DNA from: Bacteroidota bacterium
GTDB lineage: Bacteria > Bacteroidota > Ignavibacteria > UBA10030 > SZUA-254
Length of the DNA: 36,388 nucleotides
Direction of reading: 5' to 3'
NCBI GenBank assembly: GCA_020056225.1
Contig: JAGVIE010000004.1
Span: forward strand, 1-36,388
Below, in pieces: positions 1 through 36,388 of the stretch. Position numbers and translations under genes: made by a program. The notes beneath the pieces are model-generated. The model ran no database searches. It saw nothing but the letters and a program-made list of their open reading frames with translations, and had not been told where the DNA came from. How positions within the stretch are numbered: the stretch's first letter is position 1; every line of letters starts with the position of its first letter.

Positions 1-92
1 CTTCTTCTTCTGACTTGTTCTGCTTCCATTTCGGACTTCTCCTTTTCTCTAATATACTGGCTTTTCTCTCTGTCCGAAAATTAGGGGGAAGA

Positions 93-890
93 TCAAACCA
101 ACCATGCAACAGGAATGAACAAGACGACATACGGCACACCGAATTTCATCCAGTCTATAAAAGTAATTTGGTTGTATGCTGGATCGCTTCCGAAAGTATT
201 ATTGAGAATACCGAGTGCAATACCATTTGGTGGTGTTCCAATAATCGTCCCAACACCTCCGATAGATGCCGACCAGGCGATGCCTAACATCAAGCCGGTT
301 CCATATTTTGTTTTCCCCGGCTCAGTACCCATTAATGTGAGTACTCCTAAACCAAGTGGAAGCATCATAGCAGCGGTCGCTGTATTTGAAATCCACATAG
401 AGATGAAAGCAGTCGTTATCATCATCCCTAACAAAATACTCCGAGTATCTTCAGCAAGTTTACCTCGCGTGAGCAGCCAAATAGTAAATCTCTTATCGAG
501 TTTCCATTTCTGCATCGCACCTGCAAGTAGAAAACCACCGAGAAATAAATAAATCACAGGATTAGAATAACTGAGCAGGGTATTCTTAATCGTAAACTCG
601 TATTGGCTTACACCATTCACACCTGTTATTTTTAAGATAGGAAACAGAATAGCAGGAAGTAATGCAGTAGCAGGCAGCGGTACAGCTTCGGTTAGCCACC
701 AGATTACCATCAATACAAAAACCGCAAGCAGTGATTGCATCGAGCTTGCAATCGTTGAATAATCAATTTCTAAATTATTCTGAGTTACAAATTGATGTGC
801 TGAATCTTGAAATGTTTGGAATGCAGGTAGAGCAAGTATTACGATGAACAGAATCAAACCGAGAAAGAAACCGATCAGTTTCGAGTTCAT
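93..890 (-). CDS. DASS/SLC13-family sodium:dicarboxylate (or sulfate) symporter, N-terminal half, interrupted
   Basis: This encodes an inner-membrane symporter of the divalent anion:Na+ symporter family, which couples sodium entry to uptake of dicarboxylates or sulfate. The 265 residues are very hydrophobic and carry family motifs: a WWLTEAVPLPATALLP segment near residue 65, the first SNTATAAMMLP (SNT) substrate/sodium motif near residue 170, and a SIGGVGTIIGTPPNG stretch near residue 210. Family members are usually 450-550 residues with a second SNT repeat, so the C-terminal half is missing. The reading frame hits TGA at 93-95, but the two other frames stay open and protein-like below that point (LIFPLIFGQREKP in one), which suggests a frameshift rather than a natural end. 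The remainder would lie left of the window. The substrate cannot be told. It lies 175 bases downstream of ahcY in the same direction. Confidence 0.8.
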   Translation of the reverse strand: MNSKLIGFFLGLILFIVILALPAFQTFQDSAHQFVTQNNLEIDYSTIASSMQSLLAVFVLMVIWWLTEAVPLPATALLPAILFPILKITGVNGVSQYEFTIKNTLLSYSNPVIYLFLGGFLLAGAMQKWKLDKRFTIWLLTRGKLAEDTRSILLGMMITTAFISMWISNTATAAMMLPLGLGVLTLMGTEPGKTKYGTGLMLGIAWSASIGGVGTIIGTPPNGIALGILNNTFGSDPAYNQITFIDWMKFGVPYVVLFIPVAWLV

Positions 891-1065
891 ACAGGTTTAT
901 TTCTCTGATAAATATTGTCCATCGAACAAGTTACAAGGTATAAATTAAACCTACTTCACTTCCACCTGCTGCGTGAAGCGTGAATCTTTAACAGTTGTTG
1001 GTTCTTAGTTCTTTGTTGTTAGTTCCTTATACAACACTCCAAACTCTATGCTCAACGCTATCTGC

Positions 1066-2346
1066 TCAAGTACCAGCGCTATAATCATCCATATATTTTT
1101 TCTGTTCGGTAGTCAGCTTATCGATCTTCAAACCCATAGTCGCTAATTTAACACCGGCAATTTCCTGATCCTGCTCGACAGGTATATCGTACACTTTATT
1201 CTCAAGTCGCTTGCCGTGTTTATGAATCTCCGCTAACCGAAGCTGCGACATAAACTGGTTCGCAAACGACATATCCATAACTTCCGATGGATGTCCTTCT
1301 GCCGCGGCAAGATTAACTAATCTTCCTTTTGCAAGTACGTAAATACGTCTGCCGTTTTTCATCAAGTATTGTTCATTGTTAGCCCGTACTTCTTTTATTC
1401 CTTTGGCTAATTTGCCGACGTCGTTAAGATTTACTTCACAATCGTAATGACCCGTGTTGCAAACGATAGCACCCTCTTTCATCACTCTAAAATGACGATC
1501 AATGATTATATCTTTAACGCCCGTTGCAGTAATGAACACATCGCCGATCTTCGCCGCTTCATCCATCTTCATGACGCGCATTCCTTCCAGTGTTGCTTTC
1601 AGCGCGGCGGTCGGTTTAACTTCTGTTACAATTACGTTAGCACCAAGTCCCTTCGCTCTCATCGCTACGCCCTTGCCGCAATGTCCATAGCCAGCAATTA
1701 CAACATTCTTCCCTGCAATCAGGATGCTCGTTGCACGGAGTATACCGTCCAGCGTAGATTGACCGGTACCGTATACGTTATCGAAATCCCATTTTGTTTC
1801 AGCATCATTCACCGCAACGACCGGATATTTCAATGCGCCGTCTCTTGCCATTGCACGCAGACGGTGTACACCGGTGGTTGTCTCTTCTGTCCCGCCGATA
1901 ACGTACTTCTTTGCAAATTCAGGATGTTTATTGTGAATTGTGAAGATTAAATCAGCCCCGTCATCAAGAGTGAGGTTAGGATGAATCTTCAACGTCTCTT
2001 CGATGCACCAGTAGAATTCTTTTACCGACATACCGTGCCATGCGAAAATAGAAACTCCATCAGCCGCGAGAGCCGCCGCCGCCGCATCATTCGTTGAAAG
2101 AGGGTTGCACCCGCTCCAGCTTACCTGAGCGCCTGCTTCGACAAAAGTTTTCACAAGAACGGCAGTTTCTTTAGTAACGTGTAAACATCCCGCAATACGA
2201 TAACCTTTCAGTGGCTTTGTTTTCCTGTATTTTTCCCTAAGCGCCATAAGCACCGGCATCCGCGATTCAGCCCACGCAATCAATTGCTTGCCTTCGTTTG
2301 CTAATTTTAAATCTTTGACTTTGTATTTACCTTTTTTGTAATCCAT
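1066..2346 (-). CDS. ahcY: Adenosylhomocysteinase (S-adenosyl-L-homocysteine hydrolase)
   Basis: This cytoplasmic enzyme reversibly splits S-adenosylhomocysteine, the product of SAM-dependent methylation, into adenosine and homocysteine using tightly bound NAD. The 426-residue protein shows the substrate region WSGCNPLSTNDAAAA near residue 80, DDGADL near 128, EETTTGVHRL near 155, the signature NDAETKWDFDNVYGTGQST near 180-198, and the NAD-binding glycine-rich loop GYGHCGKG near 219. TGHYDCEVN near 300 is also typical. The length fits the shorter prokaryotic/archaeal type without the insert of about 40 residues seen in some bacterial and eukaryotic forms. It starts 26 bases after the stop of metK, so the enzyme that makes SAM and the one that removes its by-product are likely co-transcribed. 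Identification is secure. Confidence 0.97.
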   Translation of the reverse strand: MDYKKGKYKVKDLKLANEGKQLIAWAESRMPVLMALREKYRKTKPLKGYRIAGCLHVTKETAVLVKTFVEAGAQVSWSGCNPLSTNDAAAAALAADGVSIFAWHGMSVKEFYWCIEETLKIHPNLTLDDGADLIFTIHNKHPEFAKKYVIGGTEETTTGVHRLRAMARDGALKYPVVAVNDAETKWDFDNVYGTGQSTLDGILRATSILIAGKNVVIAGYGHCGKGVAMRAKGLGANVIVTEVKPTAALKATLEGMRVMKMDEAAKIGDVFITATGVKDIIIDRHFRVMKEGAIVCNTGHYDCEVNLNDVGKLAKGIKEVRANNEQYLMKNGRRIYVLAKGRLVNLAAAEGHPSEVMDMSFANQFMSQLRLAEIHKHGKRLENKVYDIPVEQDQEIAGVKLATMGLKIDKLTTEQKKYMDDYSAGT

Positions 2347-2372
2347 AGTATTCTTTTCTTATGATGATGTAT

Positions 2373-3527
2373 TTAAATTTTGTTTAACATCTTAACTAAA
2401 TCAAGTTTCTCCCACGAAAATTCTTTTTCACTTCTCCCAAAATGACCGTATGCGGCTGATTTCCTATAGATGGGTCTTCGCAAATCTAGACGCTTAATAA
2501 TTCCGCGCGGAGTTAAATCGATTGGACCGCCTTCATGAGTATTCTTCTGAATAAATTGTTCAAGCTCGACGTCGGGCATTATTCCTGTTCCAAATGTTTG
2601 TGTATGAATTGAAACCGGTTCTTTTACACCGATAGCATACGCAACCTGAATCAAACATTCACTCGCTAATCCGGAGGCAACAATATTCTTTGCAAGATGA
2701 CGGGCTGCGTAGGCGGCGCTCCTGTCTACTTTTGTAGGATCTTTTCCCGAAAACGCTCCACCGCCATGTGGCGCTCGTCCACCGTATGTATCGACGACAA
2801 TCTTCCTGCCGGTTAAACCGCTGTCGCCGTGTGGTCCGCCGATCTCGAACATACCTGTCGGGTTTACGAAATACCTGGTTTTACTATCTAACATTTTCGC
2901 TGGTATAACGTGCTTTACTACCTTTTCAATGACGTCTTCTTTAATTTTTCTCTGTTTAACTTCCGGCGAATGTTGAGTTGAAACAACGATAGTGTGAACG
3001 CGAATCGGTTTTTTCCCCTCGTATTCAATCGTAACCTGAGATTTTGCATCGGGACGTATGTAAGGCATCAACCCGTTTTCGCGCTTCCGGATGTCGGCTA
3101 AACGCTTTACAAGCTTGTGGGCATACATAATCGGCATCGGCATTAACTCCGGAGTTTCATTACATGCATAGCCGAACATCATCCCCTGATCACCGGCACC
3201 ACCGGTATCAACACCCTGTGCGATGTCGGGAGATTGTGAGTGTAATGTTGAAAGCACCGCGCATGAATCGGCGTCAAAACCGACTCCCGCTTCAGTGTAC
3301 CCGATATCTTTCACAACATCGCGAACAATTTTCTGCACATCAACATAACCTTTAGTTGTTACCTCGCCGCCTACCAGTACAAGTCCGGTAGTTACAAAAC
3401 ATTCACATGCAACACGGGACATTGAATCTTGTTCAATAAGAGAATCCAATACTCCATCGGAAATTTGATCGCAGACTTTATCTGGATGTCCTTCGGAAAC
3501 GGACTCGGAAGTAAATAGATATGACAT
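2373..3527 (-). CDS. metK: S-adenosylmethionine synthetase
   Basis: This enzyme makes S-adenosylmethionine from methionine and ATP, releasing phosphate and pyrophosphate; it is a cytoplasmic homotetramer in the families studied. At 384 residues it has the standard length. Diagnostic motifs are [20 protein letters not shown] at residues 5-24 (ATP and methionine site), [13 protein letters not shown] near 110 (hexapeptide loop) and [20 protein letters not shown] near 255 (P-loop-like phosphate site). It begins 14 bases after the stop of the upstream nucleotidyltransferase gene and ends 26 bases before ahcY. There is no room for a SAM riboswitch directly upstream, so any control would act at the head of the operon. 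Confidence 0.98.
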
Positions 3528-3541
3528 GAGTTATCCTATCG

Positions 3542-4516
3542 TTAATTGATTTCTATTTCAGATGAATCGCCAATATTAATACGCTTAAAATTACCTGTCA
3601 CTACAGCATTGCTACCCACGAGAGAGTTATCAATAAGTACCTGGCGTACCTGAGCATCTTCACTCACGATGGAATTCTTAATGATGGAATCAACAATTTC
3701 AGCGCCGTCACTAATTGTAGCATAAGGACCGATGATCGAGTTTGTCACTTTGGCTTGATCGGAGATGAATACCGGTGGAATAATGACTACCCCGTCCAAT
3801 TTCTTTTTGTCGGGAATCTTGCTTAACAGATGACGGTTTGTAGCGAGAAGTGTTTCCGGCTTTCCGCAATCGTACCATCCTTCGACATCGAACGTTTTAA
3901 TTTTCTCTCCTTGCTGAATCATCAATTGCAGAGCGTCAGTCAATTGGTATTCACCTTTTGTTTTTTTATCCTTAAGAAAAAGTTCATTGATGCATTGTTC
4001 AAGAAGTTTCGGATTTCTGATCCAATAAAGTCCCACAATAGCGAGGTTGCTTTTTGGTTCCTCCGGTTTCTCGATTAAGTTCTGAGCAAAACCGTCAATC
4101 AGTTCAACTACCCCAAAGCGGCGAGGATCGGCAACCTGTTTAACGCCGATTGCGGAATGCTGACCTTTTATAACAGGTTTCAGATCTACGTCGAAGATCG
4201 TATCTCCAAGAATAATAAGAACAGGCTCGGAAGTGAACGATTCATGGGCAAGATAGATTGCGTGCGCCAGGCCTTTTGCTTCGGCTTGTTCTACGAAATC
4301 GACATTGATTTTGTATTGCGATAGAACATAATCACGAATTTTCTCTCCCATATTTCCAACGATGATCGTAGCCGCATCAAAACCATCCTCTACAATTTTA
4401 TCGAGGATATGCCCGATGATCGGCTTCCCGGCGACGTTAATTAAAACCTTCGGTAAAGTATAAGTGTGCGGTCTAAGTCGGCTGCCAAATCCCGCGACTG
4501 GAATAATTGCACGCAT
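3542..4516 (-). CDS. Sugar-1-phosphate nucleotidyltransferase with C-terminal left-handed beta-helix
   Basis: This protein is expected to join a nucleoside triphosphate to a sugar-1-phosphate to form an NDP-sugar for cell-surface polysaccharide. The N-terminus has the nucleotidyltransferase signature AGFGSRLRPHTYTLPKVL (residues 8-25), with the conserved G-x-G-x-R and P-K residues, followed by GDTIFD near residue 105, where the metal-binding Asp sits. From about residue 245 the sequence turns into isoleucine/valine-rich hexapeptide-like repeats (VVIIPPVFISDQAKV, SIIGPYATISDGAEI), typical of a left-handed beta-helix seen in GlmU-like and archaeal-type relatives. The total is 324 residues. Which sugar and nucleotide it uses is not visible; glucose-1-phosphate thymidylyl- or uridylyl-transferase are the usual choices. 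It heads the probable metK-ahcY unit. Confidence 0.88.
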   Translation of the reverse strand: MRAIIPVAGFGSRLRPHTYTLPKVLINVAGKPIIGHILDKIVEDGFDAATIIVGNMGEKIRDYVLSQYKINVDFVEQAEAKGLAHAIYLAHESFTSEPVLIILGDTIFDVDLKPVIKGQHSAIGVKQVADPRRFGVVELIDGFAQNLIEKPEEPKSNLAIVGLYWIRNPKLLEQCINELFLKDKKTKGEYQLTDALQLMIQQGEKIKTFDVEGWYDCGKPETLLATNRHLLSKIPDKKKLDGVVIIPPVFISDQAKVTNSIIGPYATISDGAEIVDSIIKNSIVSEDAQVRQVLIDNSLVGSNAVVTGNFKRINIGDSSEIEIN

Positions 4517-4558
4517 ATGGTTAATAAACTATACTTTTTAGTGAATTATGTTTCATAG

Positions 4559-4631
4559 TGCCCCCAACGAGATTCGAACTCGTGTTACAAGCTTGAAAAG
4601 CTCGTGTCCTAGGCCTCTAGACGATGGGGGC
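4559..4631 (-). tRNA. tRNA-Glu (anticodon TTC)
   Basis: Read leftward, the 73 bases fold as a cloverleaf. The acceptor stem is GCCCCCA/TGGGGGC with discriminator A, the D arm is GTC...GAC, the anticodon stem is CGAGC/GCTTG around loop TTTTCAA (anticodon TTC), and the T arm is ACGAG TTCGAAT CTCGT. The 3' CCA is not encoded. Confidence 0.96.
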
Positions 4632-4720
4632 AAATTTATTTTTCGGATTCAGGATATTAAGATTGCGGACTGAAAGAGAATAATCCGAAATCAATAATTC
4701 GAAATCCGCAATTTTCTGAG

Positions 4721-4796
4721 GGTGTCCAGTGGGACTTGAACCCACGACCTCCAGGGCCACAACCTGGCGTTCTAACCAAACTGAACTATGGACACC
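4721..4796 (-). tRNA. tRNA-His (anticodon GTG)
   Basis: The acceptor pair is GTGTCCA/TGGACAC with an extra 5' G (position -1) opposite discriminator C73, the identity element of tRNA-His. The anticodon stem CCAGG/CCTGG encloses TTGTGGC (anticodon GTG), and the T arm is GTGGG TTCAAGT CCCAC. There is no encoded CCA. It lies 89 bases upstream of tRNA-Glu in the same direction. Confidence 0.96.
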
Positions 4797-5039
4797 ATGT
4801 GAGATGATTGACAAACCTATATTGAATAAAGAACATTTTATTTCATCGTGGCGTTTCATTCCTATTTGGGAGGGCATCCGCTCCCGGACCTGATCCGAAA
4901 TGAGCCATCAGACGATAAGGAATAAACAAGACACCTGGAAAATTGAGTATAAAGATACTCAAAATATCAAAGATAATCAAGATGCAGCGTTGGAATAGCA
5001 AAAAACACAGTTACCAAACCGCACTGCTCGACAATATCG
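4797..5039. other. Gene-free spacer between tRNA-His and tRNA-Arg
   Basis: No coding region or RNA gene is supported in these 243 bases. The only structure noticed is a short GC-rich inverted repeat, GGGAG...CTCCC at 4868-4885, without a T run. An open frame entering from the left is translated tRNA sequence, not a gene. Confidence 0.5.
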
Positions 5040-5113
<74 letters not shown>

Positions 5114-5275
5114 CTTATTGATTTAATTCTCTAAGCATGTAAAATATACTCATTTTCTTTTTTCAGAGCAACACATTGAGAACTTCAACATGAGACTCAT
5201 ATCACTTTTGTATTATTTCAGTTTGCTTTTCCAATGAAACTATGCTATATTATTGCAAATTTTATAGGGAAAACA

Positions 5276-5653
5276 ATGCCAGGTAAAGCTAAACTGCTAA
5301 TTGTAGATGATGAAGACACACTTCGGCTGCTGGTTCGCTCAGAACTGGAACAGCGCGGATATGATGTGGATGAAGCCGATAGTGGTGAAACTGCACTCGA
5401 AAAAATGGAAACGGATCATTTTACTCTGGTTATCTTAGACATCAGGATGCCGGGTATAGACGGCATGGAAGTTCTAAAAAGAATTCGGGAGAAGAATCTT
5501 GCGGAAAAAGTGATAATGCTTACAGGTGTTGATGAACTAAAAATTGCTAGGGACAGTTTGCAATTCGGCGCGAATGATTTTCTGACAAAACCTTACGAAA
5601 TCAGAACCCTGCTTGCCTGCATCAACCGCGTGCTAAAAGAAAAAACAAATTGA
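5276..5653 (+). CDS. Stand-alone response-regulator receiver protein (CheY-like)
   Basis: This is a single phosphoacceptor receiver domain with no output domain. Taking the ATG at 5276, which follows a TAGGGA ribosome-binding-like stretch, gives 125 residues; an upstream in-frame ATG at 5234 would add 14 unconserved residues. All receiver positions are present: acidic pair D11-D12, phospho-acceptor D55 in LVILDIRMPG, T83 in MLTG, and K105 in LTKPYE. Such proteins pass phosphate between kinases or act by protein binding. No cognate kinase is adjacent; the genes on both sides are tRNAs. The 36 kb window does contain a hybrid kinase at 26951, but nothing ties the two together. Confidence 0.93.
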   Translation: MPGKAKLLIVDDEDTLRLLVRSELEQRGYDVDEADSGETALEKMETDHFTLVILDIRMPGIDGMEVLKRIREKNLAEKVIMLTGVDELKIARDSLQFGANDFLTKPYEIRTLLACINRVLKEKTN

Positions 5654-5801
5654 TCGGTGAAGACAGTTTTAGTGTTAGCTTCTCGGAAGTATAACAGCGT
5701 GAATAAGATGAATTTACATCTTTATTGAAGTTCCCGGAAAAAAGCCGTATATTGATGATGAGAAGTTATACGATACGTATTTCACTGTAAATATAAGTGT
5801 T

Positions 5802-5829
5802 TTGAATATCGACTATTTATAGATATTCT
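5802..5829 (+). promoter_or_regulatory. Candidate promoter of tRNA-Leu
   Basis: A TTGAAT box at 5802-5807, 16 bases, then TATTCT at 5824-5829, ending 28 bases before the mature tRNA start. Similarity to -35/-10 boxes is moderate and the region is AT-rich, so a chance match is possible. Confidence 0.3.
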
Positions 5830-5857
5830 CCCATTAAAAATTCCTTAACATGAATAA

Positions 5858-5940
5858 GGGTAAGTGGCGGAATTGGCATACGCGCTAGACTTAGGATCTA
5901 GTGGGGAATACCCGTGGGGGTTCAAGTCCCCCCTTACCCA
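5858..5940 (+). tRNA. tRNA-Leu (anticodon TAG)
   Basis: This 83-base class II tRNA has acceptor GGGTAAG/CTTACCC with discriminator A, anticodon stem CTAGA/TCTAG around CTTAGGA (anticodon TAG), a long variable arm (TGGGGAATACCCGT) and T arm GGGGG TTCAAGT CCCCC. There is no encoded CCA. Confidence 0.96.
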
Positions 5941-6110
5941 CGAAACAAAATATTCGGGATGGGAATACTTATTTCAAGATTCAATTAAAATGTGAAATAT
6001 CTTTTAATGAATATTCCTTTTAGTATCATCATTATCACGAATCAGATCGTAAAGATGCGAACGTTTATCAGCATGTTCGATTTTGATCTTAAAGAAAAAG
6101 AGAAGAACCG

Positions 6111-7385
6111 ATGGAAATATCAATCACCGATGTATCTGAAGTAGAAAAAGAAATTCAAATTCAAACGAATGCCACAGAGCTTGCACCTCATCTTGAGGAA
6201 GCATATAAACGTTATCAATCCAAAATCGATATCAAGGGATTTCGAAAGGGTAAAGCACCCCTCAACATGGTGAAGCGAATATACGGCGAAAGCATCGAGT
6301 ACGATTCTCTCAACACAATTGCGAGCGATGTTTATCGACAGGTTGTGAAAGAAAAAGAAATATACCCTATCGGTGAACCGGTACTTACCGATATAGACTA
6401 CAAACGCGGCGAACTGCTAAGTTTCAAGGTGAAGTATGAAATAAAACCCACAATCGAGCTTAAGGAATATAAAAATATACCCGTAGAAAAGATCATTCAT
6501 CAAGCAACCGACCATGAGCTTGCCGGCGAACTTCTCCGCCTGAGAAAATCCAACAGTACTCTGGAGCCGGCAGATTTTGTCTCAGACGAAGAATATCTTG
6601 TTACAGCCGATATACAACAGCTCGATGAAACGGGAAATCCGCTTATCGGCAAGACAACTCCGGATGCCCGCTTTTATTTAGCTAATGAAACAATGGCGCC
6701 TGAAATAAAAAGAGTCCTCGGCAATGCCAAAACAGGAGAAGTTCATCGAGTTAAATTCGAACAAATACATGAGGATCATAAACATGATGAATCCATAGAG
6801 CTGACAGTAAAGAAAATCGAGAAGGTAGTTCTCCCGGTATTGGACGATGAATTTATCAAGAAAATCACTAAAGATAAAGTTACTTCGGTTTCCGACTTTC
6901 AGCAGCAAATGCAGAAAGATATTGAAAAATACTGGCACGATCAGACTGAACGAAATCTTATTGATTCTATTATCGGTGAGATAGTCAGACGGCACGAGTT
7001 CACTGTGCCCGAATCGCTCATTAAAGGTGTGCTTGATTCTCTCCTCGAGGATTTTAAAAACCAGTATCCAAATAAGAAATTGCCCCCGGATTTCAATGAG
7101 GATAAATTCAGAGAGACTAACCGGACCTATGCTGTCTTTCAGGCAAAATGGTATCTGATACAAGAAAAAATCATTGAAGCCGAGAAAATTAATATTGAGG
7201 ATACCGACCTTGAGCTATTAGCTGAAAACGAAGCTTCAAAATTCGGTATTGAGAAAGACCGCCTTCTCCAATTCTATAAATCGTCGGATTCGGTAAAGGA
7301 TAGGATAGTTCATAACAAATTGACAGATTTACTCAAGAAACACGCACACATAACAGAGAAAGTTGTCGAAGAACCTATAAAATAA
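6111..7385 (+). CDS. tig: Trigger factor, ribosome-associated chaperone
   Basis: This chaperone binds at the ribosome exit tunnel and shields new chains. The protein is 424 residues, normal for the family. The N-terminal ribosome-docking domain (about 1-115) carries the signature IKGFRKGKAPLNMV at about residues 41-54, equivalent to the GFRxGKxP loop that touches ribosomal protein L23. A divergent FKBP-like segment covers about 150-245, and a long, charged helical C-terminal chaperone domain covers about 255-424. The PPIase part is weakly conserved, as is usual in Bacteroidota-like trigger factors. It is followed after 46 bases by clpP and then clpX, the widespread tig-clpP-clpX order linking folding and degradation. 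A GAGAAGAA stretch precedes the ATG. Confidence 0.95.
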   Translation: MEISITDVSEVEKEIQIQTNATELAPHLEEAYKRYQSKIDIKGFRKGKAPLNMVKRIYGESIEYDSLNTIASDVYRQVVKEKEIYPIGEPVLTDIDYKRGELLSFKVKYEIKPTIELKEYKNIPVEKIIHQATDHELAGELLRLRKSNSTLEPADFVSDEEYLVTADIQQLDETGNPLIGKTTPDARFYLANETMAPEIKRVLGNAKTGEVHRVKFEQIHEDHKHDESIELTVKKIEKVVLPVLDDEFIKKITKDKVTSVSDFQQQMQKDIEKYWHDQTERNLIDSIIGEIVRRHEFTVPESLIKGVLDSLLEDFKNQYPNKKLPPDFNEDKFRETNRTYAVFQAKWYLIQEKIIEAEKINIEDTDLELLAENEASKFGIEKDRLLQFYKSSDSVKDRIVHNKLTDLLKKHAHITEKVVEEPIK

Positions 7386-7431
7386 TACAATGAAATCTAC
7401 TATTGAAAATAGCGGAAAGGTAAATTAGATT

Positions 7432-8058
7432 ATGAGTAATAAGATCATCAACCAACTGGTTCCAATTGTAGTAGAACAAACAGGACGCGGTGAACGAGCT
7501 TATGATATTTTTTCACGATTACTGAAGGAGCGGATTGTCTTCATAGGTACTCCCATTGACGACACTATCGCAAGCCTCGTGATAGCACAACTTTTATTCC
7601 TGGAATCGGAAGACCCGGATAAAGATATCAATTTATACATTAATAGTCCGGGTGGTTCAGTTTCTGCCGGACTTGCCGTCTACGATACCATGCAATATAT
7701 CCGTCCGAACATATCTACCATTTGTATCGGAATGGCGGCAAGCATGGCGGCAGTTCTCCTCGCCGGCGGTACTAAGGGTAAACGAACTTCCCTTCCAAAC
7801 TCTCGAATAATGATTCATCAGCCTTGGGGCGGTACGCAGGGAACCGCGACCGACATCAGCATTCAGGCTGAAGAGATTTTGCGCATGAAAAAACGCATCA
7901 ACGAAATCCTCGCACATCACTGCAGTAAACCGCTGGAGCAGGTGGAAAAAGATACAGACAGAGATTTCTACATGTCTTCTGAAGAAGCAAAAAGTTACGG
8001 GTTGATAGATAATTTATTGTTTAAAAAATCACGAACAGAGCAAAAGAAAGACAAATAG
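7432..8058 (+). CDS. clpP: ATP-dependent Clp protease proteolytic subunit
   Basis: This is the serine peptidase that forms the two-ring chamber of the Clp protease and cuts chains threaded in by ClpX. The 208-residue sequence has a complete catalytic triad: S104 in [12 protein letters not shown]129 in [11 protein letters not shown] and D178 in DTDRDFYMS. The handle and oxyanion-loop motif [19 protein letters not shown] is at residues 69-87. The N-terminus [22 protein letters not shown] is the usual start of mature ClpP, so little or no propeptide is cut. A GGAAAGG stretch lies about 15 bases before the ATG. clpX starts three bases after its stop, implying tight coupling. Confidence 0.98.
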
Positions 8059-8061
8059 CCG

Positions 8062-9324
8062 ATGGCACAACGACCAAAGACAGATGAGCCGATCAAATGT
8101 TCGTTCTGCGGCAGAACTGCTGATCAAGTTCAAAGTATTATCGCCGGACCGGATGCCTATATCTGCGATGCATGTGTCGCGAGTTCAGTCGATATATTGC
8201 GTAGCAATCTCGCTGCAATATCCGCAAAACGGACATCGGCACGAGGACTGCTGACTCCAATCGAGATAAAAAAAGCTCTCGACGATTATGTTATCGGTCA
8301 AGAATTTGCGAAAAAAACTCTCGCAGTCGCAGTGTACAATCATTACAAACGAATTGACACTAAGTCACAACTCCATACAATGGACGATGTGGAAATTGAA
8401 AAAAGCAATATTCTATTACTCGGTCCCACAGGCACCGGAAAAACTCTTCTTGCCCAAACACTTGCAAGAATTCTCGATGTTCCATTTGCAATCGCTGACG
8501 CAACCACTTTAACCGAGGCAGGTTATGTCGGTGACGATGTCGAGACCGTTCTTGTCCATCTCCTCCAGAATGCCGATTTCAATGTAGAAAGAGCTGAAAG
8601 AGGAATCGTATACATTGATGAGATCGATAAGATCGCACGCAAAAGCGATAGTACATCCATCACGCGCGATGTATCGGGCGAAGGCGTTCAACAAGCACTG
8701 CTAAAAATATTGGAAGGCACAATAGCCGGCGTACCCCCAAAAGGCGGGCGCAAACACCCGGAACAAAGTCTGATCAATCTTAATACTAAAAACATTCTCT
8801 TCGTGTGCGGCGGTGCTTTCGAAGGACTTGAAAGAATCATCGCTCGAAGAATCAGCCAAAACCCGATCGGATTCGGAGCAACGATTAAAAGCAAAAAGGA
8901 ACATTCTGCCGATGAATACCTTCCTTTGACTGAGCCGGATGATCTTTTGAAGTTCGGGCTGATACCCGAGTTCATCGGAAGACTGCATGTCGTCGCATCT
9001 TTACATTCGTTAGACGAAAACGCATTACTCAATATTCTTACTCAACCGAAGAACGCGCTTGTGAAGCAGTACCAAAAACTATTTCGGCTTGAAGACGTCG
9101 GCCTCGAATTTGAGGACGATGCGCTTCAGTTGGTCGTTGAAAAAGCGATTGAGCGAGGCACAGGCGCAAGGGCGTTGCGCTCGATTCTGGAAGATACCAT
9201 GCTGGATATCATGTACCATCTGCCTACCCGGCAAAATTTAATCAAGTGTATTGTAACGAGGGAAACTATTTCGAAAAAGAAAGAACCGACTTACTTCTAC
9301 AAGGAACGAAAAGCATCGGCTTGA
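8062..9324 (+). CDS. clpX: ATP-dependent Clp protease ATP-binding subunit ClpX
   Basis: This AAA+ unfoldase feeds substrates to ClpP. The 420 residues contain the N-terminal zinc-binding domain with C13, C16, C35 and C38, Walker A GPTGTGKT (121-128), pore-1 loop GYVG (154-157), Walker B VYIDEIDK (183-190), the RKH pore loop (230-232), the IGF tripeptide that docks on ClpP within NPIGFGA, and sensor-2 [10 protein letters not shown] near 366. Everything needed for activity is present. It is the last gene of the tig-clpP-clpX run and converges on lptD. Confidence 0.98.
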
Positions 9325-9381
9325 CACCTTTCAAGAGATAACCGTCGAATTTTTCCTCAACTTGTTCAAACCCCGGAATCA

Positions 9382-9399
9382 CTTCGGTCTCTTCCGAAG
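9382..9399. terminator. Weak hairpin between convergent clpX and lptD
   Basis: A perfect 6-bp stem CTTCGG/CCGAAG with a 6-base loop lies 57 bases past the clpX stop and 27 bases past the lptD stop. There is no T run on either side, so a role as a bidirectional terminator is only a guess from its position. Confidence 0.25.
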
Positions 9400-9426
9400 A
9401 ACCGAATATTCATACATCCGTTTAAC

Positions 9427-11943
9427 CTAATAGATTCCGCTTGCACTCCCGGATTTCGTAATCTTGATATCCTGTAGTTGAGAAGCTTTTAAACGAATTT
9501 CAAATTGATAATTCCGGTAAGCTCCTATCGGCACCCATGAAAAATTCATCATCCAACAATGAAGATCCCTGCTTATATTTATCTGCGGAATGACGAATTC
9601 CTTGTTGATGATATCATAACCACCATTCATCGAGAACTTCCAGTTTTCTGTAAGATTGAATTCGAGATTCCCGCGCACATTAGACGAACGGTAACGGCTC
9701 GGGGGTACTTTATTTTCCGAATAATCCCATGACAGCGATAGCCGCCAGGGTATACTGAAATCCGGTTCTTCCTCCTGCTTTCTTAATCCGTAATACCCGC
9801 TCACAGGTTTCCGCTGTTCTGTTGAATCGGTAAGAGAAGTCTCTCCGCCTGACTTTTTCTTATCACCTGATAGTGAAGTTGACATGCTGATTGAAAAACT
9901 CTTCATACGGGCAAGCCTGCCCTCTTCATTGATTAAAAACTTATTCACCTTTTTGTAAGTGGAAGGTCCGATCTGTTCCAATTTATAAAGATCGAACACC
10001 GCGCCGCCGCCGATATCGACAATTTTAGCAATGCCTGTTCTGTAATTCACATTTATATCGGAAAATCTTAGACTATCCGCGCTGAAATTGTATGAGATAC
10101 CTGTACTAAGATTTAATAATTGAATTTTTTTGCCTTCCTTTCCTTCCTCAGACGGATCGGTTTTCATCTCGAAATTATTTCCGACACTAAAATTCATCGT
10201 CATCTGTTTAGGCGGCAGATTCTCACCTATAATCTGCTTGGAATACATGAATGAAAGACTCGGAGAGAAGGTATGGCGCATCGCGTTAACTCCGAGTATA
10301 TTGGGCTGAACTATACCGTACACTTTTGTGCTTGCAGAAACTCCCGATGAAAACGTGCCCCGTCTCCCCCACTTCTGGTACTTCTTCGTCAGCAATAATC
10401 CATCATTTACTGTCGGGATGTCATTGTCGGTAAACGACCGCTCATCAGAATAATTCATCGATGGAGAAATTGTAAAATAACCCAGCTTCGGAGAGATATT
10501 GAGGCTGACACCCTGTGAAAGTTTATAAAAACGGTCGAACTCATATTTTTCTGCGGTCTTGACAGTATCTCTTCCGTCTATTTGAACCTTCACGCTATCT
10601 AGTTCTCGTTGAACCTTCGCTTTGTTATTCGTAAAGTTTGCATTATAACTCATCCCGATCATTTCGTACCATGCTGCGTCAGATGAAGAAACCGAATTAC
10701 TTCCAAATCTGAGCGGATAACTTTGACTATGATTGAAACTGATTGAAGGCATCGTTTCATTAATATTTCCATTGATCAGATTCTGGCGCCGTGAAATATT
10801 GACGCTCATACTATTCGGCGTCCCTTCCCACGATTTGGAGAGGGTCGCATTCGATGTAATATCCTGGCTCAAAGCCTGATTGATATCTATAGTATTCTTG
10901 TATGAATTGTTACTTGCGAATGAGAAATTGACGTTCAATCGAGTTGTGGGATTAATCTCTTGATTATGTTGAATATGCGCGTTATATGAGATGTCCTTCC
11001 GGTAATCTTTATCGGATGGATCGCCGATCAACATTTTCCGATATTCACCTGAAAGTCCTCCGGAAAAATAATACCTTAGGTTATATTGATAATTAGATGA
11101 GAGTGCCCAGCTACCCTTGGTGTAAAGATCGGTAACCAGATTTACATCCATGTAATCGTTGATCGCCCAATAATAACCTGCATGCCGTAACAGCCGTCCA
11201 TGCCGTGCGTCTTCAGCAATTGCAGGCGCGATAATACCTGAACGGCGGCCCCCTTTATTCGGGAACACAGCAACAGGAAACCAGAAAACAGGAACATCGG
11301 AAATGTACATATACACAGGCTCTGCGATGACCCTGTCCTGCAATGTAACCTTCATTTTCGGGCTGTAGAAATAAAAGTGAGGATCGGGATTATCACAAGT
11401 AGTATATCTGCCATCCTCTACGAATAAAACACTCTGCTCAACTTTTTTCAGCCGGTCGCCATGATAGAAACCTTCGTCTAATTTCGTATCTGCGATTTGA
11501 ATTCTTCCGCGCTTCGTTTTGAAATTATAGCCTAATTCTTTCCCGTTATAGATTTCTCCCTGATCATTCATAACGGGTGCGCCCAACTGTCTCATCTTCG
11601 TTGTATCAGTACTATCGGGGATACCAAAAGCAGAAAGTATCGATGAATCCCAGTTGATATCGATTCTTGCCGCCTGCAGTTCCATCTTCTGATATTTTAT
11701 CTGGCTATTGGAATAAAGAGCCATCGTTCTCGTTGAAAGAGAATACACGATAGAATCGCTGCTCGAATAATTTACAACCGTATCGACGCCTCCAACAGTC
11801 GATGAGGTATCCTGCAAAGACTGTGTTGTATCTGATTTCGTTATACTACTAATGAACGTGGTCGTATCTTTCGGGGAAATTTCCTGAGCGAATGAATAGG
11901 AGATGAAAAAACAAATAATTGAAGAAAGAATACAGAATCTCAT
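9427..11943 (-). CDS. lptD: LptD/OstA-like outer-membrane lipopolysaccharide assembly protein
   Basis: This is an outer-membrane barrel predicted to insert lipopolysaccharide into the outer leaflet with LptE. I start it at ATG 11943 (838 residues), which gives a classical Sec signal peptide (MRFCILSSII...SYSFA, cut before QE); a GTG at 11973 would add ten residues and overlap the ROK gene. An OstA-like N-terminal part covers about 50-190 (KMELQAARIDINWD, GEIYNGKELGYNFKTKRG). Then comes the LptD-type segment PVFWFPVAVFPNKGGRRSGI near 230-250, and a long barrel of alternating aromatic/polar strands ending at the C-terminus. It is long and divergent from E. coli LptD, as in Bacteroidota. No Shine-Dalgarno is clear. 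It is the last gene of the ddl-rarA run. Confidence 0.85.
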   Translation of the reverse strand: MRFCILSSIICFFISYSFAQEISPKDTTTFISSITKSDTTQSLQDTSSTVGGVDTVVNYSSSDSIVYSLSTRTMALYSNSQIKYQKMELQAARIDINWDSSILSAFGIPDSTDTTKMRQLGAPVMNDQGEIYNGKELGYNFKTKRGRIQIADTKLDEGFYHGDRLKKVEQSVLFVEDGRYTTCDNPDPHFYFYSPKMKVTLQDRVIAEPVYMYISDVPVFWFPVAVFPNKGGRRSGIIAPAIAEDARHGRLLRHAGYYWAINDYMDVNLVTDLYTKGSWALSSNYQYNLRYYFSGGLSGEYRKMLIGDPSDKDYRKDISYNAHIQHNQEINPTTRLNVNFSFASNNSYKNTIDINQALSQDITSNATLSKSWEGTPNSMSVNISRRQNLINGNINETMPSISFNHSQSYPLRFGSNSVSSSDAAWYEMIGMSYNANFTNNKAKVQRELDSVKVQIDGRDTVKTAEKYEFDRFYKLSQGVSLNISPKLGYFTISPSMNYSDERSFTDNDIPTVNDGLLLTKKYQKWGRRGTFSSGVSASTKVYGIVQPNILGVNAMRHTFSPSLSFMYSKQIIGENLPPKQMTMNFSVGNNFEMKTDPSEEGKEGKKIQLLNLSTGISYNFSADSLRFSDINVNYRTGIAKIVDIGGGAVFDLYKLEQIGPSTYKKVNKFLINEEGRLARMKSFSISMSTSLSGDKKKSGGETSLTDSTEQRKPVSGYYGLRKQEEEPDFSIPWRLSLSWDYSENKVPPSRYRSSNVRGNLEFNLTENWKFSMNGGYDIINKEFVIPQINISRDLHCWMMNFSWVPIGAYRNYQFEIRLKASQLQDIKITKSGSASGIY

Positions 11944-11950
11944 GGCAAAT

Positions 11951-12919
11951 TTATAAAACAAGACTTGCCGCACCGACTATTCCCGCATTATTTTCGAGCT
12001 TAGCGCGAATAACACGAACACCCTCCTTGTGGGGCTTCAATATTCGATCTCGTATATTCGCTATAATCGCCTTATATACAAATGCCGGGGCGGCAGAAAC
12101 GCCTCCCCCTATAACGACGACACGCAAATCCAGAACATTCATTATTGAAGAAAGCGCGCAACCTAATAAAGAACCGGCTTCTTCCAAAACTGTAATTGCT
12201 GTGGCGTCGCCTTCTTCTGCCGCTTCAGAAATAATTGCAGGATTGATCTTATCTAACTTTCCGTTAACGAGCAATTCAATTTTCGAAGTCGTTCCATCTC
12301 TTGGCAAGCTTAAAATAATTTCTTTGGTTCTTTGTGAAAGATACCGTTGCCCGATATAGCTTTCGATGCATCCATAATTCCCACAATTGCATCGGTGACC
12401 GTTATAATCGATAGATATATGACCTATCTCTCCTGCGCCGCCGTGCGGACCACGGTAGATTTTCCGATCAAGTATAATACCACCGCCCACACCGGTACCC
12501 CAAATAACAAAGAGGAAATCTTTAAATTCAATACCTGCTCCATATCTCGCTTCTGCCATCGCGGCACAGTTCGCATCGTTCTCAACAAATACCGGAAGTT
12601 TGAATGCCTTTCGTATCTGTTTACCTACATCAACTTTAGTCCAATCGGCAAAATTCGGCGGATGCTGAACTGTCCCATCGGTAAGAGATATTACACCCGG
12701 GGCACCGATACCGATGCCGCTGCATTCCGCAATCTTACGGCGGCCAAGAAGTTCCTGAATGACAAATATCATTTGCTGGATAACAACGGCAGGACCTCTA
12801 TTGGCTTTAGAATCAGCCGACAACTGATCCGGAATATTCCCGTTCTTCTCAACGATCCCTGCTTTTATTGTCGTAGCTCCCAAATCAATTCCTATAGCGA
12901 ATGTTTTTCTTGCATTCAT
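11951..12919 (-). CDS. ROK-family sugar kinase (glucokinase-like)
   Basis: This cytoplasmic kinase is predicted to phosphorylate a hexose with ATP. An N-terminal ATPase phosphate loop is visible as GIDLGATTIKAG, the ROK zinc-binding motif as HRCNCGNYGCIESYIG, with the preceding GEIGHISID histidine, and a second phosphate/adenosine region as VVIGGGVSAAP near the C-terminus. There is no N-terminal DNA-binding domain, so it is an enzyme rather than a ROK repressor. I prefer ATG 12919 (322 residues), because it overlaps the rarA stop as ATGA, a coupling arrangement; ATG 12940 would add seven residues. Glucose is the commonest substrate but N-acetyl sugars are possible. Confidence 0.88.
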   Translation of the reverse strand: MNARKTFAIGIDLGATTIKAGIVEKNGNIPDQLSADSKANRGPAVVIQQMIFVIQELLGRRKIAECSGIGIGAPGVISLTDGTVQHPPNFADWTKVDVGKQIRKAFKLPVFVENDANCAAMAEARYGAGIEFKDFLFVIWGTGVGGGIILDRKIYRGPHGGAGEIGHISIDYNGHRCNCGNYGCIESYIGQRYLSQRTKEIILSLPRDGTTSKIELLVNGKLDKINPAIISEAAEEGDATAITVLEEAGSLLGCALSSIMNVLDLRVVVIGGGVSAAPAFVYKAIIANIRDRILKPHKEGVRVIRAKLENNAGIVGAASLVL

Positions 12920-14259
12920 CTTTTTCTGTTTCTCCACCATTGGTTGAGTCGTTCATGAATTATTTTTTCTTCTCCCTCGTCAGTCGGGGAATAATATATT
13001 TTCTCCCGAAGCTCATCAGGGAGATATTGTTGTTCGATAAAATGATTCTTAAAACTATGCCCGTACTTATATTCTTTTCCGTAATCGAGTTCCTTCATTA
13101 ATTTGGTCGGGGCATTACGTAAATGCAAAGGTACAGGAAAATGACCCAATTTTCTTACGTCAGCAAGTGCGTTCTCGATTGCCATATAAGAAGCGTTGCT
13201 CTTCGGTGCGGATGCAAGATAAGCGGCTGTTTGTGCGAGAATAATACGCGCTTCTGGCATTCCGATATAATCGATTGCTGTAAAACAAGATGTTGCCAGA
13301 TTCAGCGCCTGCGGATCGGCATTCCCAATATCTTCGGATGCAAGAACAATCATACGACGGGCGATAAACTTCGGATCTTCTCCGCCCTCGAGCATTCGCG
13401 CCATCCAATATACAGCCGCATCGGGATCGCACCCCCTCATGCTTTTAATAAATGCAGAAATGATATTGTAATGTTCTTCACCGCTCTTGTCGTATTTCAA
13501 ATACCGCCGCTGAAACGCTTCCTCGATATGGCGTATCGTTACGACTCTCTTGCCAGATTTCTCCGGCTTAACCAAACGGAGAGATGTTTCCAATCCGTTC
13601 AATACGATTCTCGCATCACCGCCTGCAAGAAGCATTAATACATCGCGCTCATTTTTTTCAATCTGTATTTGTTGTGATTTCAGAATTAGATCGTTTTCTA
13701 TAGCTCCGCTTATGATCGTGTTTAATTGATCGGCTCCCAGCGGCTCCAGCACATAGACGAGACATCTGGAAAGCAATGGCGAGATCACTTCGAATGATGG
13801 ATTTTCAGTAGTAGCACCGATCAGGATAATAACTCCATCTTCAACACTATGAAGGAGTGCATCTTGCTGTGCTTTATTGAAACGGTGTATCTCATCTATG
13901 AAAAGGATGGTTTTCTTATTCAGCCGTGAACGGTTTATCTCGGCGCGCTCAATGACTTTCCGAACTTCCTGAACACCGGATGAAACTGCGTTAAGCTGAA
14001 AAAAATCCGCTTGTGTTTGGCTCGCAAGGATTCGGGCAAGAGTAGTTTTACCGCATCCAGGCGGTCCCCAAAATATCATTGAAGGAACTTCATCCTTCTC
14101 TATCAACATTCGCAGAGGTTTGCCGTTACCAAGAAGATGTTCCTGACCAACGAACTTATCCATCGACATCGGGCGCATCCTCTCGGCAAGAGGGACAAAT
14201 GACGGGTGGGTTGCCTGTCGATTAATTTTGTTTTGTTGATCGAATAATTCCATTGGCAT
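12916..14259 (-). CDS. rarA: Replication-associated recombination protein A (AAA+ ATPase, MgsA/WRNIP1 family)
   Basis: This AAA+ ATPase acts at stalled replication forks, related to clamp-loader subunits. At 447 residues it has the family length, with the N-terminal RarA sequence PLAERMRPMSMDKFVGQEHLLG (positions about 23-44), Walker A GPPGCGKT (65-72), Walker B ILFIDEIHRFNKAQQD (118-133) and sensor-1 ILIGATTENPSFE. The C-terminal part has the RarA tetramer and MgsA motifs, e.g. SMRGCDPDAAVYWMARMLEG and LASEDIGNADPQAL. Its stop overlaps the start of the ROK kinase. The 88 bases upstream to the FtsB-like gene hold no gene. Confidence 0.96.
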   Translation of the reverse strand: MPMELFDQQNKINRQATHPSFVPLAERMRPMSMDKFVGQEHLLGNGKPLRMLIEKDEVPSMIFWGPPGCGKTTLARILASQTQADFFQLNAVSSGVQEVRKVIERAEINRSRLNKKTILFIDEIHRFNKAQQDALLHSVEDGVIILIGATTENPSFEVISPLLSRCLVYVLEPLGADQLNTIISGAIENDLILKSQQIQIEKNERDVLMLLAGGDARIVLNGLETSLRLVKPEKSGKRVVTIRHIEEAFQRRYLKYDKSGEEHYNIISAFIKSMRGCDPDAAVYWMARMLEGGEDPKFIARRMIVLASEDIGNADPQALNLATSCFTAIDYIGMPEARIILAQTAAYLASAPKSNASYMAIENALADVRKLGHFPVPLHLRNAPTKLMKELDYGKEYKYGHSFKNHFIEQQYLPDELREKIYYSPTDEGEEKIIHERLNQWWRNRKR

Positions 14260-14347
14260 TAGGCGTTGTAAGATTTAAAAAATTGGCGCCCAGCCCGGGT
14301 CGAATCCTTACGCTGAATCGATAAGCTTTTCATATTGGAGATCAATA

Positions 14348-14689
14348 CTATCGTTGCTCTTTCTTCACCTTATATACGGTCTCACCATCTTTGATCATAC
14401 CGTACTTTTCCCGGGCAACTTTTTCAATCGCCTTCGGATCAGAATCCAGCGCTTTCGATTCTTGTTGTAACCGGCGCTGTTCAATTTGAGCTTGTTGAAT
14501 CTTCTGTAACATCTCCCGCTTCTCGTTTTCCAGTGTATAACGCTGGAGAATCCCTTTATTGCTGAAAATGATAAACGATAACGCAGGCAGGGCTATAATC
14601 AGTGTGATGACCACGCTTTTCTTTCTCATCGCCTTCTTGAACCAGCCGCTTAACTTCGGTTGGGATTTTCGGTAATATTGATTATCCAT
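14348..14689 (-). CDS. FtsB/DivIC-family septum formation initiator
   Basis: This small bitopic division protein of 113 residues has a basic cytoplasmic N-terminus, one membrane segment at about residues 28-46 (VVITLIIALPALSFIIF), a leucine/glutamine-rich coiled coil (about 50-85) and the family-typical end IEKVAREKYGMIKDGETVYKV. In studied bacteria FtsB/DivIC forms a complex with FtsL and FtsQ/DivIB at the division site. Its place after ddl, a cell-wall precursor gene, fits a division and wall cluster. FtsL and DivIC are hard to separate by sequence, so no symbol is given. Confidence 0.85.
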   Translation of the reverse strand: MDNQYYRKSQPKLSGWFKKAMRKKSVVITLIIALPALSFIIFSNKGILQRYTLENEKREMLQKIQQAQIEQRRLQQESKALDSDPKAIEKVAREKYGMIKDGETVYKVKKEQR

Positions 14690-14740
14690 GGTAAAAAAAT
14701 TTAAGATATATTTAGATAGAAATCAAATTATAAGTGATAT

Positions 14741-15883
14741 CTATTTGTACCATTCTTTTTTCGGTTTAAAGGATGTCTGGAGATTGTTTTTCTCTCGATA
14801 TTTCTCGATTGCGAGCGTAATCAAACGGTCAAGCAAGCCGGAAAATACGATACCCGATGCCTCCCATAATTTAGGATACATGCTAATGGAAGTAAAACCG
14901 GGGATAGTGTTGATTTCGCTGAGATAAATTTTGTTAGTTCGTCTGTCTACAAGAAAATCTATACGTGCCATGCCTGCGCAATCGATGGCTTTAAATCCAC
15001 GGGCAGCAAAATCCTTTATCATACCGATCATCTCATTCTTCATCCGGGCAGGAATAATCGATTCAGATTTACCATCAACATACTTCGCATCGTAATCATA
15101 AAATTCGTTTGATGAGATTATCTCACCGGGGATTGATACAATTGGATTATCATTGCCGAGTACGCTGATTTCTATCTCACGCGCATTTTCAACACTCTTT
15201 TCAATAAGAATCTTCCTGTCATATTTTGCGGCAATTTGAATTGCTTTGATAAGGAGTTTTCGGTTGCTCGCTTTCGAGATGCCAACACTCGATCCCATAT
15301 TTGCCGGCTTAATGAAACACGGGTAACCGATTTTCTGTTCGATCAATCTAATAAATTTCTGACTACGTTTCATAAATTCCGTTTTCAAGAACCAGATGTA
15401 CGGTGTTACGGGAATATCCGCGTGCTTGCACAGTTGTTTTGTAATTACCTTGTCCATTCCAACAGATGAACTGAGAACTCCGGCTCCTACATATGGAATT
15501 GATGCCAGCTCGAATAAACCCTGTATAGTGCCATCCTCACCGAATGTTCCGTGAAGAACGGGAAATACCACGTCGAGTTTTTTTCCGTTGGCTCTGATGG
15601 AACGTTTATTTATTTCAACCAAATATCTTTTAGCGGGATCGGGAAGTAATATCTTCTCGGGAATTTTATTAAGGCGATTCCCTGTTTTCATCCATCTAAG
15701 CACATCGGGAAAGCTAACCCACTTTCCTTCCGGTGTGATTCCGATTGGTATTACATCGTACTTATTCTTATCTAGTGCGTTGATAATCGATGTGGCTGAG
15801 ACAAGTGACACTTCGTGTTCAGCCGAACGCCCGCCAAAGATTACACCGATTCTTATTTTTCGCTTTTGGATTTTCGCTTTCAT
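14741..15883 (-). CDS. ddl: D-alanine--D-alanine ligase
   Basis: This ATP-grasp enzyme makes D-Ala-D-Ala for peptidoglycan. The 380-residue protein opens with the D-Ala site [19 protein letters not shown] (residues 12-30) and contains [20 protein letters not shown] near 110, the ATP-grasp segment [17 protein letters not shown] near 195, and the metal-binding end ARIDFLVD with [18 protein letters not shown] near 325-345. The length and the LHGTFGEDG form match the longer Ddl class. The start overlaps the stop of the upstream aldolase gene as ATGA, so translation is probably coupled. Confidence 0.97.
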
Positions 15884-16656
15884 GTATTCAGCATTTTTCG
15901 TACAAGTTCTCTGATGTCTTCAGTTGATGTTGAAGGTACGGATTTTTCTTCATCAGAGCAACTCGTCTCACATGCGATCTTGTTTGCAAAATCTTTGCCG
16001 TACGATTGTTGGCTGATTGCACGAAGTTTTTCAATGTCTTCCGGTGAAAGCGGCTTCTCTCCACCTAACATTCGCGCAACGAAGGTAATGTGTGCTGCAT
16101 GTTCAACTTTTTCCATCTTGAAATAAGCATCCAACAAATCTTTCCCGTAAGTTACTACACCATGATTGGAAAGCAAAATGGCATCAGCCACCTTAACAAA
16201 AGGTGCCAAAGAATTTGCGACTTCTTCTGTTGAAGGTGTTGCGTATTCTGCAAGAGGGATTGCGCCAAGACCAATTACGACTTCCGGGAACAAACATTCA
16301 TTTAGTGGCTGACGGGCAGTCGCAAAACCGGTTGCATAAGGTGGATGAGCGTGAACAACTGCATTGACATCAGAACGCTGCGAATAAATGTAAAGGTGCA
16401 TACCGATTTCAGTAGAAGGATGATGGATGATGGATGATTGAGGATTTTGGGTTGTTGACGGATTGCCATCATTATCAACTTCGACAAGATCATTTTCCGT
16501 TACCATGCCCTTATTGATGGCGGTACGAGTGGTGACTATGTTCCCATTCTCAAGCCGGACGCTTACGTTGCCATCCGTTGTGGTGACGAATCGGTTCGCA
16601 TAAAGACGATGGCAGATTTCGATTAACTGTTCGTTATTTTGATTTTTATTTTCCAT
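15880..16656 (-). CDS. Class II aldolase/adducin-family protein (fuculose-phosphate aldolase-like)
   Basis: This zinc-dependent aldolase or related enzyme has 258 residues. The metal site is complete: H102 and H104 in [11 protein letters not shown] and H165 in [13 protein letters not shown], with E83 in PSTEIGMH at the position of the catalytic Glu of E. coli FucA. GNVSVRL at 30-36 is the usual substrate-phosphate loop. The substrate is unknown; L-fuculose-phosphate, ribulose-phosphate or methylthioribulose-phosphate type reactions are all found in the family. Residues 66-80 ([15 protein letters not shown]) look like a short low-complexity insertion encoded partly by a tandem heptamer. After the core there is a Ser/Glu/Cys-rich C-terminal tail. 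The stop overlaps ddl, which is odd company for a sugar aldolase. Confidence 0.87.
16418..16438. repeat. Three tandem GGATGAT heptamers inside the aldolase gene
   Basis: Three exact copies of a 7-base unit are followed by a partial variant. Seven is not a multiple of three, so copy-number change would shift the aldolase reading frame. Confidence 0.85.
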
Positions 16657-16676
16657 CAGCTTGAAAGACAGTAAAG

Positions 16677-17138
16677 TTATTCCTCAATATCGAAAACATA
16701 TTTGGGATCATACGATACATCATATTTTTTAAGAAACGATATGTACTCTTCTTTAAATGTTCGTTTCCTATGGTGTTCTTGTTGTTCTTTAATATAATGA
16801 ATTACTTCATCCAATTGAGAGTGTGAGTATGAAAAAGCTCCATACCCCTCCTGCCATTGGAATTTTGTTTTGAGGAATATTTTCTCATTGATCCATTTCG
16901 ATGAATTCGCTTTCAGATCGCGGACTAATTCGGATAGTGATATATCAGGTTTCATGCCGATAAGGATATGAATATGATCGGGCATTGTGTTAATGGCGAG
17001 AAGTTTATGATCTTTATTTTGAATTATACCGGCAATGTATTTGTGCAATTCTTCACGCCATTCTTTTTGGATGAGAGATGCTCGCTGTTTAACTGAGAAT
17101 ACAATGTGAATATATAATTGTGTAAATGTATTTGCCAT
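16677..17138 (-). mobile_element. Y1 HUH transposase of the IS200/REP-associated (RAYT) type
   Basis: This is a single-strand DNA transposase of the Y1 (PF01797-like) family, 153 residues long, which is complete for IS200-type TnpA. The HUH metal motif is H55-I-H57 in MPDHIHILIG, and the presumed catalytic tyrosine is Y115 in VIHYIKEQQEHH. WQEGYGAFSYSHSQLDEV is the conserved stretch before it. No accessory TnpB is adjacent. Clear palindromic repeats with the cores CCTAACGG and CCCTACGGGG lie upstream within 300 bases, the arrangement of REP-associated tyrosine transposases, which are domesticated single-copy relatives. The ribosome-binding sequence AGGAG is inside the first palindrome. It could also be a plain IS200 copy; exact ends were not found. 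Confidence 0.9.
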
Positions 17139-17148
17139 ATTTTATATC

Positions 17149-17215
17149 GCTCCTAACGGAGCTTGTTTCTCTGTCTTTTTTTACTTTCTATAAACATTCA
17201 GCCCCTACGGGGCTG
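17149..17215. repeat. Composite REP-like unit A (two palindromes)
   Basis: The first palindrome is GCTCC-TAAC-GGAGC at 17149-17162, the second CAGCCCC-TAC-GGGGCTG at 17199-17215. Between them is a T/C-rich spacer ending in TCTATAAACATT. The same order, spacing and TCTATAAACATT motif recur in unit B. It lies immediately upstream of the Y1 transposase start. Confidence 0.8.
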
Positions 17216-17264
17216 CCACAAAATTGGTCAATGTTGTAAATTTTATTCTTCCCGAAGATGATCC

Positions 17265-17329
17265 CCCTCCAAACGGAGCTTCGCCTCTTTTCTTCCTCAA
17301 TCTATAAACATTTATCCCCTACGGGGATA
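17265..17329. repeat. Composite REP-like unit B (two palindromes)
   Basis: The first palindrome is degenerate, CTCC-AAAC-GGAG at 17267-17278; the second is TATCCCC-TAC-GGGGATA at 17313-17329. Its spacer also ends in TCTATAAACATT. This is a direct, diverged copy of unit A about 115 bases away. Confidence 0.8.
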
Positions 17330-17361
17330 GTATATTCTTCTATAGAACTATCATCTCGTTA

Positions 17362-17374
17362 GTCCCGTAGGGAC
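17362..17374. repeat. REP-like palindrome, inverted orientation
   Basis: GTCCC-GTA-GGGAC followed by GATAT. Read on the other strand it is ATATC-GTCCC-TAC-GGGAC, matching the head sequence ATATCGC of the palindrome next to the transposase. Confidence 0.75.
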
Positions 17375-17411
17375 GATATGTATATAGATCATCAAATAAC
17401 ATTTCGAGATA

Positions 17412-17424
17412 GCTCCGTAGGAGC
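17412..17424. repeat. REP-like palindrome, inverted orientation
   Basis: GCTCC-GTA-GGAGC followed by GATATT. Read on the other strand, ATATCGCTCCTACGGAGCT closely matches unit A's ATATCGCTCCTAACGGAGCT. It ends ten bases before the asd stop codon, so it sits in the 3' region of the asd transcript. Confidence 0.78.
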
Positions 17425-17433
17425 GATATTGTT

Positions 17434-18435
17434 TTAAATTTTAAATTGTTTAATCCATTCCTCCGCGATCTGCACGGCATTTGTCGCTGCGCCTTTGCGG
17501 AGATTATCGGAAACTATCCAGAAATTCAAACCATTTGCTATCGTCTCATCGCGACGGATTCTGCCAACGAAGACGTCATCTTTCTCATGCGACCAGATGG
17601 GCATTGGATAAATACTTTTTGCAACATCATCCTGAATTGCGACTCCCGGAGCTTTGCCTAAGGCATCCAATACTTCCAGAAGACTAAATGGTTTTTCAAA
17701 TTCAACATTCACCGATTCGCTGTGCCCGCCTGTAACAGGCACACGAACACAAGTGGCAGTTACTTTAATCGAATCATCACCCATAATCTTTTTTGTTTCA
17801 TTGACCATCTTCACTTCTTCTTTAGTATAACCTCCGTCAACAAAGACATCAATCTGCGGAAGAACATTGTACGCGATCGGGTGAGGAAATTTCTTTTCAA
17901 CATTTGTTCTTTTTGCCAGCTCTCCCTCAAGCTGGTCTACAGCTTTCTTCCCTGCACCGGTTATTCCTTGATAGGTTGATACAACGATACGTTTAATCTT
18001 CCATCTATCGTGAAGCGGTTTTAGAGCAACAACCATCTGGATAGTTGAGCAGTTCGGGTTAGCTATAATTCCTTTATGTTTCAAGATATCTTGTGGATTA
18101 ACCTCCGGTACAACAAGTGGTACATCTTGTTCCATCCGAAATGCACTACTGTTATCAATCACCAAAGCACCCGCTTTGACGGCATGAGGCGCAAATTCTT
18201 TACTGATCGCTCCGCCCGCGGAAAATAATGCTATATCTATTCCTTTAAAACTTTCCTTCGTCAATTTGTCGACATCAACCGGCTTACCGTTAAAAACGAT
18301 TGTTGTCCCTGCCGACTTTGCTGAAGCAAACAGTCGAAGTTTTTCTACAGGAAATTTTCTTTCTTCGAGAACTTGAATCATCTTTCTTCCAACAAGTCCG
18401 GTTGCGCCTACAACAGCTACTTGATATTGTTTCAT
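17434..18435 (-). CDS. asd: Aspartate-semialdehyde dehydrogenase
   Basis: This enzyme reduces aspartyl-phosphate with NADPH to aspartate semialdehyde, the branch point to lysine/diaminopimelate, threonine and methionine. The 333-residue protein has the N-terminal Rossmann loop VAVVGATGLVGRKMIQVLEE, the active-site cysteine C129 in ANPNCSTIQMV, STYQGITGAGKKAV near 155 and the substrate-binding VTGGHSESVNVEF near 240, which includes the active-site histidine. The length and motifs match the common Gram-negative/Gram-positive short form. It lies 45 bases below the M50 protease stop in the same direction and is followed by the REP-like repeats. Confidence 0.97.
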   Translation of the reverse strand: MKQYQVAVVGATGLVGRKMIQVLEERKFPVEKLRLFASAKSAGTTIVFNGKPVDVDKLTKESFKGIDIALFSAGGAISKEFAPHAVKAGALVIDNSSAFRMEQDVPLVVPEVNPQDILKHKGIIANPNCSTIQMVVALKPLHDRWKIKRIVVSTYQGITGAGKKAVDQLEGELAKRTNVEKKFPHPIAYNVLPQIDVFVDGGYTKEEVKMVNETKKIMGDDSIKVTATCVRVPVTGGHSESVNVEFEKPFSLLEVLDALGKAPGVAIQDDVAKSIYPMPIWSHEKDDVFVGRIRRDETIANGLNFWIVSDNLRKGAATNAVQIAEEWIKQFKI

Positions 18436-18480
18436 TGGCAGATTGAATTATTGATCGATTGAATAATTGTTAATCATATT

Positions 18481-19149
18481 TTATTGAACTACCAGATATA
18501 TCAGCATAAAGTAAGGATAGGTTAGTATGCCGATAATATTTGAGAATAGCATACTAAACGGTTGCCAGCGCATTAGAATTAAAATAAGAAATATTCCAAA
18601 GAACCCTATGCGTTGATACTGCTCGCTCAAATCGTTAGGCAGCAATGCGGCGACAACATGTGAGCCATCGAGCGGCGGTATTGGTATGAGGTTAAAAACA
18701 GCCAGCACCACATTCAAAGTTATTCCTCCGACAAACATCTTGAACAAAAAACCGAATATCTCTTCAGTTATCGGATCGGAGACAGGTACTATTTGTCCGA
18801 TTAATACTACAATAATATACATTACAGCACATCCAAGCGCGACGAGGAGATTCGAAATCGGTCCGACGATAGAAACTAAAATATCATCCCGGCGATAGTT
18901 CGAAAAGTTCATCGGATTTACCGGAACTGGTTTTGCCCACGCAATGAACACTCTGCCCGCGACGAAAAGAGAAAACATCGGCACTAAGATCGATCCTACC
19001 AAATCTATATGAGGTATGGGATTTAGAGTTAAGCGTCCCATTGCCTTCGCAGTTGGATCTCCAAGCCTTAAAGCCATCCAGCCGTGAGCAATTTCATGTA
19101 TGATGACAGAAAATAGTAAAATCGGGAGTATATATAATTGTTCGACCAT
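18481..19149 (-). CDS. Site-2-protease (M50) family membrane metalloprotease
   Basis: This intramembrane zinc protease has 222 residues and about five or six membrane segments. The zinc-binding motif HEIAH has H18, E19 and H22, in the first helix; the third ligand is D161 in NLIPIPPLDGSHV, the family's second signature. There is no PDZ domain, so it belongs to the short class (YwhC/Rv-type) rather than the RseP class. Members of this class cleave unknown membrane substrates; some act in regulated proteolysis. It sits between the cysteine desulfurase-like gene (59 bases away) and asd (45 bases away). Its substrate cannot be inferred from here. Confidence 0.92.
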   Translation of the reverse strand: MVEQLYILPILLFSVIIHEIAHGWMALRLGDPTAKAMGRLTLNPIPHIDLVGSILVPMFSLFVAGRVFIAWAKPVPVNPMNFSNYRRDDILVSIVGPISNLLVALGCAVMYIIVVLIGQIVPVSDPITEEIFGFLFKMFVGGITLNVVLAVFNLIPIPPLDGSHVVAALLPNDLSEQYQRIGFFGIFLILILMRWQPFSMLFSNIIGILTYPYFMLIYLVVQ

Positions 19150-19208
19150 GGATTGATTAGTTATGAATTATGAATTCTGAGCTATGAGTTGGGTTGTGCA
19201 TAAATTGA

Positions 19209-20663
19209 TTATGATGCTTCTGATGGATATCGCTCGATCCTATGTCGGGTTGATTCATCAATGGAAAAACATTTACCGAGATCGGGTTTATATCCTTTGG
19301 CGGAGAATGTTCCCGTTTTCGGATTCATAACATATTCACCACGATAATCACCACGCACTACTCTCTGAAGCATATCGACAAAGATATCGATATCGTCTTC
19401 ATTGTTGTAGCAGCCGAGCGAAGCTCTTACCAATCCGGGAAGATTTGTTTTATTTCCCGAGACCATCTCGGCAGTCAATCGCCGATCATCTTCAGGCGTA
19501 ACCTTCAGCAACCGCTTCACATACGGGTGAGCGCAGAAACAGCCGTTCCGCAAACCGATGCCGCCTTCGGTGCCGAAAATCGCGGCAACGAGCGCGTTAT
19601 GCATACCTTCAACATTAAACGTAATGACGCCAACTTTGTTCTTGAAATTATCAGTCGGACCATATAGAATTATCTTAGGAATTCCCTTAATTTTTTTGTA
19701 GGCATATTCAAGCAATTCAGTTTCGTGTTGCGCGATCTTATCCATGCCGACTTCTTCCATCACTGAAATCACTTTCGCCAGCGCGATCGCGCCGACTACG
19801 TTCGGGCTTCCAGCCTCATCTTTGTCGGGAGGAGCACTCCAGTATACTTCGTCAAGCGACACGGCAGTGACCACTCCTCCACCGACTGTATCTGGTTCAC
19901 CTTTTTCAAAAACTTTTCTCGGTCCGATTAGAACACCGGTACCGAACGGCGCGTACATTTTGTGAGCCGAGAACGCAATGAAATCGATATGGCTCGGATC
20001 GGTATTCGGTAGTATGTCGATTGGACGATGAGGCGCAAGCTGGGCGGCATCGACAAAAATCATTGCACCTGCATCATGTACCCATTTCGCTATATCGTAC
20101 ATGGGCATACAGATACCTGTAATATTCGAAGCACCGGTAATTGCAACAAGTTTAACTTTACCTTTGTACGTCTTGAGAGCATATCGAAGATCGTCATACT
20201 TGAGGTGACCATCATCCTCGACGTTGATGTGAATTACTTTGCAATGTTTCCGCCATGGCAAATCGTTCGAGTGATGTTCCATGATGGTTGTAATCACCAC
20301 ATCATCCTTCGAAAGATTGAGTCGATTCGCAAGCTTATTGATTGCTTCCGTAGAATTCTTGACAAGTATAACAACATTGGAAGAAAGATCAGCACCTACG
20401 AAGTTACCTATAATATCATGTGCATGATCGTACAATTCCGTCGCTACAAGCGATTTGAAACCCGTGCCCCGATGAACACCCGAATACCACGGCATGAAAT
20501 CTTCAATGCACTTCAAAACACTGCGAAAAGTCGGCGTGCTTGCGGCATTATCCAAAAAGACATACCGACGCTTTGTGCCATCCAATAGCGGCACCATTGT
20601 ATCGATGCCTATAATATCGCTGCGCAGATCGTTGAGTGTTGTTGGATTCGTTTCGTTTTTCAA
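19209..20663 (-). CDS. Cysteine desulfurase-like PLP enzyme (aminotransferase class V, SufS/Csd group)
   Basis: This pyridoxal-phosphate enzyme probably takes sulfur from cysteine or a related amino acid. Of 484 residues, the core is SufS-like: the N-terminal FLDNAASTP at 36-44, H131 in TIMEHHSNDLPW, D205 and Q208 in VDAAQLAP, the PLP lysine K235 in FSAHKMYAPFGTG, and GLRNGCFCAHPYVKR near 370, where C377 aligns with the sulfur-carrying Cys of SufS and C375 gives an extra CxC. SufS is about 405 residues; this has an N-terminal extension of some 30 and a C-terminal tail of some 55 (ending HRIERYPSEAS). No SufBCD, SufE or IscU is nearby, so a role in bulk Fe-S assembly is not supported by context. 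Selenocysteine lyase or another class V lyase remains possible. Confidence 0.85.
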   Translation of the reverse strand: MKNETNPTTLNDLRSDIIGIDTMVPLLDGTKRRYVFLDNAASTPTFRSVLKCIEDFMPWYSGVHRGTGFKSLVATELYDHAHDIIGNFVGADLSSNVVILVKNSTEAINKLANRLNLSKDDVVITTIMEHHSNDLPWRKHCKVIHINVEDDGHLKYDDLRYALKTYKGKVKLVAITGASNITGICMPMYDIAKWVHDAGAMIFVDAAQLAPHRPIDILPNTDPSHIDFIAFSAHKMYAPFGTGVLIGPRKVFEKGEPDTVGGGVVTAVSLDEVYWSAPPDKDEAGSPNVVGAIALAKVISVMEEVGMDKIAQHETELLEYAYKKIKGIPKIILYGPTDNFKNKVGVITFNVEGMHNALVAAIFGTEGGIGLRNGCFCAHPYVKRLLKVTPEDDRRLTAEMVSGNKTNLPGLVRASLGCYNNEDDIDIFVDMLQRVVRGDYRGEYVMNPKTGTFSAKGYKPDLGKCFSIDESTRHRIERYPSEAS

Positions 20664-20667
20664 TATG

Positions 20668-21558
20668 CTATCCCCTTGGGTGAAACGTTTTGTGAACTTC
20701 TTTCAAATATTCTCTGTCAATGTGAGTATAAATTTGTGTGGTAGCAATATCCGAGTGCCCCAACATTTCCTGAACTGCACGCAAATCGGCACCGCCTTCG
20801 AGCAGGTGAGTAGCAAACGAGTGTCGAAATGTATGCGGATGCACTTCTTTTTTGATTCCTGATTTCAATGTATAAGCTCTTACAATATTCCAAACTGCCA
20901 TACGTGACATCGGTTTGCCGCGAGCATTCAGAAACAGTACATCCTGCCCCATGCCTTTCTCAGTCAGTTTATTGCGAACTTCGTGACGGTATTGTTCAAT
21001 CCATCTTAGCGCTGATCTTCCTATCGGCACCAGCCGTTCTTTCGATCCCTTGCCGAAGATTTTTACAAATCCATCTTCTTTATAAATATCCGACTGTTTA
21101 AACTTGATCAGCTCAGTAACCCGCATACCGGTCGCGTACATCGTTTCAAGAATTGTTTTATCCCGTATCCCTAACGGTTCCATCGGATTGGGTTGATTAA
21201 GTATGGTTTCTATCTCATCCTGATTTAGAACATCGGGTAAAGTTTTCGAGAGCTTAGGCGTATCGATATTTTCTACAGGATTTATTTTTGCGATCCTATC
21301 TCCGACTAAAAATTTATGGAACATTTTTATGGACGATAAATTTCGGGCAACACTTTTGGGGGCCAATCCGAGTTCACGAAGTACCGATAAAAACTTGGAT
21401 ACGTGTTTCTCTTTGATACTATTCGGAACGGTGATTCCTACTTCTTCAAGGAATTCAAAATATCTTTCAAGATCAATTTTGTATGAGGCGATCGTATTGG
21501 GTGACGCATTTTTTTCGAGTTCCAGAAAATGAAGATAAGACCTGAGATGTTCTTTCAT
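20668..21558 (-). CDS. xerD: Site-specific tyrosine recombinase XerD/XerC
   Basis: This is the recombinase that resolves chromosome dimers at dif. The 296 residues have an N-terminal SAM-like core-binding domain (about 1-90; FLELEKNASPNTIASYKIDL) and a full catalytic set: R146 in ATGMRVTEL, K170 in GKGSKERLVPIG, H242 and R245 in HPHTFRHSFATHLLEGGADL, H268 in MLGHSDIATTQIYTH, and nucleophile Y277. The length and motifs fit housekeeping Xer rather than a phage or integron enzyme. XerC and XerD cannot be told apart with certainty here. Its ATG overlaps the stop of the HD-domain gene and its stop lies four bases before the desulfurase-like gene. Confidence 0.93.
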   Translation of the reverse strand: MKEHLRSYLHFLELEKNASPNTIASYKIDLERYFEFLEEVGITVPNSIKEKHVSKFLSVLRELGLAPKSVARNLSSIKMFHKFLVGDRIAKINPVENIDTPKLSKTLPDVLNQDEIETILNQPNPMEPLGIRDKTILETMYATGMRVTELIKFKQSDIYKEDGFVKIFGKGSKERLVPIGRSALRWIEQYRHEVRNKLTEKGMGQDVLFLNARGKPMSRMAVWNIVRAYTLKSGIKKEVHPHTFRHSFATHLLEGGADLRAVQEMLGHSDIATTQIYTHIDREYLKEVHKTFHPRG

Positions 21559-24005
21559 AAATTTTGATTCTCGGACTTAGAATCATCCGGGTTCTGGGTA
21601 TTCGACACGGGAGGATTAATGTTAGCCTCAACCGGAGGATTATCGTTACTCATAGATGGTATTAAAGCATCATCTTTCACTTCTTGATGTGTAATATCAG
21701 GAGCGCTTGTTTTTTTCTGCAGTACCTCAGGATGTTTTGTTTCAACCGGGATTTCCGCAATATCCTGCTCGGGGTATTTGACACGCGGGTGGTGTATGCC
21801 AAGCAGCATCTTTAAAAATCCTTCCCTTATTTTTGTCAATTCACGAAGCGTTAACTCGCATTCATCGAGCTGACCATCCATAAACCTGTGCTTGATTACA
21901 TTATCGATTGCGGCTTCTAATTTCTGAGGAGTGATATCAATGAGTGATCGGGTTGTTGCTTCAACCGAATCGGCAAGCATGACGATACCGGTTTCTTTCG
22001 TTTGTGGTTTCGGTCCCGGGTAAATAAAATCTTCTTCATGAATCTCATCTTTTTGGGGCCTCTTGGCGGCTTGCTTCAAGGCTTTATCGAAGAAAAATGA
22101 TATTCGTGTAGTTCCGTGATGTTGTGGAATAAAATCCAACACAACTTCCGGCAATCCCCTTTCACGACCTAACTCGATTCCCTCCCTTACATGAGATGAA
22201 ATAATCAAAGCACTCATTCGTGGTTTAAGCCGGTTATGCCGACTGTGAGGTCCGACCTGATTTTCAACAAAATATTCAGGCTTCAAAGTTTTACCGATGT
22301 CGTGATAATATCCACCGACTCTTGCGAGTATCGAATTTGCGCCTATCGCCTCTGCTGCAGCTTCGGCAATATTCCCGATTGTGATGCTGTGATGGAATGT
22401 ACCGGGCGCTTTTTCAGATAATTCTCTCATCAATGGATGATTCAAGTCGGATATTTCAAGAAGCGATAAATCAGTCGTTACTTTGAATATCCTTTCAAAG
22501 AATATCAACAAACCGTATGTAAGCAACGGTGATATGATCGCGTTGGCTAAACCGAACAACACTTCGGACATGATCTTCGAGAAATTCTCAAGCTGCTCAA
22601 AAGATAATGCGACAATCGAGATTGTGTAACCTGCAAAGATATAAATCATCGACCAGAAGATTTGCGTGCGGCTGCGGATGTCGCGAACAGTATATGCAGC
22701 TAATGCGCCCGCAACTATCGAGGAAAGTCCTATCATATAATCGTTACCGCGAATACCGGCTACCAGAAACGCGATGGTAACCGTTCCGTAAAACGCTACC
22801 CTTGTATCAAAAATAATCGCCAGTAACATTGACGCCGCAGGCACAAAGATTAAATACTGGAGCGGTTCCTGGAAATTCATTACCAGCGTCAGATAGGCGA
22901 AAAACATTTCCATCAATAAAAGAATCGCGATAAGCAACAGCCTGCGATTATCGTTAAATATCTTCTTGCGAAACAATAATAAGTACAGGACAAATAGACT
23001 GAGGATGATTAATATATGGAGTGTAACTCCTAACCAGTGTTTCCAGTTGTTTGAATTGGTTCCCCGTTCTGCTTTTGCGCGCCGAAAGGAATCCAGCGCC
23101 AATTTGACTTGCTCCGTGATTCGGTCGTGCTTGCTGACGATCCTTTCATTTTGCTGAATGAACCCAATCGTACGCGCTACGTTATCTAAAGCTATTTGCA
23201 ACGATTGATTGGTGGCGTTTTGATCGAACTGTAGATTCGGCTGCAGTGCGACTCGAATAAGTTTTAACGCTATCTCTCTTTCAATATCTTTCTTGAGTAC
23301 AATTATCAGCCGTGCGCCGATTAAATTCAGAGCTTCTTCGAGATCATAAACGGCATCATAAGAAATAGTTTCTTCAGTGACACCCTTCCTCAATGCGAAA
23401 TTGGAATGCGTTTGCTTCATCTTGGCATGATCTAATATACCGCCGCTAAAAATTTCAGTCATCAGGAGAGGCAATATCTTTTCGAATCTCTGGATGAGGG
23501 CATCCGTACCCTTCTTTGCGTTCTCCTGGGATTCTAATAAAAACTTCCAATCTGACTGTGAGAGAGTTGATGACAATGAAGCGACTCCGTTCGCGTACGC
23601 GAGCGAATCGGCTGGCGCCCGATTTCTAATCCACCGCTTCGAGGCATCAAGGGCACGAGATACCGTACCTAATATTAATTTGATGCTATCTAAGCTTAAC
23701 CTTTCGTTCCCTTCACTTCGAACAAAAACCGGGATAACTTCGCGGGATGCCTCCTGTCGTTCTCGTTCGTATTCACGAAGTTCCTTATAAATCGGAAAAG
23801 CAAAAGGAGCGATCAAATCTTTGTCAACCCAGACAGACCCGACGCTGTAATTATATTCCATCACCTCAGGATGTGGGAACATAAAAACGCCCAAAAGAAC
23901 GACCACGACAGCGATGGTAATTTTTATGGCTATGCTATCGCGGAAATATTCTTTTGTGAAGAGTCTTTCTATCCGATCTTTTATATTTTCAGGGGGAAAA
24001 TCCAT
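21555..24005 (-). CDS. 7TM-HD membrane phosphohydrolase, PgpH-like c-di-AMP phosphodiesterase
   Basis: In studied members (Listeria PgpH) this membrane enzyme hydrolyses cyclic di-AMP. In the 816 residues there is one membrane helix at about 25-43, a large extracytoplasmic domain to about 330 (7TMR-HDED type), a block of about seven hydrophobic helices at about 335-520, then a cytoplasmic HD domain with FHHSITIGN near 535, the metal pair H568-D569 in GGYYHDIGKT, HVREGIELGRERGLPEVV near 635 and IPQHHGTTR near 660. A polar, proline/asparagine-rich tail of about 50 residues follows. The HD residues needed for activity are present. No diadenylate cyclase gene is in the window, so the substrate rests on family similarity. 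It is the first gene of a leftward run with xerD, divergent from the POT transporter. Confidence 0.92.
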   Translation of the reverse strand: MDFPPENIKDRIERLFTKEYFRDSIAIKITIAVVVVLLGVFMFPHPEVMEYNYSVGSVWVDKDLIAPFAFPIYKELREYERERQEASREVIPVFVRSEGNERLSLDSIKLILGTVSRALDASKRWIRNRAPADSLAYANGVASLSSTLSQSDWKFLLESQENAKKGTDALIQRFEKILPLLMTEIFSGGILDHAKMKQTHSNFALRKGVTEETISYDAVYDLEEALNLIGARLIIVLKKDIEREIALKLIRVALQPNLQFDQNATNQSLQIALDNVARTIGFIQQNERIVSKHDRITEQVKLALDSFRRAKAERGTNSNNWKHWLGVTLHILIILSLFVLYLLLFRKKIFNDNRRLLLIAILLLMEMFFAYLTLVMNFQEPLQYLIFVPAASMLLAIIFDTRVAFYGTVTIAFLVAGIRGNDYMIGLSSIVAGALAAYTVRDIRSRTQIFWSMIYIFAGYTISIVALSFEQLENFSKIMSEVLFGLANAIISPLLTYGLLIFFERIFKVTTDLSLLEISDLNHPLMRELSEKAPGTFHHSITIGNIAEAAAEAIGANSILARVGGYYHDIGKTLKPEYFVENQVGPHSRHNRLKPRMSALIISSHVREGIELGRERGLPEVVLDFIPQHHGTTRISFFFDKALKQAAKRPQKDEIHEEDFIYPGPKPQTKETGIVMLADSVEATTRSLIDITPQKLEAAIDNVIKHRFMDGQLDECELTLRELTKIREGFLKMLLGIHHPRVKYPEQDIAEIPVETKHPEVLQKKTSAPDITHQEVKDDALIPSMSNDNPPVEANINPPVSNTQNPDDSKSENQNL

Positions 24006-24172
24006 AAATTCCTTTAAATATCCGAAGAAAGAGGGTGAGAAGCAAGAGAAAAGCCGGCGAAATAATGGCTATTGAAGATATGGTTTTTCATTTTATATTT
24101 TGACTTTTGAATTGATACACGTATATTGACGGAACATAACTCTATTCTATCACCATCATTCAAATAAAAACT

Positions 24173-25645
24173 ATGGAAGAAACTAAATCTCAAGGATTAT
24201 TACGTTCGTTCCCAAAAGTGTTCTGGGTTGCCAACGTCATGGAACTGTTTGAACGCGCCGCATACTACGGATTGAATTCCGTTCTCGCTATCTATCTCAC
24301 CAATTCTATCAAAGAAGGCGGGTTGGGATTTTCGGAACAATCGGTCGGCTTCTTGCAAAGTTTGATTTATGCCTGCACTTACGTTATCCCGATTTTAGGC
24401 GGCGCACTTGCCGATAGATATGGATACCGAAGAATGCTCATCGTTGCTTTCGCATTTTTATCGACCGGATATTTCATAAGCGGAAACATGAGCGCGTACG
24501 GCGCTGTGTTTGCGAGTCTGCTTGTGATGGCTACAGGCGCCGGTTTGTTCAAACCGATTATCAGCGGAACTCTCGCGCGTACAACCAACGAGCAAAACTC
24601 TGGATTCGGTTTTGGGATTTATTATTGGATGATAAACCTTGGCGCATTCCTCGCTCCACTTGCCGTAAGTTACATGAAGGGCTTTTCATGGAATTATGTT
24701 TTCATCGCCTCATCTCTATACACCGCCCTCATGTTGATCCCGACACTATTCTTATACAAAGATCCGCCGAAACCTGCAAATACAAAAACTTTGAAAGAAG
24801 TTCTTAGGGGCATGGCGATGGTGTTAGGTGATACCCGATTCATGCTGATGATTTTTGTCTATTCTGGATTCTGGATTTTATACTTCCAAAATTTCGGTTC
24901 TGTTCTATGGTTCCTCCGTGATTTTATAGATGCAACTCCTATCAACAATGCATTCACCTCGATAGGCATCAATCTCAAATTTGATGCTGAGCATGTTACC
25001 GTAATCAATGCCGGCACTATAATTCTTTTACAAGTCATAGTGAGTCGGATTGTAAAAAACACAAAACCACTTTTAACTATGGTGGTTGGGATTTTTATTG
25101 GAACACTCGGATTTGTGTGCCTTGCATTCGCATCTAATGTTTGGATATTCATAATAGGAATTGCCGTCTTCTCAATCGGTGAGATGACTGCACATCCAAA
25201 ATATTACAGCTACATCGGACTTGTTGCACCGGCAGATAAAAAAGCCGTTTACATGGGGTATGCGTTTTTATATGGTGTGATTGGAAGTTTGGTCGGTTCA
25301 AACTTGGGCGGCATGATGTACGAGTCAATGTTAAAACCTTTAGTCGGACAAACAGGAATCGGAGAGGATATAAAATCATTCTGGCTCACATTTGCCGGGC
25401 TTGGTTTGGTTGCGATGGTTGGACTGATTCTGTATAATCGATTTTTCGCGCACGAAACTCCGCAAACAAACCGGATCTCCCGGCTCATTATGCTCGGCGT
25501 GTATACATTATTGATTATTATAGGTGGATGGTTTTTCTATGGTGCTGTTAATAGCGAACCCATCGCTTATAAAACGTTAGTACAATCGCTAATAATGCTG
25601 ATAATCGGTGGTGGTGGAATGTGGATAAGCATGTTGAAACGTTAA
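24173..25645 (+). CDS. POT/PTR-family proton-dependent oligopeptide transporter (MFS)
   Basis: This is a predicted inner-membrane di/tripeptide-proton symporter, 490 residues long with 12-14 hydrophobic helices. The POT signature ExxERxxYYG is exact at E24, E27, R28, Y31, Y32, G33 in MELFERAAYYG; in studied transporters these residues bind protons and peptide carboxylate. The MFS loop GGALADRYGYRRMLIV follows at about residues 76-91. The C-terminal half has AVFSIGEMTAHPKYYSYIGLVAP, another conserved stretch. Relatives can carry nitrate or other small solutes, so the peptide substrate is an assignment from the family. It transcribes away from the HD-domain gene; the 167-base shared gap should hold both promoters. 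Confidence 0.9.
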   Translation: MEETKSQGLLRSFPKVFWVANVMELFERAAYYGLNSVLAIYLTNSIKEGGLGFSEQSVGFLQSLIYACTYVIPILGGALADRYGYRRMLIVAFAFLSTGYFISGNMSAYGAVFASLLVMATGAGLFKPIISGTLARTTNEQNSGFGFGIYYWMINLGAFLAPLAVSYMKGFSWNYVFIASSLYTALMLIPTLFLYKDPPKPANTKTLKEVLRGMAMVLGDTRFMLMIFVYSGFWILYFQNFGSVLWFLRDFIDATPINNAFTSIGINLKFDAEHVTVINAGTIILLQVIVSRIVKNTKPLLTMVVGIFIGTLGFVCLAFASNVWIFIIGIAVFSIGEMTAHPKYYSYIGLVAPADKKAVYMGYAFLYGVIGSLVGSNLGGMMYESMLKPLVGQTGIGEDIKSFWLTFAGLGLVAMVGLILYNRFFAHETPQTNRISRLIMLGVYTLLIIIGGWFFYGAVNSEPIAYKTLVQSLIMLIIGGGGMWISMLKR

Positions 25646-25737
25646 ACTTCAGCGACTCAGCGGTGAAAATATTTTCCCGCGGAGAAACTAATGATGTAGA
25701 ATTTACACGATATAAAAATTAAACGTCATAATATTAT

Positions 25738-26718
25738 ATGAACTATATCCATCTCGGTAAAACCGGCATCAAAGTTTCCCGCATCTGTCTCGGTACGATG
25801 ACTTACGGCTCACCCGAATGGCGCTCGTGGGTATTAGATGAACAGGCAAGCAGGCCCTTCATTAAATACGCACTTGAGCTTGGAATAAATTTCTTCGATA
25901 CAGCCGATATGTATTCACTTGGAAAAAGCGAAGAAATTGTCGGTAAGGCACTAAAAGATTTTGCAAAACGAGATCAGGTTATCATCGGCACAAAAGTTTA
26001 TTGGCAAATGAGCGAGCGTCCGAACGATAAAGGTTTATCCCGCAAACACATAATGGATGCAATAGACGCTTCGCTCACACGGCTCGGTACCGATTATGTT
26101 GATCTATACCAGATACATCGCTGGGATTATGAAACTCCTATAGAAGAAACTATGGAAGCGCTAAACGATCTCGTCCACTCCGGCAAAGTGCGTTACATCG
26201 GTGCATCCAGTATGTTTGCTTACCAGTTTGCAAAAACATTTCGCGTTGCAGAACAGCATAATTGGACTAAATTCGTATCGATGCAGAATCATTATAACTT
26301 GATCTACCGAGAAGAAGAGCGTGAAATGATTCCACTATGCAAGGAAGAAGGCGTTGCAATCATTCCGTGGAGTCCACTTGCACGTGGATTTCTCGCCGGC
26401 AACCGCAAACATAACTTCGAGGGGGATACGAACCGCGCAAAAACCGACAAGTACGCACACGACCTTTATTACTCGGAATCGGATTTCAAAATAGCAGATC
26501 GCGTTGTAGAGCTTGCCAAAAGACGCTGCGTTAAACCGGCACAGATCGCACTTGCATGGATGCTCAACAAACTACACGTTACTGCGCCTATTGTCGGCGC
26601 GTCGAAACTTGAGCAAATTGATGACGCAGTTAAATCGCTTGAGATTATCTTAGATGATAATGAGATACAATTCCTCGAAGAATTGTACACACAGCATCGA
26701 GTTTTAGGGCATTCCTGA
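25738..26718 (+). CDS. Aldo/keto reductase
   Basis: This NADPH-dependent oxidoreductase has a TIM-barrel fold and 326 residues. The full catalytic tetrad is present: D54 and Y59 in FFDTADMYSLGKSEE, K86 in IIGTKVYW and H127 in DLYQIHRWD. The NADP-binding end IVGASKLEQIDDAV lies near residue 287. IHLGKTGIKVSRICLGTMTYG at the N-terminus is typical of the YajO/PetA-like subgroup acting on aldehydes and sugars. The physiological substrate is not visible. It starts 92 bases after the POT transporter; a 21-base inverted repeat (25660-25680) lies in the gap. Confidence 0.94.
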   Translation: MNYIHLGKTGIKVSRICLGTMTYGSPEWRSWVLDEQASRPFIKYALELGINFFDTADMYSLGKSEEIVGKALKDFAKRDQVIIGTKVYWQMSERPNDKGLSRKHIMDAIDASLTRLGTDYVDLYQIHRWDYETPIEETMEALNDLVHSGKVRYIGASSMFAYQFAKTFRVAEQHNWTKFVSMQNHYNLIYREEEREMIPLCKEEGVAIIPWSPLARGFLAGNRKHNFEGDTNRAKTDKYAHDLYYSESDFKIADRVVELAKRRCVKPAQIALAWMLNKLHVTAPIVGASKLEQIDDAVKSLEIILDDNEIQFLEELYTQHRVLGHS

Positions 26719-26843
26719 AAAAATATTTACCTTCACTCTCCGTTTGTGGATTTCCAATCGTCTTTATACCGGACAATTAAAACATAGCATTTACCCCTTT
26801 TCAATTACGACAATTTTTCAAATTAAAAGATCTAACAAACAAA

Positions 26844-26873
26844 TTGATTTTAATTTTGTATTACATTACTTTG
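26844..26873 (+). promoter_or_regulatory. Candidate Bacteroidota-type promoter of the hybrid kinase gene
   Basis: TTG at 26844-26846, 19 bases, then TTACTTTG at 26866-26873. This is one base off the Bacteroidota -7 consensus TAnnTTTG with the right spacing from a -33 TTG. It lies 78 bases before the start codon. Confidence 0.45.
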
Positions 26874-26950
26874 TAAGTCAATATAACCCGAAGAAGAAAA
26901 CAAGGTTATGACATTAATAACGCGATTTATTGGATAATGGAGAATAGCTC

Positions 26951-29900
26951 ATGAATGATACCTCTAAACGCAAGCGCACTGAAGAAACATTAAGTAATCC
27001 AGAATTATTTTTCAGACAAGTCATTGAAAACGCAGGCGGTGTTCCCTTTCAACTTATCTTTGGAAGCTCATTGGGAACAGGTTATTATAAATACATTGGA
27101 ACCGGAATAAAAAATCTCATAGGTGTCCTACCCAATGAATTCACAGAAAAACTTTTTAATAGTCTGGTCGAAGTAGTCAATCCTCTTTTACCTGAAATAC
27201 CTATCGATCCCACCGAGTGCCGTCGCAAAATGGTAAAAGGAGATATCCCTCACTACAAAGCTGATATACTAATTCGATCAACAAAAGGTGAGGCAAAATG
27301 GATTAATGAAAGTTCACTTCCAATCCGCGATGAAAAGACAGGTAAAATAATCGGTGCGCAGGGCATATTAATAGACATTGATAAGCATAAAAAAATTGAA
27401 AAAGAAAAAGAGCAAAATATTTCTTTATTGAGAGCAACTTTGGAATCTACGGCTGATGGTATTCTTGTAGTCGATAGTTCAGGAAAAATATCGGATTTCA
27501 ACAATCAGTTCGCACAAATGTGGCGTATACCTGATGCCATCTTAGCCACACACGACGATAAACAAGCAATTGATTTTGTTTTAGATCAATTAAAAGATCC
27601 TAAAAGTTTTATTTCAAATGTTAAGGATTTATATGCTAATCCCGAGAAAGAAAGTTATGACATGCTTGAATTCAAGGATGGAAGACTTTTCGAGCGTTTC
27701 TCACATCCGCAAAAGATTGCTGGAAAACCTGTAGGCAGAGTGTGGAGTTTCCGCGATATCACCGAGCGCAAGCGGGCGGAAGAAGCCTTGAGAAAAAGCG
27801 AGGAAGAATATAGGGGTTTGACAGAAAACATCAACTTAGGAATTTACAGAAATACCGTTGGACATGAAGGCAAATTCATTGAAGCCAACCCCGCCATCAT
27901 TGGGATGTTTGGGTATAAAAACAAAGAGGAATTCCTGGCTATAAACGTTTCAGACCTGTATCAAAATCCAGAAGACAGGAATATGTTCAATGATAAAATG
28001 CTCAAAGAAGGATTTGTCAGAGGCAAGGAATTGTGGCTGAAAAAGAAAGACGGAAGTCTCTTTGTCGGGTCCGTGTCAGCGGTGGCCGTTAGAGACAAGC
28101 AGGGTCATGTGAAATATTATGATGGAATCATCGACAACATCACCGAGCGCAAGCGGGCCGAGGAGGCACTGAAGGAGAGCGAGATCAAGTATCGTACCCT
28201 AATTGATATGACAGGTACCGGATACCTGATTCTGGACTCGCAAGGCAGGGTTCTGGATGCGAACCAGGAATATGTGCGCCTTAGCGGCCATACCAAACTT
28301 CACGATATCCTTGGAAAGAGCGTCATTGCGTGGACAGCGGAGGGAAGGAAACAACGGAATGCGGAAGCCGTAGCCCAGTGCGCGAAGAATGGTTTCATCA
28401 GGGACTTTGTCACCGAATATGTGGATGGGGGCGGTAAGATAACGCCCATAGAGATCAACGCGTCAGTTGATGGGGAGGGCGAGTCGTTACGCATTGTATC
28501 GCTTTGCCGCGACATTACCGAGCGCAAACGGGTCGGAGAAGCGCTGCGGGAGAGTGAAGAACGGTATCGCTCCCTATTTGATAGAATGATGGATGGTGTA
28601 TATCGCAGCACTCATGAGGGAAAGTTTGTCGATGTTAACGAAGCTATGGTGAAGATGTTTGGGTTTTCAAGCAAAGAAGAAATGCTGAAGGTTGACATCA
28701 AAAAAGAGCTTTACTTCGCCCCCTCAGAAAGAGATAGTCTTTTCTTAGATACCGGACAAGAAAAAATTGAAGTTTTCCGGATGCGTCGGAAAGATGGATC
28801 TGAGATTTGGGTCGAAGATCACGGGCGATATGTACATGACGAACAAGGAAATGTTATATTCCATGAAGGTATATTACGTAACGTAACTGAGCGATTGCGC
28901 AACGAGGTGCTTCAAAATGCTATATACCAAATTTCTCAAGGAGCAGATAAGGCATTTAAACTGGATGACCTTTTTAAATCCGTACATCAAATAATCAGTA
29001 CTGTGATGCCTGCTAAAAATTTCTATATCTCATTGTATGACAAAGAAAAAGACCTTATTAGCTTTCCATATTTTGTCGATGAGGTTGATATATCTCCTCC
29101 ACCGGTTAACCCTGGAAAAGGGTTGACGGCGTATGTCCTCCGTACCAGTAAACCTCTGCTCTGCGACGAAGCCACCGATATGAAATTACGACAACAAGGA
29201 GAAGTCGAACTTGTAGGAGCCCTCTCATCGATTTGGCTCGGTGTACCGTTGATCGTTAGTAATAAAACAATCGGAGTTATGGTTGTACAACATTATTCGG
29301 ATCCCTACGCATATAATGAACAAGATTTACACATGCTTGAATATGTTTCTTCGCAGGTAGCTAGAGCTATTGAACAAAAACGTGCTGAAGAGAAACTTCG
29401 TCAAAGCGAGGAACAGTTCCGCTTAATTTCAGAAAACGTAGCCGATCTGATTGCAGTACTCGATCTTAATGGAAAAAGGTTGTACACAAGCCCGTCGTAC
29501 AAGGATATTCTCGGAGATCCACAATCTCTACGCGGCACCGATTCATTTCAAGAAATTCATCCCGAAGACCGCGACCGGATAAAACAAATTTTTCAAGAAA
29601 CAGTTAAGACTGGAGTTGGAAAACGTGCAGAATACCGTTTCCTACTAAAAAACGGTGCTATCCGACAGATAGAATCGCAGGGAAGCGTTATTAAAGATAA
29701 AGATGGAAAGATATCTCAAATTATAGTTGTTTCTCGTGATGTTACCGAGAAGAAAATACTTGAACTACAATTCTTACGTTCACAACGTATGGAAAGCATC
29801 GGCACGCTTGCAGGAGGGATTGCGCACGATCTCAATAATGTGTTAGCACCCATCGTGATGGCAATCGATATCCTCCGAAAGAAAAATCCTGATAAAACAA

Positions 29901-30901
29901 GTCAACAGATACTGGATTCACTCGAATCCAGTGCCCAGCGTGGGGCAGATATTGTTAAACAAGTCCTGGCATTCGCTCGCGGTATCGAAGGCGATCGCCT
30001 TCTTTTACAACCGAAACACATAATTTCTGAAATTGTCAAGATAATCAAAGAAACCTTTCCAAGATCGATTGATATACGGACGGAAGTTCCAAAAATTTTA
30101 TGGACGATATCTGCCGATCCAACACAAATGCATCAGGTGTTATTAAACGTATGTGTTAATGCACGTGATGCTATGCTTGATGGAGGAAAGTTGACCATTT
30201 CGGCTGAAAATATTTTTATTGATGAAAATTATTCTAAAATGCATAGTGAAGCAAAAGTTGGACCCACTGTTATGATAACAATTTCCGATACCGGCATGGG
30301 TATACCTTCCAAGATACTTGATAAAATCTTTGAACCGTTCTTTACAACAAAAGAAATGGGAAAAGGAACGGGACTTGGATTATCAACCGTTCACGCTATT
30401 GTAAAAAGTCATGGTGGGTTTATCAATGTATATAGCGAAGTAGCTAAGGGAACTACATTTAAAATCTACTTTCCTGCTTCAATGAAAGATCAAGTTACTT
30501 CAGCAGAAATGATTCATCCCACACTGCCGCAAGGAAGCGGTGAACTTGTTCTAATCGTTGATGATGAAGCATCCATTCGTGATATAACAAAATCAACTCT
30601 GGAAGCCAACGGATATAATGTTATGACCGCAAACGATGGAACAGATGCAATCTCACTCTATGCACAAAATAGAGAGATAATTAATGTCGTTATATCTGAT
30701 ATTATGATGCCGGTTATGGATGGTACGGTTACAATTCGTGCTTTACAGAAAATGAATCCTAAAATCAAAATTATTGCTGCGAGTGGTTTGATAACCAGTG
30801 ATGTTAAAAATTTAGGGACTAATGTTCAAGCATTTCTCACAAAACCATTCTCTGCGGAGAAATTGCTTATAACATTACATAAAGTTCTTAGCTCAAAATG
30901 A
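26951..30901 (+). CDS. Multi-PAS/GAF hybrid sensor histidine kinase with C-terminal receiver
   Basis: This large cytoplasmic signal protein has 1316 residues and no clear membrane segment. The order is PAS (about 16-150), PAS (160-280), PAS (285-400), PAS (405-530), PAS (535-655), GAF (655-815), PAS (820-945), dimerisation/phosphoacceptor helix with H959 in GTLAGGIAHDLNNVLAP, HATPase (1065-1180; NARDAM N-box, DTGMGIP G1, GTGLGLSTVHAIV G2) and receiver (1195-1316) with DDE, D1250 in VISDIMMP and K in LTKPF. PAS domains are joined by near-repeated DITERKRAEEAL linkers. Kinase and receiver residues are complete. No DNA-binding output is fused or adjacent, so phosphate probably moves to another protein. 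The fourth PAS is much more GC-rich than the rest. A GGAG box lies eight bases before the ATG. Confidence 0.95.
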   Translation: MNDTSKRKRTEETLSNPELFFRQVIENAGGVPFQLIFGSSLGTGYYKYIGTGIKNLIGVLPNEFTEKLFNSLVEVVNPLLPEIPIDPTECRRKMVKGDIPHYKADILIRSTKGEAKWINESSLPIRDEKTGKIIGAQGILIDIDKHKKIEKEKEQNISLLRATLESTADGILVVDSSGKISDFNNQFAQMWRIPDAILATHDDKQAIDFVLDQLKDPKSFISNVKDLYANPEKESYDMLEFKDGRLFERFSHPQKIAGKPVGRVWSFRDITERKRAEEALRKSEEEYRGLTENINLGIYRNTVGHEGKFIEANPAIIGMFGYKNKEEFLAINVSDLYQNPEDRNMFNDKMLKEGFVRGKELWLKKKDGSLFVGSVSAVAVRDKQGHVKYYDGIIDNITERKRAEEALKESEIKYRTLIDMTGTGYLILDSQGRVLDANQEYVRLSGHTKLHDILGKSVIAWTAEGRKQRNAEAVAQCAKNGFIRDFVTEYVDGGGKITPIEINASVDGEGESLRIVSLCRDITERKRVGEALRESEERYRSLFDRMMDGVYRSTHEGKFVDVNEAMVKMFGFSSKEEMLKVDIKKELYFAPSERDSLFLDTGQEKIEVFRMRRKDGSEIWVEDHGRYVHDEQGNVIFHEGILRNVTERLRNEVLQNAIYQISQGADKAFKLDDLFKSVHQIISTVMPAKNFYISLYDKEKDLISFPYFVDEVDISPPPVNPGKGLTAYVLRTSKPLLCDEATDMKLRQQGEVELVGALSSIWLGVPLIVSNKTIGVMVVQHYSDPYAYNEQDLHMLEYVSSQVARAIEQKRAEEKLRQSEEQFRLISENVADLIAVLDLNGKRLYTSPSYKDILGDPQSLRGTDSFQEIHPEDRDRIKQIFQETVKTGVGKRAEYRFLLKNGAIRQIESQGSVIKDKDGKISQIIVVSRDVTEKKILELQFLRSQRMESIGTLAGGIAHDLNNVLAPIVMAIDILRKKNPDKTSQQILDSLESSAQRGADIVKQVLAFARGIEGDRLLLQPKHIISEIVKIIKETFPRSIDIRTEVPKILWTISADPTQMHQVLLNVCVNARDAMLDGGKLTISAENIFIDENYSKMHSEAKVGPTVMITISDTGMGIPSKILDKIFEPFFTTKEMGKGTGLGLSTVHAIVKSHGGFINVYSEVAKGTTFKIYFPASMKDQVTSAEMIHPTLPQGSGELVLIVDDEASIRDITKSTLEANGYNVMTANDGTDAISLYAQNREIINVVISDIMMPVMDGTVTIRALQKMNPKIKIIAASGLITSDVKNLGTNVQAFLTKPFSAEKLLITLHKVLSSK

Positions 30902-30979
30902 GTAGACATCAATTAAGATAATGATAAAACGCACATTGCTTTTCAATAGCCGTTATATTAAATTGGGTTACCGGTAATT

Positions 30980-31030
30980 CTCTTCGGCTGCAGGGCCCCA
31001 TGGTTGGCCATTCTTGCCTTACCCGAAGAG
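30980..31030 (+). other. Candidate structured element between the two PAS genes
   Basis: An 8-bp inverted repeat CTCTTCGG (30980-30987) and CCGAAGAG (31023-31030) encloses 35 GC-rich bases that can fold further (ATGG-TTGG-CCAT at 31000-31011). A perfect 10-base palindrome TTACCGGTAA lies just before, at 30969-30978. There is no T run after the stem, so it is not an obvious terminator; leader RNA, protein-binding site or repeat element are open. Confidence 0.4.
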
Positions 31031-31078
31031 GGTCAAACAATTCCGATCTTTTAACAATCTATGTAGGATAATTTTCCC

Positions 31079-31106
31079 TTGACATCCTGATGCTGTAAAA
31101 TAAACC
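31079..31106 (+). promoter_or_regulatory. Candidate sigma-70-like promoter of the second PAS/GAF gene
   Basis: A perfect TTGACA at 31079-31084, 16 bases, then TAAACC at 31101-31106, 70 bases before the start codon. The -10 match is only partial. Confidence 0.3.
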
Positions 31107-31175
31107 TAATGAACATTATTGAAAGCCATATCGGGTAAAAATCTTTATATGTAGCTACTAGTTGGAGACAAAATT

Positions 31176-33719
31176 ATGAGTATGAAATTTATAAGGGTAC
31201 ACAGAAAATTGGGGAAGGCATTCAAAGATTTGGCAATAATCTTAATCATTGCTGTTATCTTTTTCGTTTTTGCGGTTGTTTTTAATTTCTTTGAAAAATT
31301 GGAAGAATGGCGAAAATATGGTGAGCATTCCCAACTTGATGAAATCGTTTTAGTACTTGTAATATTAGCATTTTCATTCGGTATTTTTTCCTATCGTAGA
31401 TGGCGAGAGCCTAAAAATGAAATTGCTAAATCCGAACATGCAGAAGCAAAGATCAGATTACTGGCTCAAACTGTGGCTTCAGCAAAGGATTGTATCTCCA
31501 TTACGGATACCAATGATAATATCCTCTTTCTAAATGATTCATTTCTTACAACCTATGGATACTCAGACGAAGAATTGTTAGGGAAAAATATTTCAATTAT
31601 CCGTTCTCCCGCAATGAATGCTAAAGTTGCGAACCAAATTCTTCCCAATACTCTTGCCGGAGGTTGGTATGGAGAAGTTATCAACCGTCGCAAAGATGGC
31701 GCTGATTTCCCCGTTGAGCTGTGGACATCAATCGTAAAGAATGAATTAGGAGAAACAGTTGCCTTGGTCGGAGTTGCACGGGATATCACAGACAGCACAC
31801 GTGCCAAAGAAAAATTACTTTATCACAATGAATTCCAAAGAGTTATTACCACTATATCTACAGAATTTATTAAAGTTGACACATTACGGATTGATGAGAC
31901 TATTGAAAAATCGCTCCAGTATCTCGGAGATTTTGTTAAGGTCGACCGTAGTTATGTCTTTTTGTTTTCGGGTGACAGAACGAAGATGGATAATACACAC
32001 GAGTGGTGTGCAGAAGGAATTGAGCCGCAGATAAAAAATCTTAAAGGTCTTCCCGTTGAAGCATTCCCATGGTGGATGCAGATACTTCGACGATTTGAGA
32101 ATATTATCGTTCCTAATGTTAGCGACATGCCAGTTGAAGCCAACGCTGAAAAGGAAATTCTTCAAATGCAAGATATTAAATCGGTCGTCGTTATACCTAT
32201 GGTTTCCAGTAATTTATTGGTCGGCTTTCTCGGTTTCGATTCTGTTCAATTTGAACGCACCTGGACAAACGATGAAGTGAGCCTGCTCAGAATAGTTGGA
32301 ACGATCTTTGCGGATATGATTGAAAAAAGAAAATCGGATGAAGAACTGCGCAGAAAGGAACAGCATCAGGCGCTTGTTATCCAGTCAATACCGATGGTGT
32401 TCTACACAGGTCATGTCTCTCCTGATATGGCAACTACATGGATAAGCGAGCAAGTAGAGCAAATTACAGGTTTTGCACCAAAACAGTTTACAGAGGATAC
32501 AATGTTCTGGCAAAGCCGGCTTCATCCCGATGATCATGATCGAACGTTAGATAAATATTTTTCTGTGCTAAAAGAAAAATACATCCATACAGAATATCGC
32601 TGGCAATGCGCCAACGGATCGTATCGTTGGTTCTCTGATCATATTATTCTTATAACTGATGAACAGGGCAAACCAAAGGAGATCGTTGGAATCTGGAGAG
32701 ATATTACCGAGCGCAAGCAAGCCGATGAAGCGATTCAAAGAAGTGAAGAAAAATATCGTACCCTGGCAGAAGCCTCAGGCGATGCCATCTTCGTCATCGA
32801 TCGGGCGGGATGTCTTGAATACGTTAACGAAATTGGGGCAAGACAGTTGAGGCGGCGACCGGATGAAATCATCGGAAAACAACCGATTGATTTATTTCCT
32901 GGCGAGCTTTCTGAGATACAACAGAACAACATTCAAAGAATTTTTCAAAGTGGTAAAACTCACGATGATGAAAGCCAACTCACGCTTGCGGGTAAAAAGA
33001 TGTGGTTGAGCACCCGGTTCACGCCGATCCGTAATACGGCAGGAGCGGTTGTTGCTGTACTCGGCATTTCACGTGATATCACGGATCGTAAGCGTGCAGA
33101 AATTGCGCTTAGTGAAAACGAGGAACGCTACAGGACGCTTGTCAATACATTGAATGATGGTGTTTTGCTTGTTGACAATGACGATGTTATTGTTTTAGCC
33201 AGTAATAATTTATGTCAAATGTTAGGCTACAGGGAAGAAGAACTGATTGGAAAAGTAGGGTTACAAATTCTTGTCGATGAATATTTTAGAGAGATAATAA
33301 AGGAAAAGAATCGTTTGCGCAAAGATGGTATTGCCGATAGGTATGAAATTCAAGTACTTAAAAAATCAGGTGAACCCATTTGGATAGACGTCAGTGGTGC
33401 TCCGATGAAAGATCGAGAAGGCATAATTTACGGCTCGGTTGCAATTCTTAGCGATATGACTGAACGAAAACAAAGTGAAGAAGAACGGGAAAAACTTGTT
33501 CTTGAGTTACGAGATGCTCTTGCGAATATTAAAACGTTGAGCGGATTGGTACCTATCTGTTCTTCGTGTAAAAAGATTCGAGATGATAAGGGATACTGGG
33601 AACAAGTAGAATCGTACATCATGAAGCATTCAGATGCTATCTTTAGTCATGGATTTTGTCCTGAGTGTACAAAGAAATATATGGATGATTTAAAGAAATT
33701 GACTAAGCCGACAACTTAA
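31176..33719 (+). CDS. Membrane PAS/GAF sensor protein with CxxC...CxxC tail and no kinase domain
   Basis: This is a signal-sensing protein of 847 residues. Two membrane helices (about 18-38 and 52-70) are separated by a short charged loop. Then follow PAS (about 88-210), GAF (215-385), PAS (388-510), PAS (515-640), PAS (645-765), a short helical linker, and an 80-residue tail with C795-x2-C798 in VPICSSCKKIRDDKGYW and C828-x2-C831 in FSHGFCPEC. I know this tail from many PAS proteins of Deltaproteobacteria and related groups; its function is, to my knowledge, not established, but four cysteines in two CxxC pairs suggest zinc. There is no histidine kinase, GGDEF, EAL or HD output. It probably works with a partner, possibly the hybrid kinase encoded just upstream. 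A GGAG box lies nine bases before the ATG. Confidence 0.9.
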   Translation: MSMKFIRVHRKLGKAFKDLAIILIIAVIFFVFAVVFNFFEKLEEWRKYGEHSQLDEIVLVLVILAFSFGIFSYRRWREPKNEIAKSEHAEAKIRLLAQTVASAKDCISITDTNDNILFLNDSFLTTYGYSDEELLGKNISIIRSPAMNAKVANQILPNTLAGGWYGEVINRRKDGADFPVELWTSIVKNELGETVALVGVARDITDSTRAKEKLLYHNEFQRVITTISTEFIKVDTLRIDETIEKSLQYLGDFVKVDRSYVFLFSGDRTKMDNTHEWCAEGIEPQIKNLKGLPVEAFPWWMQILRRFENIIVPNVSDMPVEANAEKEILQMQDIKSVVVIPMVSSNLLVGFLGFDSVQFERTWTNDEVSLLRIVGTIFADMIEKRKSDEELRRKEQHQALVIQSIPMVFYTGHVSPDMATTWISEQVEQITGFAPKQFTEDTMFWQSRLHPDDHDRTLDKYFSVLKEKYIHTEYRWQCANGSYRWFSDHIILITDEQGKPKEIVGIWRDITERKQADEAIQRSEEKYRTLAEASGDAIFVIDRAGCLEYVNEIGARQLRRRPDEIIGKQPIDLFPGELSEIQQNNIQRIFQSGKTHDDESQLTLAGKKMWLSTRFTPIRNTAGAVVAVLGISRDITDRKRAEIALSENEERYRTLVNTLNDGVLLVDNDDVIVLASNNLCQMLGYREEELIGKVGLQILVDEYFREIIKEKNRLRKDGIADRYEIQVLKKSGEPIWIDVSGAPMKDREGIIYGSVAILSDMTERKQSEEEREKLVLELRDALANIKTLSGLVPICSSCKKIRDDKGYWEQVESYIMKHSDAIFSHGFCPECTKKYMDDLKKLTKPTT

Positions 33720-33773
33720 TAAAATATTTGAACCAATTACAGATTTAAATTCCAAAATATAAGGGAAATATTT

Positions 33774-34274
33774 ATGTACAAAACCATTAATGATTTCACA
33801 ACCGACTGGAAGAACGAGAGCGATTCCACACTTAAAATTCTGAAAGCTCTCACTGATACATCCCTTTCACAAAAAGTAACTGCCGAAGGTAGAACGCTTG
33901 GTTTTCTTGCATGGCACATCGTTCTTACACTTGGAGAGATGGGCGGTAAAGCAGGACTCACAATTGAAGCACCTGCTGAAAATTCATCTGTACCGGACTC
34001 TTCATCCGAAATTTCATTGGCATATGAAAAAACTGCAAAGGGTTTAGGTGAAGAGGTTCAAAAAAAATGGAGCGATAAAATGCTTGGCGAGGTAATAGAA
34101 ATGTACGGTGAAAAATGGACTCGCGCTCAAGCCCTCGCCGGATTGCTCAAACACGAAGTTCATCACCGCGCTCAAATCACTGTGCTCATGCGGCAAGCAG
34201 GATTAAAAGTTCCGGGCGTTTATGGTCCAGCAAAAGAAGAGTGGGCGCAATACGGCATGCCGCCGATGAAGTGA
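33774..34274 (+). CDS. DinB-family protein (putative metal-dependent four-helix enzyme)
   Basis: This 166-residue protein is of the DinB/YfiT-like four-helix-bundle superfamily. The three expected metal-ligand histidines are visible: one in FLAWHIVLTLGEMG near residue 48, and two in KHEVHHRAQITVLMRQAG near residues 135-139. Some relatives are thiol-dependent transferases (for example with bacillithiol or mycothiol), but most, like this one, have no known substrate. The end KVPGVYGPAKEEWAQYGMPP is a typical DinB C-terminus. An AAGGGAAA stretch precedes the ATG. It follows the PAS/GAF gene by 54 bases and ends just before a strong hairpin. Confidence 0.88.
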   Translation: MYKTINDFTTDWKNESDSTLKILKALTDTSLSQKVTAEGRTLGFLAWHIVLTLGEMGGKAGLTIEAPAENSSVPDSSSEISLAYEKTAKGLGEEVQKKWSDKMLGEVIEMYGEKWTRAQALAGLLKHEVHHRAQITVLMRQAGLKVPGVYGPAKEEWAQYGMPPMK

Positions 34275-34302
34275 CGGCAGGTTAATATATAATACCATGT
34301 TC

Positions 34303-34350
34303 AGAACTCCGCTTCTTCTCAAGTTGAATCCGAGTCGAAGTCGGAGTTCT
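34303..34350 (+). terminator. Hairpin after the DinB gene, before the sigma-factor operon
   Basis: A 9-bp perfect stem AGAACTCCG (34303-34311)/CGGAGTTCT (34342-34350) is extended inward by CTTC/GAAG with one bulged T. It lies 28 bases past the DinB stop and is followed by TACTTTTGTC, a weak T tract. It is a likely terminator separating dinB from the sigma operon, or a dispersed repeat. Confidence 0.5.
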
Positions 34351-34430
34351 TACTTTTGTCATCAAGTTTTATTACATTCATTTGTCAAATTATTAACATT
34401 ATCAACCTTAAGTTACCCCAAAAACAATTC

Positions 34431-34997
34431 GTGCACGATCAAGAGCTACTCAAAAAACTTCAAATTGGCGATGATTCGGCTTTTCGAGAATTATTCGAAT
34501 TATACCACGCTATGGTATTCAACGTTTGCTATCGCATGCTGGGCAGCAAACACGAGGGCGAAGACATTACCCAAGATGTATTCGTGAATGCTTATAAGAC
34601 GCTGAAACACTTCCGCTCAGAATCAAAACTTTCAACATGGCTTTACCGCATCGCTGTGAACCATTGTCTTAATCACCAGGCAAGGAAGAAACGCCATCGG
34701 TGGATTTCCCTTGATATTTTCTCCGATACGGAGAATGAGCAACTCTCAGTGAACACTACAGACGATAGACCCGATATCACGATGGAAAGAAAAGAGACCG
34801 AACAAATAATTCAACATGCAATTAACTCACTCCTGAAGCAGCAGCGTATTTCTCTCATCCTCCATCGGTATGAGGGATTATCATACCAGGAGATCGCGAA
34901 AGTATTAGAATGTTCGGTATCTTCAGTAGAATCGCGCATTTTTAGGGGAAAACAGAATTTGTGCAAAAAATTACTTCCTTACCTAAAAAATCTATGA
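34431..34997 (+). CDS. RNA polymerase sigma factor, ECF subfamily
   Basis: This is a group 4 (extracytoplasmic-function) sigma factor that redirects RNA polymerase to stress promoters. From GTG 34431 it has 188 residues, the usual ECF size; the only longer option is a TTG at 34356, which adds 25 unconserved residues. Region 2 spans about 12-85 (FRELFELYHAMVFNVCYRML, GEDITQDVFVNAYKTLKHF, STWLYRIAVNHCLNH) and region 4 about 125-180 (HRYEGLSYQEIAKVLECSVS and SVESRIFRGKQNL, the helix-turn-helix for the -35 box). There is no anti-sigma-like or C-terminal extension. The next gene encodes a zinc-finger anti-sigma factor, so it is probably held inactive at the membrane until a signal arrives. No Shine-Dalgarno is apparent. 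Confidence 0.94.
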   Translation: MHDQELLKKLQIGDDSAFRELFELYHAMVFNVCYRMLGSKHEGEDITQDVFVNAYKTLKHFRSESKLSTWLYRIAVNHCLNHQARKKRHRWISLDIFSDTENEQLSVNTTDDRPDITMERKETEQIIQHAINSLLKQQRISLILHRYEGLSYQEIAKVLECSVSSVESRIFRGKQNLCKKLLPYLKNL

Positions 34998-35047
34998 CCG
35001 CAAGTTTAATCCAAATATATTGTCTAACCTATGAAAGGTTTTAAAGA

Positions 35048-35515
35048 ATGAGTCACAGAAGTATCCGAAAAAATTTGCTCCTGTACATCGATGGCGGTCT
35101 CGGTGAGAAAGATACGATCGAGGTAAAAGAACACCTCCCTCAATGCCCGCACTGCAGTCAACAGATTACAGTGCTTTCGAAAATCTGGAAAAACGGGACT
35201 GCCGTCGAACATTTACGACCATCACCTTTTATTTGGACCAAGCTCGAAGCACGCATTGCGCAACCTGAAACATCTGGTATTGTTATTCAAAAATATATCC
35301 CCGCTCTCCGTTACTCGGCAGCCATTGTGATGCTCATAATTTCCCTTCTCCTTGGGAATTATTTAGGGAATCTTCCCCAGAGTTCCGTACAACAACCTTC
35401 TGAAGCTACCTCAAACGAATATTTTGCGCGGACATATCACTTAGACTCGTTTGAATTGTCCTCGGACGAGTCGATCGGACAGATCATTGTTCTCACTTCT
35501 TCTGAGAGGAAGTGA
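35048..35515 (+). CDS. Zinc-finger (zf-HC2/ZAS) transmembrane anti-sigma factor
   Basis: This 155-residue protein is predicted to bind and silence the ECF sigma factor encoded 50 bases upstream. The anti-sigma zinc motif H-x3-C-x2-C is exact at H29, C33 and C36 in KEHLPQCPHC. A linker follows, then one membrane helix at about 86-106 (SAAIVMLIISLLLGNYLG), with the remaining 50 residues periplasmic. The helix divides a cytoplasmic sigma-binding part from a periplasmic sensing part. A seven-codon mini-frame at 35031-35051 overlaps its start as ATGA and carries an AAAGG ribosome-binding-like sequence. Its own stop overlaps the next gene's possible GTG start, so the three genes are probably one transcript. 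Confidence 0.9.
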   Translation: MSHRSIRKNLLLYIDGGLGEKDTIEVKEHLPQCPHCSQQITVLSKIWKNGTAVEHLRPSPFIWTKLEARIAQPETSGIVIQKYIPALRYSAAIVMLIISLLLGNYLGNLPQSSVQQPSEATSNEYFARTYHLDSFELSSDESIGQIIVLTSSERK

Positions 35516-36036
35516 AAAAATTTATGAAGAAAAAATGGTTCATAATCACCCTGATTTTTCTAACGGTCGTCAATCTTTCTGCTTTAGGCACATTTGTATA
35601 CCAGCGTTGGTACTGCACGGAGCCAACCTGTGCAATGGATAGTACGGAAGATCATGGGTGCTATATGAAAAAGCACCTTGACATCACGGAAGACCAAATA
35701 AATCGTTTAAACGCAGTTGAGAATTCCTCACGTCCTCTGATTGAAGCCCTGACCATACAAATGAAGGAAAGAAGAATCGAACTGGTCAAGGCATTAATGG
35801 ACAAGAATTCCGACAATGCGAAGATCGAGACGGCATTACGGCAAATCGACTCACTTCAGGCAACGATGCAGAGGCAGATCGTCAAACGTCTTCTTGACGA
35901 AAAGGGAATCCTTACCCCACAACAGCAGGAAAAATTTTTCTCACTCGTCCTTGGACGATTTTGCTTGGAATTAGATAGTACAAAACAAACTCAATGTCAA
36001 CAACATTCTTCAATGAAAGGAGAAACACCGCAGTGA
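35512..36036 (+). CDS. Periplasmic heavy-metal sensor/resistance protein (Metal_resist, CnrX/Spy-like)
   Basis: This 174-residue protein has an N-terminal signal anchor (about 8-27) and a helical periplasmic domain. The body LDITEDQINRLNAVENSS...LTPQQQEKFFSLVLG fits the Metal_resist/CnrX-like hairpin fold, in which LTPEQ motifs open and close a long helical pair. Extra cysteines and histidines stand out: YCTEPTC and HGCYMKKH just after the membrane segment, FC and QCQQH near the end. Two starts are possible: GTG 35512, overlapping the anti-sigma stop, or ATG 35524, four codons on and better spaced from AGAGG. In CnrYXH-type systems the X protein binds metal outside and relieves the anti-sigma factor; the gene order here suggests a similar role, by inference. 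Confidence 0.82.
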   Translation: MKKFMKKKWFIITLIFLTVVNLSALGTFVYQRWYCTEPTCAMDSTEDHGCYMKKHLDITEDQINRLNAVENSSRPLIEALTIQMKERRIELVKALMDKNSDNAKIETALRQIDSLQATMQRQIVKRLLDEKGILTPQQQEKFFSLVLGRFCLELDSTKQTQCQQHSSMKGETPQ

Positions 36037-36388
36037 AAAAAACAATTGTAATTCTATCAATACTGCTCATCGCAGTACTCATGACATCGCTTGTCCTTTA
36101 TGCAGGAGATGAGAAATCAACAAAAAAGGAGACGGCAAAATGTCCGATGAGTGATAAGAAAACCGCATGCACAGATAAAACTGCTAAGAGCGAATGCGCA
36201 GGAATGGATGCATCAAAATCCAAAGATGAAAAATGTGCGAAAGCATGCGCCGATAAAAAAGCAGGCACCGAGTGCAAGCATGATAGCCTAGAATGTAAAG
36301 ATAAGATGGCGAAAGGTGAATGCAAACACGACAGCAAAGAATGTAAAGATAAGATGGCGAAAGGTGAATGCAAACACGACAGCAAAGA
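36033..36388 (+). CDS. Secreted Cys/Lys/His/Asp-rich tandem-repeat protein, 5' part
   Basis: The product is not a recognised family. Starting at GTG 36033, which overlaps the previous stop as GTGA and has GGAG ten bases upstream, the visible 118 residues begin with a Sec signal peptide (MKKTIVILSILLIAVLMTSL, cleavage expected after VLYA near residue 24). The mature part is highly charged, with ten cysteines (37, 46, 55, 68, 72, 81, 88, 97, 104, 113) and no hydrophobic core. From residue 80 it forms 16-residue repeats, ECKHDSKECKDKMAKG, each with two Cys, one His and two Asp. The frame is still open at the window end. Composition and operon context suggest periplasmic metal binding; that is inference. 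Confidence 0.8.
   Translation, partial: MKKTIVILSILLIAVLMTSLVLYAGDEKSTKKETAKCPMSDKKTACTDKTAKSECAGMDASKSKDEKCAKACADKKAGTECKHDSLECKDKMAKGECKHDSKECKDKMAKGECKHDSK
36270..36388 (+). repeat. 48-base tandem repeats coding for ECKHDS...KMAKG
   Basis: Unit 1 is 36270-36317, unit 2 is 36318-36365, and unit 3 begins at 36366 and is cut by the window end. Units 1 and 2 differ at six of 48 bases; units 2 and 3 are identical over the 23 bases seen, suggesting recent amplification. Confidence 0.92.

Follow-up and report, generated by a model that had tools for sequence, protein, structure and literature searches.

The window analysed here (the whole stretch of 36,388 nucleotides, which is contig C51 in full, from a source genome of 3.5 Mb in 62 contigs) ends in the gene of an exported Cys-rich repeat protein. 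The gene stands fourth in a one-strand row, after genes for an ECF sigma factor, a zf-HC2 anti-sigma factor and a Metal_resist sensor. The protein belongs to a real, conserved family of exported Cys-repeat proteins, unmatched in Pfam and NCBIfam, which is found in a metal-stress operon. Its probable job is to take up toxic metal in the extracytoplasmic space, by way of a predicted metal binding.

The Cys-repeat gene at the end of the contig

36033..36388, plus strand, gene of the exported Cys-rich repeat protein; GTG start, 118 visible codons, truncated by the contig end
36033..36104, plus strand, Sec-type signal peptide, residues 1-24, cleavage after LYA; read from the sequence, with a similar N-terminus in orthologs
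36105..36269, plus strand, non-repeat mature segment with Cys 37, 46, 55, 68 and 72
36270..36317, plus strand, repeat unit 1, ECKHDSLECKDKMAKG
36318..36365, plus strand, repeat unit 2, ECKHDSKECKDKMAKG
36366..36388, plus strand, repeat unit 3, 23 bases visible up to the contig end

The first-pass annotation had described a secreted protein with ten Cys in its mature part, built by a 48-base repeat and open at the end of the window, and these four points were borne out. By reading, the protein that starts at GTG 36033 has a hydrophobic N-terminus running ...LVLYA-GDEK, and alignment with the window protein showed that LYAGD at the signal end is common to both complete orthologs. The mature part, of 94 visible residues, contains 10 Cys, 3 His, 11 Asp and 25 Lys. 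The Cys background of the window, for which its 28 other frames were taken as genes, is 86 in 10,928 residues (0.79%), and the probability of at least 10 Cys in 94 residues at this rate is 4.5e-9. Tandem Repeats Finder reported a single tandem array in the window, at 36290-36388, with a period of 48, 2.1 copies and 100% matches; the repeat unit is 16 residues or 48 bases long and carries two Cys. The frame is open at 36388 because the contig stops there.

The statement that the last visible units are identical in DNA held only in part. There is an exact self-match of 51 bases at offset 48 (36290-36340 against 36338-36388), reaching the contig end, but units 1 and 2 show 88% identity and the third amounts to 23 bases. 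The longest exact offset-48 self-matches in the complete orthologs are at most 24 and 13 bases. An assembly break inside the array would fit the presence of more identical copies of the unit. Minus-strand frames across the repeat (95-96 aa) were set aside, as they look like a by-product of it.

The continuation of the gene was not found in its own genome by pattern, protein or ortholog-neighbour routes. The repeat was detected on none of the other contigs with a 32-base pattern allowing up to 3 mismatches, a search that a contig with less repeat than that would escape, and the protein search gave no convincing second copy, its weak hit on C43 (E 0.06) having an internal stop. The downstream neighbour of the G013 ortholog maps to contig C5 of the source genome, the end of which has 96 bases in common with the window start, not with the Cys gene. 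Window positions 1-96 are the exact reverse complement of the C5 end (L029, G000:C5), one base from its tip; this 96-base sequence is a short repeat where two contigs, the window and C5, break.

An ECF sigma factor operon with a probable CnrX-type sensor

34431..34997, plus strand, ECF sigma-70 factor (Pfam Sigma70_r2 1.6e-18, Sigma70_r4_2 3.5e-18)
35048..35515, plus strand, membrane anti-sigma factor with an N-terminal zf-HC2 zinc-finger domain (PF13490 1.4e-07, above cut-off)
35524..36036, plus strand, predicted periplasmic metal sensor with a membrane anchor, CnrX/CpxP/ZraP kind (a GTG at 35512 is an alternative start)

The probable GTG start of the sigma gene, at 34431, was picked by comparison with the orthologs in L007 and L008. 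The anti-sigma factor has one hydrophobic stretch (by reading), and the sensor stop and the Cys-protein start overlap by 4 bases (GTGA). The sensor matches Metal_resist (6.4e-11) and LTXXQ (2.7e-06), both above cut-off, and this Pfam membership is the firm basis for its predicted identity. The top match of its profile against PDB was ZraP (3lay, E 5e-4). In a Foldseek search with a weak model of the sensor (pLDDT 57), CnrX, CpxP and ZraP led, none with E <= 0.001, the best being CnrX 2y3b (prob 1.00, E 0.05). VIA-align of the same weak model gave Z 8.4 with ZraP (rmsd 2.6, 79 aligned) and Z 7.0 with CnrX (rmsd 4.2, 101 aligned), both values lying in the range of unrelated helical bundles.

The layout of ECF sigma factor, membrane anti-sigma factor and Metal_resist/CnrX-type sensor is CnrYXH-like, and the same order is found in L007 and L008. 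With CnrYXH and NccYXH of Cupriavidus metallidurans the operon shares the sigma factor, the membrane anti-sigma factor and, by prediction, a membrane-anchored periplasmic helical sensor, the latter matched to the same superfamily by Pfam, the ZraP profile hit and a weak fold match. In cnr, the sigma, anti-sigma and sensor genes are in one operon and the output of CnrYXH is RND efflux, whereas the output here is an exported Cys-repeat protein. The anti-sigma factors also differ: CnrY belongs to class II (PMC7406223, excerpt), and the anti-sigma factor of the operon matches zf-HC2, of the zinc-binding kind. Binding of Co/Ni is considered to be the way in which CnrX works (PMC4598750, excerpt). 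The metal-sensing context of the operon, of which the first-pass annotation made no use, strengthens the case for a metal role.

The same anti-sigma domain lends some support to a redox function, in which the exported Cys repeats would protect against oxidants in the envelope as a sacrificial thiol/disulfide buffer, and either the zf-HC2 protein or the Cys-bearing sensor would respond to thiol oxidation instead of metal. Zinc-binding anti-sigma domains include redox sensors (PMC7406223 and PMC4598750, excerpts), and the RsrA and ChrR anti-sigma models gave weak matches, far below their cut-offs, in an NCBIfam hmmscan. The source genome encodes a VKOR homolog, which hints at an oxidising envelope where disulfides would tend to form from free thiols; this favours the redox function and counts against metal binding by thiols. 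The conservation of Cys but not of His, described below, points in the same direction. A redox function sits poorly, however, with a sensor that is a Metal_resist/LTXXQ protein and with the efflux or chromate-transport genes that adjoin five of the six next-best sensor loci read outside G340. We regard it as unlikely.

Upstream of the operon, DinB adjoins the sigma gene in the window and an MgtC/DUF4010 gene is absent there. In G013 and G007, the gene of an MgtC/DUF4010 membrane protein (assigned by Pfam on the G013 protein) lies directly upstream of the sigma gene and in the same direction (L030:9451-10692 and L031:8494-9735). The window also encodes two very large multi-PAS signalling proteins (26951-30901 and 31176-33719, by reading), and G013 and G007 likewise have multi-PAS-like frames of one or other kind ahead of the operon. 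Farther away, a minus-strand frame at 16677-17138 resembles what we take to be an IS200-type/REP-associated transposase.

Orthologs and purifying selection on the Cys repeats

The sensor was matched in 13 of 60 related genomes, the source genome included (E <= 0.001), and the genomes with close orthologs among the 60 are G007 and G013.

L007:1050-1496, minus strand, complete Cys-protein ortholog
L008:1083-1496, minus strand, complete Cys-protein ortholog

The proteins are 148 residues (G007) and 137 residues (G013) long. Both genomes carry all four genes in the order of the window, with the Cys gene 16 bases from the sensor gene and ending before a convergent transporter gene. Three genomes of the family thus have the order sigma, anti-sigma, sensor, Cys protein. 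The protein of G013 is also encoded on a deposited MAG contig, PNNN01000045.1 ('Chlorobiaceae bacterium isolate SW.3.66').

Nine of the ten window Cys are retained in both orthologs, Cys46 being the sole one missing from both. The first-pass annotation would have given up its reading if the Cys were not conserved or if homologs had a known unrelated function; neither was seen within the family, and beyond it the distant homolog in G340 keeps 2 Cys. In the proposal that Cys, His and Asp together serve as metal ligands, the part on His and Asp is weak, because His is lacking in two of the four units of G007; His is also much less conserved than Cys. Compared with G013, the window Cys codons are identical in four cases, silently changed in five and replaced in one.

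For the whole gene, dN was 0.15-0.26 and dS 1.6-2.6, giving a dN/dS of about 0.1, and in the signal part dN was 0.38-0.49. In the repeat part, two comparisons with the window gene gave dN 0.04-0.09 and dS about 1.1-1.2, a dN/dS lower than the whole-gene value, the units having been matched up in order of position, an arbitrary choice within a repeat, and dS > 1 being near saturation; three other partitions were saturated and yielded no dS. These values support the view that the Cys repeats are under purifying selection. They argue against the protein being a neutral or structural Lys/Cys-rich envelope protein, without a metal role, in which the repeats drift by slippage. Such drift would suit the low complexity of the sequence, the poor AlphaFold model (single sequence, G013 ortholog: pLDDT 57.6, pTM 0.31, short separate helices) and the further low-complexity repeat, KENPKNTA, in the mature part of the G340 protein. 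It does not suit a dN/dS near 0.1 that is lower still in the repeat, the retention of 9 of 10 Cys through several silent codon changes, or the conserved place in the operon, and we consider it very improbable.

The expectation that unit number differs between relatives was correct: there is one unit in G340, there are three and a part in G013 and four in G007, and two plus 23 bases are visible in the window. The recent expansion claimed in the first-pass annotation is plausible from the 51 identical bases. Unit identity is 0.81 within genomes (12 pairs) and 0.82 between genomes (33 pairs), which counts against a strong claim of family-wide recent expansion, and concerted evolution of the units was rejected, there being no overall homogenisation.

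A distant homolog and the distribution of the protein

In G340, a genome of another family in the same order, an anti-sigma gene and a sensor gene are followed by the gene of a 97-residue exported protein with one unit, two Cys (AACLEKHAKGECKGHEP) and a CKGHEP tail; the contig stretch stops before any sigma gene could show. The sensor is 50% identical to that of the window. The G340 unit was aligned by BLAST near residues 72-81 of the Cys protein and by MAFFT to the repeat. This homolog suggests that the repeat array may have arisen later than the place in the operon, with Cys either gained in the family of the window or lost in G340. Another sensor-like frame of that genome (L035:180-1148, minus strand) adjoins the Cys-protein gene and extends antisense to a MutS-like frame (624-1259, plus strand, by reading); the class search found four sensor matches in this genome in all.

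The Cys protein is present in 3 of the 15 genomes of the family, its own included. In the class, 7 of 391 genomes gave a match (E <= 0.01), namely the three family genomes, G340 and three that were rejected as not homologous: the N-terminus of a multihaem protein (G388), an exported DKDKDGICDN protein (G238) and an Arg/Cys-rich frame (G088). The order search matched 5 of 98 genomes (E <= 0.05), again the three family genomes and G340, together with G316 (E 0.044), which was rejected after reading the locus. In the phylum, 6 of 395 genomes matched (E <= 0.001), comprising G000, G007 and four rejected ones (G430, G546, G603 and G686) whose similarity lay mostly in the signal peptide and which are not homologous; G013 and G340, which may not have been in the sample, are not among these matches. 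The G686 protein (L076:1441-1743) is small and exported and has 5 Cys (KSSCPATASKSSCAPESCC); its gene stands in a different context.

A scan of genome contigs with strict repeat peptide patterns gave 43 pattern matches, one of them a relative; since the patterns were strict, one-unit homologs of the G340 type would be undetectable in it. There were 49 pattern matches and no relatives in viral contigs, no relative in plasmids (E limit 0.01) and no match in PADLOC up to E 0.1. Mobile or phage carriage was rejected, as these searches of viral contigs and plasmids gave no relatives. Thirteen weaker loci (L005 and L009-L020) were scanned for Cys-rich frames, and no convincing exported Cys protein was seen. 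Within the limits of these searches, the Cys protein is a rare one that occurs in a small lineage only.

Neighbours and linkers of related sensors

The sensor profile gave 45 matches in 37 of the 391 class genomes (E <= 1e-8), and neighbours were read at 18 sensor loci, G340's own included. Five of the six next-best loci read outside G340 (L043-L048) adjoin an efflux or metal-transport gene, the next gene encoding an OEP outer-membrane efflux protein in three, HlyD in one and a chromate transporter in one (L044:3-1085, minus strand, PF02417, 9.5e-73, 374 bases on from the sensor). At the sixth, L046, no recognisable neighbour was seen by reading. Around the more distant sensor loci the genes are mixed, and many have nothing to do with metals. 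At L044 the transporter follows a sigma/anti-sigma/Metal_resist-like trio, possibly a metal- or oxyanion-responsive chrA operon.

The window sensor contains Cys, His and Met in its linker, taken as the stretch between the membrane helix and the first sensor helix. Linkers were read in 30 of the 45 sensor matches; the 15 without a locus were left out, among them three from G340 that score much like L043-L048. Counted by profile alignment, linker Cys number 2-4 at all four loci with the Cys protein and are absent from all 18 loci without it whose alignment covers the linker. The other 8 of the 26 loci without the Cys protein, where the alignment does not cover the linker, were dropped; one of these (L061) has 2 Cys shortly before the LTxxQ motif in a rougher count. 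The pattern is suggestive of linker Cys going together with the Cys protein, in an association that is not independent, because the four loci are each other's closest relatives by sequence.

This pattern is also what would be seen if the Cys protein were an accessory of the sensor, passing metal to or from the Cys/His/Met linker and setting its threshold rather than serving as a bulk store. The G340 protein, with one unit, two Cys and the CKGHEP tail, offers little for storage and agrees with such a role. Multiplication of units, on the other hand, fits capacity better than a one-to-one handover, and the close relationship of the four loci with linker Cys takes weight from the association. A sensor accessory seems to us distinctly unlikely.

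Comparison with known Cys-rich proteins

Clusters of the CxC and CxxC type are typical of bacterial metallothioneins, and none occurs in the four homologs. No metallothionein profile was matched by the window protein in an hmmscan of Pfam and NCBIfam up to E 1, or by the three homologs in Pfam up to E 0.001. Because it has neither a profile match nor cluster motifs, the Cys protein was not filed as a metallothionein, membership of a profiled metallothionein family being unsupported. The metallothioneins SmtA/BmtA, PmtA and MymT have, to our knowledge, no export signal; the Cys protein is exported, longer than these, built of repeats and unmatched in Pfam and NCBIfam. Shared features are the small size, the richness in Cys and the presence of some His (PMC10612145, excerpt). 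The best reading is that the protein may be metallothionein-like in its job, with predicted metal binding, and is not a member of a profiled metallothionein family.

Bufferins are exported Cys proteins that bind periplasmic copper, and sigma factors occur in Buf1 clusters; Buf_EGKCG proteins carry a Sec signal and are built of 17-residue repeats with two motifs that contain Cys (PMC12452194, excerpt). Together with methanobactin they are MNIO-modified peptides. An exported Cys protein with Cys repeats could accordingly be suspected of being a bufferin-like modified peptide (or oxazolin), its Cys converted to thiooxazoles or related groups that bind periplasmic copper. The MNIO enzyme PF05114 was not found in the source genome, although it was detected in 2 of 14 control genomes, and EGKCG was found in none of the four homologs, so the Cys protein was not filed as a bufferin. 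The operon differs further in having no DUF2063 or DoxX partner among its four genes and in the repeat itself. We give a bufferin-like peptide scarcely any credence; the parallel with Buf_EGKCG is one of presumed functional resemblance only.

Csp1 is likewise exported and Cys-rich, and is a copper store (PMC7558416, excerpt). Its rigid four-helix bundle has Cys lining the core, and its signal is of the Tat type. The Cys protein has a Sec-type signal and a low-complexity repeat sequence, and its model gives no confident fold. No paper on an exported Cys-repeat protein from an operon of this kind was seen among the literature matches listed, read as titles and abstract openings.

Proposed role of the operon

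On balance, we favour the view that the Cys protein is a metal-induced extracytoplasmic sponge, the effector of a four-gene metal-stress switch, both induction and binding being predictions. A soft periplasmic metal would bind the CnrX-like sensor, the linker of which has Cys, His and Met. The sigma factor would then be released by the membrane anti-sigma factor and would transcribe the four-gene operon. The exported Cys protein would chelate the metal via thiolates, each in-frame 48-base unit adding two Cys and hence capacity. It would take the place that is held by efflux or chromate-transport genes beside several of the closest other sensors.

We counted in favour of the sponge the operon and its domains, the conserved place, purifying selection, the linker Cys and the efflux-type neighbours elsewhere. 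Counted against it, besides the oxidising envelope, were the lack of CxC and CxxC, the mere two Cys of G340, the poor conservation of His, the assorted neighbours of distant sensors, the 13 weaker loci without a Cys protein, and units as different within a genome as between genomes.

We put forward a bolder version of the sponge only tentatively and think it doubtful. In this version a metal-inducible periplasmic store would be tuned by the number of 48-base units, strain tolerance would follow copy number, and a CnrX-type sensor would have gained matching Cys ligands. A chelation output would thus have been plugged into a sensing module that adjoins efflux genes in related lineages.

Few systems of extracytoplasmic thiol-based metal buffering are known in bacteria (bufferins and Csp1). 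If the sponge reading is true, it would add a version of tunable length, without MNIO modification, from an uncultured lineage. The system would be compact, since about 2 kb would hold the predicted repeat-built chelator as well as its sigma factor, anti-sigma factor and sensor.
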